Shown piece after piece: positions 1 to 64,000 of a stretch of DNA of 64,000 bases. The notes beneath the pieces are model-generated. The model ran no database searches. It was not told where the DNA came from and saw nothing but the letters and a program-made list of their open reading frames with translations. Within the stretch, counting starts at the first letter, position 1. Each line of letters starts with the position of its first letter. The DNA is taken from positions 111,890 to 175,889 of the forward strand of contig JAFDVO010000017.1 of the NCBI GenBank assembly GCA_018268955.1. Direction: 5' to 3'. Position numbers and translations under genes: made by a program. The DNA is from Acidobacteriota bacterium. Its GTDB lineage: Bacteria > Acidobacteriota > Vicinamibacteria > Vicinamibacterales > CAVVIG01.

Positions 1-92
1 ACCCGCCCGCTACGCACGATCCGCCCGCTACGCACGACCCGACCGCTACGGCCGTCCCGTCGTAGCCGCCACGCTTCAGCGTGGCGGACCCA
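1..92. repeat. REP-like hairpin cluster (CTACG/CGTAG words)
   Basis: Three copies of the word CGCTACG or CCGCTACG precede a complete palindrome at about 61-87: CGTAGC, then a GC stem, a CTTCAG loop and the complementary stem. The same design recurs at 7397-7422, 7534-7559, 53321-53346 and 61721-61808. The position just past the end of the rluA-like gene fits an intergenic REP element. No coding sequence is seen here. Confidence 0.7.
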
Positions 93-1052
93 TCACATCG
101 TCCCCGCGGCGGCGAGACCGCACATATCGAGAAGCGCCTGCATGTCCTCCGGTACGGGCGCGTGGACGACGACGCGCGTGTTGGTGAAGGGGTGGTCGAA
201 CGCGAGCCGCCATGCGTGCAGCGCCTGTCGATCGAAGACGACCCGCGTGCTCCGCGATGAATCGCCGTACTTCGCGTCGCCAACAATCGGCCATCCCCGT
301 GCGGCGAGATGCACGCGGATCTGGTGCATCCGTCCGGTGACGAGCTGACACCTGACGAGCGCAACGCGGCAGTCGCCGACCTCTGCCTCGTCGACCCGCT
401 CGAACCGCGTGAGGCTCGGCAAGCCCTCTCCTCGCACCGCCACGACCCGCCGCCTGTCGTCCGGATCGCGTCCGAGGGGCAGGTCGATCGTGCCACGCGG
501 CTGTGTCACCGGACCGAACACGACAGCGAGATAGGTCTTCTCGCTGAAGGATGAGGCGAGCGTCCGCTGCAGGCGTGCGTGCGCCTCGGCCGTTTTCGCG
601 ATGAGCACGGCACCTGACGTGTGCTTGTCCAGCCGACCGACGAGCGACGGCCGCTGCCCCGCTGGCCATCCCTGCGCGTGCGCGAGCACCCGATTGAGGA
701 GCGAACCGCTGGGGTGCCGGAATGTCGGATGCGAGACGATGCCCGCCGGCTTGCCAACGATGAGCAGGTGCTCATCCTCGTAGAGGCAATCAAGCGGTCC
801 CGCCTCGGCGAGGACCGGCACCGGCGGTTCCTCATCAGGCAGTTCAACGCTGACGGCATCGCCGAACGCCACTCGCGCCGCCACCCGCGCGACGACAGCG
901 CCGTTCACGCGGACACGCTCGCTCGCAATCCACGCCTGCACCCGCGTGCGGGTGGCTCGCGGCAGATCCGTCAGGTGCCGCCGCAGGACGAGGTCGAGCC
1001 GACGTCCCGCATCTCCGCGATCGGCGGTGATGAGACGAGTAGGGAGAGCCAA
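93..1052 (-). CDS. RluA-family pseudouridine synthase
   Basis: This protein of about 319 residues isomerises uridine to pseudouridine in rRNA or tRNA. An S4-like RNA-binding region fills roughly residues 15-70. It is followed by the RluA/RluC/RluD catalytic core, with the signature GRLDKHTSG around residues 139-146, where Asp142 is the expected catalytic aspartate. Near the end, VTGRMHQIRVH and PIVGDAKYG are further family motifs. The start at 1052 is a TTG with no well-spaced ribosome-binding site, so the N-terminus is uncertain. Whether it is RluA, RluC or RluD by specificity cannot be told from sequence alone. Confidence 0.9.
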   Translation of the reverse strand: MALPTRLITADRGDAGRRLDLVLRRHLTDLPRATRTRVQAWIASERVRVNGAVVARVAARVAFGDAVSVELPDEEPPVPVLAEAGPLDCLYEDEHLLIVGKPAGIVSHPTFRHPSGSLLNRVLAHAQGWPAGQRPSLVGRLDKHTSGAVLIAKTAEAHARLQRTLASSFSEKTYLAVVFGPVTQPRGTIDLPLGRDPDDRRRVVAVRGEGLPSLTRFERVDEAEVGDCRVALVRCQLVTGRMHQIRVHLAARGWPIVGDAKYGDSSRSTRVVFDRQALHAWRLAFDHPFTNTRVVVHAPVPEDMQALLDMCGLAAAGTM

Positions 1053-1080
1053 TCACCTCATCGTACCCGGACTGTCGATG

Positions 1081-1112
1081 GCAGGCAGGGCAGGCAGGGC
1101 AGGCAGGGCAGA
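1081..1112. repeat. GGCAGG short tandem repeat
   Basis: About five head-to-tail copies of GGCAGG or GGCAGGGCAG lie between the divergent rluA-like and subtilase genes. The same word is expanded far more at 53036-53240. Confidence 0.75.
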
Positions 1113-1218
1113 CGGGCCTGACCCCTCCTAACCCACATACCGCCGGGTTGCAGCCGTGCGCAGTACCGGCAGAAAGCGTGGCAACGCGCTTGCGTTCGAA
1201 CGCCGCGGAGAGTTCCCA

Positions 1219-4128
1219 GTGACAGTGAACGTCAGCTCGTCGATTCTCGCCCGGTGTGCGTGCGTGCTCGGCTGTGCCGTGGCCATTGCCCACACCGAGA
1301 CCGCGACCGCCGCGCCGCGAACCCGTGGTGATGAGGTCGCGCGCGGTCACCGTGCCGCTGCCGGCGAAGTGCTCGTGCGCGTGCGTCCGGGCACCGCACT
1401 GCGCGCGATGCTTCGCGATCCACTCGGCGATGTCGAGAACGAGGAGGCGCTCGCCGGTGGGCGCTGGCGGGTTGTCCGATCGCGATCGCGGTCGGCCGAT
1501 GTCCTCGCGCGCATCATGAGCGCCCGAACGGACGTCGAGGTCGCCGAGCCGAACTTCGCCGTGCGGCTGACCGGCAGCCCTGACGATCTCACGGGACCGC
1601 TGTGGGCCCTCCAGAACACCGGCCAGTCGCTTCCGAACGGCGAGGCCGGCACACCCGGCGTGGACCTGGACGCCGTGCACGCGTGGGACGTCACCCAGGG
1701 CTCCCGCCGCATCGTCGTCGCGACGGTCGATACGGGCGTGGCGCAGCAACACCGGGACCTCGCGGCGAACCTCTGAACCGCGCCGCGTGCGTTCACCGTG
1801 ACGCTCGGTGGCGTGGCGCTCTCGTGCCCGGCCGGCAGCCATGGCTACAACGCCGTCGCGCACTCCTGCGATCCTGAGGACGACAACGGCCACGGCACGC
1901 ACGTGGCTGGCAGCATCGGCGCGATCGGGAACAACACCGCTGGCGTGGTCGGCGTGAACTGGGCGACGAGCATCATGGCGCTCAGATTCATGGACAACAG
2001 CGGCACGGGCTACATCTCTGACGTGGTGAACGCGATCGAGTTCGCGGTGCAGGTGAAGCAGATCTTCGCGTCGACCGGCGACGCGGACGTCCGTGTGCTG
2101 AACAACAGCTGGAGCGGCGGAGGATTTTCGCAGGCGCTCAGCGACGAGATCGCGCGGGCCGATGCTGCGGGGATGCTGTTCGTGGCGTCCGCCGGGAACG
2201 GCACGCTCGACCACGAAGCAACCCCCACCTATCCCGCGGATTACGCGGGCGCGAACGTCCTGACCGTTGCCGCCACCGACTACCGGGATCAGCTCGCGTC
2301 GTTTTCCGATTACGGCGCCACGCACGTGCATCTCGGCGCGCCTGGCGTCCTCATCTACTCCACCGCGTTGTCCAGCGGTGACCCGGGAGGCACCTATGAA
2401 CTGCGCAGCGGCACGTCGATGTCGGCTGCGTATACGTCCGGCGTCGCGGCGCTGGTTCTCTCGCATTGCAGTTACTCACCCGGCGCGTTGCGCGATGCGC
2501 TGATCAGGACCGGCGTGCCTATCCCTGCCCTTGCCGGGAAGACATCGTCGGGCCGCCGTCTCACCGCGTCAGCCGCCGTACGGTCATGTGACGGCACGTC
2601 CGCGGCATCGCCGGACGTCGTCGTGCACGCGAAGGACATCGCCACAACCGACGTGCATGGGGCGTGGGTGAGACAGGCCGACGCAACGGCTGCTGACGGC
2701 GTTCGCCTGGGCACACCGGACGCGGGCTGGTCGTCGACCTCTGCGCCTGTGGCGCAGCCGGCTGACTACGTCGATGTGCGCGTACCCGTGGAGGCGGGGC
2801 GCCCATATCGCGTGTGGCTCCGCCTGAAGGCCTCTGGCGACTCGAAATGGAACGACTCGGTCTGGCTGCAGTTCAGCGACGCTCGTGTGAACGGTGCGCG
2901 CGCCTACGCGATCAACTCGAGTGCGGGCCTCGCCGTGAACCTGGAGAACTGCTCGAACTGCGGAGTGTCGGGCTGGGGATGGCAGGACGGCGCCTACTGG
3001 CTCGCGCGGACGACCGTCACCTTCGGCAGCTCGGGGACGCAGACGATACGCATCCAGACCCGTGAGGACGGTGTGGCGTTCGATCAGGTGGTCGTGAGTG
3101 CTGGCGCGTGGGCCAGCACCGCACCGGGTCAGGTGTCTGGCGACTCGACCATCGTGACCTCCAGTGGTTCGACGACGACGTCCACTGGCGCGGGCACCAC
3201 GCCGACGCCGTCCGCGCCGTACAACGGAGTGGCCGCGGCGATCCCGGGCACGATCCAGGTGGAGAACTTCGACAACGGTGGCGACGGCGTCGCGTATCAC
3301 GATACCGACGCCGTGAACAGCGGCGGCCAATATCGCCAGACTGGCGTTGACATCGAAGCCACAGAGGGAGGCGGACAGAACATCGGGTGGGCGGCCGCTG
3401 GTGAGTGGCTCGCGTACACGGTGAATGTCGCGTCTGCCGGATCGTACGCGGCGGACTTCCGGGTTGCCTCGCTGGGGCAGGGCGGCACCATGCACCTCGA
3501 ACTCGATGGCGCCAGCATTTCAGGCCCTGTGCGCGTGCCGGACACAGGCTGGTGGCAGACCTGGCAGGTCGTGTCCACACGCGTCACACTACCTGCCGGC
3601 ACGCACGCACTCCGCCTGGTGATGGACAGTAGCGGCGCCAACGCGGTGGGGAACATCGACTGGATCACGTTTGCGGCAGATGCGCCCGCGGCGCCGGTGC
3701 CGCTGCGGATCATGGCAGTCGACTTCGACAACGGCGCCAACGGCGACACGTACCGGGACGACTCTGCGGGGAATGCCGGCGGGGCGTACCGCGCGACCGA
3801 TGTGGACATCGAACCGTGCGCGGAAGGCGGCTTCAACGTCGGGTGGATCGGTGCGGGTGAGTGGCTCCGCTACACCGTCGACGTGGCCTCGCCCGGCAAC
3901 TACCTGCTGCAGTTCCGCGTGGCCTCTCCGTCCGGAGGCGGCTCGCTGCACGTCAATGCCGGCGGTACGAACGTGTCGGGCGCGGTCTCCGTTCCTGTGA
4001 CAGGGAGCTGGCAGTCGTGGACGACCGTGTCCGCGCCGGTCACCCTCGCCGCCGGCCGGCAGGCGCTCACCGTCTCGTTCGACGCAGGCGGCTTCAACCT
4101 GCGTTTCATCGACATGACGGCGCGCTGA
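1219..4128 (+). pseudogene. Secreted S8 subtilase with two CBM6-like modules, interrupted by an in-frame TGA
   Basis: A signal peptide follows a GTG at 1219 that has GGAG seven bases upstream. Next come an inhibitor-like propeptide and a subtilase domain with the catalytic Asp in VATVDTGV, His in NGHGTHVAG and Ser in SGTSMSA. A TGA at 1774-1776 splits the gene between the Asp and His motifs. The frame is unchanged on both sides, so this is a nonsense change and not a frameshift. The downstream part has an Ig/GOLD-like region and two CBM6-like modules, each with an xGEWLxYTV motif (about 3240-3690 and 3710-4125). As drawn, the gene would give a short inactive product unless TGA is read through or is a base-call error. 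A Trp codon (TGG) at this position would fit related proteins. Confidence 0.85.
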
Positions 4129-4152
4129 GCCGCACGGGTCTACACTGACGAG

Positions 4153-5613
4153 GTGACCACCTCACCTTCCCAGCGCGACCGGCTGGCCGTACTTGCCGCG
4201 AACGCCATGCGCGAGCGGGGCCTGGAGCCCGACTTTCCTCCGGAGGCGCTCGCGCAGGCGGCTGCAGTCGCGCCTTCCGGTGACCGTCTCGACGCTCACG
4301 TGCGTGACCTGCGCACGTTGCCGTGGTGCTCGATCGACAACGACGACTCAAAGGATCTCGACCAGCTCTCCGCGGCGGAGCGGCTGCCCGATGGTCGCGT
4401 GCGTGTCCTCGTCGCCATCGCGGACGTGGATGTGGCCGCCGCGAAAGGCTCGCCGATCGACAGGCACGCGGCCGTGAACACCACCTCGGTCTACACGCCC
4501 GCCCGCGTGTTCCCGATGCTCCCGCCGCGGCTCTCGAACGACGTCACCTCGCTCAACGCCGATGCGGACCGGCTCTCGATCGTGATCGAGTTCGTCGTCG
4601 CACCGGACGGCACACTGGGCGAGGACGATGTCTACGGGGCGTACGTCAGGAACCGCGCGCACCTGGTCTACGACGATGTCGATGCGTATCTCGCCGGCCG
4701 TGGGCCGTTGCCAGACGCCGCGCGCGTCGACGGCATGCGTGACCAGATCGAACTGCAGGACGGAACGGCGCAGGCGCTCTCGCGACACCGCCATGAGATG
4801 GGCGCCCTCGATTTCGATATTGCCGAGACGCGCGTGCGATTCGAGGGAGACACGCTCGACAGGCTCGAGCCCGAGCTGCCGAACCGTGCGAAGGCGCTGA
4901 TCGAGAACTTGATGATCGCCGCCAACGGCGTGGTGGCCAGGTTCCTCGACCGGCGTGGCTCGCCCTCGATCAGGCGCGTGGTTCACGAGCCGGCTCGCTG
5001 GGATCGTATCGTCGCAATTGCGTCAGGGTTCGGCTATCGGCTGCCGCCGACTCCAGACGTTCGGGCGCTGTCGGCTTTCCTCCAGGAGCGTCGGCGCACG
5101 CGTCCGGCCGACTTCCCTGAACTGTCCCACGCGATCATCCGCCTCGTGGGGGCTGGTGAGTATCTCGTCGACACGCCGCAGACCGACGCGCCGGGCCACT
5201 TCGCGCTCGCCGTGAAGGACTACACCCACTCGACAGCGCCAAACCGCCGCTACACCGACCTGCTGACGCAGCGGCTGGTGAAGGCGGTCCTGCGGGGCGA
5301 ACCTTCACCGTACTCGCTTGACGAGCTCACCGGCTTCGCGCGGCTCTGCACGCAGCGGGAAGACGATGCGAACCGGGTCGAGCGGCAGGTGCGGAAGTCC
5401 GCGGCGGCGATGCTGGTGGCCAATCGGATCGGCCAGCAGTTCGATGCGGTGGTGACTGGCGCGTCGAGCAAGGGCACGTACGTGAGGACGTTCGCGCCGC
5501 ACATTGAGGGGCGCGTCGTGCACGGCGAGCGCGGGCTCGACGTCGGCGACCGCGTGACCGTTCGGCTGGCCGGTGTCGACGTCCAGCGCGGGTTCATCGA
5601 CTTCGCGGTTTGA
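4153..5613 (+). CDS. RNB-domain exoribonuclease (RNase II/R family, short form)
   Basis: Predicted 3'-5' exoribonuclease of 486 residues. The RNB active-site motif is at residues 61-71 (IDNDDSKDLDQ). Asp62, Asp68 and Asp70 match the first three metal-binding aspartates of RNase II; the fourth is replaced by Gln. Other family blocks are PARVFPMLPPRLSND and the HSTAPNRRYTDLLTQR region. A small S1-like domain occupies the last 70 residues. The N-terminal cold-shock domains of full RNase R are absent, as in other short bacterial RNB proteins. The GTG start overlaps its weak ribosome-binding site, so Met19 (position 4207) is an alternative start. Confidence 0.88.
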   Translation: MTTSPSQRDRLAVLAANAMRERGLEPDFPPEALAQAAAVAPSGDRLDAHVRDLRTLPWCSIDNDDSKDLDQLSAAERLPDGRVRVLVAIADVDVAAAKGSPIDRHAAVNTTSVYTPARVFPMLPPRLSNDVTSLNADADRLSIVIEFVVAPDGTLGEDDVYGAYVRNRAHLVYDDVDAYLAGRGPLPDAARVDGMRDQIELQDGTAQALSRHRHEMGALDFDIAETRVRFEGDTLDRLEPELPNRAKALIENLMIAANGVVARFLDRRGSPSIRRVVHEPARWDRIVAIASGFGYRLPPTPDVRALSAFLQERRRTRPADFPELSHAIIRLVGAGEYLVDTPQTDAPGHFALAVKDYTHSTAPNRRYTDLLTQRLVKAVLRGEPSPYSLDELTGFARLCTQREDDANRVERQVRKSAAAMLVANRIGQQFDAVVTGASSKGTYVRTFAPHIEGRVVHGERGLDVGDRVTVRLAGVDVQRGFIDFAV

Positions 5614-5701
5614 CGGCCTGCTCGCTGAGTCCTTACGCCTGCTTCATGGTGGTCTCACGCGTGTTTGATGTCCGGCGCGTAGCATGGGGACGGAGGTGCG
5701 T

Positions 5702-6118
5702 ATGAGCTGGCGTCAGGTTGCAGCAGGCGTGCTGGTGATGGTCGCGTGTGCCGGTCTGCCCGTGGCTCAGGCCGCGCAGGCGCAGCACAAGGGGACGAAG
5801 GCGGCCGCGGCAGGTACCAAGGGCGGCGGGAAGGCGGCGGCCGGCGCCGCAGACTCGGCGACGCTGCTCGACATCAACACCGCGACGAAGGAGCAGTTGT
5901 CGACGCTCTCCGGCATCGGCGACGCGTACTCCGACAAGATCATCGCAGGGCGGCCGTACAAGACGAAGGCGGACCTCGTGAGCCGCAACATCATCCCGTC
6001 GGCCACCTACGACAAGATCAAGGGGCAGATCGTTGCGCGGCAGGCGGCCGGTGCCACGACGGCTCGCGCGTCGGGCGCGGCGAAAGGCACCGGCAAGAAG
6101 TCCGGCGCCAAGCACTGA
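5702..6118 (+). CDS. Secreted helix-hairpin-helix (ComEA-like) protein
   Basis: A 138-residue protein with a signal peptide (about residues 1-26) and a Gly/Ala/Lys-rich linker. A single HhH unit begins LLDINTATKEQL and has the GIGDAYSDKI hairpin, the non-specific DNA-binding motif of ComEA-type proteins. The ATG at 5702 is preferred over 5684 because GGAGG lies five bases upstream. A role in periplasmic DNA binding or uptake is inferred from the family; no other competence genes are nearby. The last 25 residues are basic and Gly/Ala-rich. Confidence 0.8.
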   Translation: MSWRQVAAGVLVMVACAGLPVAQAAQAQHKGTKAAAAGTKGGGKAAAGAADSATLLDINTATKEQLSTLSGIGDAYSDKIIAGRPYKTKADLVSRNIIPSATYDKIKGQIVARQAAGATTARASGAAKGTGKKSGAKH

Positions 6119-6131
6119 GACGCGGCCCGCG

Positions 6132-6629
6132 TCACGGCTGGCTGACGCAGCGCTCGGCGAGGACCTTGAACGACTCGACCTGCAGCCTCTGCGATCCCGC
6201 GGCGGTGGCGGCCCCGCCACTGCCGCGTCCGGAGGTGACGGGCGGCATCACCGTCCCGGTGACCTGCAGGCGTGCGCCCTGGTGCCGTTCGAGCTCTGCC
6301 TCACGGCCCTTCAAGCCGAAGGTCGCCATCGTCTCGCGACCACTGGTTCCAACCGCCCCGGTGGACGGACGCGCGTCCACCTGGTCCCCGGTCACCCGAT
6401 GCGCCTCGTGGAGCAGGAACGCATCAACCATCACGCCGCTGTTCGCCTCGTCATCGGCCGTGTTCGGCGCGGCAGAGGTGCCGACGACCGTGCCGCCGAG
6501 CGAGCCGTTGCGTTGCGCGCGATCAAGGCACCCGACGACGGTGATTCGTTCCGCGGTTGCGCCCGGTGTCTGGGCGAGCACGCCGGTGGTGCAGGCGGCG
6601 ATGGCAAGGCCGAGCAGGCTGAGCTTCAT
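6132..6629 (-). CDS. Small secreted protein, possible OB-fold
   Basis: The ATG at 6629 follows a strong AGGAGG with seven-base spacing. This gives a 165-residue protein with a signal peptide ending near VLAQTPG. The mature part begins ITVVGCLDRA and has a second conserved-looking block, ARLQVTGTV, in a beta-rich region. The pattern resembles small OB-fold periplasmic proteins seen in this phylum, but this is a resemblance only. Two cysteines remain in the mature part (GCLD and the C-terminal ERCVSQP) and could form a disulfide. The gene converges on the HhH gene with a 13-base gap. Function unknown. Confidence 0.6.
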   Translation of the reverse strand: MKLSLLGLAIAACTTGVLAQTPGATAERITVVGCLDRAQRNGSLGGTVVGTSAAPNTADDEANSGVMVDAFLLHEAHRVTGDQVDARPSTGAVGTSGRETMATFGLKGREAELERHQGARLQVTGTVMPPVTSGRGSGGAATAAGSQRLQVESFKVLAERCVSQP

Positions 6630-6809
6630 CACGCTTCCTCCTGTCGACCTGCGGTGCAACCGTCCGGCCAGTGTGGATTAATACGGGCCGCGTCCGACAA
6701 GTTCGCGCTCCCGGATCGGGCCGTACGCGGGACACGTCGAAAACACTGAGCGAATCGCGAACCTGGGCAGCGGTATCTGATTTGCCCTGCCCTGGGTGGG
6801 GAGGTCTGC

Positions 6810-7373
6810 ATGGCGGCGCAACTCGCGGTGCTGGCGATCATCGGCGCGCTGGCAGGATGGGGAATCTGGTACTCGGTGCGAGGGCTGCTGCTGTGGTGGC
6901 GGTTCAAGGACGACCGCATCGTGACCTGCCCGGAAACGGGTGAGCCGGCGCGGGTCCATATCGACGCGGCGCTCGCGATCACGGACGACGCCGGCTCCGC
7001 GCCCGCGCCACTGACGGCCTGCTCTCGCTGGGCTGAGCGCGGCCAGTGCGACCAGCCGTGCTGCCAGTCCGCGCACACAGCGGGGATCTCACCAGCGGAA
7101 GCCGTTCACGCGTGGGCGAAAGGGCGCGACTGCGCGCTCTGCCACGCGCCGCTCGCGGAATCGCGCCTGAGCGGCCACCACATCGCGCTGCTCGAACCGG
7201 GCGGGGCCACGAAGGAGTGGACCGACGTTCCCGCGGAGCGCCTGCCGCTGGCGCTCGTCACCAGCCTGCCGGTCTGCTGGAACTGCCACGTGGCGGAAAC
7301 GTTCCGGCGGATGCATCCGGAGTTGGTGACGGATCGCGACGAGGCGACCGTCCACGTGCACCGCGGGGACTGA
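6810..7373 (+). CDS. Membrane-anchored Cys-rich protein with two CXXCH motifs
   Basis: A 187-residue protein. One N-terminal membrane segment (about residues 4-21) is followed by Arg/Lys-rich sequence, which predicts a cytoplasmic C-terminal part. That part holds clustered cysteines: a CPETG motif, a C(x8)CDQPCC cluster, and CALCH and CWNCH. CXXCH normally signals haem c, but haem c is attached outside the membrane. With this topology the cysteines more likely bind zinc. No homologue family was recognised. It lies between a secreted protein and a repeat island, with no clear operon partner. Confidence 0.6.
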   Translation: MAAQLAVLAIIGALAGWGIWYSVRGLLLWWRFKDDRIVTCPETGEPARVHIDAALAITDDAGSAPAPLTACSRWAERGQCDQPCCQSAHTAGISPAEAVHAWAKGRDCALCHAPLAESRLSGHHIALLEPGGATKEWTDVPAERLPLALVTSLPVCWNCHVAETFRRMHPELVTDRDEATVHVHRGD

Positions 7374-7394
7374 GGCGCGGGATTGATGCCAGCG

Positions 7395-7562
7395 TCGGGC
7401 GGGCTGAAGCCCGCCCGCTACGACCTTCACCTGTGTAGCCCGCCCGCTGCGACCTGCACTGCGGGGCCGCCGGCTAGTGCCTTCACTCCTGCGTCCTCCG
7501 GCGACGATCGTCCAACCGCGACGCTTGTCCCTTCGTAGCGGCGGGGCTTCAGCCCCGCCGTC
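7395..7562. repeat. Two REP-like palindromes with half-sites
   Basis: The palindrome at 7397-7422 (GGGCGGG stem, CTGAAG loop, GCTACG flank) is in reverse orientation. The palindrome at 7534-7559 (CGTAGC flank, GGCGGGG stem, CTTCAG loop) is in forward orientation. Incomplete units lie between, at about 7420-7460. The stems differ in sequence but each is internally complementary, while the loop and GTAG flank are constant. The pair lies between the Cys-rich protein gene and the convergent epoxide hydrolase gene. Confidence 0.75.
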
Positions 7563-7583
7563 CGGCTTCATCGCTCTCGACGC

Positions 7584-8825
7584 TCAACGCGGCGCTTGCC
7601 GCAGCGGCCTGAAGAACTCCCGCACGTCGTTGAGCAGCAGGTCCGGCTGCTCCAATGCCGCGAAATGCCCGCCACGCGCCATTGGCGTCCACCGCACCAG
7701 GTTGTAGCGCGCTTCCACCCACTTGCGCGGGGGCGTCGTGATCTCCTTCGGGAACAGCGCGCATGCGGTCGGTACCGTCACGCGCCCGTTGACCGGCGGA
7801 GCCACGCGGTTCTCGTAGTAGATCCGCGTGCTCGACGCGGCGGTCTGCGTCGCCCAGTAGATCGTGATGTTCGTGAGGAGGTCGTCCTTCGAGAAGCGGC
7901 TCTCGATGTTGTCCCCGCAGTCGCACCACGCGTGGAACTTCTCGACGATCCAGGAGGCGAGGCCGGCGGGTGAGTCCGTCAGGCCCACACCCAGCGTCTG
8001 CGGCTTCGTTCCCTGGATCTGCTGGTACGCGCGCTCGTTCTCCATGCGGGCGTTCGTCTCGTTCATCAGCGTCACTTCGGCGTCCGGAACCCCCTCGAGC
8101 GCAGTAGGCCCGCCCGGCGACGGCGCGATGCAGAAGTTCAGGTGCAGGCCCGCGACATGCGACGCGTCGTTCAGCGCGATGATGCGGCTGATGATACCGC
8201 CCCAGTCGCCACCCTGCACGCCGTACCGCGTGTATCCCAGCCGCGCCATCAGCTTCGCGATGATCCCTGCCATCTTCTCCGGGCTGTAACCGCGATCCTT
8301 CGGCCGCTCGGAGAAGCCGAAGCCCGGGAGCGAGATGGCGACGACCGTGAACGCGTCCTCCGGCCGGCCGCCGTATTTCACCGGATCGGTTAGCGGACCG
8401 ATGATCTTGTGGAACTCGTAAATGGAGCCTGGCCAGCCGTGCGTCAGCACGAGCGGCATCGCGTTCGGCACCTGTGACTTCTGGTGAATGAAATGGATCC
8501 GGAGGCCGTCGATGGTCGTCGTGAACTGGTCGAACTCGTTCAGCTTCCGCTCCTGCGCGCGCCAGTCGAACCGGTCGCGCCAGTAGTCGACCAGTGTCTT
8601 CAGGTACGCGGTGTCGGTGCCGTAGTCCCAGCCGACATTCTCCAGTTGGTCCGGCCAGCGCGTGCGCGAGAGACGTGCCTTCAGATCCTGCAGCACCGCG
8701 TCAGGGATGCTGATCTTGTACGGCACGATCGCGGACTCCGCGTCGCGCGCCTGCCCCGAGACCGTGGAGATCGCGCCGGCAGCCATGGCCAGCGCCAGGA
8801 CGGCGCCCCGGAATAATGTCTTCAT
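7584..8825 (-). CDS. Secreted epoxide hydrolase (alpha/beta hydrolase, EHN family)
   Basis: A 413-residue protein with a signal peptide (cleavage near VSGQARD) and an N-terminal epoxide hydrolase domain (about residues 30-140). The alpha/beta hydrolase fold carries the oxyanion motif HGWPGS, the nucleophile Asp in GGDWGG and the catalytic His in GGHFAALEQP. These are the hallmarks of microsomal-type epoxide hydrolases that open epoxides to diols. Length matches the family. The ATG at 8825 is supported by the signal peptide directly after it. The gene ends beside the REP island and its start abuts a truncated gene on the other strand. Confidence 0.9.
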   Translation of the reverse strand: MKTLFRGAVLALAMAAGAISTVSGQARDAESAIVPYKISIPDAVLQDLKARLSRTRWPDQLENVGWDYGTDTAYLKTLVDYWRDRFDWRAQERKLNEFDQFTTTIDGLRIHFIHQKSQVPNAMPLVLTHGWPGSIYEFHKIIGPLTDPVKYGGRPEDAFTVVAISLPGFGFSERPKDRGYSPEKMAGIIAKLMARLGYTRYGVQGGDWGGIISRIIALNDASHVAGLHLNFCIAPSPGGPTALEGVPDAEVTLMNETNARMENERAYQQIQGTKPQTLGVGLTDSPAGLASWIVEKFHAWCDCGDNIESRFSKDDLLTNITIYWATQTAASSTRIYYENRVAPPVNGRVTVPTACALFPKEITTPPRKWVEARYNLVRWTPMARGGHFAALEQPDLLLNDVREFFRPLRQAPR

Positions 8826-8829
8826 GGCG

Positions 8830-9705
8830 GGGAAGTCTAGCAGGTGCGCGGCACTGCAGTCGCTCCCGTATTATCAGTTCCGGCCGCTGCTCTGGTACTT
8901 CTGGGACCGGCACTGGACGTGGGGGCACACGATGTCCGGGCTGACGCTGCAGCTCGACCTCGCCATGCTCACGCTCCTGTTGTTCGGCGTGGCCGCGCGG
9001 GTGCTCAGGCGGACCGTCGCACGGATGCCCCGTGAGTGGCCGGCACTGGCAGTGCCCGCCCTCCTGTGCCTGCTCCTGCAGATGCACTGGACCGAGCCGT
9101 TCTACCTGCACGTGCCGGGCGCTGCCTACGTCCAGTTCCCCTGGCGTCTGCTGGCGATCATCACGCCGTGCCTGATCGCGCTCGCCTACCTGCTTGCCGA
9201 CCACGTCGAGCCGCGCGAGGCCAGGCTCGTCTTCATTGCCGCCGCGTGCGCGTGGACGGTCGCGGGCTCGGGCGCGTTCGTCCCGCTCGTTGACGCGCGC
9301 ATTCCGATCGATCCGCCTTCGCTGCAGGGCGCGAACTTCTCGGGCTATCGCGAGTTCGAACCGACAGCGGCCCCGCCACTCGGAACCGTGCGTGAGGCGG
9401 TCGTCGCGCGCTGGCGGGACGCTGGCTGTCAGGTCGATGCACCGGATCCGTCGCTCGAGTGGGTCGCCATGCAGTTCCGAATCGACTGCGCTCGCGCCGG
9501 CGTCGTCCCGCTCCCGCTGTACGCGACACCGCTGCACCGGATCCAGGTGTCGCGCTTCGACCGCACGCAGCGCTGTTCCGCCGTCCCGGAAATACCCGCT
9601 GTCTGCGGCGTGGTCCTTCCCGCCGGGCCGAGTGCCGTCGACGTGACCATGCCCACTATGGCAGGAATGGTGCGCGACCTGGCGACAGGCATGAACACCA
9701 GATAG
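8830..9705 (+). pseudogene. 5'-truncated polytopic membrane protein remnant
   Basis: The open frame from about 8830 encodes hydrophobic segments (LDLAMLTLLLFGVA, ALLCLLLQMHW, LLAIITPCLIALAYLLA) and a motif YVQFPWRLL. It resembles the C-terminal half of large membrane proteins of the YfhO / 6-pyruvoyl-tetrahydropterin-synthase-related class. Nothing resembling the N-terminal half exists: upstream, the frame runs into the antisense of the epoxide hydrolase gene. An ATG at 8932 could start a 257-residue product, but no ribosome-binding site supports it. I read it as a decaying gene cut by a rearrangement next to the epoxide hydrolase. Confidence 0.55.
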
Positions 9706-9711
9706 CACATC

Positions 9712-9810
9712 CCGAGTTCCGCAGTTCCAGGTTCCCGGTCCCCGAATTCCCAGTTCCCAGTTCCCAGTTCCTGGTTCCTGGTTCCCAGTCCCGAAGCCCA
9801 AGTCCCGATT
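9712..9810. repeat. Stuttered word repeat (CAGTTCC / GGTTCC / AGTCCC)
   Basis: A run of imperfect 7-9 base words built on CCAGTTCC, CTGGTTCC and AGTCCCGA fills the gap between the truncated gene and the convergent DUF4159 gene. Similar runs with other words occur at 44640-44740 and 61815-61890. Confidence 0.7.
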
Positions 9811-10640
9811 CAGTGCGTGAGCGCGTAGATGATCGTGTTGATGCCGAAGGCGTAGCCGGGGACGGAGAACTTCTGGAAGTAGAGCGGGTTCTCGGTTTCG
9901 CGTTCGTACGAGTCGCCGAAATCGGTGTTGAACGTCATCAGCACCATGATGCGGCCCTTGTCGTCGTAGACCGCCGCGAAGCGATCGTGCTCGGTGCCGG
10001 GGCGCTCCCAGGTGCGGTTCGCGCCGTCCCAGTAGCCGATCCCGGGGATCTGCGGGACCTCCGCCGCGTTCAGCACCTGGTGGAAGATGACGTGGTCGCG
10101 CGGGATCTCCACGATGGGGTACGTGGCCGACGGCAGCGCCTTGCGGAGCATCGCCTCCCAGTAGTCCCATGCGTAGTCGCCCCAGTAGTCGTCGGCCCAC
10201 AGGAAGCCGCCCTTGAGCAGGTAGTCGTGCAGGTTCTTCGCTTCCTGATCGTCCAGATAGGCCCCGCCGGGCTCCGTGATCATCAGGAATGGGCAGCGGA
10301 AGATCTCGGGGGAGCTGAGGTTGACGAGGAGCGTCTCCGGTTCGTTCGCCTCATCCATGACCACCGGCGTTCGGGTCAGCTCTGACAGTCGGATGGACAG
10401 GTTGATGTCGGCCCTCGGCCAGTCCACGTTCCAGCCGGCGCCGTCGCCATTGCCCTGGCGAAAGACGACGCGGCAGAACTGGAAGCCGCCCTTGAAATCG
10501 TCGGCCGTCGCGTAGCGTGCCGGGCGACCGCTGTACATCCCGCGACCGAAGTTCCGGCCGCGTCCCCGCTGCGCGAGCACCAGGGTGGACGCCAGCACCA
10601 CGATGAGGGCTGCCGCAATCACCGCCAGGCGGGATTTCAT
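9810..10640 (-). CDS. DUF4159 domain secreted protein
   Basis: A 276-residue protein from the ATG at 10640 that begins with a signal peptide (MKSRLAVIAAALIVV, cleavage near VLAQRGRGR). The rest matches the DUF4159 type: RMSG/RYATADDF-like start, a VNLSSPEIFRCPFLMITE block, then DDQEAKNLHDYLLKGGFLWADD, which resembles the glutamine-amidotransferase-like fold used by this family. The function of DUF4159 is not established. In related bacteria it often accompanies membrane or MoxR-type operons; no such genes flank it here. A longer upstream open frame has no signal-peptide-compatible start. Confidence 0.85.
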   Translation of the reverse strand: MKSRLAVIAAALIVVLASTLVLAQRGRGRNFGRGMYSGRPARYATADDFKGGFQFCRVVFRQGNGDGAGWNVDWPRADINLSIRLSELTRTPVVMDEANEPETLLVNLSSPEIFRCPFLMITEPGGAYLDDQEAKNLHDYLLKGGFLWADDYWGDYAWDYWEAMLRKALPSATYPIVEIPRDHVIFHQVLNAAEVPQIPGIGYWDGANRTWERPGTEHDRFAAVYDDKGRIMVLMTFNTDFGDSYERETENPLYFQKFSVPGYAFGINTIIYALTH

Positions 10641-10793
10641 CGGCACAGCATAGCAGGACGAGCCCCGCCTCCCGCCCCGATATACGGCGAAATCCGCACG
10701 CAGCACACCCCAACGGTGCCTCTCACGTGCCGGACAGGGCCGAGCTCGTGCGGGGGACACATGCGAAGCCCCGCTGCATCCGATACATCGGGT

Positions 10794-11174
10794 ATGAAGC
10801 AACTGACGGGTGTGCTCGTCGTTGACGACATGCCGCACACAAGGAAGCTGGTCTGCCGCGTGCTGGACCGCGAGGGGTTTGACACGTTCGAGGCTGAGGA
10901 CCAGGCAAGCGCCTGTGCGGCCGCGGCCTCCCATCACGACCACATCGACGTCGCACTCGTCGACGTCGAACTCGAGGGCGCCAGCGCGTCCGAAGTCAGA
11001 ACCGCACTGCAGCGCCAACTGCCGGACGCCCGATTCGTCTTCATGACACGCCTCGACATCGACACGCTTGTCGCGGAAGGCCGGCTTCCCGACAACGCTG
11101 TCGTTCTGCGCAAGCCCTTCACGCTCTCCGCACTCGTCGACACCGTGCGGGCGACGCGCCGCCGCGTGAGCTGA
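10794..11174 (+). CDS. Single-domain response regulator (receiver only)
   Basis: From the ATG at 10794 this is a 126-residue CheY-like receiver with no output domain. The acidic pair is in VLVVDDM, the phosphoacceptor Asp in ALVDVELEG, the conserved Thr in FVFMT and the Lys in LRKPF. The start is chosen because the beta-1 strand begins directly after MKQ; an upstream in-frame ATG at 10761 is possible. No histidine kinase is adjacent, so its partner is unknown. It lies 38 bases upstream of the qhpG-like gene, but there is no evidence that it controls that locus. Confidence 0.8.
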   Translation: MKQLTGVLVVDDMPHTRKLVCRVLDREGFDTFEAEDQASACAAAASHHDHIDVALVDVELEGASASEVRTALQRQLPDARFVFMTRLDIDTLVAEGRLPDNAVVLRKPFTLSALVDTVRATRRRVS

Positions 11175-11212
11175 AATCGTTCGGCAAACGGCTCGGGTCG
11201 GCACGTGCGTCC

Positions 11213-12829
11213 GTGCCGAAGCCGCGTGCGCCCGGTGGCGAAACCGCCTCCGCGCCCGCGGCACCCGGGTTGCTCCACCCATCCGTCATCGAACACTTAC
11301 CACTCACGCCTGCGGCGGACACCGCTCACGACGGCGAGGCGGATGTCCTCGTCATCGGGGGCGGACCGTCGGGGTCGGTCGCCGCACGGCTGCTCGCGTC
11401 GTGGGGGCACCGCGTCTGTCTCGTAGCCCGACCCGTCGATCCCTCGCGCGCGCTCGCGAACTCGCTCCCGCCCAGCACGCGGTCGCTGCTTCGGCAGACC
11501 GGCACGCTCGACATCGTCGAACGGATCGGCATGCCGACCCACGGCAACACCGTCTGGTGGGGAGCCCGCGAGGGCGATGTGCAGCCGTTCGCGTCCGGTG
11601 ATCAGGCACACGGATTCCAGATCGATCGCGCGCGGCTCGATCCCGCACTGCTCGACGCCGCCGGGCAGGCGGGCGTCTGCGTCACCGCGGGGCGCGTCGG
11701 TCGGGTCGATCGCGATGGTCCAGCCGCGTTGGTCCGGTACGACAGGAACGGGGAACCCCGCGCCTGTCGCGCGCAGATCGTGGTCGACGCATCGGGCCGC
11801 GCCGGTGTGCTGGCGCAGCCGCTCGGCCTTCGCCGGCACATCCGCGGCGGGCAGATGCAGGCGCTCGTCGGCGTGTGGCATCGGAGCGGGGCATGGCCGA
11901 TCGCGCATCCGACGCACACGCTGATCGAGACCTGCGACGAAGGCTGGGCCTGGTCAATCGGGACCAGCATGGACGAGCGCCACGTGGGCATCATGGTCGA
12001 CGGCGCCACGAGCCGGCTGACCCGTCGGGGCACGCTCGCGGAGACCTACCTGGCGCAACTCACGCTGACCGGGCACCTCGCCGCGCACGCCGTTGGCGCC
12101 ACGCTGATCCGGGTCTTCGCGTGCGATGCGTCGGTGTATACGGCGCGGTCGCATGCGGACGGCCACGTGCTGCTGGTGGGCGACTCAGGATCCACGCTCA
12201 ACCCGCTCTCGTCGTTCGGGATCAAGAAGGCGCTCGCGTCCGCATGGCTCGGCGCGGTGACCGCCCACACGATGCTCGTCGCACCGTCGCGCGCCGATGT
12301 GGCACGGACCTTCTTTTCGGACTGGTCGGCCCGCGCGTGGCAGGCGAACCTCGCGCGGTCACGCGAGTTCGCGATCGAGGCGGCCCGCACGCACGACTCG
12401 GTGTTCTGGCGCGCACAGGCCGGCGTGCCGGTCGACGCCGCGATGCTGCCGCTCGATGAGCGAGCCCTGCTGGACGGCCCGGACGTGCACGCCGCCCTCA
12501 TGTCGCTCCGCACACACGACAGGATTGTCCTGACGCCAGGGCCGGCACTGACACGAACGTCGGCTCCCCTCGTGCGAGGCCGTGAGGTTGTCGTCGAGGA
12601 TGCGCTGGTCCTTGGCTCGACCTCGCGCGACGTCGCCCGCTACCTGTGCGGCATCGATCTCGTTGCGGTCTCAACCATGGCGCCCACGTGCGTCAGTGTT
12701 CCCTCGCTCTTCGAGGAGTACGTGCGGCGTCATGGCCCCGTACCACTGCCGGAGTTCCTTCGCGTGCTCTCATGTCTCCTCGCCCGCCGCATGCTCGTCG
12801 CCACCCCGCTCGCCGCAGCGGGGCGGTGA
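11213..12829 (+). CDS. qhpG: FAD-dependent monooxygenase, QhpG-like
   Basis: The 538-residue flavoprotein has a Rossmann FAD motif DVLVIGGGPSGS (about residues 44-55), a middle DASGRAG motif and the second FAD block VLLVGDSGSTLNPLSSFG. These are features of the halogenase/monooxygenase class that includes QhpG. QhpG is known to dihydroxylate the tryptophan of QhpC during formation of the cysteine tryptophylquinone (CTQ) cofactor. The call rests on this fold plus the complete qhp set downstream. About 110 C-terminal residues beyond the flavin domain are unassigned. The GTG start at 11213 is weakly supported. In the proteobacterial operons I know of, qhpG sits at the far end, so this place is unusual. 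Confidence 0.72.
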   Translation: MPKPRAPGGETASAPAAPGLLHPSVIEHLPLTPAADTAHDGEADVLVIGGGPSGSVAARLLASWGHRVCLVARPVDPSRALANSLPPSTRSLLRQTGTLDIVERIGMPTHGNTVWWGAREGDVQPFASGDQAHGFQIDRARLDPALLDAAGQAGVCVTAGRVGRVDRDGPAALVRYDRNGEPRACRAQIVVDASGRAGVLAQPLGLRRHIRGGQMQALVGVWHRSGAWPIAHPTHTLIETCDEGWAWSIGTSMDERHVGIMVDGATSRLTRRGTLAETYLAQLTLTGHLAAHAVGATLIRVFACDASVYTARSHADGHVLLVGDSGSTLNPLSSFGIKKALASAWLGAVTAHTMLVAPSRADVARTFFSDWSARAWQANLARSREFAIEAARTHDSVFWRAQAGVPVDAAMLPLDERALLDGPDVHAALMSLRTHDRIVLTPGPALTRTSAPLVRGREVVVEDALVLGSTSRDVARYLCGIDLVAVSTMAPTCVSVPSLFEEYVRRHGPVPLPEFLRVLSCLLARRMLVATPLAAAGR

Positions 12830-13244
12830 GGCCTCGCTCACATCGCGCTCTCCTCGTCTCAATCCCACCTGCGTCGGCCGCGCGTCGCGTGAGAGCGACG
12901 ATCGTGTCGGTTCGTGATCGCGCCAAATCATTGGGGTTCTCGCAGTGATCGCCGCAGGAGCCGCACAACTGTCGGAGCTCCCACGGGCGAAGCGACATTC
13001 GTGTGTGTGTGTGGCTGCGCGCGTTGCCTCGCGCCGCGCGCGATCGTCGAGAGACGCTCGAGAGGATCGCGCGATTTCCTCAGTGAACATGCGCGAAACA
13101 CGCCTCGCGCGGCACGGGCGCCACGTCGACGCGCGTCGTGGCACATCGGTTGCTCAATAGGCCAGCGTGCGCATGCGAACCGCGATGCGCACGCCGCCAT
13201 CGTTCAATTCGATTCGCAGGAACCCGTTCGACGTAGGAGGGGGC
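12830..13244. other. Gene-free leader between qhpG and the TonB receptor
   Basis: About 415 bases without a convincing gene. It contains a GTGTGTGTGTGTG run near 13003-13014 and a CGCG-rich segment with short inverted repeats (CGCGCG/AGAGACGCTCG words, 13018-13070). A strong ribosome-binding site, TAGGAGGGGG, ends it at 13234-13243. The promoter for the receptor and downstream qhp genes would be expected here, but no clear -35/-10 pair was found. Confidence 0.4.
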
Positions 13245-15986
13245 ATGACACGTGTGTGGTCGTTCGTCGTGGCGCTGCTGCTGGCCGTTGGTGTGACGCC
13301 AGCGCTAGCGCAGCGCACGACGGGAGAGATATCCGGCAAGGTGGTCGACGAGTCAGGCGGCACGCTGCCTGGCGTGACCGTCACCCTTCGCGGGGAGGCG
13401 ATGCCCAACGCGCAGCCTGTCATCACGTCCGAAACAGGCCTGTATCGGTTCCCCGTGCTGCCGGCCGGCACGTATGATGTCGAGTTCGCGCTCGAGGGCT
13501 TCGGCACGGCGAAGTATGAGGCGATCCGCGTCGCGGTCGGCCAGACCATCGACGTCAACGTGACGATGAAGGTCAGCTCGCTCAATGAGACGCTGACGGT
13601 GACGGGCACCGCGCCCGTGGTGAACGTGACCACCTCTGAGGTGAGCACGAACTACAACCGCGAGTGGGTCCAGAGCGCGCCGGTGCGCCGCTTCTCGTAC
13701 TTCGATCTGATCAACTCCGCGCCTGGCGTGAGCTCGACGTCCAACGTCGGGCAGAGCACGTCGGCGCAGGTGCTCGGCAACAGCACGAACGAGAACCAGT
13801 ACCAGATCGACGGCACGGACATCAGCTCGACTCCGTGGCCGAATACCGATGCGATCGAGGAAGTGCAGGTCCTCTCGATGGGCGCGTCCGCCGAGTACGG
13901 CAACGTGCAGGGCGCGGTCTTCAACATCGTGACGCGCCAGGGCACGAACGTGTTCCACGGTGATGCGAACACCTACTTCCAGAGCAGCGCGCTGACGGGC
14001 CGCAACACGACCGCCGCGGTCGACAAGGGGTTCCCGTACAACCGCGATACCTACCGGGACGGCACCATCCAGGCCTCTGGTCCGTTCATCCCGGACAAGC
14101 TCTGGTTCTTCGGCTCCCTGCAGTACCAGCGCGATTGGGACTCCCAGCCGGGCGTCGATCCCAAGCTGCCGACGAAGAACGACTCGCGGCGCATGTTCTA
14201 CAAGTTCAACTACGCCATCAACGACAAGCATCGGCTGATGCACGGCTATCACAACGACTTCTACTACATCCCGGACATCGCCACGAGCTTCACGGCGCCG
14301 ACATCGGTCTCGATCAGCCATGGCGACAACCCGACGCCGAACGTGGTCTACACCGGCGTGCTGAGCAGCAAGACGTTTGTCGAGGCCCGCTACTCGGGGT
14401 TCTTCCTCCACAGCTCGGTCAACCCGCTGCAGGACGGCGTGCCGAGTGTGATGACGCGGGTCGAGGATCAGGATACGGGCCTCATCACCGGCGGCATCAC
14501 GGCCTGGAACGAGAATCGGAGCTGGAAGTGGGGCAGCGCGGTCAAGCTGTCGCACGTCATCGACTCCTTCCTCGGCGGCAGCCACGACATCAAGACCGGC
14601 TACCAGTACGGCGTGACCGGCAGCGACAACCTGAACGGGCCCAACGACACGCTGACAACCTACAGCCTGACCGGCCGGCAGACGACCGGAATCACGCAGC
14701 TGCCCTATCACCAGGGTGCCGAGGCGATCTGGAACGGCCTCTACGTGGATGACACCTACCGGTTGCCTCGCGCGGTGCTGAACCTCGGCGTGCGCTACGA
14801 CCACAGCCGCGCGACCTTCCCGTCGTTCCCGTTCCTGAACGCGCAGGGGCTCCCGACCGGGCAGTCGTCGACGGCGAATGACGATGTGTATCACTGGAAC
14901 ACGTTCTCGCCACGCGTCGGCCTCAACTGGCAGGTGACCGAGTCCGGAAACACCGTCGTCAAGGCCCACTACGGCCGGTACTACAAGGCGCTCGAGCCCA
15001 ACGAGTACCGCGGCGCGGTGCCGTCGATCTCGCCGGCGTACAGCTTCACAGTAGACGCCGCGGGGAACCGCACGAACGTCGTGCAGACCTCGAGCAACGC
15101 GAACCTGCGCATCGATCCGAACTTCAAGTCGGCCTACAACGACCAGTTCATGCTGCAGCTCGAACAGCAGCTGGTGCGCGACCTGGGCCTGCAGCTGAAT
15201 TACGTGCACAAGACCGGCGAGGGCTACGGCGCGTGGCAGGACATCGCCGGGACCTACGTGCAGGTCCCCTACGTCGACAATGCCGGCGTGGACGCCACCG
15301 GACAGACCGTCATGGTGTGGAAGCTCCTGAGCAATCCGGCCGACCGCGTGTTCCTGATGACGAACCCGGACGGGATGTACATGAAGTACAACGGCGTCAC
15401 CGCGAGCCTGACCAAGCGCATGTCGAAGAACTGGCAGGCGGTCTACTCGATCGTGCTCTCGAAGGCGGAAGGGCGCATCGGCTCCAGCGCCCGCGCGACG
15501 TCCACCACGACGCAGAGCAGCCAGGCGGGAACCTTCGGGCGTGAGACCGCCGGCCCGAACGATTTCGTCAACACCGACGGCCTGCTGGTCGGCGATCGTC
15601 CGGTCGTGAGCAAGCTGCAGCTCTCCTACAAGCTGCCCTACGGCATCCTCGTCGCGACGAACCTTCAGTACCAGAGCGGCCGGTTCTACTCGCGCCAGGT
15701 GCGCGTGGCCGGCCTCGGGTTCCCGTCGGCCCCGACGATCAACATGGAAGCGAACACCGGCGACCGGCGCGTCCCGCCCGTCAAGATGATCGACTTCCGC
15801 GCCCAGAAGGACATCAAGCTGACCGCGTCCAGCAACATCGGGCTGTTCCTCGATGTGCTGAACCTGACGAACAGCGACCAGAACGAAGGCGTGGCGTCGA
15901 CCCTCGGCACCTCAGCGTCCTTCGGTGTCCCGACCCGCTTCGTGCCGCCGCGCCGCGCGATGTTCGGCATCAAATATCGCTGGTAG
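13245..15986 (+). CDS. TonB-dependent receptor with carboxypeptidase-type N-domain (Oar-like)
   Basis: A 913-residue outer-membrane protein. The ATG at 13245 has TAGGAGG upstream and starts a signal peptide cleaved near PALAQR. A carboxypeptidase-regulatory-like domain follows (GEISGKVVDESGGTLPGV), then a plug with YQIDGTDI and VQGAVFNIVTRQG, and a long beta-barrel ending in an aromatic residue (KYRW). Such receptors import or bind larger substrates using TonB energy. It lies between qhpG and qhpA, so it may feed amine or peptide substrates to the amine dehydrogenase; this is inference from position. A hairpin follows its stop codon. Confidence 0.9.
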   Translation: MTRVWSFVVALLLAVGVTPALAQRTTGEISGKVVDESGGTLPGVTVTLRGEAMPNAQPVITSETGLYRFPVLPAGTYDVEFALEGFGTAKYEAIRVAVGQTIDVNVTMKVSSLNETLTVTGTAPVVNVTTSEVSTNYNREWVQSAPVRRFSYFDLINSAPGVSSTSNVGQSTSAQVLGNSTNENQYQIDGTDISSTPWPNTDAIEEVQVLSMGASAEYGNVQGAVFNIVTRQGTNVFHGDANTYFQSSALTGRNTTAAVDKGFPYNRDTYRDGTIQASGPFIPDKLWFFGSLQYQRDWDSQPGVDPKLPTKNDSRRMFYKFNYAINDKHRLMHGYHNDFYYIPDIATSFTAPTSVSISHGDNPTPNVVYTGVLSSKTFVEARYSGFFLHSSVNPLQDGVPSVMTRVEDQDTGLITGGITAWNENRSWKWGSAVKLSHVIDSFLGGSHDIKTGYQYGVTGSDNLNGPNDTLTTYSLTGRQTTGITQLPYHQGAEAIWNGLYVDDTYRLPRAVLNLGVRYDHSRATFPSFPFLNAQGLPTGQSSTANDDVYHWNTFSPRVGLNWQVTESGNTVVKAHYGRYYKALEPNEYRGAVPSISPAYSFTVDAAGNRTNVVQTSSNANLRIDPNFKSAYNDQFMLQLEQQLVRDLGLQLNYVHKTGEGYGAWQDIAGTYVQVPYVDNAGVDATGQTVMVWKLLSNPADRVFLMTNPDGMYMKYNGVTASLTKRMSKNWQAVYSIVLSKAEGRIGSSARATSTTTQSSQAGTFGRETAGPNDFVNTDGLLVGDRPVVSKLQLSYKLPYGILVATNLQYQSGRFYSRQVRVAGLGFPSAPTINMEANTGDRRVPPVKMIDFRAQKDIKLTASSNIGLFLDVLNLTNSDQNEGVASTLGTSASFGVPTRFVPPRRAMFGIKYRW

Positions 15987-15997
15987 TACGCCCGATG

Positions 15998-16029
15998 CCG
16001 GCCCTCCACCCGCGTGCGCGGAGGGCCGG
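15998..16029 (+). terminator. Hairpin after TonB receptor gene
   Basis: A ten-base GC-rich stem (CCGGCCCTCC / GGAGGGCCGG) closes a 12-base loop 12 bases after the receptor stop. No T-tract follows, so it may act as a processing or partial-termination site within the locus more than as a strong terminator. Confidence 0.5.
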
Positions 16030-16108
16030 TCGTCGTCCGACAAACGGGAGCGGCGCCGTCACGGACCGCTCCGAGGTGTGGACCCCCTGTCCGCCTGTGG
16101 AGATGACC

Positions 16109-16531
16109 ATGAAGAGTGTTCGAATTGCAATTGCATCCGCGCTCGTGCTCGCGATGAGTGGTGGCGTGCCGGCGATGGCTGGCGACCTTCAGGACAGCGT
16201 GGCGGCGGCGGCCGCGGCCGCGGCGAAGAGCAGCACGCAGGAAACCGGGATGAAGTCCGGGATCGGCAGCGGCAAGGCCATGACCTGGGCGGGTGGCGCG
16301 CTGTTCGCCACCGGCATGACCTACGGCCTGTTCCAGTTCATCAACAACAAGAACGGCGGCTATGCCGAGTTCGGCGAGGCTGCTGCCACCAACAAGAAGG
16401 CCGGCGCCGCCGGCCTCAGCATGGCCTTCGCTGGCGGGGCGCTGATGCTGCTCGGGCACCACGCCGGACGCATGCCGTCCGTCGCGGTCGGCGCGAAGTC
16501 CCTCGGGTTGGCCAAGCGGGTGTCCTGGTAA
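16109..16531 (+). CDS. Small Ala/Gly-rich secreted or membrane protein in the qhp locus
   Basis: A 140-residue product from the ATG at 16109, with GGAG six bases upstream. A signal peptide (cleaved near AMAGDL) precedes an alanine run, then two hydrophobic helices (about residues 54-72 and 98-112) separated by a short NNKNGGY loop. No enzymatic motif and no cysteines are visible. It ends 34 bases before qhpA and is probably co-transcribed with it. It could be a small inner-membrane accessory of the dehydrogenase or of the TonB receptor. No known family was recognised. Confidence 0.6.
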   Translation: MKSVRIAIASALVLAMSGGVPAMAGDLQDSVAAAAAAAAKSSTQETGMKSGIGSGKAMTWAGGALFATGMTYGLFQFINNKNGGYAEFGEAAATNKKAGAAGLSMAFAGGALMLLGHHAGRMPSVAVGAKSLGLAKRVSW

Positions 16532-16565
16532 TCGCATGGCATCGCTGAGAGGAGCGGAGACAACG

Positions 16566-18266
16566 ATGACGCGCAGGACCTCATGGTGGCGGACTGCGGT
16601 GCTCACAGCCGCGTGCGGGCTGGTGATGCTGCCCGCGGGTGCGCACGCACAGGCACAGGCAACGGCCGACGGGATTCCGGTCGAGAGTGAGCTCGTGCGC
16701 AGCAAGTGCGGCGGATGCCACAAGCCAGACGCCAGCAACCGGATGACCCGCATCTCGTGGCGGCGGGCCAGTCCGGAGAACTGGGAGCGAACGGTCGAGC
16801 GGATGATCACCCTCAACAAGGCCAACGTCACTCCCGCGGACGCCAGGACCATCGTGAAGTACCTGGCCGATCACAACGGCCTGGCGCCGGAGGAGGCCCG
16901 TCCGATCGCATTCGAGTTCGAGCGGCGGTTGATCGAGTGGACCTACGACGGCGACAAGGATGTGGCGACCCTCTGCGGCGGCTGCCACGCCTTCAGCCGC
17001 GTGCTGGCCGAACGCCGGACGAAGGACGAGTGGGCTGGACTGGTCTCGATGCACCGCGGCTACTACCCGCTGGTGGACAACCAGCCGATCCTCAACGGTT
17101 CAGGGTTCCGTCGGTCGCGCGCGCTGCCGCCCGAGGAGACCGACCACCGCCAGCCGATGGACAAGGCGATCGAGTACTTCGCGAAGACGTTCCCGCTCAT
17201 CACGCCAGAATGGTCCTCCTGGTCGGCGGCCATGACGCCGGCCAACCTCTCCGGGCGGTGGGCTGTCACCGCGAACATCCCCGGGAAAGGGCCGGCGTTC
17301 GGCGAGATGACGGTGACGGCTGATGCCGCCCCCGACACGTTCATCACGAAGACGGTGCTGACGGTGCCGAAGACCGGCGAGACGATCGCTCGCACGGGCA
17401 AGGCGCTCGTCTACACCGGATACCAGTGGCGCGGACGCGGCGCTGACGCTGCCAAGCCGGACGATCCGTGGCGTGAGGTCATGTTCGTCGAGCGCAGCCG
17501 TACCGAGATGTGGGGCCGCTGGTTCACCGGGGCATACGACGAGACCGGCATCGACGTGAAGCTCGCGAAGATCTCCGGCTCACCCATGGTGCTCGGTCTC
17601 GGGCAGCTGTCCGCGAAGCGCGGCACCTCGCCCTCGCTCACGATCTACGGCATCAACCTGCCGACTGCGCTCGCGGCCTCCGACGTGAACCTGGGCCCTG
17701 GCATCACGGTGCGCTCTGCGTCCGTGTCGGCTGGCGTGGTCACCGCTCAGGTCACCGTGGCGCCCGACGCGAAGACCGGCCCGCGCGACGTCTCTGTCGG
17801 CGGCGTCGTCAAGCCGCTCGCGCTCGTGGTCTACGACCAGGTCGACGGCATCCGCGTGCTGCCGCGCGCGGGGCTCGCACGCACTGGCGGAGCGGTGTTC
17901 CCGAAGGGCTTCCAGCAGTTCGAGGCGATCGCCTTCGCCAACGGCCCTGACGGCAAGCCGAATACGGCCGACGACTGGCCGCTCGGCGTGGTCGACGCCA
18001 CGTGGGGCGTCGAGGAATACACCTCCACGTTCAACGACGATGACCTCCGCTTCGTGGGCAACATCGACCCGAAGAGCGGGATGTTCACGCCCGCGCTCGA
18101 CGGACCGAACCCCGAGCGGAGCGGGAACCGCAACAACATCGGGGATCTCTGGGTGACCGCCGAGTACGCGCCGGAGGGCGCGAAGCAGCCGATCCGGGCC
18201 CGTGCCCAGCTCGTGGTCTCGCCGCCGGTCTACATGCGGTGGATGTCGTCGGAGGTGGGGAAGTGA
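16566..18266 (+). CDS. qhpA: Quinohemoprotein amine dehydrogenase alpha subunit (dihaem)
   Basis: A 566-residue periplasmic protein from the ATG at 16566, which has GGAGCGGAGA upstream and a signal peptide cleaved near AHAQAQ. The N-terminal dihaem domain has two CGGCH sites at residues 48-52 and 137-141. Three beta-rich domains follow, including an Ig-like IPT-type stretch (SLTIYGINLPTAL), as in domains II-IV of known QHNDH alpha subunits. It carries electrons from the CTQ of the gamma subunit to external acceptors during oxidative deamination of primary amines. Its stop codon overlaps the qhpD start. Reading order A-D-C-B-F-E matches the core operon known from Paracoccus and Pseudomonas. 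Confidence 0.92.
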   Translation: MTRRTSWWRTAVLTAACGLVMLPAGAHAQAQATADGIPVESELVRSKCGGCHKPDASNRMTRISWRRASPENWERTVERMITLNKANVTPADARTIVKYLADHNGLAPEEARPIAFEFERRLIEWTYDGDKDVATLCGGCHAFSRVLAERRTKDEWAGLVSMHRGYYPLVDNQPILNGSGFRRSRALPPEETDHRQPMDKAIEYFAKTFPLITPEWSSWSAAMTPANLSGRWAVTANIPGKGPAFGEMTVTADAAPDTFITKTVLTVPKTGETIARTGKALVYTGYQWRGRGADAAKPDDPWREVMFVERSRTEMWGRWFTGAYDETGIDVKLAKISGSPMVLGLGQLSAKRGTSPSLTIYGINLPTALAASDVNLGPGITVRSASVSAGVVTAQVTVAPDAKTGPRDVSVGGVVKPLALVVYDQVDGIRVLPRAGLARTGGAVFPKGFQQFEAIAFANGPDGKPNTADDWPLGVVDATWGVEEYTSTFNDDDLRFVGNIDPKSGMFTPALDGPNPERSGNRNNIGDLWVTAEYAPEGAKQPIRARAQLVVSPPVYMRWMSSEVGK

Positions 18267-19711
18267 CGCACCTTGCGCTCCGTGAACATCACCGCTTCGA
18301 GGCAGCAGGCAAGCCGTACCTGTTCCTGGTGCCCAGCGCGGCGGTGGTCGGCCTCGATGCCGCGTCCGACATGGTGATGCAGGTGCTCGCCTCGGGTGAG
18401 AAGTCCCGGGCTGACCTGCTGACGCTGGCTGACGGGCTCTTCAGCGAAGACGAGATCGACGGCGCGATTCACGACCTCGTGGCGATGCGCGCGATCGGTC
18501 CCATCGAGCCCCAGCAGCCGATGCCGAAGATCCTGCCGCTCACGCCCGTGCCGCTCGGCACGATGGTGCTGAACGTCACCAACCAGTGCAACCTCGCGTG
18601 CACCTACTGCTACGAGTACGGCGAGGACAAGATCGTCGACACGGACAACGGCAAGCAGCCGAAGTTCATGTCGATCGAGACCGCGAAGCAGAGCGTCGAG
18701 TTCATGCTGAAGGAATCGGGTGAGGCGAAGACCGCCCACCTGACCTTCTTCGGCGGCGAGACGCTCCTGAACTTCAAGGTGCTGAAGGAAACGATCGCTT
18801 ACGCACGGCAGCGTGCCGCGGAACTCGGGAAGGACGTCGACTTCAGCCTCACCACGAACGCCACGCTGCTGAAGCCGGACGTGATCGAGTACCTGGTCCA
18901 GAACCAGGTGGGCGTAACCATATCGTTCGACGGCCCGCCAGAGGTGCAGAACAAGTTCAGGGTCTTCCACAACGGCACCGGCAGCTACGACATCGTCGCG
19001 CCGAAGATCAAGGAACTGCTGCAGAAGCATCGTCGTCGTCCGGTCGGTGCGCGCGTGACGCTCACGTCCGGGAACCTCGACGTGAAGGGCATCTACCGCC
19101 ACCTGACCGAGGAGTTCGGATTCCGCGAAGTGGGCTTTGCCCCGGTCACGACGTCGGCAAAGCGGACCTACGCGCTCGACGAGCAGGGCTACGACCACAT
19201 GCTCGCGCAGTTCACCGCGCTCGCCGAGGACTTCAAGGAGGCGGCGATTGAGGGGCGCCACCACGGCTTCTCCAACGTGAAGGAGACCATCCAGGAGATC
19301 CACCAGGGGATGAGCAAGGCGTACCCGTGTGGTGCGGGCATCGGGCTGATGGGAGTGTCGACGGCAGGCGACGTGGCGCTCTGCCACCGCTTTGCCGGCT
19401 CTGACACGCACAAGCTCGGGACCGTGCGCGACGGCGTGGACCGCGCGGCGCAGACCGCCTTCCTCGAGTCGCACCACCTCGCGAACAAGACCGACTGCAG
19501 CACGTGCTGGGCACGTCCGGTCTGCTCGGGCGGCTGCTACCACGAGGCCCACACCCGTTACGGCGACACGACGAAAGCGAACCTCCACTACTGCGACTGG
19601 ATCCGGTCGTGGACCGAGGTCTGCCTGAAGGTCTACGCCGAGATCGCAGAGAAGAACTCCGCGTGGCTGGCGCAGTTCGATCGCGAACCGGCCGCGGAGA
19701 AGGTCAGCTAG
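18263..19711 (+). CDS. qhpD: Radical SAM maturase forming thioether cross-links in the gamma subunit
   Basis: A 482-residue radical SAM/SPASM protein. The SAM cluster motif CNLACTYC gives Cys109, Cys113 and Cys116. The C-terminal Cys-rich region (CSTCWARPVCSGGC, then HYCDW) should hold auxiliary iron-sulfur clusters. An N-terminal segment of about 85 residues looks like a PqqD-type peptide-binding wing. QhpD is known to join Cys to Asp or Glu side chains of QhpC by C-S bonds in the cytoplasm. The GTG at 18263 is preferred: GGAGGTGGGG lies just upstream and the start overlaps the qhpA stop, which suggests translational coupling. Confidence 0.92.
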   Translation: MTHLALREHHRFEAAGKPYLFLVPSAAVVGLDAASDMVMQVLASGEKSRADLLTLADGLFSEDEIDGAIHDLVAMRAIGPIEPQQPMPKILPLTPVPLGTMVLNVTNQCNLACTYCYEYGEDKIVDTDNGKQPKFMSIETAKQSVEFMLKESGEAKTAHLTFFGGETLLNFKVLKETIAYARQRAAELGKDVDFSLTTNATLLKPDVIEYLVQNQVGVTISFDGPPEVQNKFRVFHNGTGSYDIVAPKIKELLQKHRRRPVGARVTLTSGNLDVKGIYRHLTEEFGFREVGFAPVTTSAKRTYALDEQGYDHMLAQFTALAEDFKEAAIEGRHHGFSNVKETIQEIHQGMSKAYPCGAGIGLMGVSTAGDVALCHRFAGSDTHKLGTVRDGVDRAAQTAFLESHHLANKTDCSTCWARPVCSGGCYHEAHTRYGDTTKANLHYCDWIRSWTEVCLKVYAEIAEKNSAWLAQFDREPAAEKVS

Positions 19712-19726
19712 CGCCAGAGGAGATCA

Positions 19727-20089
19727 ATGAGACACCTGAAGACGCTGAATCAGAAGGCTGCTCGCATCGAGCAGATCGTGAACGAACAGGAAGCCGCCGC
19801 TGCCCAGGCCGAGGATGTCGTCGCGCTGCAGCGTGGAGGGGGCGTGCCGCAGTCGGCCCCGCACATCCCGCTTGGCTGCGCCGTGGTCTTCTCGCCCGGG
19901 TGGGAAGTGGATCGCACGGGTGGAACGGCCGGTCTGTGCCAGCCGGTCGAGCGCGATCTCTTCGACTGCCACATTGGCTGCTACTGGCCCGCGCAGGTAC
20001 CGGACCAGCTCAATCACGCGCCGGACTGGACCGCCAAGTGCGCGGCCGCCCAGAAGGACTGGCGCAAGATCGACCTCATCTTCCCGTAA
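19727..20089 (+). CDS. qhpC: QHNDH gamma subunit precursor (CTQ-bearing, cross-linked peptide)
   Basis: A 120-residue precursor. The spacing of Cys and acidic residues matches the published gamma-subunit cross-link map. Cys51-Glu60, Cys71-Asp77 and Cys85-Asp93 correspond to the three thioether bridges. Cys81 and Trp87 correspond to the pair that forms cysteine tryptophylquinone. Cys105 is an additional cysteine with no partner in that map. By alignment to the mature N-terminus of known subunits, the leader would be about 42-44 residues, longer than the roughly 28 reported for Paracoccus. The leader is charged and helical at its start (residues 1-30). A GAGGAG site precedes the ATG. Confidence 0.93.
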   Translation: MRHLKTLNQKAARIEQIVNEQEAAAAQAEDVVALQRGGGVPQSAPHIPLGCAVVFSPGWEVDRTGGTAGLCQPVERDLFDCHIGCYWPAQVPDQLNHAPDWTAKCAAAQKDWRKIDLIFP

Positions 20090-20107
20090 CAGGAGAGCCG
20101 AGCCACC

Positions 20108-21250
20108 ATGCGCACATTTCGCTTCTGGAGTCAGGCTCTCCTCGCCAGCGCCGCCATTGCGGTGCTCGGGCTGCCGCTCGCCGCCCAGAGCAAGGCGAAG
20201 CCGATCACCCCCTCGCCTGGCAACGGCACGTTGTACGTTGGCGTCTTCCCGGACCACTTCCAGGTCATCGACGAGGCCACGGCCACGATCGTGGGCAAGG
20301 TGCCGTTCACGGTCGGCATGCCGCGGCGCACGTCGCTGTCGCGGGACCGCACCCGCTTCTACACGGTCGAGGCGCAGCAGGAGAAGGTCGAGATCATCGA
20401 CATCGCCACCCGCAAGTCGCTCGATCACTTCACGCTCTCCGAGGGCACCCGCAAGGTCCGGATCAAGACGCTCGAACCGGATCCGCTGCACCGCTTCGTG
20501 ATGATGGTCATCCGCCCGGTCGTCAAGCACGTCGACCGCTGGGAAATCGAGCCGTCGTCGCTCATCCAGTACGACCTGGCCACCCACAAGGTCGCCAGCA
20601 CGCTGCCGTGGCCGAACGGTGAGGAGCGTGAGAACGCGAACATGCAGTTCTCGCCAGACGGCAAGCTGCTCTACCTGTTCAGTGAGCAGGACGTGCTCAT
20701 CTACGACACCACGACGTTGAAGCAGGTGGACCGGTGGGAGCTCTCGAAGCCGGTCGAAGAGGGCTTCGGCGCGTTCGAGTTCGGGCAGATCGACGCCGCC
20801 AACGACGAACCGGGCTTCTACACCGCGATGTTCCAGGTGCAGGACCCGGTGCAGAAGCGCCGGATGATGGGCATCGGCCGCGTGAACCTCAGCGCGCGCA
20901 AGGTGGACTTCTACACTCTCGGCCCGGCGCAGCAGGTCGGCTTCACGATGGCACCAGGGCGGAAGGTCGCCTACGGCCTGATGAGTGACATCGGGAACTA
21001 CGAGTTCTGGAAGTTCGATCTGGACATGAAGCGCGTCTCGGCCCGTGTGCCTTTCAACGGCCGGCCACGCATGTCGCTGAAGACCAGTTCGAACGGGAAG
21101 GTGCTCTATATCTACAACGCGGGGAACACGATCGACCTTTACGATGCCGAGACGTTCAAGTACATGCGAACGATCGATCTCGGAGGCGACGTGACCTCTG
21201 ATCTGTTCGTCGTCCCCGGCGCCGCGCCGAAGGCCGCACGGACCAACTGA
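20108..21250 (+). CDS. qhpB: QHNDH beta subunit (seven-bladed propeller)
   Basis: A 380-residue periplasmic protein with a signal peptide cleaved near PLAAQSKA and YVTN/WD40-like blades (for example NGTLYVGVFPDHFQVID and GKVLYIYNAGNTIDLYD). In the known enzyme this propeller packs against the cross-linked gamma subunit and helps form the amine-binding pocket. It begins 18 bases after qhpC with AGGAGAG upstream of the ATG. Length is in the range of known beta subunits. No catalytic motif is expected in this chain. Confidence 0.9.
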   Translation: MRTFRFWSQALLASAAIAVLGLPLAAQSKAKPITPSPGNGTLYVGVFPDHFQVIDEATATIVGKVPFTVGMPRRTSLSRDRTRFYTVEAQQEKVEIIDIATRKSLDHFTLSEGTRKVRIKTLEPDPLHRFVMMVIRPVVKHVDRWEIEPSSLIQYDLATHKVASTLPWPNGEERENANMQFSPDGKLLYLFSEQDVLIYDTTTLKQVDRWELSKPVEEGFGAFEFGQIDAANDEPGFYTAMFQVQDPVQKRRMMGIGRVNLSARKVDFYTLGPAQQVGFTMAPGRKVAYGLMSDIGNYEFWKFDLDMKRVSARVPFNGRPRMSLKTSSNGKVLYIYNAGNTIDLYDAETFKYMRTIDLGGDVTSDLFVVPGAAPKAARTN

Positions 21251-21254
21251 CACG

Positions 21255-22997
21255 GTGACGCCCTCCCATCCACGTCAGCACCTGCGCCGGGCGCTCCGGT
21301 TCGCGCTGCCGTACTGGCGGCGACTGGCGCTGGTGCTCGTCCTCAGCCTGGCGAGCACCGGCCTGTCGCTCGTGCTGCCGCTCCTGTCGAAGTCGTTCTT
21401 CGACACGGCGCTGCTCGGTCGTGACATGACCGCGCTGCTCCGCACATCAGCGCTCTTCGCGGTCGCCACGATCGTCGGGTTCGTGCTCAATGTCGTAGCG
21501 GGCCTGCGGTACACGCGCGTGTCGGCGGACATCCTGTTCGACATGCGGCTCGAGATGTACCGCCACCTGCTGCGGCTCTCCCCGCGCTTCTACGCGCGGA
21601 CCCGCATCGGCGACATCATGTCGCGCATCAACAACGACATCGGCGAGATCCAGCGGGTGGCGGCGGAGGCCGCGCTCGCCTGGGTCGGCAACGTCGCCTT
21701 TCTCGTCGGCACCGTCGTGATGCTCGCCTGGCTCGACATCCGGCTGTTCCTGGCGACGATGGCCGTGGCGCCGATCGGCATCTGGGCGACCGGCTATTAC
21801 CGCAAGCGGCTCGAAGGGCAGGTGGGTGAACTACGGCAGCGCAGCGCCGACCTGGGGAGCTTCCTGATCGAGACGATTCAGGCGATGCGGCTGGTTGTGC
21901 TGAGCAACGCGCAGGACCGCGAGGTGTCGCGCTTTCGCAAGCGGAACATCGCGTTCGTTGACGCGCTGATGTCGATGCAGTACCTGACCTACGTGTCCGG
22001 TGCGCTGCCAGGCCTGATCCTCTCGGCCGGCACCGGCCTCGTGTTCATCTACGGCGGTTATCGCGTCGTACATGGCGAGATGACCGTCGGCACGTTCGTC
22101 GCGTTCATCGCCTACCAGTCACGCTTCCTGCCTCCACTGCAGGCGCTGATGGGGTTGTACGCGAGCCTGGCGACCGCGCAGGTGTCGCTGCAGCGGGTAT
22201 CCGAGATCCTCGATGCGCCGGTCGACGTGCAGGAACTGCCCGACGCGACCGCGCCAGACAGCGTGCGTGGGCTCGTGGAGTTCTCGAACGTCAGTCTCTC
22301 CTACGGCAGGGGCCGTCCGGCGCTGGAACGCATCTCATTCCGTGTCGAGCCCGGTGAGGTGCTGGCGATCGTCGGCCCGAGCGGCAGCGGGAAGTCGACG
22401 ATCGCGGACCTGCTGCTGCGCCTCATCGACCCGGACGAAGGGACCGTGCGCATCGACGGTGTCGACGTCCGTCGCATCAACCTGCGCGTGCTGCGAAGGC
22501 ACGTGGCGCTCGTTGACCAGGATCCGTGCATCCTCCACGCGTCGGTTGCGGAGAACATCCGCTACGGACGGCCTGACGCATCCGACGAGGACGTGCGCCT
22601 GGCAGCACGGCAAGCGGCGCTGGAGCCGTTCATCGACTCGCTGCCCGAGGGATTCGAGACGGTCGTGGGGGAGCGTGGAGCCGCCCTCTCCGCCGGTGAA
22701 CGGCAGCGGATCGCCACAGCACGTGCGTTCCTCGCGAATCCGGCCGTGTTGATTCTCGATGAGCCGACGGCGTCGCTCGATCCCGATGCCGAGCGGCGGC
22801 TGATCGACGGGTACGAAACCGTCATGCGGCACCGCACGACGATTGTGATCACCCACCGCCTCGATGTGGCGAGCCGGGCGGATCGCGTGCTGGTGGTCGA
22901 CGGCGCACGGCTTGTCGAGCAGGGCGCGCCGCACGAACTCGCGATGCGAGATGGACGATTCGCGGATCTGTTCCATGCGCCAGCGGTCACGCACTGA
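21255..22997 (+). CDS. qhpF: ABC exporter of the qhp locus
   Basis: A 580-residue half-transporter: six membrane helices in the first about 310 residues, then an ATPase with Walker A GPSGSGKST, signature LSAGERQRI and Walker B VLILDEPTAS. There is no N-terminal C39 peptidase domain, consistent with leader removal by the separate QhpE protease. In known systems QhpF is required for producing active enzyme and is proposed to move the modified gamma subunit across the inner membrane. It starts with GTG four bases after qhpB and overlaps qhpE by 23 bases. Confidence 0.88.
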   Translation: MTPSHPRQHLRRALRFALPYWRRLALVLVLSLASTGLSLVLPLLSKSFFDTALLGRDMTALLRTSALFAVATIVGFVLNVVAGLRYTRVSADILFDMRLEMYRHLLRLSPRFYARTRIGDIMSRINNDIGEIQRVAAEAALAWVGNVAFLVGTVVMLAWLDIRLFLATMAVAPIGIWATGYYRKRLEGQVGELRQRSADLGSFLIETIQAMRLVVLSNAQDREVSRFRKRNIAFVDALMSMQYLTYVSGALPGLILSAGTGLVFIYGGYRVVHGEMTVGTFVAFIAYQSRFLPPLQALMGLYASLATAQVSLQRVSEILDAPVDVQELPDATAPDSVRGLVEFSNVSLSYGRGRPALERISFRVEPGEVLAIVGPSGSGKSTIADLLLRLIDPDEGTVRIDGVDVRRINLRVLRRHVALVDQDPCILHASVAENIRYGRPDASDEDVRLAARQAALEPFIDSLPEGFETVVGERGAALSAGERQRIATARAFLANPAVLILDEPTASLDPDAERRLIDGYETVMRHRTTIVITHRLDVASRADRVLVVDGARLVEQGAPHELAMRDGRFADLFHAPAVTH

Positions 22998-23769
22998 AGG
23001 CCGGCGGTTGCCCGGGCGCGGCGTGTGCGTCGCCGTCATCGACAGCGGCGTGCATGCCGCACATCCGCATGTGCGTGGCGTCGCGGGCGGGGTGGCCATC
23101 CAGCCTGGCGGAGCGGTGTCGGGCGATTACACGGACCGCATCGGCCACGGCACGGCGGTCATGGCCGCCATCAAGGAGAAGGCGCCCTTCGCGGACTGCT
23201 ACGCGGTCCGCATCTTCGACAACCGGCTCTCCGCATCGGCCCCGACGCTCATTGCTGCAATCGACTGGGCGGTGGCGGCTCGCGTGCACGTCATCAACCT
23301 GAGCCTCGGCACCGCGAACCTGGCTCATGCCGACGCCTTCGATGGGGCAGTCGCGCGTGCGGCGGCGGCTGGCGTGACGATCGTCGCCGCGCGAGACGAC
23401 GAGGGGGTGGAGTGGCTGCCGGGGAGCCGGCCCGGCGTCGTGGGTGTGCGGGCAGACTGGACGTGCGGGCGCGACGTGTTCACCGTGGAGCGGCTGGACT
23501 CCGGCTCCGTGGTGTTCCGGACCTCAGGCTACGCGCGGCCGATCCCGGGCGTGGACCCTCGGCGCAACCTGCACGGGGTCAGCTTCGCGGTCGCGAACAT
23601 GACCGGCTTCCTGGCCCGCGCCCTGAGCCTGGAGCCGGACGGCCAGGCCGCTGATGCGGTTGAGACGCTGGTGCGTTTCGCGTCGTGGCGTGACGGGCGC
23701 GCGCACGAAAAGGAAAAGGCCGGCAGGTGGGAGCACCTGCCGGCCTCGATGGTCCTCAGAGAGCGCTGA
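22975..23769 (+). CDS. qhpE: Cytoplasmic subtilisin-like leader protease
   Basis: A 264-residue S8-fold protein with no signal peptide. Catalytic candidates are Asp23 (VAVIDSGV), His58 (IGHGTAVM) and Ser203 (HGVSFAVA). The usual oxyanion Asn block (AAGN) is replaced by AARDDEG, which is atypical. QhpE is known to remove the QhpC leader after cross-linking. The ATG at 22975 is chosen because it overlaps the qhpF end and starts shortly before the first beta strand; ATG 22951 is an alternative. The last about 15 codons overlap a strong hairpin that serves the convergent gene as a terminator. Confidence 0.85.
   Translation: MRQRSRTEGRRLPGRGVCVAVIDSGVHAAHPHVRGVAGGVAIQPGGAVSGDYTDRIGHGTAVMAAIKEKAPFADCYAVRIFDNRLSASAPTLIAAIDWAVAARVHVINLSLGTANLAHADAFDGAVARAAAAGVTIVAARDDEGVEWLPGSRPGVVGVRADWTCGRDVFTVERLDSGSVVFRTSGYARPIPGVDPRRNLHGVSFAVANMTGFLARALSLEPDGQAADAVETLVRFASWRDGRAHEKEKAGRWEHLPASMVLRER
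23705..23745 (-). terminator. Rho-independent terminator inside the qhpE 3' end
   Basis: A 12-base stem (GGCCGGCAGGTG / CACCTGCCGGCC, 23718-23745) with a four-base loop is followed on the minus strand by TTTTCCTTTT. It is placed to end transcription of the minus-strand gene that stops at 23775, yet lies wholly in the qhpE coding sequence. Confidence 0.8.
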
Positions 23770-23774
23770 GCGGG

Positions 23775-24698
23775 TTACTGCTGACCGGTCACGCGCGGGG
23801 CGCCGTTCGCGGTCACGTTCACCTTGATCATCGCGGTCGTCCAGCAGCAGCCCGTCGCGCCGCCGCCCTTCTCCGAGTAGTCGTTCAGCGTGACGTGGAC
23901 GACGTACTCGCCCGCCTTGTCGAAGGTGACGGTGCCTGCGGCCTTGCCCGCGTAGGGTTCCATCGGCTTGCCGCCCTTGAGCGTCTCGAAGTGGAAGCCG
24001 TCAGCCTTCACGTTGCCCGGTCCGCGGTACTTCTCGACCGTCGCTTCGACGACGGGGGGCGTGCGCGTCATCGGCGCGTTCGTCCCGCTGGCGTAGAGGG
24101 CGTCGTCTTCGGTGAAGAGCTCGAGCGCCATCGGCACGTTCACCTGCGCGGTGCGGGTCTGTGCGCTGGCGAGCGCGGCGACCGGCGCCTGGATGGCAGG
24201 GCCGTTCTGCGCGAAGCGCAGGATCGGAGGAACGTTGTACTTGCCGTTCGGCGCCTCTTCGGAGGCGTGCTGCGGCGTGATGTTGAAGTCGGGGCTCATG
24301 ATCATCCCGACACGCGAGGTGGTGCCGTTGAGCGTGAGGGTCCACCAGAGGCGCTCGGAGGCGCCGAAGGTCTTCGGGACGGTGATCTGGAACATGCCGA
24401 AGTTGCGGTTCGGCAGGAAGTGCGTCGGCTGGCCGCGGTCGACGTCGCCAGGCTCGAACTTGTTGTTCGGGCCGATCGGGATGTCCACGCTCTGGGTCCA
24501 GTTGCGGTTGTAGTACCCGATCAGGAACACGTGCGAGCCATCCGGATTGTCGTACCAGCCGTCGTAGGCCGGGGTGACGCTGGCGCCGAATCCCAGCTTC
24601 GGGTAGCTCGGAAGGAGCTGGCCCTGGGCCGAAACCAGAGCGCCGCCAGCGGCGAGGGCAGCGACCGTCATCAGACGGAGAACCATCGGTGATTTCAT
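23775..24698 (-). CDS. Secreted protein of unknown function, copy 2 of duplicated cassette (B')
   Basis: A 307-residue protein with a signal peptide (MKSPMVLRLMTVAALAAGGA, cleavage near VSAQGQ). It is a clear paralogue of the protein at 26681-27574, sharing long near-identical stretches such as YDGWYDNPDGSHVFLIGYYN and the C-terminal GGGATGCCWTT. The predicted fold is beta-rich and may include an Ig-like C-terminal domain (TVTFDKAGEYVVHVTLNDYS). No catalytic motif was recognised. It follows a cytochrome-copper monooxygenase-like gene in the same orientation, as its paralogue does, so the two products probably work together. It converges on qhpE with a five-base gap. Confidence 0.75.
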   Translation of the reverse strand: MKSPMVLRLMTVAALAAGGALVSAQGQLLPSYPKLGFGASVTPAYDGWYDNPDGSHVFLIGYYNRNWTQSVDIPIGPNNKFEPGDVDRGQPTHFLPNRNFGMFQITVPKTFGASERLWWTLTLNGTTSRVGMIMSPDFNITPQHASEEAPNGKYNVPPILRFAQNGPAIQAPVAALASAQTRTAQVNVPMALELFTEDDALYASGTNAPMTRTPPVVEATVEKYRGPGNVKADGFHFETLKGGKPMEPYAGKAAGTVTFDKAGEYVVHVTLNDYSEKGGGATGCCWTTAMIKVNVTANGAPRVTGQQ

Positions 24699-24767
24699 CG
24701 TCAATCTCTCTCTGAGAGGTCGAGGGGGGGCACCCCCGACCGGCCAATCAGTCGGGTTGTGGAAGAG

Positions 24768-24794
24768 GGGAGGCGGCGGCGACCGCCGCCTCCC
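24768..24794 (-). terminator. Perfect 12-bp hairpin between A' and B'
   Basis: The stem GGGAGGCGGCGG / CCGCCGCCTCCC with a three-base loop lies 16 bases beyond the stop of the upstream minus-strand gene. No T-tract follows, so mRNA processing or protection of the upstream message is as likely as termination. A second palindrome (GTCGGGGGTG/CCCCCCTCGAC) lies at 24719-24740. Confidence 0.5.
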
Positions 24795-24809
24795 GCGAGG
24801 CACGCGCGC

Positions 24810-26225
24810 CTACTGCTGCTGCTGCTGAGTGCGGTTGCGCGGCGGGACGCCGTTGGTCACGCCTTCACCGTGCTTGGCGACGTAGTCCTTGTACTCCTCG
24901 TCCGTGAGGTAGTAGACGTTCATCCACGCGTGCGCCATCTCGTCAACCGTGCGGTCGCCGTAGCCCACCCACTGATCCGGGTCGGGGTTCGACTTGTTCG
25001 CCTTCGTGTTGTCGTAGTACGCGCTGACCTTGATGATGGTGCCCTTCGGGAACACCGGCACCGCGTCGTCCGCGAAGATGTAGTTGGTCATCCAGTTGAA
25101 GTTGAAGTCCTTCACGTAGCTGATGGTCTGCGTGCGGCCATCCGGGAAGATCGCCTCAACCTGCATCGCCTTCCCACGGAGGTGGAAGTGCGGCTGGAAG
25201 TTCGTGATCGCCGTGTTCTCCTTCAGGACGTTGAAGCCCTCGGTGTAGGCGATCGAGTTCGGCGGGATGTCCAGGCCTTCCGTGCCGTTCTTCAGGCCGG
25301 TGAAGCCCACGAGGTAGCTGCGCTTCTTCGGCTCCTGGCCCTTGGGATACAGCCAGATGCCGAGCTGCGACGCGCTCGTCACGGCCTCGCCGGCGGCGTG
25401 AATGTGCTGGTCCCAGGAGATCTTCTCTCCCGGCATGATCAGCTTGCCGGTGCCTTCGGCGTAGCGGTCGTAGCCCTTGCCGATCGCCCACTCCATCAGC
25501 TGGGGACGACGGTTGACGAGGTCAGCGGCGCTCGCCGCGGCCGACCCGGACAGGGAGAAGCGGCCGACGCCGACGCCCTGGTTGACAGCGGCGGTGTTGT
25601 CGGGGCTGAGGATGTGATACGCGATCGAGTGGTGCAGGATCTTGCGGCCTTCGACGTTGGCCGGACGAATCTCCACCATCTTGACCCAGCGCGGCTCGGT
25701 CACCGGGATCTCGTTGACCGGGCGCCACCACTCGTCCTGGTGGACGGCGGGCATCGTCTGCATCGGGGCGGAGATGACGAGGTCCGGCGGGCCGTAGCCG
25801 TCACGCTCGCCCTGCCAGTACAGCTCCTTGTTCACCGGCTTGGCCTTGAAGTCCGCCGGGTTGCCCTCGAGCGCGCCGCCGTCGACCCAGGCCGCGATGG
25901 TCGCGACCTGCTCGTCGCTGAGCGACATGTCGTTCTTGAACTTCTGGACACCGACGCTGCGGTCGATATGCCACGGCGGCATCTGCCGCGATTCGACGCG
26001 CTGCTTGATCGAGCGCGCCCACGGGCGGGCGTCCTGATAGGTCACGAGCGACATCGGGCCGATCGAGCCCGGCTCATGGCAGGACTGGCACTTGGCCTGA
26101 AGAATGGGCGAGACGTCCTTCGTGAACGTCACCTGCTTTTGCTGCGCTGCGGCCGACCCCGGGAGAGCGCAGATGGCGCCGAGCACGAGGGCGCCTGCTC
26201 CCAGCTGGAGCTTCGAACCAGGCAT
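24810..26225 (-). CDS. Cytochrome c fused to copper type II monooxygenase-like domain, copy 2 (A')
   Basis: A 471-residue secreted protein from the ATG at 26225 (AGGAGCC upstream). Signal peptide, then a cytochrome c domain with CQSCH (46-50) and a likely axial Met in QMPPW (82). The remaining about 300 residues show the PHM/DBH copper-ligand pattern: His198-His199 (ILHHSIAYH), His274/276 (WDQHIHAAG), His346 and His348 (FQPHFHLRGK), and Met430 in RTVDEMAHAW. These correspond to the CuH and CuM sites of peptidylglycine alpha-hydroxylating monooxygenase. Substrate unknown. The haem could deliver electrons to copper in place of ascorbate, which is inference. The protein ends in five glutamines. 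Confidence 0.8.
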   Translation of the reverse strand: MPGSKLQLGAGALVLGAICALPGSAAAQQKQVTFTKDVSPILQAKCQSCHEPGSIGPMSLVTYQDARPWARSIKQRVESRQMPPWHIDRSVGVQKFKNDMSLSDEQVATIAAWVDGGALEGNPADFKAKPVNKELYWQGERDGYGPPDLVISAPMQTMPAVHQDEWWRPVNEIPVTEPRWVKMVEIRPANVEGRKILHHSIAYHILSPDNTAAVNQGVGVGRFSLSGSAAASAADLVNRRPQLMEWAIGKGYDRYAEGTGKLIMPGEKISWDQHIHAAGEAVTSASQLGIWLYPKGQEPKKRSYLVGFTGLKNGTEGLDIPPNSIAYTEGFNVLKENTAITNFQPHFHLRGKAMQVEAIFPDGRTQTISYVKDFNFNWMTNYIFADDAVPVFPKGTIIKVSAYYDNTKANKSNPDPDQWVGYGDRTVDEMAHAWMNVYYLTDEEYKDYVAKHGEGVTNGVPPRNRTQQQQQ

Positions 26226-26614
26226 CCGTGGCTCCTTTCGAAAACGAAACATCCTGACGGTTGATATGCGCGGTGGCGGCCCAGCCGCTCACGCGTCGGC
26301 GGCCAGACTGCAGGAGCTGTGCCGTAGAAGAACCTGCTGAAATCAGGAGGAATTTCGTTCGAAAGCGTGTGGCGGGTCGTGGCGAGACTGCGGAGATTTT
26401 CGCGCGCCCAGTGATTTTTCCCGGGGCTCTCGCGCGGGGACGATCCGCGGCAACTCCGTCCCTCACGCCGGGAATCCGGCGCAGGCGCGCCGACGCTGCG
26501 CGACGCCGACGCCCACAGCCTGGAAGCCGCCGGGGCTGAAGCCGGCCACGCCTCAAAGCCTGCAGCGCGAAGCCCAGAGCCCGACGCCCAGCGCCTGGAG
26601 CCTGGCTCCGTAAG
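26226..26614. other. Intergenic region between duplicated cassettes
   Basis: About 390 bases with no supported gene. The right part (26520-26605) carries stuttered words based on GAAGCC/AGCCCAGAGCC and a decayed REP core (CCGGGGCTGAAGCCGG, about 26528). The promoter for the downstream minus-strand gene should lie in 26230-26400, which is locally richer in A+T (near 26335-26360), but no -35/-10 pair is convincing. Confidence 0.4.
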
Positions 26615-26648
26615 AAAAAAAAGGCCGCTCCACCGAAGTGAAGCGGCC
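26611..26648 (-). terminator. Rho-independent terminator after B
   Basis: The minus-strand stem GGCCGCT / AGCGGCC, extended by imperfect pairs across CACCGAAGTG, is followed by eight T residues and then CTTA. It lies 33 bases past the stop of the minus-strand gene ending at 26681. Confidence 0.85.
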
Positions 26649-26680
26649 CTTCTGCAGTCGATGACGCGCGTCGCGCGGAC

Positions 26681-27574
26681 TTACTTGACTGCGACCTTGA
26701 CCATCGAGGTGGTCCAGCAGCAGCCGGTCGCACCGCCACCCTTCTCGGAGTAGTCGGTCAGCAGCACGTGCAGGATGTAGTCGCCAGCCTTGTCGAAGGT
26801 GACCGTGCCTGAGGTCTTGCCGGCGAACGGCTCCATCGGCTTGCCGCCCTTGGTGGCCTTGAATTCGTGCAGGCCGTCGACCTTGATGTTGCCCGGGCCG
26901 CGGTACTTGGTGATTTCCGCTTCCACCACCGGCGGCGTGCGCGTCATCGGCGCGTTCGTGCCGCTCGTGTAGAGCGCGTCGTCCTCCGCCCAGAGCTCCA
27001 GCGGCATCGGGGTGTTCACCGTGGCCGTCTTCGAGATGGCCGTCGCCACCGAGGCAATCGGATTCTGGATGGCCGGACCGGATTCAGTGAACTTCAGAAT
27101 CGGCGGCACGTTGTACTTGCCGTTCGGCGCTTCTTCCGACGACTTGTTCGGCGTGATGTTGAAGTCGGGGCTCATGATCATGCCGACGCGCGACGTGACG
27201 CCGTTGATCGTGAGGGTCCACCAGAGGCGCTCGGACGCGCCGAAGGTCTTCGGAACGGTGATCGTGAACATGCCGAAGTTCCGGTTCGGCATGAAGTGCG
27301 TCGGCTGGCCACGGTCCGGATCGCCCGGCTCGAACTTGTTGTTCGGGCCGATCGGGATGTCGACCTCCTGGCTCCAGTTGCGGTTGTAGTAGCCGATCAG
27401 GAACACGTGCGAACCATCGGGATTGTCGTACCAGCCGTCGTAAGCCGGCGTCACGCTGGCGCCGAATCCCAGCTTGGGGCTGCTCGGAAGGAGCTGGCCC
27501 TGGGCCGAGACCAATGCACCGCCGGCCGCGAGCGCGGCAACCGTCGCTAGGCGCAGAATCATCCGTGAGTTCAT
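26681..27574 (-). CDS. Secreted protein of unknown function, copy 1 of duplicated cassette (B)
   Basis: A 297-residue paralogue of the protein encoded at 23775-24698, with the same signal peptide type, the same GYYNRNW, PNRNFGMF and RTPPVVEAEITKYRGPGN-type blocks, and the C-terminal GGGATGCCWTT. It ends ten residues earlier than its paralogue. The adjacent CysCys-Trp motif near the C-terminus is the most distinctive conserved element and could bind metal or form a disulfide. Its own terminator and the terminator upstream of it suggest that it can be transcribed separately from the cytochrome gene. Function unknown. Confidence 0.75.
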   Translation of the reverse strand: MNSRMILRLATVAALAAGGALVSAQGQLLPSSPKLGFGASVTPAYDGWYDNPDGSHVFLIGYYNRNWSQEVDIPIGPNNKFEPGDPDRGQPTHFMPNRNFGMFTITVPKTFGASERLWWTLTINGVTSRVGMIMSPDFNITPNKSSEEAPNGKYNVPPILKFTESGPAIQNPIASVATAISKTATVNTPMPLELWAEDDALYTSGTNAPMTRTPPVVEAEITKYRGPGNIKVDGLHEFKATKGGKPMEPFAGKTSGTVTFDKAGDYILHVLLTDYSEKGGGATGCCWTTSMVKVAVK

Positions 27575-27680
27575 GCTGACTCTCTACCGAAGAAGATGCT
27601 GGGATCGTTATACATCGCCGCCACACCGACGACGAAAGCGGGGACGATTGTAACCGAGGTCAACACATAGCAAAGGCATA

Positions 27681-27720
27681 AAAACGACAAAAGGGGAGCG
27701 GGGCTGTTGCCCCGCTCCCC
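27681..27720 (-). terminator. Rho-independent terminator after A
   Basis: A perfect 12-base stem (GGGGAGCGGGGC / GCCCCGCTCCCC, 27693-27720) with a four-base TGTT loop is followed on the minus strand by TTTTGTCGTTTTT. It lies 30 bases beyond the stop of the minus-strand gene ending at 27750. Confidence 0.9.
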
Positions 27721-27749
27721 TTCGTCGGTCGAGCTCGGCGACGGTCGCC

Positions 27750-29168
27750 TTACTGCTGTTGCTGCTGCGTGTTCGCCTGGGGCTTCACGCCGTTGGTGAC
27801 GCCCTCGCCAAACTTGGCGACGCGCTCCTTGTACTCCTCGTCAGTGAGGTAGACGACGTTCATCCAGGCGTGCGCCATCTCGTCGACGGTGCGGTCGCCG
27901 TAGCCCACCCACTGATCCGGGTCAGGGTTCGACTTGTTCGCCTTCGTGTTGTCGTAGTAGGCGCTGACGTGGATGATCGTGCCCTTCGGGAACACCGGGG
28001 CGGCGTCGTCCGCGTAGATGTAGTTCGTCATCCAGTTGAAGTTGAAGTCCTTCACGTAGCTGACCACCTGCGTGCGGCCATCCGGGAAGATCGCCTCGAC
28101 CTGCATCGCCTTCCCGCGCAGGTGGAAGTGCGGCTGGAAGTTCGTGATGATCGTGTTCTCGCGGAGGACCGTGAAGCCCTCGGTCGCCGCCACCGAGTTC
28201 GGCGGGATGTCGAGGGCGGCCGTGCCGTTCTTCAGGCCGGTGAACGCCACGAGGTAGCTGCGCTTCTTGGGTTCCTGGCCTTTCGGGTAGAGCCACAGGC
28301 CGATCTCCGACCCACCGGTGATCGCCTCACCAGCCGCGTGAATGTGCTGGTCCCAGGAGATCTTCTCTCCCGGCATGATCATCTTGCCGGTCCCTTCGAG
28401 GTACCGGTCGTAGCCCTTGCCGATCGCCCACTCCATCAGCTGCGGACGACGGTTGACGAGGTCAGCTGCGGCCTGCGCTGCCGAGCCGGAGACGGAGACC
28501 TGGCGGCCGCCGATGCCGGTGTTCACCGCGGCGGCGTTCTCCGGGCTGAGGATGTGGTAGGCGATCGAGTGGTGCAGGATCTTGCGGGACTGGAGGTTGG
28601 TCGGCCGGATTTCGACCATCCGGACCCAGCGCGGCTCGGTCACCGGGATGTCGCTGACCGGGCGCCACCACTGGTCCTGCGAGACGGCCGGCATGGTGTA
28701 TTCCGGCGCCTTGATGACGAGGTCCGGCGGGCCGTAGCCATCACGCTCGCCCATCCAGAAGAGGTCCTTGGCAACCGGCTTCGCCTTGAAGTCGGCCGGG
28801 TTGCCCTCGAGGGCGCCGCCGTCGACCCAGGCCACGATGGTCGCGACCTGCTCGTCGGTGAGCGACATGTCGTTCTTGAACTTGGTCACGCCGACGCTGC
28901 GGTCGATGTGCCACGGCGGCATCTGCCGCGACTCGACGCGCTGCTTGATGGAGCGCGCCCACGGGCGGGCATCCTGATAGGTGACCAGCGACATCGGGCC
29001 GATCGAGCCCGGCTCGTGGCACGACTGGCACTTGGCCTGAAGGATGGGGGACACGTCCTTGGTGAACGTGACCTGCTTGGCCTGCTGTGCGAACGCAGCG
29101 CCGGGCAGGGTGAGGAACGCGCCGACCGCGAGCGCCGTTCCCAGGTGGAGCTTCGAACCAGGCATCAT
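27750..29168 (-). CDS. Cytochrome c fused to copper type II monooxygenase-like domain, copy 1 (A)
   Basis: A 472-residue (or 471 from the second ATG) secreted paralogue of the protein encoded at 24810-26225. It keeps the CQSCH haem site, QMPPW, ILHHSIAYH, WDQHIHAAG, FQPHFHLRGK and RTVDEMAHAW motifs, so both copies have every expected haem and copper ligand. Differences cluster in the signal peptide and in surface segments such as residues 145-165. The C-terminal Gln5 is conserved too. Such proteins are easily labelled only as cytochrome c because the haem domain is the strongest match. Cellular location is periplasmic by signal peptide. Confidence 0.8.
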   Translation of the reverse strand: MMPGSKLHLGTALAVGAFLTLPGAAFAQQAKQVTFTKDVSPILQAKCQSCHEPGSIGPMSLVTYQDARPWARSIKQRVESRQMPPWHIDRSVGVTKFKNDMSLTDEQVATIVAWVDGGALEGNPADFKAKPVAKDLFWMGERDGYGPPDLVIKAPEYTMPAVSQDQWWRPVSDIPVTEPRWVRMVEIRPTNLQSRKILHHSIAYHILSPENAAAVNTGIGGRQVSVSGSAAQAAADLVNRRPQLMEWAIGKGYDRYLEGTGKMIMPGEKISWDQHIHAAGEAITGGSEIGLWLYPKGQEPKKRSYLVAFTGLKNGTAALDIPPNSVAATEGFTVLRENTIITNFQPHFHLRGKAMQVEAIFPDGRTQVVSYVKDFNFNWMTNYIYADDAAPVFPKGTIIHVSAYYDNTKANKSNPDPDQWVGYGDRTVDEMAHAWMNVVYLTDEEYKERVAKFGEGVTNGVKPQANTQQQQQ

Positions 29169-29655
29169 GGGCTCCCTCTCTACTCTCCGAACATTCCGTG
29201 ACTCATGACTGCCGCCAGGAACCTCCTGGCGCCAGACGGTTTCAGCGGCATCGCTGGGCCGCTGAGAATCCGTCCATTACCGGATTATCGTCGGTTCCCG
29301 TCGATAACTGCGGGGGATTTTCCCCTCTACTGGTGATTATTCCGGCCATCCGCCAGTGGAGCAATATCGAGAATGGGATAGAGCGTGTGGCTGCGACGCC
29401 TGAGGTTGTGTGTTCGCGTGGTACAATCGCCGGTCGGTACTGTCCCGGAATTTTCACCCGATACATCTGAACAGCGACAGCCCGCCAGGCGGGCAGGTCA
29501 CATAGGTCCAGCCCCGTTGCCGGAAGCCCGTTCGGGCTCGAGCGCGACGCGGCGATTGCGCAGGCGCTCCCATGACACCACGAGCCGTGAGCGTGCATCG
29601 AACGGCCTCGGCGTGCGCGCCGCGTGTGAAGCAGGGAAGGTAGGATTGTAGGGGT
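29169..29655. promoter_or_regulatory. Divergent intergenic region upstream of cassette A and sucA
   Basis: About 490 bases between divergent genes, with lower G+C than its surroundings. Visible elements: an inverted repeat GGGGATTTTCCCC at 29312-29324; GATAAT on the minus strand near 29285, a possible -10 for gene A; and a plus-strand TGGTACAAT (29419-29427) resembling an extended -10 for sucA. No -35 box is well placed for either, so the promoters are tentative. No gene is supported here. Confidence 0.35.
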
Positions 29656-32472
29656 ATGACGAACTGGCAGGGGATTACCGGAATCAACCGTGCCTACGTG
29701 CTCGAGTTGTACGACCGGTACCTGAAGGACCCGAACGCGGTCGATGCCGAAACCCGTGCACTCTTCGCGACCTGGACGCCGCCCGTTGAGGACAGCGAGG
29801 CCGCTCCCGTCGGTGCCCTGGGCAACGGCGCGCTCCTGAAGGCGGTCAAGGCGGTCAACCTCGCGCAGTCGATCCGGCGGTACGGCCACCTCGCCGCCCG
29901 GCTGGATCCGCTGGGTACGCGGCCTCCCGGCGACCCCTCACTCGAGCTGGCGACCCACGGTCTGACCGAAGACGACCTCCGGGCACTGCCGCCCACGCTC
30001 TATGCCTCGCCGCTCGCCGAGGGCGCTGCGCACATGCTGGACGTGGTGAATCGGTTCCGCGCGGTCTACTGTTCCACCTCGGGCCATGACTACGCGCACG
30101 TATTCAACCCGGACGAGCGTGCCTGGCTGCGCGCCGCCGTCGAGCAGGGACGGTATCGTCCTCCCTCCGACCCGATCGATCCGGTCGCCATCCTCGATCG
30201 CCTCTCGCAGGTCGAAGCGTTCGAGCGGTTCCTCCACCGCGCGTTCCAGGCCAAGACCCGCTTCTCGATCGAGGGGCTGGACATGGCGGTCCCGATTCTC
30301 GACGAGATCATCGGCGACGCGGCCGAGGCGGGCGCCAGCTCGATGTTCATCGGCATGGCCCACCGAGGCCGGCTCAACATCATGGCGCACGTGCTGAACA
30401 AGCCGTACGCGCAGATCCTCGCCGAGTTCAAGGACCCGCTCAACAAGAACAACTTCCGCGAGGACATGTCGTGGACCGGCGACGTGAAGTACCACGCCGG
30501 CGCCCACCGTGCGATCAAGAACGGCCGCGAGATGCAGATGGTGGTCTACATGCCACCGAACCCAAGCCATCTCGAAGCCGTTGATCCGGTGGTGGTCGGC
30601 ATGGCCAGGGCCGCCGGCACGGCGGTCGATACGGCCGGTCCGGCCAGCTTCGACCCGACCCGCTCGATCCCGGTCCTCATCCACGGCGATGCCGCCTTCC
30701 CCGGCCAGGGCATCGTCGCCGAGACGCTCAATCTCGGACGGCTTGCCGGTTACACCACCGGCGGCACCATCCACATCATCGTCAACAACCAGCTCGGATT
30801 CACGGCGGTGTCGCCTGAGTCGTTCAGCACCTCTTACGCGAGCGACCTGGCGCAGGGCTTCCGGATTCCGGTGCTGCACGTCAACGCGGACGATCCTGAA
30901 GCGTGCGTCGAGGCGGCCCGCCTGGCGATTGCGTATCGCAACACGTTCCACCGCGACTTCGTGATCGACCTGGTCGGCTATCGGCGGCACGGGCACAACG
31001 AGGGTGACGAGCCGGCGTTCACGCAGCCGCTGATGTACCAGAAGATTGCCGCGCACCCGACGGTGCGCGAGATCTTCGCGACGCGGCTCATCGAGCGTGG
31101 CCTGGTCACGGCCGAACAGGCAGCGGCGATGACGCAGCGGTACATGACCGCGCTGCAGGGCGCGCTGGATGCCCTGAAGCCGGAAGTGGACTTCGTGGAG
31201 CCGATCCCCCCGACACCGCCCAGCGGTGCCGCGGGCAAGGTGAAGACGTCCGTGTCGCTCGAGCAGCTGGAGCAGCTCAACGCCGATCTGCTCAGGCTCC
31301 CCGACGGGTTCACGGTGCACAAGAAGCTGGTGCGCGGGCGCGAGAAGCGGGCGCAGGTGTTTGCGCAGCCGTCGGAACGCACCGTCGACTGGGCCACCGC
31401 CGAGGAGCTCGCGTACGCAACGATCCTCGCCGAGGGCACGAGCATCCGGCTGACTGGCGAGGACGTCGAGCGCGGCACCTTCAGCCATCGCCACGCCGTG
31501 CTGCACGACCCGAACACCGGGGCGCTGTACACGCCGCTTCAGTCCATCCCGCAGGCCCGCGCGGCGTTCGAGATTCACAACTCGCCGCTCACGGAACTGG
31601 CGACGATCGGATACGAGTTCGGCTACAGCGTGCAGGAGCCGTCGCGTCTCGTGCTGTGGGAAGCGCAGTACGGCGACTTCATCAACGGCGCGCAGATGAT
31701 CCTCGACGAGTTCGTGCTCTCGGCTCGCAGCAAGTGGGGCCAGCGGCCATCGCTCGTCCTGCTCCTCCCGCACGCGCACGAGGGCGCGGGGCCGGAGCAC
31801 TCCAGTGCCCGTCCCGAGCGCTTCCTGCAACTGGCGGCCGATATCAACGTCCGCATTGCGAATTGCACGACCGCGGCGCAGTACTTCCACCTGCTGCGTC
31901 GACAGGCGGCGCTCCTGCTCGTCGACCCGCTCCCGCTGGTCATCCTCACGCCGAAGAGCCTGCTGCGCCACCCGCTCGTGTCGTCCGCGCCGATCGAACT
32001 CGCCGAGGGCAAGTTCCAGAAGCTGATCGACGATGCCGAGGCGAAGGCGCGGGCATCGGAGGTGCGCCGGATCCTGCTCTGCACGGGCAAGATCGCCGTC
32101 GACCTGTTCACCAGCGAGAAGCGTGCGGCGGCGTCCCACGTGGCGATCTGCCGGGTCGAGCAGCTCTACCCGATCGCCGAGGCCGACCTGAAGGCCATGC
32201 TCGATGGCTACGGCAAGGCCGAGGAGATCGTCTGGATTCAGGAAGAGCCGGAGAACATGGGCTACTGGGATTTCGCCCGGCCGTACCTCGAACGTGCGGC
32301 GTCGGGCCGGCCAGTGCGGCTGATTGCCCGGCCGCGCAGCGCAAGCCCGGCCGAGGGATCGTCCGCGCGGCATGCGCATCACCAGCAGCTGCTGCTCGAT
32401 GCGGCGCTGTCGCCCATGTCGAAGAAGGGCCAGGGGCGCGCGAAGCCGCAGGCGGAGAAGGTAGCGGGCTAG
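29656..32472 (+). CDS. sucA: 2-oxoglutarate dehydrogenase E1 component
   Basis: A 938-residue thiamine diphosphate enzyme that decarboxylates 2-oxoglutarate in the TCA cycle. Recognisable blocks are the N-terminal LELYDRYLKDPNAVD segment that binds E2, HRGRLNIMAHVLNKP, the ThDP/Mg region GDAAFPGQGIVAETLNL with IHIIVNNQLGF, RRHGHNEGDEPAFTQP, and the C-terminal transketolase domain with FSHRHAVLHD and PHAHEGAGPEHSSARPERFL. Length matches bacterial SucA. It is followed after 128 bases by sucB. lpd, sucC and sucD are not in the window. Confidence 0.97.
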   Translation: MTNWQGITGINRAYVLELYDRYLKDPNAVDAETRALFATWTPPVEDSEAAPVGALGNGALLKAVKAVNLAQSIRRYGHLAARLDPLGTRPPGDPSLELATHGLTEDDLRALPPTLYASPLAEGAAHMLDVVNRFRAVYCSTSGHDYAHVFNPDERAWLRAAVEQGRYRPPSDPIDPVAILDRLSQVEAFERFLHRAFQAKTRFSIEGLDMAVPILDEIIGDAAEAGASSMFIGMAHRGRLNIMAHVLNKPYAQILAEFKDPLNKNNFREDMSWTGDVKYHAGAHRAIKNGREMQMVVYMPPNPSHLEAVDPVVVGMARAAGTAVDTAGPASFDPTRSIPVLIHGDAAFPGQGIVAETLNLGRLAGYTTGGTIHIIVNNQLGFTAVSPESFSTSYASDLAQGFRIPVLHVNADDPEACVEAARLAIAYRNTFHRDFVIDLVGYRRHGHNEGDEPAFTQPLMYQKIAAHPTVREIFATRLIERGLVTAEQAAAMTQRYMTALQGALDALKPEVDFVEPIPPTPPSGAAGKVKTSVSLEQLEQLNADLLRLPDGFTVHKKLVRGREKRAQVFAQPSERTVDWATAEELAYATILAEGTSIRLTGEDVERGTFSHRHAVLHDPNTGALYTPLQSIPQARAAFEIHNSPLTELATIGYEFGYSVQEPSRLVLWEAQYGDFINGAQMILDEFVLSARSKWGQRPSLVLLLPHAHEGAGPEHSSARPERFLQLAADINVRIANCTTAAQYFHLLRRQAALLLVDPLPLVILTPKSLLRHPLVSSAPIELAEGKFQKLIDDAEAKARASEVRRILLCTGKIAVDLFTSEKRAAASHVAICRVEQLYPIAEADLKAMLDGYGKAEEIVWIQEEPENMGYWDFARPYLERAASGRPVRLIARPRSASPAEGSSARHAHHQQLLLDAALSPMSKKGQGRAKPQAEKVAG

Positions 32473-32475
32473 AGG

Positions 32476-32575
32476 AATTGAGACGTTAGACGTAAGACTT
32501 TCGAAGTGGACCCGGCGATGCGCCGGAATGTTTCTTACGTCTCACGTCTAACTTCTAACTTTTGACGGTTACCGC
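32476..32575. repeat. Inverted stuttered repeat between sucA and sucB
   Basis: GTTAGACGTAAGAC on the left is mirrored by TCTTACGTCTCACGTCTAAC and further CTAACTT words on the right, around the palindrome CCGGCGATGCGCCGG. The whole can fold into one long imperfect hairpin in the sucA-sucB transcript. The same construction with different words recurs at 33840, 44530 and 50110. Confidence 0.7.
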
Positions 32576-32600
32576 AAAGCGGGGCCGACATAGAGACCAA

Positions 32601-33833
32601 ATGGCTGCAAATATCGTTGTGCCCGAGGTGGGAGAGTCGATCGTCGAGGCGCGGGTCGCCCGGTGGATCCGCAAGGTGGGCGACGTGGTCGCGCTTGGCG
32701 ACCCGCTCGTGGAGCTCGAGACCGACAAGGTGAACCTGGAAGTCCCGTCGCCGGTGGCCGGCGTGCTGGCCCGCATCGATCACCAGGACGGCGCCGACGT
32801 GAAGATCGGCGAGGTGCTGGGCGTCGTCGACGAAGCGGCCGCGGGGAGCACACCTGCGGCGCAGCCAGCCGCTGCGGCCGCGCCATCCGCACCCGCTGCC
32901 TCCGCCCCTGCGGCGGACGCGGACAAGACCCGTGCGACACCGACGGCGAAGAAGGCGGCCGAACAGCACGACGTGAACCTCGCGGCGGTGAAGGGGACCG
33001 GCGTCGCAGGCCGCGTCATGAAGAGCGACGTGGAGCAGGCCGCGAAGGGAAGCGCTGCCCAGGCGCCGGCTCCAGCCGCGAAGGCTCCTTCGGCTCCCGC
33101 CGTGCGTCCGCCGGCCCCGCGCGTCGCCTCTGGTGAGCGCACCGAGGAGCGCAGCCGCATGTCGAAGCGCCGCGCCACCATCGCGCGTCGCCTCGTGGAG
33201 GCGCAGAGCACGGCCGCCATGCTGACCACCTTCAACGAGGTGGACATGTCGGCGGTGATGGCGCTGCGCGAGCGGCGCAAGCAGGCGTTCAAGGAGCGCC
33301 ACGGCGTCAACCTCGGGCTCTCGTCCTTCTTCGTGAAGGCGGCGATCGGCGCGCTCAAGGACATCCCGCGTGTGAACGCGGAGATTCAGGGCGACGAGAT
33401 CGTGCTGAAGCACTACTACGACATCGGCGTGGCGGTCGGCGCCGCCGAGGGGCTGGTGGTGCCGGTGCTGCGCGATGCCGACCGGCTGTCGTTCGCAGAG
33501 ATCGAGCAGCAGGTGCGCTACTTCGCGAAGGCCGCGGAGGAGGGCTCGCTCTCATTGGCGGACCTGAAGGGCGGCACGTTCACCATCACGAACGGCGGCG
33601 TATTCGGGTCGCTGCTCAGCACGCCGATCCTCAACCCGCCGCAGGTCGGCATCCTTGGGCTGCACGCCATCAAGGATCGCCCGGTCGCGGTCGGCGGGCA
33701 GGTCGTCATCCGCCCGATGATGTACATCGCGCTGACCTACGACCACCGCATCATCGACGGCTCCGAGGCCGTACGGTTCCTCGTGAAGATCAAGGAGCTG
33801 ATCGAGGACCCGGGCGCACTGCTGATCGACTGA
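32601..33833 (+). CDS. sucB: Dihydrolipoamide succinyltransferase (2-oxoglutarate dehydrogenase E2)
   Basis: A 410-residue protein from the ATG at 32601, whose product starts directly with the lipoyl domain ([13 protein letters not shown]). The lipoylated Lys is in [11 protein letters not shown] (about residue 44). An Ala/Pro-rich linker follows, then the peripheral subunit-binding domain ([18 protein letters not shown]), a second Ala/Pro linker and the catalytic domain with [14 protein letters not shown] and the active-site His in TYDHRIIDG. It transfers succinyl groups from E1 to CoA. Some related bacteria use hybrid E2 proteins for more than one complex; the TKVNLEV-type lipoyl site and the neighbour sucA favour the 2-oxoglutarate complex. 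Confidence 0.95.
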
Positions 33834-33837
33834 CGCG

Positions 33838-33905
33838 CGTTGAACGCAGAACTCAGAGTTCGGAACTCAGACGTTCGCTTCTGACGTCTGAATTCTGGGT
33901 TCTCA
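33838..33905. repeat. Inverted stuttered repeat after sucB
   Basis: CAGAACTCAGAGTTCGGAACT is answered by GACGTCTGAATTCTGGGTTCT, giving a long imperfect hairpin in the gap between convergent genes. It could help transcription termination in both directions, but has no T-tract. Confidence 0.65.
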
Positions 33906-33910
33906 CCTCC

Positions 33911-35089
33911 TCACGGCGCAGCGGACGGTGCCCCCAGCCCGGTGTAGACGAACTTCTGCACCCGCTTGCCCTCGTACGTCTCCCCGACGAACAGGTCGCC
34001 TTTCGCGTTGCGCGCCATCACGTGCGCGCCGTAGAACTGGCCGGCCATGTGCCCGTGGCCCCCGAACGTGCTCACCACCTGCAGCGTCTGCCGATCGAGC
34101 ACGTAGATCAGCTGATTCGTCCCGTCGTTCACGAAGAGGAACGTCTGCTGCGGATCCGTTGAGAACGCCACGTCCCATACGGAGCCGCTCCCGAAGGTCT
34201 CCTTCGCAATGAACTGCTCGCGGACGAACGTGCCGTCCTTGCGGAAGACCTGCAGTCGATCGTTGGTGCGGTCGCAGACGTAGACGAGCCCGTCCTTCGC
34301 AATGCGGACGGCGTGCACGATCCGGAACTGCGGCGCTGGCGGACCGTTGGGGTCGTACTGGCTGGGACGCACCTCGTTCTGCACCGCGCCGCTGAACGGC
34401 CCCGGCAGCTTCTCCCCCTGCCTCGTGAACCACCCATCGTCCGGTCGGTTGCCGTACGCGCCCCAGTGCCGCTTGTAGGCGCCGGTGGTCGCGTCGAAGA
34501 CGATGACGCGGTGGTTGACGTAGCCGTCGGCCACATAGAGTTCGTTCGCGGCCGCATCCAGCTCGATGTTCGCAGCGGCGCCCAGGTTCTCGATGTCGTT
34601 GCTGCCGCGCCCCTTGCCCTGATGGCCGATCTGCATCAGGAACTGTCCCTGCCGCGTGAACTTCAGGATCTGCGCGTCCTTGTCGCCGCCCGCGCCGAGC
34701 CACACGTTGTCCTTGTCGTCGACGAGAATGCCGTGCTCGAGCTGCGGCCACTCGTAGCCCTCACCGGGCCCACCCCACGACGACACGAGGTTGCCGTCCG
34801 TGTCGAACTCGAGCACTGGCGGCGCAGCCTTCCAGATCGATCGTGTTTCGTTCGGCTGCAGCGTGGATGGCCGATGGGTCACCCACACGTGATCCCTGGC
34901 GTCGACGGTGATGCCAGCGACCGCCCCGAGAATCCAGTGGTTGGGCAGCGGCCGCGGCCAGAACGGGTCCACCTTGAAGGTGGGCACCTTCCGCTGTGGG
35001 GGACGCACCTGGGCCACCAGCGTCACCGCAGCACACCCGGCGGCTGCGATCAGGACGACCAGGACGGAACGGGCAGACCGAATGAACAC
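33911..35089 (-). CDS. Secreted NHL-repeat propeller, PAL-like
   Basis: A 392-residue protein with an N-terminal signal or anchor segment (SVLVVLIAAAGCAAVTLVAQ) and six NHL-type blades. The blades LYVADGYVNHRVIVFD, IVHAVRIAKDGLVYVCDRTN and FYGAHVMARNAKGDLFVGET line up with peptidyl-alpha-hydroxyglycine alpha-amidating lyase (PAL). Three His residues (in LEHGILVDD, IVHAV and GAHVM) match the PAL zinc ligands, and the Tyr in DGYVNHR matches its catalytic Tyr. The Met near the third His of PAL is not kept. PAL-like chemistry is therefore possible but unproven; many bacterial NHL proteins are only binding platforms. Start codon is GTG. Confidence 0.75.
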   Translation of the reverse strand: MFIRSARSVLVVLIAAAGCAAVTLVAQVRPPQRKVPTFKVDPFWPRPLPNHWILGAVAGITVDARDHVWVTHRPSTLQPNETRSIWKAAPPVLEFDTDGNLVSSWGGPGEGYEWPQLEHGILVDDKDNVWLGAGGDKDAQILKFTRQGQFLMQIGHQGKGRGSNDIENLGAAANIELDAAANELYVADGYVNHRVIVFDATTGAYKRHWGAYGNRPDDGWFTRQGEKLPGPFSGAVQNEVRPSQYDPNGPPAPQFRIVHAVRIAKDGLVYVCDRTNDRLQVFRKDGTFVREQFIAKETFGSGSVWDVAFSTDPQQTFLFVNDGTNQLIYVLDRQTLQVVSTFGGHGHMAGQFYGAHVMARNAKGDLFVGETYEGKRVQKFVYTGLGAPSAAP

Positions 35090-35107
35090 GCGCAGGGCCT
35101 CCAGGCA

Positions 35108-35202
35108 CTTGCTGATGGTTAATCCGTCATTGCCAATTGCTCATGGCGCTGATGGCCAGTTGCTGAATGCTAACGGCAATTGCGCATTGTCGAGTGCAGA
35201 TC
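35108..35202. repeat. Stuttered repeat with CAATTGC words
   Basis: Words of the type GCCAATTGCTCATGGC, GCCAGTTGCTGAATGC and GGCAATTGCGCATTG follow one another in the short gap between the NHL gene start and the end of the DUF72 gene. Several words are self-complementary. Confidence 0.6.
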
Positions 35203-36192
35203 TCAGGTCCCGGATTCGAATTGATGCGCGAGCCGTTCGGCGAGGGCCATCACCGTGAGCGGTGACGAGCCTTCAGCCTTGTTGTTGACGAGCACGAACA
35301 CCCGTCGCCCCCGGTTGACGACCCGCTTCGCAATCGTCACGACGTCGGCGCGCATCTGTTCGTCGGGCTCGACGAGACGGCTGAACGGCTTGAACCGATC
35401 CCGCTGGTCCTCGTACCAGGTCCCGGGCCGCAGGAGCAGGCGCACCACCGCGAACGGCAGTTCCTCGGGCTCGACGATGGCGAGTTGCTCTCCGGGCGTC
35501 GGCATGGCGCTCCAGTAGTTGAACGTGTGCGACACCGCGTGGCGGTGCAGCACGTCGCGATAGGCCGGTGTGAGGAGGCGGGCATCCCGCAGCTCCACGG
35601 CGTACTCGAAGCTCGAGGGTAGAGCGACCAGGAATCGATCGAGGCGCGCGAGGAACTCCGACGGTTCGACACGGACAGACCTGGGGAATGGCGGGAACTC
35701 CAGGATGATCGGCCCGGTGTGTGGACGGAACACGGCATCGCACGGCCGGAGCAGGTCGTCGACGAGGCGGTCGACCGAGAGGAAGTCGGGGTTCGGTGAA
35801 GGTCGCGACGGGTGCCCGAGAGTCAATGACGTGACCGAGGCAGGCGCCTTGAAGCAGCAGCGGAAACCGTCGGGCAGCTGAGCTGCATACGCCAGGAGAT
35901 CCTCAGCCGGCACCGGCGCGTAGTAGCTGCGGTCGACACCGACCGTCGTCAGCAATGGATGCTGCGCGTACTCACGCAAGCCTTCGCGCGCGAGTGCGGT
36001 CTGCGTCCGGCTGCTGGAGTACACGAGCCCCTTCCACCCGGGGAAGCTCCACGAACTGGTGCCGAAGTGCACGGTCCGCGGCAGGCGCGCCGCGATGGCC
36101 GACGCGTGTCGGTGCGTCTGCTCGAGCTGCCGCGCCGCCGGATCGGGCTCCGCGACCGGCACAACGTCGAACAGGGCCAGCTGATCGGTCAC
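35203..36192 (-). CDS. DUF72 (YecE-like) protein
   Basis: A 329-residue TIM-barrel-like protein of the DUF72 family, starting with GTG at 36192. Family blocks: [17 protein letters not shown] at the start of the domain, [40 protein letters not shown] and the C-terminal [15 protein letters not shown]-like [12 protein letters not shown]. The biochemical role of DUF72 is not established. The open frame extends further upstream, but that part overlaps the divergent BNR gene and lacks family similarity. It is divergent from the BNR gene with a 96-base gap. Confidence 0.88.
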
Positions 36193-36288
36193 GAGCGGAT
36201 TGTACGCGGCACGCTGTCGAAACGCAGGGCTCTGGATCGACAACCTGAGTCGGACTACGATTCCGGTCCGTTCACGAGAGGAGCGACG

Positions 36289-37407
36289 ATGAGTGGAGTG
36301 CGCGTGCTGGTGGGAACGCGGAAAGGGGCGTTCGTCCTGTCGGCGGATGGAACGCGGAAGGACTGGGACATCCAGGGGCCGTTCTTCGGCGGCTGGGAGG
36401 TGTACCACCTGAAGGGATCGCCCGTTGATCCGAACCGCATCTACGCGTCGCAGGGGAGCGGGTGGTTCGGGCAGCTCATGCAGCGGTCGAACGACGGCGG
36501 GCGGACCTGGGAGGCGGTCGACAAAACGTTCGCCTACGCAGGGGAGACCGGCACGCACGAGTGGTACGACGGCACGCCGCATCCGTGGGAGTTCAAGCGT
36601 GTGTGGCACCTCGAGCCCTCCCTCACTGACCCCGACGTGGTGTACGCGGGCGTCGAGGATGCGGCCCTGTTCCGCACGACCGACGGCGGGCAGAGCTGGC
36701 ACGAACTGCCGGGGTTGCGCACGCACGGCTCAGGGTCACACTGGGCTCCGGGCGCTGGCGGGCTCTGCGTCCACACGGTCATCCTGGACCCGGTGAATGC
36801 GGGTCGGATGTTCGTCGCGATCTCCGCCGCAGGCGCCTTCCGGTCCGATGACGGCGGGCAGAGCTGGAAGGCGATCAATCGCGGGCTGCGGTCGAACCAC
36901 ATCCCGGACCCTGATGCCGAAGTGGGGCACTGCGTTCATCACGTGGCCCAGCATCGCGCCAGGCCGGACGTGCTGTTCATGCAGAAGCACTGGGACGTAA
37001 TGCGGAGCGATGACGCGGGCGAACACTGGGTCGAAGTGAGCGGCAACCTGCCGACCGACTTCGGCTTTCCGATCGACATCCACGCGCACGAACCCGACAC
37101 GGTATACGTGGTGCCGATCAAGAGCGACTCCGAGCACTATCCACCGGACGGCAAGCTGCGCGTCTATCGCAGCCGCACCGGCGGCAACGAGTGGGAGCCG
37201 CTGACGCGCGGCCTGCCGCAGCAGAACTGCTACGTGAACGTGCTGCGCGACGCGATGGCGGTCGACACACTCGACTCGTGCGGCATCTACTTCGGGACGA
37301 CCGGTGGGCAGGTCTACGCGTCCGCAGATGCCGGGGACACCTGGAGTGCCATTGCGCGCGACCTTCCGCCGGTGTTGTCGGTGGAAGTACAGACCCTCGA
37401 GGGCTGA
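36289..37407 (+). CDS. BNR/VPS10-like beta-propeller (exo-alpha-sialidase-like)
   Basis: A 372-residue protein with repeated Asp-box/BNR motifs: [44 protein letters not shown] and [11 protein letters not shown]. This predicts a sialidase/sortilin-type propeller. It has no signal peptide, so it is probably cytoplasmic. The catalytic Arg triad of true sialidases is not evident, so sialidase activity is doubtful. The ATG at 36289 has AGAGGAG upstream. It is followed after five bases by a MoaD-like gene, a pairing that suggests a shared function of unknown nature. Confidence 0.85.
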
Positions 37408-37412
37408 TCGCG

Positions 37413-37721
37413 GTGGTCGAGATCCGTGTCGTCCTTCCACAGCACCTGCGTACGCTGGCCCGCGTCGGGCCGGAGGTGATGGTCGACGTGCGCGAGCCCG
37501 CGACGGTATCCGCGGTCCTGGATGCACTCGAGGCGGCGTACCCGGTCCTGCGCGGTACCATTCGCGATCACGGGACGCTGAAGCGGCGACCCTTCCTGCG
37601 GTTCTTTGCCTGTGAGGAGGACCTGTCGCTGCTGCCGTACGAGACGCCGTTGCCTCCCGCGGTGTGTGCGCGGGAGGAACCGTTCTACGTCATCGGCGCC
37701 ATTGCCGGCGGTGAGCGATGA
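37413..37721 (+). CDS. MoaD/ThiS-like beta-grasp protein
   Basis: A 102-residue ubiquitin-like protein that starts with GTG at 37413. The first strand [15 protein letters not shown] and [16 protein letters not shown] follow the MoaD/ThiS pattern. The C-terminus is GAIAGGER: a Gly-Gly pair as in sulfur-carrier proteins, but followed by Glu-Arg, so carrier use would need trimming. A non-carrier role is equally possible. It sits between the BNR propeller gene and an FMN-binding gene, with a five-base gap on one side and an ATGA overlap on the other, so the three are probably one operon. Confidence 0.75.
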
Positions 37722-38119
37722 GCGTGCGGCGATGGCTGAGTGCGGCGGCGTTGCTCATCCTCGCCACCGCTGCCTTTGCTGTCGGTTACGTGCGTACGAG
37801 CGCGGCCCGCGCGTCGTTCGGGACGACTCCTCGACCCCTCGGCGTCTATCGCGACGGGACGTACGAAGGGTGGGGCATCGGGTACCACGGGCGCATCCGG
37901 GCCACCGTGGTGATCCGGCGCGGGCGCATCGAGTCCACGACAATCAGCACGTGTCGCATGCGGTACCCGTGCTCGATGATCGCCGGATTGCCGGATCAGG
38001 TGATTGCGCGGCAGGGGCCCGAGGTGGACATCGTCTCCGGCGCCACTGACAGTGCGCTGGTGTTTTCCGCAGCGGTGGAGCAGGCGCTCGATCGCGCCTC
38101 GCGGGTGAGCGTGCGGTAA
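37718..38119 (+). CDS. Membrane-anchored FMN-binding domain protein
   Basis: A 133-residue protein with an N-terminal membrane helix (about residues 7-24) and an FMN-binding domain. [10 protein letters not shown] near residue 107 fits the DxxSG(A/S)T flavinylation motif, where ApbE attaches FMN to the Thr. [20 protein letters not shown] is the family's typical first half. Such domains carry electrons on the outer face of the membrane. The two cysteines in [10 protein letters not shown] are close together and could be redox-active. No apbE gene is in the window. The start overlaps the MoaD-like stop (ATGA). Confidence 0.85.
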
Positions 38120-38126
38120 GCCGCGG

Positions 38127-40763
38127 TCAGGACTTGAGGTCGGCGCGCATGATGATGAACGCCTCGAGGGCCGCTTCATCGGCGTTCGTGAACTGGATGC
38201 CAGCTCGCCGGGTCCGTTCGCGCCCTGCCGTGCTCTCGTCGCCGACCCACACCACCGCGCCAGGGCAGAGCAGTGGCCCGGCATCCCCAGGGAGCGTGAC
38301 CCGCACGCTGTCCCCCGGCTTCAACGAGAGGGTCGTTCGCACCCCGCAACCCCCGACCGACAGATCGACAAGCGTCGCCCGCGCGCTGTTCACCTTGATC
38401 TCGATCGGTGACGTGAAGCCGTAGCGCGTGAACATGCGGATGTTCTCCCATCCGCTGTCGTCGAGCGTGATCGCCTTCTCCGGCTCGGCATCCTCGTCGA
38501 ATGTCAGCTCGGCCAGCTCGACGTCGCCAGCAGCCGACGACGGTGCTGCGCCCCGGCTGGAGGCTCGCGTCTCCTCGCGCGGACGAGCGTCGGCTCGCGC
38601 ATCCGCCTCGGCCTGCTCGGCCCGTGCAAGCGCGGCCCGGAGGTCCGTGGTCGTCATGCGCTCGGTGTCGAGCGCGAGGGAGAACGCATCCCGCTCGCGT
38701 TCGACGACATCGACGCGCTCCTGGAGGTCGATGGCGAGATCCTCGGCCTGCACGCGCGCGGCTTCGAGCGCCGCAAGGCGTTGCGTGAGGCTGGCCAGAT
38801 CCGAGCGTACGGCCGCGGCGTCGGCTCGCAGGCGCTCGAGTTCCGCATTCCCGGCGGCCTCCGCTTCCGCGGCAGCGAGCTGCGACCGGCGCGCCTCGTG
38901 TTCCGCCTCCTCACTGCGTGCAGACGTTGCGGCAGCGAGTGCGGTGCGTTCCTGTTCGAGCACCCCACGCAGCGCGTCGTGCTCGGACTGGAGTGCCAGG
39001 TGACTGCGCTCGAGCGCCTCACGCGCAGCCGACAGCTGGTCGCGTTCGGCAGCAATTGCGGCGAGGCGGTCCCGCTCGCTGTGCAATTCTCTGGCGAGTG
39101 CGTCGTGCCCTGCCTGCAGCGCACCCTGTGCGGCGAGGAGCGCCTCGATACGGCGCTCGGCGTCAGCCACGCTCGCGCGGAGCAGCGCGAGCGCCTGCTG
39201 TTCCGCCTCGTCGGCGGTGCGCGGAGCGGAGAGGGCTTCACGGAGATCCGTCGTGACGGCGCGTTCAGAAGCGAGCTGCTCCTCGAGAGCGGCGACCACA
39301 CGCTGCTGTTCGGACAGGGCGGTGCCCCGCTCGTCGAGAGCCTGACGCGCTTCGTCGCGTTCCCGCACCATCGCATCGAGCTGCTGCCGGAGGCTGGCTC
39401 GTTCGAGCTCCGACGAATCCAGATCCTGACGGGTGCTCGCCTGCTGTTGGCTCAGTGCCTCCAACTGCCTGCGGAGGTCTGCTTCCTGCCGTGAGACGAC
39501 ATCCAGCTGCTCGCGTGTCTCGGCCTGCTGCTGCTCGAGCCGTTCGATCTGAACCAGACGCTCTCGCAGCGCAGCGGCGTCCTGGGCTCGGGCGTCGGCT
39601 TCCCGGGCCAGGGCGGCGGACGCCTCCGCCAACGCATCGGCCTGTGACTGCTGCGCCGTGTGCAGCTGATCCACGTCGGCATGCAGGCGTGAGATGTCTG
39701 CGTTGCGCTCGTCGATCTCGCGCTGCGCCTCCGCGTGGTGTGCGGCGAGTTCGGCCGCCCGTGCGTGCCCGGATGCGACCTGCTGCTGCAGTTCCACGAG
39801 CTCTCGGCCCGCCTCCTCCAGCTGCTGCTGGAGGCGAGCGACGCGGTCGTCGGACTCGGTGCGCTCGGCAGCCGCCTGGCGTGCGGAATTCGTGACCGCC
39901 GCGAATTCCTGACGCGCCGCGTCGAGGGCGTCCTGCGTCGACGCGAGCTGCTTGCGGGCGTCCGTGAGCTGTCGTTCGAGTTCGGCCGCATACGCGCGCG
40001 CCTGCGCCCGCTCGTCGCCCAGCTCCCGCTCGAGCGTCGTGCGGGCAGCCTGCAGTTCCTCGAGGCGAAGTTCCAGTTCGCCGAGCTGGTCACGGTTCCG
40101 GAGCCGCTCGGTCGTGAGCTCGCGGTTGGCGTCCTCTTCACGCGCGAGACGCTGTTGGGTGTCCTCGAGCTGACGCTGGACGAGACCCAGCCGCTCGGCG
40201 GCGTCGCCGCGGTCGCGTTCGATCGTGGCAGCGGCGTCCTGCGTCTCGAGCAGCGTCTTCTGGGCGTCCTCGAGTTGACGCTCGAGCCGTGCCACTGCCC
40301 GGTCCACATCTGCGCGCGACGACCGCTCGCTTTCGACGAGGCGCGCCTGCTCCCGCGCGGCTTCGAGCGCGGCGTGGCGCTCCGTCTCGACGCTCTCGAG
40401 CCGCTTCTGCGCCTGCTCGAGGGCACGTCGCAGGTCGGTCGACTCACGGCGTGCACCTTCGAGCGCCGCTGAATGGCGGGCGTCGGATTCGAGCAGGGCG
40501 GCTTCGTGGTCGCTGGTGATCTGCAGGCACGCGCGCCTGGCCGCCGCCTGTGCCTCGGAGGTGGCCAACCGCGAGAGGTCGAGGATCAGCTTGGGGAGGC
40601 TGGCGGCACCGGCCGGATCCGCCAGCGCCGATTCCAACTCAGCGAGCCGTGCATCCATGGCGGCTCGCAGTGCGTCGAGCTGCCGCTGTGCAGCATCGAG
40701 CAGTGGTGCCTCAGAATGGGCGAGCGACGCGGGTTCCGACTCGCTCACCTTCGCCGTCCTCAT
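38127..40763 (-). CDS. Long coiled-coil protein with C-terminal PilZ domain
   Basis: An 878-residue protein. Residues about 15-740 are an almost unbroken coiled coil rich in Ala, Glu, Gln and Arg. A short acidic linker follows, then a PilZ domain in the last 110 residues (FTRYGF...EIKV, VDLSVGGCGVRT, GVVWVGDE-like AVVWVGDE). PilZ domains bind cyclic di-GMP through RxxxR and DxSxxG motifs. The second motif is clear (DLSVGG). The RxxxR is only partial (TRYGF), so binding is uncertain. The coiled coil suggests a scaffold or filament-like role. It converges on the FMN-binding gene and is divergent from the PEGA gene. Confidence 0.85.
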   Translation of the reverse strand: MRTAKVSESEPASLAHSEAPLLDAAQRQLDALRAAMDARLAELESALADPAGAASLPKLILDLSRLATSEAQAAARRACLQITSDHEAALLESDARHSAALEGARRESTDLRRALEQAQKRLESVETERHAALEAAREQARLVESERSSRADVDRAVARLERQLEDAQKTLLETQDAAATIERDRGDAAERLGLVQRQLEDTQQRLAREEDANRELTTERLRNRDQLGELELRLEELQAARTTLERELGDERAQARAYAAELERQLTDARKQLASTQDALDAARQEFAAVTNSARQAAAERTESDDRVARLQQQLEEAGRELVELQQQVASGHARAAELAAHHAEAQREIDERNADISRLHADVDQLHTAQQSQADALAEASAALAREADARAQDAAALRERLVQIERLEQQQAETREQLDVVSRQEADLRRQLEALSQQQASTRQDLDSSELERASLRQQLDAMVRERDEARQALDERGTALSEQQRVVAALEEQLASERAVTTDLREALSAPRTADEAEQQALALLRASVADAERRIEALLAAQGALQAGHDALARELHSERDRLAAIAAERDQLSAAREALERSHLALQSEHDALRGVLEQERTALAAATSARSEEAEHEARRSQLAAAEAEAAGNAELERLRADAAAVRSDLASLTQRLAALEAARVQAEDLAIDLQERVDVVERERDAFSLALDTERMTTTDLRAALARAEQAEADARADARPREETRASSRGAAPSSAAGDVELAELTFDEDAEPEKAITLDDSGWENIRMFTRYGFTSPIEIKVNSARATLVDLSVGGCGVRTTLSLKPGDSVRVTLPGDAGPLLCPGAVVWVGDESTAGRERTRRAGIQFTNADEAALEAFIIMRADLKS

Positions 40764-40803
40764 CGTGTCGTATATCGGCCGCGTGCCGATAAAGAGTTAG
40801 GAC

Positions 40804-42060
40804 ATGGAGAGCCAGCCCGAGATCGTCGTGGCGGCGGAAGCCCTGCGAACCTGGGTGCGAGCACAGCGCGCCGGCTGGGCCGCCGAGCAGACCGATCGCT
40901 TCACGACCGGCCCATCGGTCGGCATGCCTGCGGCCATCCTGCCGTTCCCTGCAGCGGCGCCGGGTGCCAGCGGGGTGGACCGCGCTCGGCTCTCAGACGC
41001 GCCAGACAGTAGTGTTGTGCCGCGCGATTCGCGGCAGGAAGACGCCGCTGCCGGCATGACGCCCGTCTCCGTCTTCGATCTGAGTGGCCTCGCCGATGCG
41101 GACTTCTCGGCCGCGCCACCCACGCCCCTCTTCGCGCGCGCCTCGGTGCGTACCGCGGCTGCGCTCGCTGTCGTGGCGGTGCTTGCTGGCGGCTTCGTGA
41201 TGACCCGTCACGGCGCCGAGCCTCCGGCCGCAGCGCGGCGCACCGGCAAGGCGTCGATCGCAACGACCCCACCCGGATCAGAGGTGACGATCGATGGCAA
41301 GGCGGCCGGCCAGACACCGCTGACCATCGACCTCGCACCAGGGAAGCACGTCGTCGAGTTCCGATCGAAGCTCGGGACCCGGTCGCAGACGATCGAAGTC
41401 GTGCGCGGCGGCCAGGCCTCGCTGGCGATTGACTGGACCGAAAAAGCTGTTGGAAGCCTGCGGGTCGAGGCCCGCCCCGCGCCTGCGCACGTCATCATCG
41501 ACGGGAAGGATCGCGGCACCGCTCCGCTCACGGTGGCTGACCTCTCCGTTGGCGGGCACACGCTCCAGATCGAGACGCCAGAGGGGTCGATCCGTCGCCG
41601 CATAGAGATCGGGGCCGGACGCACCGAGTCGGTGTCGGAAGAGATCTTCCCTGGGTGGCTTCACGTGTCCTCTCCCGTGGAGATCAGCGTCATCGACGGA
41701 CGCCAGCCCGTGCAGCTCGACGATTCGAACCGCGTGCTGCTGAAACCCGGCGTCCACAGCATCCGGATCGAGAACCGCACGCTCGGCATTGCCGAGGCGA
41801 AGCAGGTGACGATCGAGCCGGGCGCCACCGCCACCGTCGCGATCGAGCCGCCAGACTCCACGCTGTCGGTGACAGGGTCGACCGGAGCAGACGTCTACGT
41901 GGACGGCACGAAGGTCGGCGAGACGCCGTTGGCGGACTACCGGATCAAGCTCGGTCCGCACGACGTGATGGTGGTCGACAGGTCAGGCGCGACTCGACAC
42001 GCCAACGTCACGGTCACCACCGCCCCGGCGCAGGTCGACATCGCCTTCCCCCGGCGCTGA
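40804..42060 (+). CDS. Membrane protein with PEGA repeats
   Basis: A 418-residue protein. A low-complexity cytoplasmic N-terminus (1-115) precedes one membrane helix (about 116-135, ALAVVAVLAGGFVM). Outside the membrane are three PEGA-type repeats: SIATTPPGSEVTIDGKAAGQ, VEARPAPAHVIIDGKDRGTA and VTGSTGADVYVDGTKVGETP, with a further diverged one between the second and third. PEGA domains bind surface or cell-wall components in S-layer-like settings. It is divergent from the PilZ coiled-coil gene with a 40-base gap, so the two probably share a control region. Confidence 0.8.
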   Translation: MESQPEIVVAAEALRTWVRAQRAGWAAEQTDRFTTGPSVGMPAAILPFPAAAPGASGVDRARLSDAPDSSVVPRDSRQEDAAAGMTPVSVFDLSGLADADFSAAPPTPLFARASVRTAAALAVVAVLAGGFVMTRHGAEPPAAARRTGKASIATTPPGSEVTIDGKAAGQTPLTIDLAPGKHVVEFRSKLGTRSQTIEVVRGGQASLAIDWTEKAVGSLRVEARPAPAHVIIDGKDRGTAPLTVADLSVGGHTLQIETPEGSIRRRIEIGAGRTESVSEEIFPGWLHVSSPVEISVIDGRQPVQLDDSNRVLLKPGVHSIRIENRTLGIAEAKQVTIEPGATATVAIEPPDSTLSVTGSTGADVYVDGTKVGETPLADYRIKLGPHDVMVVDRSGATRHANVTVTTAPAQVDIAFPRR

Positions 42061-42291
42061 GTCCGCCGTCGCGCCTCGGATTCGCGACACGCTTGCGCTC
42101 GGCGCCAATCCACCACTTCTCCAATTCACCAGCTCGCCAATTCACCAACGTCCTTCCCTCCGGTTGAGGTCAAGCAGCCGTACACGCCGTCGATTCCGGG
42201 ATAGGAGCCCGAGGCTTCGGCTCGGTGAACCAGGAAGGCCCCGATAGGAAGAGCCGGACGTCCGGGGACGCCGCGGCGACGGAGATGCTGT
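42061..42291 (+). promoter_or_regulatory. Repeat plus possible structured 5' leader of the chemoreceptor gene
   Basis: 42106-42150 carries stuttered words (CCAATTCACCAGCTCGCC type). The following about 115 bases contain stems CCGAG/CTCGG (42209-42225), a CCGGACGTCCGG palindrome (42253-42264) and GGCCCC/GGGG pairs, ending at GGAG seven bases before the ATG at 42292. It could be a structured leader, but I could not match it to a known riboswitch class. Confidence 0.35.
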
Positions 42292-43809
42292 ATGCGGACG
42301 TGGACGATCGGACGACGGATGTCGCTGGGATTCGCGGTGCTGACGCTGCTGACGGTCGCGGTCGGCGGGTTTGCCGTGCTGCGCGTGAACGCGATCCTGA
42401 AGGAAAGCCAGCAGATCACGCAGGACGCCATCCCAGGCTTGAAACTGATCGCCCTGATCAACGGCGACGTTCGTGAAAGCCGCGCGCTGGTCATCCGCCA
42501 CGTCCTCAGCGAGAACCCGGCGAAGATCGCGGAGCTCGAACGCGAGATCAAGAAAGTCGGCGACGATCTCAACGCCAACATGGAGAAATACAAGGCGTCG
42601 ATCTTCGTGGATGAGGACCGTCGGTTGTTCGGGGTGCTCGAACAGAAGCGCGATCGGTTCCGACAGGTACGCGATGAGGTCGTGCTCCCCCTCAGCCGCG
42701 CGCAAAAGACGCGCGAGGCTGAGGCAGCGCTCGACCGCGACCTGGAGCCGGCCTTCAACGAATACATCACCGCGCTCGATGCGTCGGTCGCGTTCAACAG
42801 CCGCCATGCCGACGAACTCGGAGCGTCGATCGGGACGGAGACGTCGACCACGAAGACCATGGTGATCATCGCCGTGGTGATATCGCTGGTGGTTGGCGTC
42901 CTGATGGGATGGTTGATCATCGGCGGCACCAACAAGGTCCTCGGCACCGCCATCGAGGCGCTCGGGAACGGGTCGCGCCAGGTCGTGGCCGCGGCCGGCC
43001 AGGTCGCCAGCTCCGCGCAGACGCTCTCGCAGGGCTCCACGGAACAAGCGGCTTCGGTCGAGGAGACGTCCGCGTCCATGGAGGAGATGGCCTCGATGAC
43101 CCGCCAGAACTCGCAGCACGCGGATTCGGCGGCGTCACTGATGGCCGAGGTGGACGACCGCGTGAAGTCGTCGAACCGGGCGCTCGAGACGATGGTGACG
43201 TCCATGGAGGACATCCGCGAGTCCAGCGTCAAGGTCTCCAAGATCATCAAGACCATCGACGAGATCGCCTTCCAGACGAACATCCTGGCGCTGAACGCGG
43301 CGGTCGAAGCGGCACGCGCCGGTGACGCCGGCATGGGCTTCGCCGTGGTCGCCGACGAGGTGCGCAACCTGGCCCAGCGCTCCGCGCAGGCCGCACGCGA
43401 TACCGCAAGCCTCATCGAGATGTCGGTCAGCAAGGCGCAGGCGGGCGCGGGACAGGTGGAGCAGGTGGTCAGCAGCATCAAGGAGATCACCGAGCGCGCC
43501 ACCCGCGTGAAGGACATGGTCGACGAGATCAGCGCAGGCAGCAAGCAGCAGGCGCAGGGGATCGATCAGGTCGCGCAGGCCATCTCGCAGATCGAGAAGG
43601 TCACGCAGTCGGCCGCAGCCACTGCTGAAGAGAGCGCAGCGGCCAGCGAGGAACTGAACGCGCAGGCCGAAGCGACGATGCGGATCGTGGAGCAACTGGG
43701 GGCGCTCGTCGGTGCGGCGAGCATCACGGCGTCGGCGCCGGCGGGCACCAGGGCGACGGCAGACAACTCTGGCGAGAACCATTCGTGGATGCACCGTCAG
43801 GCCGCATGA
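42292..43809 (+). CDS. Methyl-accepting chemotaxis protein
   Basis: A 505-residue receptor. Membrane helices at about 10-30 and 189-209 flank a four-helix-bundle periplasmic sensor. A HAMP region is not obvious after the second helix. The signalling tip is canonical: [20 protein letters not shown] followed by [19 protein letters not shown]. Methylation helices flank the tip. The C-terminus lacks an NWETF-type receptor tether. No other che genes are near, so this is an orphan receptor whose kinase is encoded elsewhere. A terminator follows. Confidence 0.93.
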
Positions 43810-43848
43810 ACTTTTCACACCCGGCGTGACCACCGATGACATACCCTT

Positions 43849-43887
43849 GCCTGGCGCCGGCGCTCGTGCCGTGCGCCAGGCTTTGTC
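43849..43887 (+). terminator. Terminator after chemoreceptor gene
   Basis: A nine-base stem GCCTGGCGC / GCGCCAGGC with a 15-base GC-rich loop is followed by TTTGTC. It begins 40 bases after the receptor stop and ends just before the ribosome-binding site of the next gene. Confidence 0.65.
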
Positions 43888-43902
43888 ATCTGGAGGTCAC
43901 GC

Positions 43903-44460
43903 ATGACGCGCACACTCGCCCTGGCCCTTGGCTCGCTCGCCCTCGCCGCATCCGCTTTCGCCCAGGCACCCGCCGCCGGTTCCGGTCCCTACGACTACAT
44001 CCTCGAAGCCGCACCCGCGAACCAGCGTGCCGAGGCGACGGTCGTCAAGTGGAAGCCGGACTTCACCTACGACACGCTGAAGAAGGGCACCAACCGGATG
44101 GTCTGCTACGACCGGTCCGGCTTCCCGCTGCAGCAGCCGTTCTCGATTGAGTGCACCAGCATCGCGAACCTCGATCGCGTCGCGCAGAACATGAAGGCAG
44201 AGGCGACAGGCGATAAGGCGAAGTCCGAGGCCATGCTCGCGGAGATGGAGAAGAACGGCACGCGCGCCAAGCCGGAGTTCGGCTCGGTCTGGTTTCACCT
44301 GATGGGGCCGGACAAGGAGCACGTCCGCCATCACATGACGGTGGCCCTGCCGATGGCGACGACGGCGACGACGGGACTGCCCGACAAGCCGACGCAGGGC
44401 GGCGCCTGGATCATGAACGCGGGGACGACGACCGCGCACCTCATGATCCCGGGAGAGTGA
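43903..44460 (+). CDS. Secreted protein of unknown function
   Basis: A 185-residue product with a signal peptide (MTRTLALALGSLALAASAFA, cleavage near QAP). GGAGG precedes the ATG. The mature part has two cysteines (MVCYDRSG and SIECTSI), a lysine-rich helix (about 100-125) and a His-rich patch (HVRHHMTVALPMA). The pattern EAPANQRAEATVVKWKPDFT then YDTLKKGTN suggests a small periplasmic domain, but no family was recognised. It stands alone between the chemoreceptor terminator and repeat DNA. Confidence 0.65.
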   Translation: MTRTLALALGSLALAASAFAQAPAAGSGPYDYILEAAPANQRAEATVVKWKPDFTYDTLKKGTNRMVCYDRSGFPLQQPFSIECTSIANLDRVAQNMKAEATGDKAKSEAMLAEMEKNGTRAKPEFGSVWFHLMGPDKEHVRHHMTVALPMATTATTGLPDKPTQGGAWIMNAGTTTAHLMIPGE

Positions 44461-44740
44461 TGGCTGGGAACTGACCACTTCAGACGTCAGAGTCGACACG
44501 CAAGCGCTGACGCGACACGCTGACAACACCGAGGCCACGGAGAACGCGAAGCGACACCGTTCCGGATCGCTTCTCCGTGACCTCCATCCTTCACGCACCA
44601 TGCACGCACCGTCAGCGCGGTGCTCCGGCGGGCCCCTGCCCACCAAGCTCCAATCTCCGACCTCGAGTCCCCAATCCCGAGTGCCCAGCTCCAGTGTCCC
44701 GAGTTCCCAGTCGTCAGTCCTGAAGTCTCGATTCTCGAAT
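44461..44740. repeat. Intergenic stuttered repeats
   Basis: Three blocks are seen: words around CAGACGTCAGAGTCGACACG; an inverted pair (CACGGAGAACGCGAAGCGAC and GATCGCTTCTCCGTGACC, 44535-44585); then about 100 bases of CCxAGTCCC/GTCCCGAGT words (44640-44740). No gene is supported. The region separates two convergent genes. Confidence 0.7.
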
Positions 44741-46204
44741 CTAGATAGGTATCCTCTGCGGCGCGGCCGGAAGGCGCACGGTGAACGTGGTGCCGCGGCC
44801 GACACCGTCGCTCGCGACAGCCACCAAGCCGCCGTGGAGTTCCACGATGTGGCGGACGATGGCGAGGCCGAGTCCCAGGCCGCCGTGCTCACGGGTGGGT
44901 GAGCTGTCGGCCTGCCTGAAGCGTTCGAAGACGTGTGGCAGGAAGTCGGGCGCGATGCCGATGCCGCTATCGGAAACGGAGATGATCACCTCGGCATCGC
45001 ACGGCTGGGCGCTGACCGCAACGCTGCCGCCGGCTGGCGTGAACTTCACCGCGTTGGAGATGAGGTTCCAGAGCACCTGCTGCAGCCGGACGGCGTCGCC
45101 CTGCACCGCGAGATCGGGCTGCATCTCCGTCGTGATGGTCAGGTGCCTGGCTTCAGCCGCCGGTCGAATGGCATCGAGCGCCTGCTCCACGAGTGCGGCG
45201 ACATCGACCCGTCGCAATTCCAGCCGCAGTCCCCCCGCGACAATCCGGCTCATGTCGAGCAGTTCCTCGACCATGCGCGCCTGCAGGCGCGCATTCCGCG
45301 AGATCGTGTCGAGCCCCTTGCGCAGCCGGTCAGGCGTCGGCTCGGCGGTCGACAGAATCTGCGACCACCCGAGGATCGCGTTGATGGGCGTGCGCAACTC
45401 GTGCGAGAGCGTGGCGAGGAAGTCGTCCTTCAGCCGATTGGCCAGGGCGAGTTGCTCCGCCTGCGCCCGGAGTTCCTGCTCCATGGAGGTCCGTTCGGTG
45501 ACGTCGCGGCTGAACGCGGCAACGGCCGTCACCTCGCCGTCCTCGCCGAACGCCGGATAGAACGTGTGGTCGAAGTGGATGCCGTCGCGCTCGTCCTCGA
45601 ACCGCACGGGCCGGCCGGTCGTGAACACGTGCTCGAGGTTGCGCGCACGCGTCGCGGCGACGGTGTCGGACAGGTAACTGCGCCAGGGAGTGCCGACGAC
45701 ATCGGCGACCGTGCGGCCAAGCCGGCGAGCCGCAGTGGTGTTGGCGAGCAGGATCTGCTCCCGATCGAGCAGCCAGATCGATTCGGTGGACGCGTTGATG
45801 AGCGATCGCATCGTCTGCTGGCTGGTGCGGAGCGCGCGCTCCGTGTTGCGCCACTGGCCGGTGAGCCAGGTCGTGATCAGGCCGACGATCACGAAGAGCG
45901 CCGCAGCACTCACCTGCGCGCTGTCCCCTATGCCGAGGGCGCCTCGGGGCTCGATGAACAGATAGTCCACCGCCAGCACGCTCGCGGCGACCGCGATCAC
46001 GCCGCCCCATCGGCCGCAGACCCACGTGGCCACCCCCACAGCGACGAAGTGCAGGAGGAACGGCGACTGATGCGTCAGGAACGGGTCGGCCGTGGCACGG
46101 GCGAGGCTGGCCATGGCCACAAACGCCAGCGCCACGACATACCGCGCAGGTGCAGAGGTCAGCTCTGCGGGCAGGGTGACAGTCGGCGTGCGGCGAGAAG
46201 ACAT
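44741..46204 (-). CDS. PAS sensor histidine kinase with DUF4118-like membrane domain
   Basis: A 487-residue kinase. Four membrane helices (about residues 19-115) resemble the KdpD/DUF4118 membrane module. A PAS domain (about 125-240, INASTESIWLLDREQILLAN) comes next. HisKA carries the phosphoacceptor His in TLSHELRTPINA, and HATPase_c has NLISNAVKFT, VSDSGIGI and HGGLGLGLAIV. No response regulator gene is adjacent. It converges on the secreted-protein gene across repeat DNA. The ligand is unknown. Confidence 0.92.
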   Translation of the reverse strand: MSSRRTPTVTLPAELTSAPARYVVALAFVAMASLARATADPFLTHQSPFLLHFVAVGVATWVCGRWGGVIAVAASVLAVDYLFIEPRGALGIGDSAQVSAAALFVIVGLITTWLTGQWRNTERALRTSQQTMRSLINASTESIWLLDREQILLANTTAARRLGRTVADVVGTPWRSYLSDTVAATRARNLEHVFTTGRPVRFEDERDGIHFDHTFYPAFGEDGEVTAVAAFSRDVTERTSMEQELRAQAEQLALANRLKDDFLATLSHELRTPINAILGWSQILSTAEPTPDRLRKGLDTISRNARLQARMVEELLDMSRIVAGGLRLELRRVDVAALVEQALDAIRPAAEARHLTITTEMQPDLAVQGDAVRLQQVLWNLISNAVKFTPAGGSVAVSAQPCDAEVIISVSDSGIGIAPDFLPHVFERFRQADSSPTREHGGLGLGLAIVRHIVELHGGLVAVASDGVGRGTTFTVRLPAAPQRIPI

Positions 46205-46482
46205 CGGGCGATGCGTCCGGTGGCCATTCTAGTCCCGCAGAGCTGCGCGCAAAGCTCGGCCATTGGCACGGCCAGGGCATACAGGCACGGTCGTAATGCA
46301 GAAACGCCAGAATGCAAAAACGCACGAAGAGCCTGTGTCACAGCTCCACCACGGAGATCACTGAGAACACGGAGCCACACTGTCCTGAAAGCGGGCATCG
46401 CGGCCCAGCCATCAGCAACTGGCAATTGGTCATTCACCAACTCACCAGCTCACCAGTTCACCAATTCACCAACTGCGCGTAT
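46205..46482. repeat. Intergenic stuttered repeats upstream of the kinase
   Basis: Words of the type GCAGAAACGCCAGAATGCAAAAACGC (46296-46323) come first, then CACGGAGATCACTGAGAACACGGAG, then a run of CACCAACTCACCAGCTCACCAG-like words (46430-46475). No gene is supported. The promoter of the minus-strand kinase should lie at the left end. Confidence 0.65.
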
Positions 46483-48240
46483 CTACGACGCCCTGTGCTG
46501 GTGGAGCAGCAGGTCGAGTGCGTCCTGCATGGAGCCGGCGCGTGTGAGCTCGCCGCCGTTGATGAAGAAGATCTCGTCGGCGTTCTCGATCGTGTTCAGC
46601 CGATGCGCGATGATGACGCGGGTTGTCGTCGGCGGAAGCTCGTTGAGGATCTGTTCGAGCTGCTGCTCGGTGACGGTGTCGATGTTCGCCGTCGCCTCGT
46701 CGAGAATCAGGATTTCGGGCTCGCGCAGGACCACACGGATGAACGCGATGATCTGCCGCTGGCCGAGGCTGATGCCTTCGCCGCCCGCGGTGACGCGCGT
46801 GGCCATGCCCTGATCGAAGCGCGCGAGCAGTGTGTCCAGGTTCTTCGCGCGCAGCATCGCCGCCAGCTGCTCGTCGTTCAGGGCGCGCAGCCCCTCGTGG
46901 CCGTAGACGATGTTGTCTCGGATGGAGCCGGTGAAGAGGAACGGCTCCTGGAGGATGAAGCCGATCCGCCGCGCACGCTCCCCGGCGTCGAACGTCCGGA
47001 TGTCCTTGCCGTCCAGCAGCACGCGACCCGAATCAGGGTCATACAGCCGCGCCATCAGCGACGCCGTCGTCGTCTTGCCGCCACCGGTCGGACCGACGAG
47101 CGCGTAGGTCTTGCCGTGCTCCAGAACGAAGCTCGCGTCGCGGAGGACGGGCCGGTCCTTGGCATAGCCGAAGCGCACGTGCTCGAAGGCGAGCACCGCG
47201 TTGTCCACACCCTCATGCGGCGGAAGCTGCTGCAGGTTGGACTCGAGCGCGAGCACGTCGGAGATGCGGTCGAAGCTGGCCATCGCGAGTTGGAACGAGG
47301 ACCACACCGCCGCCAGCTGCCGGAGCGGCATGTAGAAGCTGTTCACGTAGAGCAGGAAGCCGATGAGGAGCCCGACCGTGAACTGCCCGCGGGTGATCAG
47401 GTAGAAGCCGTAGCCGAGCACCGCGACCTGGGCGCAGTTCATCGCCAGGCCGTAAAGCGGGATGAAGAAGGTGTTCAGCACGCCAGCACGCACCGATGCG
47501 GCGTAGTTCCGATCGTTGGCCGCCTTGAACTGCGTCTGGAAGTAGTCCACGCGGTTGAAGGCCACGATGACGCGGAAGTTGCTCATGCTCTCCTGGATCT
47601 CGCCGGAGAGCGCGCCGAGCGACTGGAGGCTTGCGGCATTTCGCGCCTTGACGACGCTGCCGGTTGCCCGCGTGATCAGGAACACGACCACTGCGGGGGC
47701 CAGCGCCGCCGCGCCGAGCCGCGGGTTCAGCATCAACAGCAGCAGCGCCGCGCCACCCATGAGGAACAGGTTGGCGGCGAGCTGCACGAGCGCCTGCGCG
47801 AAGAAGACGTTCAGCTTGTCGGTGTCGTTGTTGATGCGGGAGATGAGGTCGCCGGCCTTGTTCTGGTTGAAGAAGTCCAGCGGCAGTTCCTGCAGCTTGG
47901 TGAAGATCGCGTTTCTCAGGTTGAACAGCACGCGACGGCCGACGAGCCCCATCTGCAGCGTCTGGACGTAGGTCGCGATGAGCCCGGTGACGTAGACGGC
48001 GAGCAGCAGCGCCGCCGAGGTCAGCACGCCGGGGTAGTTGCCCGCGCGGATGTGGATATCCACGGTACGGGCGATCAGCCAGGGAGCCGTGGTCGACGCG
48101 CCGGACGCCACCAGCGTCGCTGCGAACGCGATGATGATGCTCCGTCGCTGGTCCGCCATCACCGGCGCGAGGCGCCGGATGGCGCCGATGACGGAGGTCG
48201 CCTCCCGACGCTCGCCGCTGCTAAGCCTGTACGGATTCAT
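46483..48240 (-). CDS. Heterodimeric ABC exporter subunit, canonical Walker B
   Basis: A 585-residue half-exporter: six membrane helices, then an ATPase with Walker A GPTGGGKTT, Walker B ILILDEATANID (catalytic Glu present) and an atypical signature ISLGQRQ in place of LSGGQ. Its partner is the next gene upstream, whose Walker B lacks the Glu. Together they fit heterodimeric exporters of the TM287/288 type, with one active and one degenerate ATP site. The start overlaps the partner's 3' end by 20 bases, so they are translated together. Substrate unknown: multidrug or lipid export are the usual options. Confidence 0.92.
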   Translation of the reverse strand: MNPYRLSSGERREATSVIGAIRRLAPVMADQRRSIIIAFAATLVASGASTTAPWLIARTVDIHIRAGNYPGVLTSAALLLAVYVTGLIATYVQTLQMGLVGRRVLFNLRNAIFTKLQELPLDFFNQNKAGDLISRINNDTDKLNVFFAQALVQLAANLFLMGGAALLLLMLNPRLGAAALAPAVVVFLITRATGSVVKARNAASLQSLGALSGEIQESMSNFRVIVAFNRVDYFQTQFKAANDRNYAASVRAGVLNTFFIPLYGLAMNCAQVAVLGYGFYLITRGQFTVGLLIGFLLYVNSFYMPLRQLAAVWSSFQLAMASFDRISDVLALESNLQQLPPHEGVDNAVLAFEHVRFGYAKDRPVLRDASFVLEHGKTYALVGPTGGGKTTTASLMARLYDPDSGRVLLDGKDIRTFDAGERARRIGFILQEPFLFTGSIRDNIVYGHEGLRALNDEQLAAMLRAKNLDTLLARFDQGMATRVTAGGEGISLGQRQIIAFIRVVLREPEILILDEATANIDTVTEQQLEQILNELPPTTTRVIIAHRLNTIENADEIFFINGGELTRAGSMQDALDLLLHQHRAS

Positions 48241-50056
48241 AGTGCTGGGTGCTCCGCTGCGAGTCGTAGATCTGGACGTATTCGGGGCAGGTGTCCATCA
48301 GCTCGGCGTGGGTGCCGCTGGCGAGGACCTCGCCCTCCATCAGCAGGACGATCTGGTCGTAGTCCTCGACCGGCGCGATCTTCTGTGTCACCGACAGCAG
48401 CGTCAGGCCCGGGTAGTTGCGGTGCACGTTCGCGAGGATCTTGCGCTCGGTCGCCGTGTCGACGCGGGCCGTGAAGTCGTCGAGCAGCAGCACGCGCGGG
48501 TTCAGGGCCAGCGCGCGGGCCAGCATGATGCGCTGCTTCTGTCCACCAGACAGGCTGGTGCCCCGCTCGGACACGATCGTGTCGAGCCCCTGCGGGAGCG
48601 ACGCGATGAACTCCTTCAGTTCGGCCGTGTCGATCGCCTTCGCGAGATCCTCGTCGCGCACCGTCTTGCTGAAGGCGATGTTCTCCCGCAGCGTCAGGTT
48701 GAACATCGTCGCGTCCTGGAAGACGAAGCCGACCTGGGCGTGCAGCGACTCCTTGTCGTACTCGCCAATCGGATGGCCGTCGTACTCCACGCGCCCGGAG
48801 GTCGGGGTGGCGAGGCCGGTCAGCAGGTAGAGGAGCTGCGTCTTGCCGGCCGCTGTCGGGCCGATCACCGCCGTTCTCGTGCCGGCCGTGATCGTGAGCG
48901 AGACGTGGTTCAGCGCGAGCTTCTCGCCGTACTTCATCACCACGTCCGACACGGCGATGTCGCCGCGCAGCGTGGCCGCGCGCGTGCCTTCCCGAGCGGG
49001 CGCGGGCGCAGCGAGCACCCTGGCAATGCGGCCGTACGAGGCACCGGCCTGCGCCATCACGTTGCTCATGAAGCCGATCAGGATGACCGGGAAGATCAGG
49101 ATCGAGAGGTAGCTGTTGAACGCGGTGAACTCGCCGATGGTCATGGCTCCGGCGATGACGTAGTGCCCGCCGAGCGTGAGGATCAGCAGGGTCGCCAGGT
49201 TCGTGCAGAACATGATGATCGGGATCAGGCTGGCGAACAGGCGCAGGATGCCGAGCCCGATGTCGCGCGCTTCGGCGTTTGCGGCGACGAACTTCTGGTA
49301 CTCCTCGTGTTGTGAGTTGACCAGGCGGATCAGCGCCGCGCCGAGGATGCTCTCGTTGATGACCTTGTTCAGCCAGTCGATCGCCTGCTGCGCCTTGCCG
49401 AAGAGCGTGCGGACGCGGCCCATCACCACGCGGAAGGTGACCGCGATGATCGGCAGCACGGCGAGGACCGCGAGGCCGAGCTCCCAGTTGATCGAGAGGA
49501 GCAGCGCGGCGGCACCGATGATCAGCACGATCGACGACACGATCGAGCCGACCGCCTGGGAGACGAAGAGCTTCACCGCGTCCACGTCCGACGTCAGGTT
49601 CGTCAGCAGCGTGGCCGTGGTCGTGCCCTGAATGTAGGGCAGGTTCTGCGTCGCGAGCTTCGCGACGATCTTCGTCCGGAGGTCGCGGGCCACCCGTTCT
49701 GAGGCGAGCGTCTGGACGATGTTCTGGACGTAGGTGAGGATGAAGATGGCGACGGCCGCGGCGATGAACTCGGTGACGAGCGTCGACGTGACCAGTTGCC
49801 CGGCCGCGAACGCATCGATGCCGCGCGCGATGAGCCTCGGGATGACGAGGTTCAGCCCGTTGGCTGCGGCCGTGAGCGCGATGATGGCGGCGACGGTACC
49901 GCGGTACGGGGCGAGCAGCGGAAAGAGGCTCGGACCGGAGGGGCGCCCTCCGCCGGGGCGACCGGCTCCCGGCGGACCTCCTGGTCGAGCGGACGGCCGT
50001 CCCGCCGCGGGTCCCGCCGGAGTTCCAGCTGTCGTGACAGGTTTGTCTTCAGCCAC
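48221..50056 (-). CDS. Heterodimeric ABC exporter subunit, degenerate Walker B
   Basis: A 611-residue half-exporter. A Pro/Gly/Arg-rich N-terminal tail (about 45 residues) precedes six membrane helices. The ATPase domain has Walker A GPTAAGKTQ, the canonical signature LSGGQKQ and Walker B VLLLDDFTARVD, where Asp replaces the catalytic Glu. The degenerate site would be formed by this Walker A/B and the ISLGQ signature of the partner. Starts with GTG. It is the first gene of the pair on the minus strand. Confidence 0.92.
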   Translation of the reverse strand: MAEDKPVTTAGTPAGPAAGRPSARPGGPPGAGRPGGGRPSGPSLFPLLAPYRGTVAAIIALTAAANGLNLVIPRLIARGIDAFAAGQLVTSTLVTEFIAAAVAIFILTYVQNIVQTLASERVARDLRTKIVAKLATQNLPYIQGTTTATLLTNLTSDVDAVKLFVSQAVGSIVSSIVLIIGAAALLLSINWELGLAVLAVLPIIAVTFRVVMGRVRTLFGKAQQAIDWLNKVINESILGAALIRLVNSQHEEYQKFVAANAEARDIGLGILRLFASLIPIIMFCTNLATLLILTLGGHYVIAGAMTIGEFTAFNSYLSILIFPVILIGFMSNVMAQAGASYGRIARVLAAPAPAREGTRAATLRGDIAVSDVVMKYGEKLALNHVSLTITAGTRTAVIGPTAAGKTQLLYLLTGLATPTSGRVEYDGHPIGEYDKESLHAQVGFVFQDATMFNLTLRENIAFSKTVRDEDLAKAIDTAELKEFIASLPQGLDTIVSERGTSLSGGQKQRIMLARALALNPRVLLLDDFTARVDTATERKILANVHRNYPGLTLLSVTQKIAPVEDYDQIVLLMEGEVLASGTHAELMDTCPEYVQIYDSQRSTQHYESVQA

Positions 50057-50105
50057 AGCGTGCTAGTGTCGCACGCCCGCGGCTGAATGTTAGTACAACG
50101 AATGG

Positions 50106-50222
50106 TGGGGCTGAAAATGACCCTGACGCTCAAACGCTCAAACGCAAAAACGCAGACGACGTCTGGGGGCGGCGTGCGTTCTCGCGTTCCTGCGTTGTTG
50201 CATTCCTCCATTCCGGTACTCG
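50106..50222. repeat. Inverted stuttered repeat (AAACGC / GCGTT words)
   Basis: ACGCTCAAACGCTCAAACGC and AAAAACGCAG on the left are mirrored by GCGTTCTCGCGTTCCTGCG and TTGTTGCATTCC on the right, around GACGACGTC. It lies in the 170-base gap upstream of the ABC exporter genes. Confidence 0.65.
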
Positions 50223-50225
50223 TCC

Positions 50226-51809
50226 CTACCGCTCCACCTTGATCCGGCCGTCCACCTTCGGGCTGATCTCGCGGCCGGCGATGTACCTCTCGAGGGCGGA
50301 GACGATGAGGGGGCCCTGCTCGGCGTCGATGAGGACCTTCACCTGATCCTTCAGGCCCGTGTAGCCGTCGCCGCCGTCCAGCACGTAGTTCGGGATCGCC
50401 ATCGTGTAGGTCCTCGAGGGATCGACCGGCTCGCCGTTGATGCGCAGGTCACGGATGCGGTCGCCGACCGGCTGGCCGACGACCACGCGGAAGGTCATGC
50501 CGGAGACGGCGGGGAATCCGCCGAGGGCTGCGGGCAGCTTCGACACGCCGGTGTTGAGTGCCTGCAGCAGCACGGCGCCGCTGATCTCCACCTTGCAGAT
50601 TACGTTGCCGAACGGATGGATCGAGATGAGGTCCCGACGGCGGATGGTGCCGGCCGGGTAGACGCGGTTGCCGCGGATGGCGCCTGAGTTCGCGAGGGCG
50701 ACATCGGCCTGCACCCCCTGGCGGATGGCGTCGGCGAAGAGATCGGCGAGGTTCGTTTCGGCGCCGCGGATGCGTGCGTCGACCGCGTCCAGCGGCTCCG
50801 TGGTCGAACCGACCGGGTCGTCCATTTCCTTGCTCAACCTGGACTCCCACGCGGTGACCACCTCGAGGGTGGCAGGGTCATCCTTGATGGCGCTCGTCAC
50901 GGGCATCAGCTCGTAGAAGCGGTCGACCTGCGCGCCCCGCTTGATGACGTCGATGCGCGCCACGGCGCGCGCGTCCATGCCGGCCTTGCTGATCAGCGCG
51001 CGGCCGGTCGTCACGGCAATCGGGTAGTGCTCGTGGCCGCCGACGATGAGGTCGATGTCGGGGAACCGTTCGGCGAGCTGGCGGTCGGCGTTGATGCGCA
51101 GGTGCGTCAGGGCGATGACGACGTCCGCGCCCTTCTGCCTCATCTCGGGCACGTATCGGGCAGCGGTCTCGATCGGGTCGAGCAGGCGCAGCCGCGTGTG
51201 GAGCATGGGGTTGCTCATGCCTTCGTCGAGCAGGATCAGTCCGAGGATCCCGACCTTGAGGCCGTTCACGTCGCGGATGACGTACGGCGGCGCACCGCCG
51301 ACGATCTGGTTGGTCTCCGCGTCGATCACGTTGGCGATGACCCACTGCCACCTGGCCTGCTGCATGCGGGTCAGCAGCAGGTCGACCCCGAAGTCGAACT
51401 CGTGGTTGCCGAGGGTGGCGACATCGAGGCCTGCCGCGTTCAGCGCCTCGATCATCTGCTCGCCCTTGAAGACGCTCGAGGCGACCGATGACGAGAGGAA
51501 GTCGCCGGCGATCATCAGGAGCGGCGTCCGGCCAGCCGCGATCAGCTGCTTCTTGATGGTGGCGACGCGCGCGAGGCCACCAAGGCCGTCGATCGGGACG
51601 GTGGAGTAGACGTCGTTGATCTGGAGGATCGTGAGCGGGGACTGGTTGCGCGGCGAGGTCGGCTCTTCCTGCTGCGCGTGCGCGACGAACCGGGACGCCA
51701 CCGTGCGGTCCGCGACCGCCCCTGGTAGGGCATCGACGATGTCGCATGCGAGCGGGACCGCAATCGACAGCGCGACTGCACATGTCCAGGTCCACAGCGG
51801 CCGCTTCAT
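50226..51809 (-). CDS. Secreted 5'-nucleotidase-family metallophosphoesterase
   Basis: A 527-residue protein from the ATG at 51809 (GAGGG upstream), with a signal peptide. The metallophosphoesterase domain has LQINDVYS (first metal motif, with the usual His replaced), MIAGDFLSSS, TLGNHEFDFG and VGGHEHYP. The C-terminal 5'-nucleotidase domain has ETNLADLFADAIR and LANSGAIRG. Such enzymes hydrolyse nucleotides or cyclic nucleotides in the periplasm. The altered first motif (NDVYS in place of NDxHG) is seen in a subset of the family and may change specificity. The start lies in the end of the dehydratase gene, so they are probably cotranscribed. Confidence 0.9.
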   Translation of the reverse strand: MKRPLWTWTCAVALSIAVPLACDIVDALPGAVADRTVASRFVAHAQQEEPTSPRNQSPLTILQINDVYSTVPIDGLGGLARVATIKKQLIAAGRTPLLMIAGDFLSSSVASSVFKGEQMIEALNAAGLDVATLGNHEFDFGVDLLLTRMQQARWQWVIANVIDAETNQIVGGAPPYVIRDVNGLKVGILGLILLDEGMSNPMLHTRLRLLDPIETAARYVPEMRQKGADVVIALTHLRINADRQLAERFPDIDLIVGGHEHYPIAVTTGRALISKAGMDARAVARIDVIKRGAQVDRFYELMPVTSAIKDDPATLEVVTAWESRLSKEMDDPVGSTTEPLDAVDARIRGAETNLADLFADAIRQGVQADVALANSGAIRGNRVYPAGTIRRRDLISIHPFGNVICKVEISGAVLLQALNTGVSKLPAALGGFPAVSGMTFRVVVGQPVGDRIRDLRINGEPVDPSRTYTMAIPNYVLDGGDGYTGLKDQVKVLIDAEQGPLIVSALERYIAGREISPKVDGRIKVER

Positions 51810-52786
51810 AGTAGTGCCCTCCATGCCTGCACCTGCGAGAGGTCCACGTTCCCGCCGCTGAGGATGATGCCGACGCGTGCGCCGCGCACATCCAGCAACC
51901 GTTCGAGGACGGCGGCGGCGGCGAGCGCGCCGGTCGGCTCCACGATCAGTTTCATGCGTTCCCAGAGGAAGAACAGCGCGCGCACGAGGGTCCGATCGTC
52001 GACCGTCAGCATGTCCGCGACGTGACCGAGCACGAGCGGGAACGTGAGGCGGCCGAGCGATGCCGTGCGTGCCCCGTCTGCAATCGTGTCCGGGTTCCTC
52101 ACGCTCTGGAGTGTTTTCGATCGAAACGACCTTGTCGCATCGTCTCCCGCGAGCGGCTCGACCCCGAGCACCCGGCAGCCTGGCGACAGCGCCTCGGCGG
52201 CCAGGGCGCTACCCGACAGGAGCCCGCCTCCGCCGCACGGGGTGAGCAGCACGTCGAGTGGACCCACCTCTTCGATGAGCTCTCGTGCCGCGGTCCCGGC
52301 GCCGGCGACGATGGCCGGGTGATCGTAGGGCGGGATGACGGCAAGCCCCCGTTCATCGGCCAGCCTGCGGCCGATCGCTTCGCGGTCGTCGGTCAGGCGG
52401 TCGTAGAGGACGATCTCCGCGCCGTACTCGGCGGTCGCACGGCGCTTCACCTCCGGTGAGTCGGCCGGCATGACGATGACGCGTGGAATACCAAGGATCT
52501 GGCCGGCCAGGCCGACTGCCTGCGCGTGGTTGCCGGAGGAGAAGGCGACGACGCCGCGACGCTTCTGGTCGTCGGGGAGCTGTACCAGCGCGTTGTAGGC
52601 GCCACGGAACTTGAAGGCGCCGCCGCGCTGGAATGTCTCGCACTTGAAAAAGAGCTGCGCGTGCGTCCGAGCGTTCGCCGTGCGCGAGGTCATCACCGGG
52701 GTCCGGTGCGCGACGCCCGCGATCCGCTGCGCGGCGAGTTCGATGTCGGCGTAGGTGGGCAGGGCGATCGTGGCAGGCTCAGGCAC
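51806..52786 (-). CDS. PLP-dependent threonine/serine dehydratase
   Basis: A 326-residue fold-type II PLP enzyme. Lys59 in GGAFKFRGAYNAL is the Schiff-base lysine, SSGNHAQAVGLAG the substrate loop, and CGGGGLLSGSALAA the phosphate-binding glycine loop. The C-terminal IVEPTGALAAAAVL and GIILSGGNVDL are typical of catabolic threonine dehydratase and serine racemase. No C-terminal ACT regulatory domain is present, so this is the short form. Starts with GTG at 52786. It overlaps the downstream phosphoesterase start by four bases. Confidence 0.93.
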   Translation of the reverse strand: MPEPATIALPTYADIELAAQRIAGVAHRTPVMTSRTANARTHAQLFFKCETFQRGGAFKFRGAYNALVQLPDDQKRRGVVAFSSGNHAQAVGLAGQILGIPRVIVMPADSPEVKRRATAEYGAEIVLYDRLTDDREAIGRRLADERGLAVIPPYDHPAIVAGAGTAARELIEEVGPLDVLLTPCGGGGLLSGSALAAEALSPGCRVLGVEPLAGDDATRSFRSKTLQSVRNPDTIADGARTASLGRLTFPLVLGHVADMLTVDDRTLVRALFFLWERMKLIVEPTGALAAAAVLERLLDVRGARVGIILSGGNVDLSQVQAWRALL

Positions 52787-52825
52787 GTACGGCAGGGTCC
52801 TTTATTGATCCGAGGATACTGCACG

Positions 52826-53240
52826 GGGGGCGGAGAACGGAGGTTGGAGGTTGGAGGTTGGAGGTTGGGCGTAGGACACAGGGGCGGAGAACGGAGGTTG
52901 GAGGTTGGGGAGGACACAGGGGCGGAGAACGGAGGTTGGAGGTTGGAGGTTGGGGAGGACCGGGGGGGGACGGTGGCGTGGCGGCCGGAGCACAGCGCCG
53001 AGGGCGCGTTCACGATACGGGCGAAGACGGGAGGACAGGAGCGGGGCGGGCGAGGCAGGTAGGGCAGGTAGGGCAGGTAGGGCAGGTGGGGCAGGTCGGG
53101 CAGGTAGGGCAGGTCGGGCAGGTAGGGCTGTACAGAGGCAGGACAGAGGTTGGAGGGCAGGGCAGGGCAGGGCAGGCAGGGCTGTGCAGGGGCAGGACAG
53201 AGGTTGGAGGGCAGGCAGGCAGGGCAGGCAAGGCGGGCGG
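52826..53240. repeat. Minisatellite island: GGTTGGAG and GGCAGGTAG arrays
   Basis: The left array (52835-52960) has GGAGGTTGGAGGTTGGAGGT runs in three blocks separated by about 45-base higher-order units containing ACACAGGGGCGGAGAACGGA. The right array (53050-53240) has about twenty GGCAGGTAG or GGCAGGGCAG units, with a second higher-order repeat (GGCAGGACAGAGGTTGGAGG) at about 53137 and 53190. It has strong purine/G skew on the plus strand. No spacer-like unique sequences, so not CRISPR. Any open frames here are low-complexity artefacts. Confidence 0.85.
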
Positions 53241-53250
53241 GGCTGCGAGT

Positions 53251-53347
53251 CGTAGCGGGCAGGGTTCGGTCGGCGCCGGTGCAGTCGTAGCGGGCAGGGT
53301 TCGGTCGGCGCCGGTGCAGTCGTAGCGGGCAGGCTTCAGCCTGCCCG
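53251..53347. repeat. 35-base tandem repeats ending in a REP-like palindrome
   Basis: A 35-base unit beginning CGTAGCGGGCAGGGTTCGGT occurs at 53251-53285 and 53286-53320 with no differences that I can see. A third CGTAGCGGGCAGG start at 53321 continues into the full palindrome with CTTCAG loop and CCTGCCC stem. The first two look like units whose right arm has changed. Confidence 0.8.
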
Positions 53348-53437
53348 TGCGGTTGACGTGCCCGAGAAACGCATACGGTCACGCACATGAGGTGATCCGA
53401 ACCGCGGTGCGTGTGCTATGATTCTTTTCTCCGGTGA

Positions 53438-53516
<79 letters not shown>

Positions 53517-53527
53517 CAGATTCGATT

Positions 53528-53588
53528 AGGCCGTCCGCCTTCGCACTTCGGTGCGTCAGCGAGACGGCCTTTTGCTTTTCGCACCGGT
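53528..53588 (+). terminator. Terminator after tRNA-fMet
   Basis: AGGCCGTC (53528-53535) pairs with GACGGCCT (53573-53580). An inner hairpin CGCACTTCGGTGCG lies between, and TTTGCTTTT follows. It begins 14 bases after the tRNA. Confidence 0.85.
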
Positions 53589-54030
53589 TAGACATGGGGA
53601 CGAGTCCGGGCCAGCGGGACCCTCGGGCCTTGTGCCAGCCAAAGCGCTCGGACGCAATTACCGCGACGGCCTCCGTCACGGTGTACATCCGTCCCTCCAA
53701 GCTATCTACACGCACTGCAAGGGTGTGCTGTGGTCCGGGTCCGTCGTCGTCCCTGTGACATCGCGTGATGCGGGTCGCCACCCTGCTGAACTGCGAGCGC
53801 CATCCCGACGCTCAGTCCACAGCGACGACGACGCGAGCATCGTCGTCGGCCCAGGGCAATGTTGATGGGCGTCCGGCGAGATCGGGCGCGTTCGCACGGT
53901 CGCCGCCCTCTCTGAGCCAGTGCCCACACCTGGGCGACGAGCTGTGCGGCCCGTTGAGCCAACCGCTGACGCTGTGGATCTCACCGAGACATCCGTTTGA
54001 AAGCAGTGTGGCTCCGTGCTCGCCCGGAAT
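53589..54030. other. Gene-free stretch downstream of tRNA
   Basis: About 440 bases in which no open frame has a recognisable domain, ribosome-binding site or signal peptide. No palindrome of the REP class and no stuttered repeat was seen. It may hold decayed coding DNA. Confidence 0.4.
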
Positions 54031-55587
54031 TCAGGCAACGACAGCGTACTGTGCGGCCCACAACGCCGCAGCCGCCCGCGTAGACACGCCGATCTTGTCG
54101 TAGATGTGCTGGATGTGGTGGTCCGCCGTCTTGGCCGAAATGCCGAGGCGTTCCGCGACCTCCTTCGTGGTGAGGCCGCGTGCGGCGAGACGGAGGACCT
54201 CGACTTCGCGCGCCGACAACCCGCCGGGGTGCGGGCGACCCTTGATACCGGTGGCCTCGCCCCGGTGGCCTGCTGCCTCGAGGACCGCGTCGGTCGAGCG
54301 CTGATCGAGCACGCCTGCTGCGGCGAGCCGGCGCAGTTCCTTCGCTGCGGCCGCCGGCGAAAACGCCGGTCGGTCGGCTCGGTCGGCCGTGAGCCCCACG
54401 TATACCTCGACGGCTGCGAGCAGGCATGCTCGCGCATCCCCAGCTCCGGCACGGACACGTTTGTGGTACCCGGACCCGTCGCACTTCTCATGGTGAGCAC
54501 AGGCAATCGGGTTCAGTCCGGAAAGCGCCGGCGACCGCCGCAGCATCTGCTCGGTCAGCATCGGGTGCAGTTCGACGCGGTCGAACTCAGCGCGGGTGAG
54601 CGGCCCTGGCTTGTCCCAGATGGAGTTCGGCACCGCGGTCGCCCCGAAGTCGTGCACGAGCGCAGCCCGTCGCGTCGCGGCGACGTCGTCCGCGCTGAAC
54701 CCCCGCACTTTGGCGGCGGCCTCCGCAAGCGCTCCGCAGCGGCGGCTGTGGCCGAGGGTGTACGGCGACTTCACGTCGATGAAGTCCGCCGCCACTTCCA
54801 GCGCCGCATCCAGGGCCTGTCCGGTCAGCCGCCGATGCGGCGTCGGCTCCAGCGCGAGCACCGCGTCCCACGGCTCCAGGGTGGACAGCCGAGCGAACCA
54901 CGCGGCACCATGTTCGAGGAAGAGATCCACGAGCACCGGATCGTAGGTGCGGTCTCGTCGATCACGTGCGACGTCGAGCGCCCGCTCGCATGAGAAGAGC
55001 CGCCCAATCGCCTCCATGTCGTGCGCGAGGTGCACCACCCGCATCGGCAGGGGAATCGCGTCGCCCGCGGCATGCGCTGGGTAACCGGTGCCGTTCCAGC
55101 GTTCGAACGTGAACGCCAGCGCGCGGCGGACCGCCGCTCCCACATCCAGTCGCCGAACCAGCATGTCCGCCACCTCGCAGCCCGACGCGAAGTTGTGGAT
55201 GGCCCATTCGCGCGCCGTCTGCTGAATCATGCGGACAACCTGCGCCGCCTCCTCTGGCGTGAGCCCCCTGGTCGCGTACTCCACGACGTCCCGCATGACC
55301 TCCGCGGGATTGGCCGCGTCGTGGACGAGCGTCCGTGCGCGGAGCGCGATCTCATCGCCGAAGATCGTCGCCACTTCGTGCGCGTGCCCCGTGCAGCCGA
55401 CATAGCGAAGCAGGGCGACCCAGTACGCCGTGTGGCCCACGTCAGCAGCGACGCCCGCCTCCTCGCACAGCCAGGATGCGATCAGGCAGGAGCGCAACTG
55501 CGATTCGAGCGGCTGGCCGAAGGCGTTGTCCTGTGCGAGCGCGAGCGTCGCGATGAATTCGCCGAGACGAAGGGCAGCTGTCGCCAT
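54031..55587 (-). CDS. HD-GYP phosphodiesterase-like regulator with LuxR HTH
   Basis: A 518-residue protein from the ATG at 55587 (GGGAGAA upstream). A divergent first HD-like half (about 30-240, with ERWNGTGYPAHAAGD) is followed by an HD-GYP-like domain: HSRRCGALAEAAA, LVHDFGATAVP, ELHPMLTEQML and HHEKCDGSGYHKR. The GYP is changed to GYH. The C-terminus is a LuxR/GerE helix-turn-helix (LSAREVEVLRLAARGLTTKEVAERLGIS split at 460-500). Such fusions could couple signal-nucleotide turnover to transcription. HDxGK has become HDFGA, so cyclic di-GMP hydrolysis is uncertain. It is divergent from the amidase gene. Confidence 0.85.
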   Translation of the reverse strand: MATAALRLGEFIATLALAQDNAFGQPLESQLRSCLIASWLCEEAGVAADVGHTAYWVALLRYVGCTGHAHEVATIFGDEIALRARTLVHDAANPAEVMRDVVEYATRGLTPEEAAQVVRMIQQTAREWAIHNFASGCEVADMLVRRLDVGAAVRRALAFTFERWNGTGYPAHAAGDAIPLPMRVVHLAHDMEAIGRLFSCERALDVARDRRDRTYDPVLVDLFLEHGAAWFARLSTLEPWDAVLALEPTPHRRLTGQALDAALEVAADFIDVKSPYTLGHSRRCGALAEAAAKVRGFSADDVAATRRAALVHDFGATAVPNSIWDKPGPLTRAEFDRVELHPMLTEQMLRRSPALSGLNPIACAHHEKCDGSGYHKRVRAGAGDARACLLAAVEVYVGLTADRADRPAFSPAAAAKELRRLAAAGVLDQRSTDAVLEAAGHRGEATGIKGRPHPGGLSAREVEVLRLAARGLTTKEVAERLGISAKTADHHIQHIYDKIGVSTRAAAALWAAQYAVVA

Positions 55588-55679
55588 GGGGAGTTCTCCC
55601 GATGCGCGCCGGTCGGGGCAGCGCGGACCATTCATACCACGGGGGCCAAACGCCGTCCGCACACCCGAGGAGGACACGC

Positions 55680-57113
55680 ATGGATTCAGCGATCGTTCGA
55701 ACGACATACGAGACCGCGCTCTGGATGAAGGGCGCCGGCGAACTCGCAGCCCTCATTCGAACGCGCGAGGTCAGCGCGCGAGAGGTCATCGACGCACATC
55801 TGGCGCGAATCGACGACGTAAACCCTCAGGTCAACGCCATCACGACGATACTGGCTGACGAGGCGCGCGAAGCGGCAGCTGCCGTGGACCGCGCCGTCGT
55901 CTCCGGGGCCACGCTCGGGCCGCTCGCGGGGGTGCCGTTCACCGTGAAGGAGAACGTCGACGTAGCGGGAAGCGCCACGTCATGGGGCGTGGCAGCCATG
56001 TCCGGCCAGATCGCCTCGGTCGACGCTCCCATCGTCGCTCGTCTGCGAGAGGCGGGCGCCATCCCGATCGGCCGCACGAACCTGCCGGACTTCGCGCTGC
56101 GCTGGGATACGAAGAGCAGCAGGGGCGGGCGCACGCAGAACCCATGGGATTCCGGCCGCACGGCAGGTGGATCGTCGGGTGGGGAGGCGGTGGCGCTCGC
56201 GACCGGCATGACGCCGCTTGGCGTGGGAAACGACCTGGGGGGATCGCTCCGCGTGCCGTCCCAGATGTGCGGCACGGCGGCCCTGAAGCCGACGCGCGGG
56301 CGTGTGGCCGATGCCGCTGTCACGCAGCCGGTTCCAACACTGGCGATGCAGGTGACCCAGACGCAGGGCCCGATGGCCAGGCGCGTCGCAGACCTCCGGC
56401 TCGCGCTGCACGTCGTCAGCCTGCCGGACGTGCGCGATCCCCGATGGGTGCCGGCCCCGCTCGATGGTCCAGGCGGCGACGGGATTCGGGTGGCGGTCGT
56501 CCGGGACCCGCTCGGATCTGGGGTTGATCCGCACGTGCGTGCGGGCCTCGATCGCGCCGTCGACTGGCTCGCCGACGCCGGCTACGCCATCGTCGAGGCC
56601 GAGCCGCCCCTGGTAGCTGAAGCGGTCCACGCGTGGGTTGACGCGCTCTACGCCGACCTCGCCCAGGTGTGGTCGCAGATGGAGCCGCTGGTCGATCCGG
56701 AACTCTCGTCGTTTTTCAGCCTGTGCGTCAGCCACGGTATCTTCCGGCCCGTGGACCAGGCGCGGCAGATGGCCACGTGGGTAGCGGTCCACGAGATCGG
56801 AGCCGCATGGGCAGCGTTCCTCGAGTCGCACCCGCTCGTAGTTTCGCCCGTCTGCTGTGAGCGGCCCTGGGCCATCGGGGACGATCTGGCGCGCACCCCA
56901 GAGATCGTCAATGCGATGCGGATGGTTATGCCGGTCAACATCCTGGGCCTGCCGTCGTGCGCCGTGCCGGTTGGGTGCGATGAGGGCCTGCCGCAGGGCG
57001 TGCAGGTGATCGGCCGCCACTTCCGGGAGGACCTGATCCTCGACGCGGCGCAGGCGATTGAATACCGGGCGCCGAGGCTCACGCCGATCGAGCCGCGCCG
57101 TGGCACCGCCTGA
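55680..57113 (+). CDS. Amidase-signature hydrolase
   Basis: A 477-residue amidase. The Ser-cisSer-Lys triad is visible as Lys90 (PFTVKENVDVAG), Ser165 (AGGSSGGEA) and Ser189 (DLGGSLRVPSQMCG), with the same 75 and 24 residue spacing as in GatA-type enzymes. A GAGGAGGACAC site precedes the ATG. No gatB or gatC is nearby and the C-terminal half is unlike GatA, so a free-standing amidase acting on small amides is more likely. Substrate not predictable. Confidence 0.92.
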   Translation: MDSAIVRTTYETALWMKGAGELAALIRTREVSAREVIDAHLARIDDVNPQVNAITTILADEAREAAAAVDRAVVSGATLGPLAGVPFTVKENVDVAGSATSWGVAAMSGQIASVDAPIVARLREAGAIPIGRTNLPDFALRWDTKSSRGGRTQNPWDSGRTAGGSSGGEAVALATGMTPLGVGNDLGGSLRVPSQMCGTAALKPTRGRVADAAVTQPVPTLAMQVTQTQGPMARRVADLRLALHVVSLPDVRDPRWVPAPLDGPGGDGIRVAVVRDPLGSGVDPHVRAGLDRAVDWLADAGYAIVEAEPPLVAEAVHAWVDALYADLAQVWSQMEPLVDPELSSFFSLCVSHGIFRPVDQARQMATWVAVHEIGAAWAAFLESHPLVVSPVCCERPWAIGDDLARTPEIVNAMRMVMPVNILGLPSCAVPVGCDEGLPQGVQVIGRHFREDLILDAAQAIEYRAPRLTPIEPRRGTA

Positions 57114-57143
57114 TGCGCGCTGGTCTCGACCGCAACTGTCCGC

Positions 57144-57932
57144 TCACGTGGCCGCGCCGACCCGCACGGACAGCATCGAGATGGACCCTCCGTCGACCCC
57201 GCTCACGGGAAACGTGATCGGGTCGCTCGACTGCCGCGTGCCGATCACGTAGAGCAATGGCAGGTAGTGATCGGGAGTCGGAATCGAGAGGAGCGCCTCG
57301 CGCCCGAGGGACTCGTAGTCGACAAGCCGCGTGTGCTCGCCGCTGACGAGTAGCCCCTTGGCCTCCTCCTCGAAGCGCACCGCCCAGTCGTACGGGTCGG
57401 GCATGTGCCGCCCCCACGCGTACGCGTGCAGGTTGTGTACGAGGTTGCCGCTGCCAACGATCAGCACGCCTTCACCGCGCAGCGGCGCGAGGCGCCGGCC
57501 GATGTCGTAGTGGAACGCGGCTGGCCGCGTCTCGTCGATGCTGAGCTGCACGATCGGCACATCCGCCGCCGGATACACGTGCGTGAGCACCGACCACGTG
57601 CCGTGGTCCAGCCCCCACGTGTCGTCCAGCGTCACCGGCAGCGGATCGAGCAGCGCCTGGACGCGGCGGGCCAGCGCCGGATCGCCAGGCGCGGGATACC
57701 GCACCTGATACAGCTCCCGCGGGAAGCCGCCGAAGTCGTGAATGGTCCGTGGTGCGGTGCTGATGGTCACGCCGGTGCCAGGCACGAACCAGTGCGCCGA
57801 GATCGCGAGAATGGCACGCGGCCGCGGCGTCTCCTCTCCGATGCGGCGCCACGCTTCGGTGTACGCGTTCTGCATCAACGCGTTCATCGGGTTGCCGTGC
57901 CCGAAGAAGATCGCCGGCAGGATGTCAGACAT
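57144..57932 (-). CDS. Class III extradiol ring-cleavage dioxygenase (YgiD/DODA-like)
   Basis: A 262-residue LigB-fold enzyme of the 4,5-DOPA-extradiol-dioxygenase type. Metal-site candidates are in FFGHGNPMNAL, ISAHWFVPG and GLDHGTWSVL, with VGSGNLVHNLH near the middle of the family signature. Length matches the E. coli YgiD group. Physiological substrate unknown; these enzymes open catechols using a non-haem metal. It converges on the amidase gene with a 30-base gap. Confidence 0.9.
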   Translation of the reverse strand: MSDILPAIFFGHGNPMNALMQNAYTEAWRRIGEETPRPRAILAISAHWFVPGTGVTISTAPRTIHDFGGFPRELYQVRYPAPGDPALARRVQALLDPLPVTLDDTWGLDHGTWSVLTHVYPAADVPIVQLSIDETRPAAFHYDIGRRLAPLRGEGVLIVGSGNLVHNLHAYAWGRHMPDPYDWAVRFEEEAKGLLVSGEHTRLVDYESLGREALLSIPTPDHYLPLLYVIGTRQSSDPITFPVSGVDGGSISMLSVRVGAAT

Positions 57933-58116
57933 GATGTTCCTCGCGTGGCCGCCAGTCGACCACGTGCACGTGCGGTGTACCGCAGTCTACGATGCTTCGA
58001 TGCCTCGGCGCGCGTGGGGGACCGCACACACCTTCAGTCCGTGCACGGAGGTCGGGAGTAGGTTGGCCTGCCGCAAAGGCGCGTCGGCATCCGTCTGACA
58101 ATTGTTGCCGCAGCGA

Positions 58117-59778
58117 ATGGTCGAGGTCGCAATTCGATGGCGCGGACTCGAGCTCGCTCGTAATATCGAAGCGCACATGCCAGACACGCGAGCAGCGGCT
58201 CGTCCGTCCGAGGAGGAGCCGATTGCCGCCATCGCGGACAACGCCGCTTCGCTGCGGCGCATGGTCGACGCGCTCGACGAGCTGATCCAGGCGACGTCGA
58301 TCGCCGATGCGGTCACTGTCGTGCGCGATGCCGCACGCGACCTCACCGGCGCCGACGGCATCACGGTCATCCTGCGCGACGGCGACGACTGCCACTACGT
58401 CGAGGAAGATGCGATCGCGCCGCTCTGGAAGGGACGGCGATTCCCGATGGCCCAGTGCGTGTCGGGCTGGGTGATGATCCATCGCGAGCCGGTCACGATT
58501 CCCGACATCTACGCCGATCCGCGCGTGCCGCTCGAGGCATATCGGGACACGTTCGTGAAGAGCATGGCGATGGTGCCGATCGGGCGACGCGAGGCTGTCG
58601 GCGCCATCGGTGCCTACTGGCGCACGCAGACGAGCGCATCACCAGAGATGCTCAGCCTGCTCGGCAAGCTGGCCGACGGCACGGCGTCGGTGCTCGAGCA
58701 GGTCCGCCTTCGCACGAGGCTCGAAGAGTCCGAAGCGCGCTTCCGCCTGATGGCCGACACCTCGCCCATCATGATCTGGGCGACCGATCGCGAGGGGCGC
58801 GTCGAGTTCGTCAATCGCGCGTACCAGGAGTTCTTCGGACGCACGGAAGCCGACATCCGCACGCACGGCTGGGCCGGGCTCGTGCATTCCGAGGATGCGC
58901 CGCGGTATGCGCAGGCGTTCGCCGCGGCCGCGTCTCGCGGGACGTCGTTCCACGCCGAAGCGCGCGTGCGACGGGCAGACGGCGCGTGGCGCTGGATCGC
59001 GTCCTACGCATCGCCCCGCTTCGGCGAGCAGGGGCAGGTCATCGGCATGGTCGGCAGCAGCCCTGACGTCACCGAGATGCACGAGGCGCTCGCGCAAGCC
59101 CGTGACGCAGGCCGCCTGAAGGACGAGTTCCTTGCGATGGTCGCGCACGAACTGCGACAGCCGGTCCACGCCTCCGTCGCTGCGCTCCGCCTCATGGAGG
59201 CACGCATCGGACGCGAGCCGGGCGAACGAGCCCGGGCGGTCGTGGAGCGACAGGTGCAGCAGATGAGTCGCCTCGTTGGCGATCTCCTCGAATCCGCACG
59301 CATCGTCCGGGGGGAAGTGGAGCTCCAGGTGCAGACGCTGGACCTGGCGCCGCTCATCCGGCACGTCATCGACGCGACGACACCAGCGCTGGGCGAGCGC
59401 GAGCAGCAGCTGCGCGTCGACGTCGCCGACGAGCCGCTCCTCCTGCGGGGGGACGCCATGCGTCTCGAGCAGGTGCTCATGAACCTGCTCAGCAACGCCT
59501 CGAAGTACTCGCATGCGGGCAGCCGGATTGCGGTCGACGCGTCGAGGATCGGACCCGAGGTGCTCGTGTCGGTCACCGACAACGGGAAGGGGATCGAGCC
59601 CGCCCTCCTTCCGCACATCTTCGAACTGTTCGTGCGGGGGACCACCGCAGGCAGCGGCTTCGGCATCGGCCTCGCCGTCTCACGTCGCATCGTCGAACTG
59701 CACGGTGGATCGATGGAGGCGCACAGCGACGGGCCCGGGCTCGGCAGCCGCTTCGTGGTGCGCCTGCCCGCCGCATGA
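58117..59778 (+). CDS. GAF-PAS sensor histidine kinase
   Basis: A soluble kinase of up to 553 residues. A GAF domain (about 45-195, ADAVTVVRDAARDLTGADGI) and a PAS domain (about 205-320, MADTSPIMIWATDREGRVEF) precede HisKA with the phosphoacceptor in MVAHELRQPVHA. HATPase_c has LMNLLSNASKYS, VTDNGKGI and GFGIGLAV. No membrane segment. The start is uncertain: ATG 58117 or ATG 58177, neither with a good ribosome-binding site. No cognate regulator is adjacent. Confidence 0.9.
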   Translation: MVEVAIRWRGLELARNIEAHMPDTRAAARPSEEEPIAAIADNAASLRRMVDALDELIQATSIADAVTVVRDAARDLTGADGITVILRDGDDCHYVEEDAIAPLWKGRRFPMAQCVSGWVMIHREPVTIPDIYADPRVPLEAYRDTFVKSMAMVPIGRREAVGAIGAYWRTQTSASPEMLSLLGKLADGTASVLEQVRLRTRLEESEARFRLMADTSPIMIWATDREGRVEFVNRAYQEFFGRTEADIRTHGWAGLVHSEDAPRYAQAFAAAASRGTSFHAEARVRRADGAWRWIASYASPRFGEQGQVIGMVGSSPDVTEMHEALAQARDAGRLKDEFLAMVAHELRQPVHASVAALRLMEARIGREPGERARAVVERQVQQMSRLVGDLLESARIVRGEVELQVQTLDLAPLIRHVIDATTPALGEREQQLRVDVADEPLLLRGDAMRLEQVLMNLLSNASKYSHAGSRIAVDASRIGPEVLVSVTDNGKGIEPALLPHIFELFVRGTTAGSGFGIGLAVSRRIVELHGGSMEAHSDGPGLGSRFVVRLPAA

Positions 59779-59978
59779 AATCACGAACCCCACGTCGACC
59801 AACGAGAGCACGACCCCCGCACCACCTCGCCAGTTCACCACACTGCTGCTGTTCGTCCTGATGCACGGGGACCCGGACGTCCCGACTGGCGATCTGGCAG
59901 TGCGTTGAAAGCTCAGCCGTGCGCGCGCCCTTTCGTAGCGGAACCAAACGCGACGCTCGGCTATGATCCGCGCTGACG

Positions 59979-61724
59979 ATGGAACGGCGACGACCGCACG
60001 TCAGCAGCCTCGGCCTGTATACGTCCTTCTATCTCGTCATCCTCGGGGCGACGTACCTGATCCTCCCGCCCCCGCTCGCACGTCCGTACGACATCACGTT
60101 TCTCGAGATTCGCGGTTCTCTCTACTGCATGGCCGGCGTGGCGCTGCTCTGGGCCTGCATCGACGCCTTCGGCCGAGGCATGCGCTCGGCCACCTACGTG
60201 GGTGCGAGCCTGCTGATCGGCGCGACGGCGGTCGACATGCTAAGTGCAGGCCGCGGCGTCGCGGCCGCCCACGGGTGGCTCGGGCTGCTGCTTGGCGTCG
60301 CGGCGCTCGCCCCGGCGGCAGAGCGGCGTCGTGCGAGCCTGCTCGGGCTCGCGCTCGGTGGCGCGCAGGTCGCCGTCGGGGTGGACGCGCTGTTCGGCGG
60401 GCCATCGCTGCCGGGCATCGTGCCGCTCGGCATCTCGGACGGCATGGTCGCCACCGGCTACGCCGTCACCGGCGCGCTCGTGCTGGCCGTCAGCGCTGGC
60501 GCCGCGCCCGGCATGCGCGGTGCGGCGCACTGGCTCGCGGGGGGCGTGCTTGTCGGCCACCTGCTCGGGGTCGCGCTCACGCTGGACCGCTCCTTCTTCC
60601 TCACGGGCGCAGCCGCGTGGTTTCGCGGGCTGCTGACCCTTCTGCTGCCGCGCTGGGAGCGCTGGGTCACCGAGGCGGACTCCCGGACGCTGCGCGCCCG
60701 CACGGGCGCTGCGTTCGCGACCGTCGCCGTCGTGGCTGGCGTGATCCCGGTCGCCACGCTGGTGCTGCAACTTGATCGGAGCGCTGGCGGAAACCTCGGG
60801 AGGATGCTCGCCTTCGGCAGCCTCGTCGTCCTCATCTTCGCGGCCGGCGCCCTGGGCGTGAGCGCCATCGGGGCACGCCTTGCGCGTGCGATCGAACGGG
60901 CGGTGGAAGCCAGCACACATCAGGACCAGTTCGAAATCGCCGAGCTGGACCGCGTGGCGTCCGCGATGCGTCAGCACGTCGACGAGGTGCAGCGGCTCGG
61001 GGTGCGCGTCGCGGAGCAGGACGACCGGGTCGGCGGCATCACGCACGACCTCCGCAATCCGCTCTCCGTGATCGCGACCGCATCGGCCATGCTGCCTCGC
61101 GTCGCTGGAGAACCACCCCAGGTGGAGCGGCTTGCTGCGATGATCGCACGGCAGGTGGCTCGCATGGGTGGGCTGGTGGAAAACCTGCTGCGGTCTGCGC
61201 AACTGGAATCGGGGCGGTACACCGCCCACCGCGTCGCCGTTCCGGTCACGCCGTGGCTCGAGGATGTGCGCCGGCAGTTCGCGCTCGCGGTGCCCACCTC
61301 CCGCCTTGTCGTCGAAACCGCGGATGTCACGGCCCTTGTCGACGTTGACGCGCTCACGCGCATCGTCACCAACCTGGTCGACAACGCGCTGAAGTTCTCG
61401 CCGGCGGAGCAGCCGGTCGTCGTTCGAGCGTCCGCGGACGAGACGCACGTGCTGATCGCCGTGGTGGATCACGGGCCTGGCATTCCAGCGGCGGAGCGTG
61501 CGCGCCTCTTCGAACGCTTCCATCGGCGACAGGAAACGCGCGATCGGGAGGGGTTCGGGCTGGGCCTCACGATCGCGCATCGGCTCGCACAGGAGAACAG
61601 CGGCTCGCTGACCATCGGGGACACGCCCGGAGGTGGCGCAACGTTCACGCTGCGGCTCGAGCGTGTGGCTGCAGAGCAGAGCCTGGCAGGGAGTGCATCG
61701 GCCTTCGCGCCTGACATCGCGTGA
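59979..61724 (+). CDS. Polytopic membrane sensor histidine kinase
   Basis: A 581-residue kinase. About eight membrane helices in the first 300 residues (for example LYTSFYLVILGATYLILPP, SLLIGATAVDML, LGRMLAFGSLVVLIFAAGALG) lack a recognised sensor family. HisKA has GITHDLRNPLSVIA, where His is followed by Asp in place of the common Glu. HATPase_c has NLVDNALKFS, VVDHGPGI and GFGLGLTIA. It follows the GAF-PAS kinase after 200 bases in the same direction, but neither has a regulator partner here. Its stop overlaps the first copy of a 44-base repeat. Confidence 0.9.
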   Translation: MERRRPHVSSLGLYTSFYLVILGATYLILPPPLARPYDITFLEIRGSLYCMAGVALLWACIDAFGRGMRSATYVGASLLIGATAVDMLSAGRGVAAAHGWLGLLLGVAALAPAAERRRASLLGLALGGAQVAVGVDALFGGPSLPGIVPLGISDGMVATGYAVTGALVLAVSAGAAPGMRGAAHWLAGGVLVGHLLGVALTLDRSFFLTGAAAWFRGLLTLLLPRWERWVTEADSRTLRARTGAAFATVAVVAGVIPVATLVLQLDRSAGGNLGRMLAFGSLVVLIFAAGALGVSAIGARLARAIERAVEASTHQDQFEIAELDRVASAMRQHVDEVQRLGVRVAEQDDRVGGITHDLRNPLSVIATASAMLPRVAGEPPQVERLAAMIARQVARMGGLVENLLRSAQLESGRYTAHRVAVPVTPWLEDVRRQFALAVPTSRLVVETADVTALVDVDALTRIVTNLVDNALKFSPAEQPVVVRASADETHVLIAVVDHGPGIPAAERARLFERFHRRQETRDREGFGLGLTIAHRLAQENSGSLTIGDTPGGGATFTLRLERVAAEQSLAGSASAFAPDIA

Positions 61725-61808
61725 CCGCCACGCTAAAGCATGGCGGCTACGGTGTGTGCGTCTCGTGACCGCCACGCTAAAGCATGGCGGCTACGGTGTG
61801 TGCGTCGC
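61721..61808. repeat. 44-base tandem duplication of a REP-like palindrome
   Basis: Two adjacent 44-base copies (61721-61764 and 61765-61808) start GTGACCGCCACGCTAAAGCA. Each contains a stem CCGCCACG/CATGGCGG with CTAAAG loop and GCTACGG flank. The first copy includes the stop codon of the kinase gene. Confidence 0.85.
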
Positions 61809-61814
61809 GGCTCA

Positions 61815-61891
61815 ACCCGAGTCCCGGATTCCGAGTCCCAAGTCCCAAGTCCCGAGTCCCGAATTCCGAGTTCCGAGTCCCCAGCCCCCTC
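61815..61891. repeat. Stuttered GAGTCCC/AAGTCCC repeat
   Basis: About nine imperfect words (CGAGTCCCGGATTC, CAAGTCCCAAGTCCC, GAATTCCGAGTTCC) fill the gap to the end of the minus-strand sua5-like gene. Confidence 0.7.
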
Positions 61892-62977
61892 CTATCCCAG
61901 CGTGATGACGCGTCCTTCCGCGGCGCGCATCAGGCGATCGCGGACGGCGAGGCCGATGCCTTCTGGCGCAAGCGCGATGGCGAGGATCTCCTCCGGCTGT
62001 TCCGCGTCGAGTGCCCGGATGGCGTCGAACAGTTCGCGGGCCCCCATCCCGGGATCGCGTCGACGTCCGTAGGCGCGGACCACCATCGCACCTGCGGCGA
62101 GCGGCGCGGCAAACTCGCGCGCCAGCAGGTCGATGTCCTCCTCGGGCGCCAGCACGCCAACGCGACCGATGTGCCCAAGGCGTGCCCGCACCTCGTCGAT
62201 GACGCGCGCACGGACCGCGTCGGCGGGGCCTTCGAACAGCGTCATGCGGGCATTCGGCGCGTAGTGCCGCAGCAGCTGGCCGGGGGACACCTGCGCGTCG
62301 GCCTCCGCCACCACGTGCGAGGCGAGTCGCACATCGGGCAGCAGTGCGCGAAGCGCCTCGAGTGCCACGCCGCCGGGCCGCCGCACCACGGCCGGGGAGA
62401 CGGTGAGGTCGAGCACTGTTGATTCGACGCCGATCTCGGTGCGGCCGCCGTCGATCACCACGTCGACCCGTCCATCGAGGTCAGCGAGCACGTGCGACGC
62501 GGCGGTCGGACTTGGACGCGAGAAGCGGTTGGCGCTTGGCGCCGCCACGGGGCACCCGGCCGCAGCGATCAGCGCCCGCGCGACCGGGTGCGACGGCGCG
62601 CGCACGGCGACGGTGTCCAACCCTGCCGTCACCTCTGGCGGTACCGATGCCTGCTTTGGGAGGATGAGCGTCAGCGGGCCGGGCCAGAACGCCTGGGCGA
62701 GCCTCGGCAGGACGTCGGGCCAGGCGCGAACCAACGGCCGCACGTCCTCCAGACCCGGCACATGCACGATCAATGGGTCGGTCGAGGGGCGACCCTTGGC
62801 TTCGAAGATTCCGCGCACCGCCGACGCATCGAGCGCGTTCGCTCCGAGGCCGTAGACCGTTTCAGTCGGAAAGGCCACGAGCCCGCCGGCACGCAGCACG
62901 CGAGCCGCGTCCTGAATCACCTCAGGGTTCGGGTCCATGGGGTCAACGCGCAGCAGGCGGGTCTGGCGTGCGGGCAT
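61892..62977 (-). CDS. Threonylcarbamoyl-AMP synthase (Sua5 type)
   Basis: A 361-residue enzyme from the ATG at 62977. It makes threonylcarbamoyl-AMP for the t6A37 modification of ANN-decoding tRNAs. The YrdC domain (about 1-200) has AGGLVAFPTETVYGLGANA, KGRPSTDPLIVHV and CPVAAPSANRFSRPSPT. The C-terminal Sua5 domain (about 230-361) begins after the SPGQLLRHYAPNAR linker, so this is the long Sua5 form and not the short TsaC form. An upstream GTG (62998) is an alternative start. Confidence 0.93.
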   Translation of the reverse strand: MPARQTRLLRVDPMDPNPEVIQDAARVLRAGGLVAFPTETVYGLGANALDASAVRGIFEAKGRPSTDPLIVHVPGLEDVRPLVRAWPDVLPRLAQAFWPGPLTLILPKQASVPPEVTAGLDTVAVRAPSHPVARALIAAAGCPVAAPSANRFSRPSPTAASHVLADLDGRVDVVIDGGRTEIGVESTVLDLTVSPAVVRRPGGVALEALRALLPDVRLASHVVAEADAQVSPGQLLRHYAPNARMTLFEGPADAVRARVIDEVRARLGHIGRVGVLAPEEDIDLLAREFAAPLAAGAMVVRAYGRRRDPGMGARELFDAIRALDAEQPEEILAIALAPEGIGLAVRDRLMRAAEGRVITLG

Positions 62978-63044
62978 CCCTTCATTGTGCACCGTCACAC
63001 CGGCGCGCAGCCGCGTGCATTCGCGCTAACATCCTCATCGCCGC

Positions 63045-64000
63045 ATGAGCCCGAGCCCTTCCAACGACCCAGAGGAATTCTGGGCGGACCTGATCCCGCT
63101 GGTGGCCGCACGCCAGGTCGTGCCGATCGTCGGGAGCGATCTGCTCACCGTCACCGTCGATGGCGTCGAGCGCCCGTTCTACCAGATCGTCGCCGAGCGG
63201 CTCCTGAAGCGCTACGGCATCGACGCCGCAGCAGCCAACGTGACCCTGCGGCCCCGACACGAGCTGAACGATGCAGTCTGCGCACTCGATCGGCTTGGCA
63301 AGCGTGCGAGCGCCGACAGCTACCTGCCGGTGTTCGAGGCCATCCGAGGCACGCTCGATGAACACCGCCATGCCGTCTCCGTCCCGCTCCGGCAACTCGC
63401 TGCGATCGACGACCTGCGGCTCTTCGTCACCACGTCGGTGGACGATGCCCTCGCGCAGGCGATCGATGCGGTGCGCTACCAGGGCCAGCCCAGGACCGAG
63501 CAGGTCGAATACGCACCGGACGGGTTGCCGAACGATCGGGTCACCGACATCGAGGAAGGGGAGAGCGAGGCCCGCACGGCCGTGCTCTACCTCTTTGGCA
63601 AGGCCGCGGTCTCGCCGGTCTTTGCCACGCATGACGAGGACATCCTCGAGTTCCTGCACGGCATCCAGGCGGGGCTCGGACGCATGCCCGCTCGCTTCTT
63701 CTCGGAGATCCGCAGCGCGAACCTCCTGCTCATCGGCTGTCACTTCCCGGACTGGCTGAGCCGCTTCCTCGTGCGCGTCGCGGCATCGAAGCGGCTGAGC
63801 GAGCAGCCGCGCCGCAAGGACTTCGTCATCGATCCCTCGCACGACGAGCCGGAGTTCGTGGTGTTCCTGACGACCTTCGCGCGCAACACGCGGATATCCG
63901 CATTGACCCCCTCAGCGTTCGTTGCCGAATTCCTCTCGCGGTGGAAGGCCACGCGTCCGCAGGTGGCGCCCGGCCCGGCCGCTCCGGCCGTGATGGTCAC
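63045..64000 (+). CDS. SIR2-like domain protein, cut by window end
   Basis: The frame opens at ATG 63045 and stays open to the last base (318 codons, no stop). Residues 12-260 follow the SIR2-like pattern of bacterial defence-type proteins: VVPIVGSDLL (26-34), DDLRLFVTTSVDDALAQA (122-138), LYLFGKAAVSP and SANLLLIGCHFPDWLSRF. The catalytic positions look changed: TTSVDD where NAD-cleaving members have TTN(Y/F)D, and LFGK where a His precedes Gly. From about 295 a Pro/Ala linker (RPQVAPGPAAPAV) begins, so a second domain probably follows beyond the window. TIR would be a reasonable guess, unseen here. Confidence 0.7.
   Translation, partial: MSPSPSNDPEEFWADLIPLVAARQVVPIVGSDLLTVTVDGVERPFYQIVAERLLKRYGIDAAAANVTLRPRHELNDAVCALDRLGKRASADSYLPVFEAIRGTLDEHRHAVSVPLRQLAAIDDLRLFVTTSVDDALAQAIDAVRYQGQPRTEQVEYAPDGLPNDRVTDIEEGESEARTAVLYLFGKAAVSPVFATHDEDILEFLHGIQAGLGRMPARFFSEIRSANLLLIGCHFPDWLSRFLVRVAASKRLSEQPRRKDFVIDPSHDEPEFVVFLTTFARNTRISALTPSAFVAEFLSRWKATRPQVAPGPAAPAVMV

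Follow-up and report, generated by a model that had tools for sequence, protein, structure and literature searches.

Tandem genes in an Acidobacteriota genome encode predicted fusions of a c-type cytochrome to a PHM/DBH-like copper monooxygenase core

We analysed a 64,000-nucleotide stretch of DNA (the window; G+C content 67.6%) on contig JAFDVO010000017.1 of an Acidobacteriota bacterium (assembly GCA_018268955.1), whose genome of 4.77 Mb in 58 contigs is 99.5% complete. Relatives of its lineage are mainly Acidobacteriota, Vicinamibacterales and Luteitalea among them. On the minus strand of the window lie four genes in the order A1, B1, A2, B2, separated by intergenic gaps of 175, 455 and 111 bases:

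27750..29168, minus strand: A1 (protein P0002), 472 amino acids, predicted secreted cytochrome c–PHM/DBH-like copper monooxygenase
26681..27574, minus strand: B1, 297 amino acids, predicted secreted partner with two Ig-like beta-sandwich domains
24810..26225, minus strand: A2 (protein P0001), 471 amino acids, second cytochrome c–PHM/DBH-like protein (predicted), with the ten haem and copper residues retained
23775..24698, minus strand: B2, 307 amino acids, partner protein, second copy

The two-copper core of the PHM/DBH type serves the synthesis of noradrenaline and of peptide hormones in animals. In this core the CuH site is made of three histidines and the CuM site of two histidines and a methionine (PMC4846438); the CuH ligands of PHM are H107, H108 and H172 (PMC6123673). 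The initial annotation had read a CQSCH haem motif together with the full PHM/DBH ligand set in both long proteins, each followed by a paralogous partner. Open reading frames, strands and motif codons were confirmed from the DNA, as were B1 and B2 at their positions. By residue number, A1 divides into a signal peptide (approximately 1–28; the export signal was recognised by inspection of the sequence), a cytochrome c domain (approximately 31–120), a CuH domain (approximately 150–310) and a CuM domain (approximately 311–441). The copper residues of A1 were assigned by alignment and DNA readback, and the A2 motifs by DNA readback:

29016..29030, minus strand: A1 CQSCH haem c motif (C47, C50, H51), invariant in 76/76 homologues
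28920..28922, minus strand: A1 Met83 (in MPPW), candidate axial haem ligand, invariant in 76/76 homologues
28569..28574, minus strand: A1 H199-H200, corresponding to PHM H107/H108, CuH site
28344..28346, minus strand: A1 H275 (in QHIH), corresponding to PHM H172, CuH site
28122..28130, minus strand: A1 H347-x-H349 (HFH), corresponding to PHM H242/H244, CuM site
27876..27878, minus strand: A1 M431 (in DEM), corresponding to PHM M314, CuM site
26076..26090, minus strand: A2 CQSCH haem c motif
25629..25634, minus strand: A2 HH (CuH)
25404..25406, minus strand: A2 third CuH histidine
25182..25190, minus strand: A2 HFH (CuM)
24936..24938, minus strand: A2 CuM methionine (DEM)

Across 76 homologues of A (31–86% identity to P0002; mean column identity 44%), 23 columns are invariant, comprising C47, C50, H51, M83, P84, P85, H199, H200, H275, H347, H349, M431 and 11 others. 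Of the 12 histidines of P0002 just six are invariant, namely the haem histidine and the five copper histidines. Such an alignment indicates that the conserved motifs are not there by chance. All six ligands of the initial annotation were found, although its third CuH histidine had to be corrected to the first histidine of QHIH (H275), which is invariant, whereas the second (H277) varies (65/76). Both copies retain every ligand, as had been noted, and the dN/dS of 0.25, obtained for A1/A2 and for B1/B2 alike, indicates purifying selection on both.

The amino-terminal 90 residues would form a class-I-like cytochrome c with a probable His/Met haem: CQSCH and M83 are invariant, and helices span residues 35–46, 64–79 and 105–116. 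Pfam matches of the window A proteins to Cytochrom_C/CBB3 lie near the cut-off, and Pfam and NCBIfam together detect no more than a marginal cytochrome c domain in A1 and A2, in line with the expectation that automatic annotation would stop at that domain. PF01082 and PF03712 were not reached in Pfam by the window A proteins alone. The monooxygenase core was missed by single-sequence searches of Pfam, NCBIfam and the PDB, and was revealed only by alignments and structure.

Structure prediction had been put forward by the initial annotation as the check on its fusion, and the AlphaFold2 model of A built on the homologue alignment (pLDDT 88.6, pTM 0.86) places three cytochrome-like helices ahead of a mostly beta, two-domain body. 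When this model was compared with the PDB by Foldseek, ranks 1–31 were all DBH or PHM, with E values from 4.4e-12 to 2.4e-8 (4zel, DBH, 4.4e-12; 1phm, 1.3e-10), and the match after these was a PNGase. PNGase F is itself a PHM-like double jelly-roll. The refuting outcome named by the initial annotation did not arise, and its fusion stands. Whole-chain TM scores between the model and PHM/DBH were modest (0.35–0.46 normalised to the query and 0.50–0.64 normalised to PHM; rmsd 6–11 Å), which is probably accounted for by domain rotation; DBH has open and closed forms (PMC4846438).

Profile comparisons connect A with the Pfam-defined superfamily. Among 76 A members, direct Pfam matches were limited to seven with Cu2_monoox_C (PF03712) and four with Cu2_monooxygen (PF01082), at E values up to 0.1. 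A search of the phylum with PF03712 gave matches in 18 of 149 genomes, 15 of them above the Pfam cut-off. We aligned 23 Acidobacteriota PF03712-positive proteins (the A4 set), and the N-terminal cytochrome was present in all 21 that cover the N-terminal region. The A4 profile matched rat PHM at 1.3e-12, with the PHM motifs VHH, QVHY, HTH and DEM in register with the bacterial ligands, and matched the window family at an E value of 1e-116 over 403 columns, spanning both the cytochrome c and the core. Fold, ligands and homology thus argue that A belongs to the PHM/DBH superfamily, and model, Foldseek and profile evidence support the predicted fusion of a true cytochrome c to a PHM/DBH core. Since part of this superfamily is already detectable by Pfam, the A branch is a variant and not a new category.

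A resembles PHM (PF01082 and PF03712; 1PHM, 1OPM) in its two-domain beta-sandwich core, in having the six ligands in register and in being secreted. It differs from PHM in its N-terminal cytochrome c, in the absence of disulfides (its only two cysteines both lie within the haem motif) and in its linked partner B; PAL was not found among the nearby NHL propellers. DBH (4ZEL), the best structural match of A, likewise carries the same core behind an extra N-terminal domain. That domain in DBH is, however, a DOMON domain, Ig-like and with the fold of the CDH (cellobiose dehydrogenase) haem domain, without haem ligands (PMC4846438), whereas the N-terminus of A is a predicted c-type cytochrome unrelated to DOMON; in addition, no DBH-type C-terminal dimerisation domain was seen in A. 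A also resembles the A4 set (L168, L171, L016–L018 and others), in which cytochrome c and core are homologous to A from end to end. These proteins are, however, more PHM-like, some reach 650–800 amino acids with C-terminal extensions, and most fall outside the B-paired clade.

The secreted partner B, about 300 residues long, was modelled with high confidence (pLDDT 90.2) as two beta-sandwich domains. A fold search with B returned only generic Ig-like matches, some of high probability yet with TM scores of 0.2–0.3, and Pfam gave only hints of PKD/Ig type. A vicinal cysteine pair, C285-C286 in B1 (26717–26722, minus strand), is present in 69 of 76 B proteins, the other seven having gaps there, and there is usually no further cysteine. 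The search for the A–B pair across genomes, suggested by the initial annotation, found B immediately 3′ of A, in the same orientation, for 75 of 88 assessable A genes at the 80 loci most like A1. The other 13, and likewise a tandem pair of A genes on contig C22, have no such B; B next door is therefore not strictly required. The genome of the window itself has ten A–B pairs, with B upstream in one (L201). Distances among A and among B paralogues are strongly correlated (Mantel r 0.90, P 5e-5, 10 pairs), so each pair was copied and passed on as a unit. B probably acts as a subunit, stabilising A, presenting its substrate or aiding copper loading.

The window pair had been described as a tandem duplication. 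The copies are indeed adjacent, but a single event does not describe them, since they are two of 19 A homologues in this genome. A1 is 93% and 92% identical to the two A genes that stand in tandem on contig C22, against 86% to A2; being closer to the C22 copies than to its neighbour, it marks the window pair as belonging to a broader expansion. Of the 19 genes, 18 have the full set of ten haem and copper residues, and the nineteenth (L210, 5471–6658) has the cytochrome motif with the core ligands absent. Within the same family and order, relatives contain up to 36–39 matches per genome, and A-type genes occur in 47 of 199 sampled Acidobacteriota genomes and in 34 of 120 genera. Searches of plasmids gave no match for A; a relative of A had one weak, core-only match in Nonomuraea, and a long relative returned tetratricopeptide-repeat noise. 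Other families of secreted redox-like proteins have also expanded in Acidobacteria, and NCBI names some of these as cofactor-lost (TIGR04528, 'acido-empty-quinoprotein'), so that expansion alone is no proof of catalysis by A.

We consider it probable that A1 and A2 are exported copper monooxygenases wired by a c-type cytochrome, in which the haem feeds a PHM/DBH core that hydroxylates a small periplasmic substrate. In such an enzyme the C-terminal two thirds would be the core, with two beta-sandwich domains holding CuH and CuM. Periplasmic electron carriers would reduce the haem, which would reduce CuH and then CuM one electron at a time; O2 would bind and be activated at CuM, where a C–H bond of the substrate would be hydroxylated. 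The respiratory cytochrome pool would thus take over from soluble ascorbate, with the haem as the putative donor in its stead. The electron flow, monooxygenase chemistry, substrate class and role of B are inferences, whereas the predicted fold, the homology, the conservation of ligands, the A–B linkage, the purifying selection and the large radiation of paralogues come from the comparisons above. PQQ-dehydrogenase-like proteins are found near several A genes; such neighbours would suit hydroxylation followed by dehydrogenation, and neighbouring dehydrogenases could oxidise the hydroxylated product further. LPMOs, the other copper monooxygenases relevant here, have a one-copper histidine-brace site and a fold different from that of PHM. 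A cytochrome c has been shown to reduce a bacterial LPMO in place of ascorbate in Cellvibrio (Cbp2D/CjX183; PMC8981238), which resembles the scheme proposed for A; there, however, cytochrome and LPMO are separate proteins, whereas A is one chain. DBH offers a second parallel to the scheme, its DOMON domain having a haem-domain fold without the haem ligands (PMC4846438).

The same fold and metals could also run in the opposite direction, with the haem withdrawing electrons from a non-hydroxylating site, so that A would be a copper oxidase or dehydrogenase, or would handle O2, peroxide or NO, and feed the respiratory chain. A fused cytochrome c would serve equally well as an electron acceptor, and PQQ-dehydrogenase-like proteins, whose electrons go to cytochrome c, occur close to several A genes. 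However, the CuH and CuM ligand sets of A are exactly those of PHM and DBH, and the characterised enzymes of this type hydroxylate their substrates at a cost of two electrons (PMC6123673, PMC4846438). No new catalytic residue was identified in A; we regard electron withdrawal as unlikely. Less likely still is that A binds copper on a PHM-like scaffold without turnover, as a storage or delivery protein or as a sensor. This would fit the massive expansion of the family, the existence of 'empty' enzyme families in acidobacteria and the conserved vicinal cysteines of B, but it sits poorly with the retention of both complete sites and the haem in nearly all paralogues of this genome. In addition, the residues at the substrate-anchor positions vary between subfamilies whereas the ligands do not, as would be expected if an active enzyme had diversified in its substrates.

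These anchor positions also bear on peptide amidation. PHM anchors its peptide through R240, N316 and Y318. In the window copies the aligned residues are Q345, H433 and W435; another A subfamily has E, I and L, and other sets occur elsewhere. Replacement of the anchor residues makes peptide amidation by A unlikely, and their differences among paralogues favour different substrates. A split amidation system, in which A would act as PHM and nearby NHL beta-propellers would act as the PAL lyase, was considered because such propellers lie near A genes (33911–35110 in the window, 2445–4661 in L201 and 1–3250 in L208) and have rat PAL among their PDB matches. Their best PDB matches, however, are the NHL domains of Thin and TRIM proteins and not PAL, and the aligned propellers have no invariant histidine, which means that they lack a conserved PAL zinc triad. 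We dropped this reading and, with the anchor residues replaced as well, judge it very improbable.

Taking the haem-fed hydroxylase as the preferred reading of A1 and A2, we lean, with less assurance, towards a broader one: a large bacterial branch of PHM/DBH with its own cytochrome c donor, independent of ascorbate and provided with a dedicated partner of two Ig domains, that would supply dozens of substrate-specific periplasmic hydroxylases per Acidobacteriota genome. A literature search, in a collection without most subscription journals and without any bioRxiv preprints, turned up no work on bacterial cytochrome c–PHM fusions; the papers found that name PF01082/PF03712 or type II copper-dependent monooxygenase deal with animals or with unrelated matters. 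The analysis points to many bacterial enzymes, apparently not yet described, that would use oxygen and do without vitamin C. For PHM and DBH, accounts of how electrons reach CuH and CuM normally name ascorbate as the donor; a natural fusion to haem, which is visible spectroscopically, would make it possible to follow electron entry into these sites directly. The family, numerous in a phylum common in soils and mostly labelled 'cytochrome c' by domain libraries, could be an unrecognised reservoir of C–H hydroxylases linking periplasmic catabolism with respiration.

Terminator-like hairpins returned by a consensus scan include these two:

27690..27723, minus strand: terminator-like hairpin of 15 pairs in the A1–B1 gap
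26618..26653, minus strand: terminator-like hairpin of 16 pairs 3′ of B1

Strong hairpins with T-rich tails lie 3′ of A1, B1 and B2, in a region whose hairpin total equals the shuffled expectation. Given these hairpins, transcript levels of A and B may differ.

In the window, the partner gene B2 (23775-24698, minus strand) is convergent, across a gap of 5 bases, with an apparently complete quinohaemoprotein amine dehydrogenase operon (16626-23769, plus strand), which comprises:

Dihaem alpha subunit (PF09098/PF09099/PF09100/PF14930; TIGR03908)
Radical SAM maturase (TIGR03906)
CTQ gamma subunit (PF08992)
Beta-propeller subunit (TIGR03907 match, below cut-off)
ABC exporter
Subtilase

The neighbourhoods of A genes, which encode the secreted cytochrome c-copper core protein, repeatedly contain NHL beta-propeller proteins ('FEVDPMWPKPLPNHW'):

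33911-35110 of the window, minus strand
L201 2445-4661
L208 1-3250

As judged by eye, 3 of the approximately 8 NHL clusters in the genome lie about 5 kb or less from an A gene. Their likeness to PAL, the lyase half of peptide amidation, is one of fold type only, and no invariant His was found among the propellers near A genes.

The pairing of A with B varies between loci. At L071-L078, all from one genus (g103), ORFs of 166 aa correspond to the first domain of B only; at L075, if not elsewhere too, such a short protein is encoded next to a gene of the A type. Two tandem A genes of the source genome (contig C22, L198 7121-10321), with 92-93% identity to A1, have no adjoining B. Likewise, B is absent beside three divergent A-type genes in a row (677-705 aa; L208 4807-12027, contig C44), whose proteins carry C-terminal extensions that plasmid matches suggest are tetratricopeptide repeat-like. 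Between two of these genes lies a short ORF, thioredoxin/redoxin-like by eye. An acidobacterial relative of 802 aa (L180 52-2457) has a long additional N-terminal region, also redoxin-like by eye, preceding the cytochrome c-PHM-like core.
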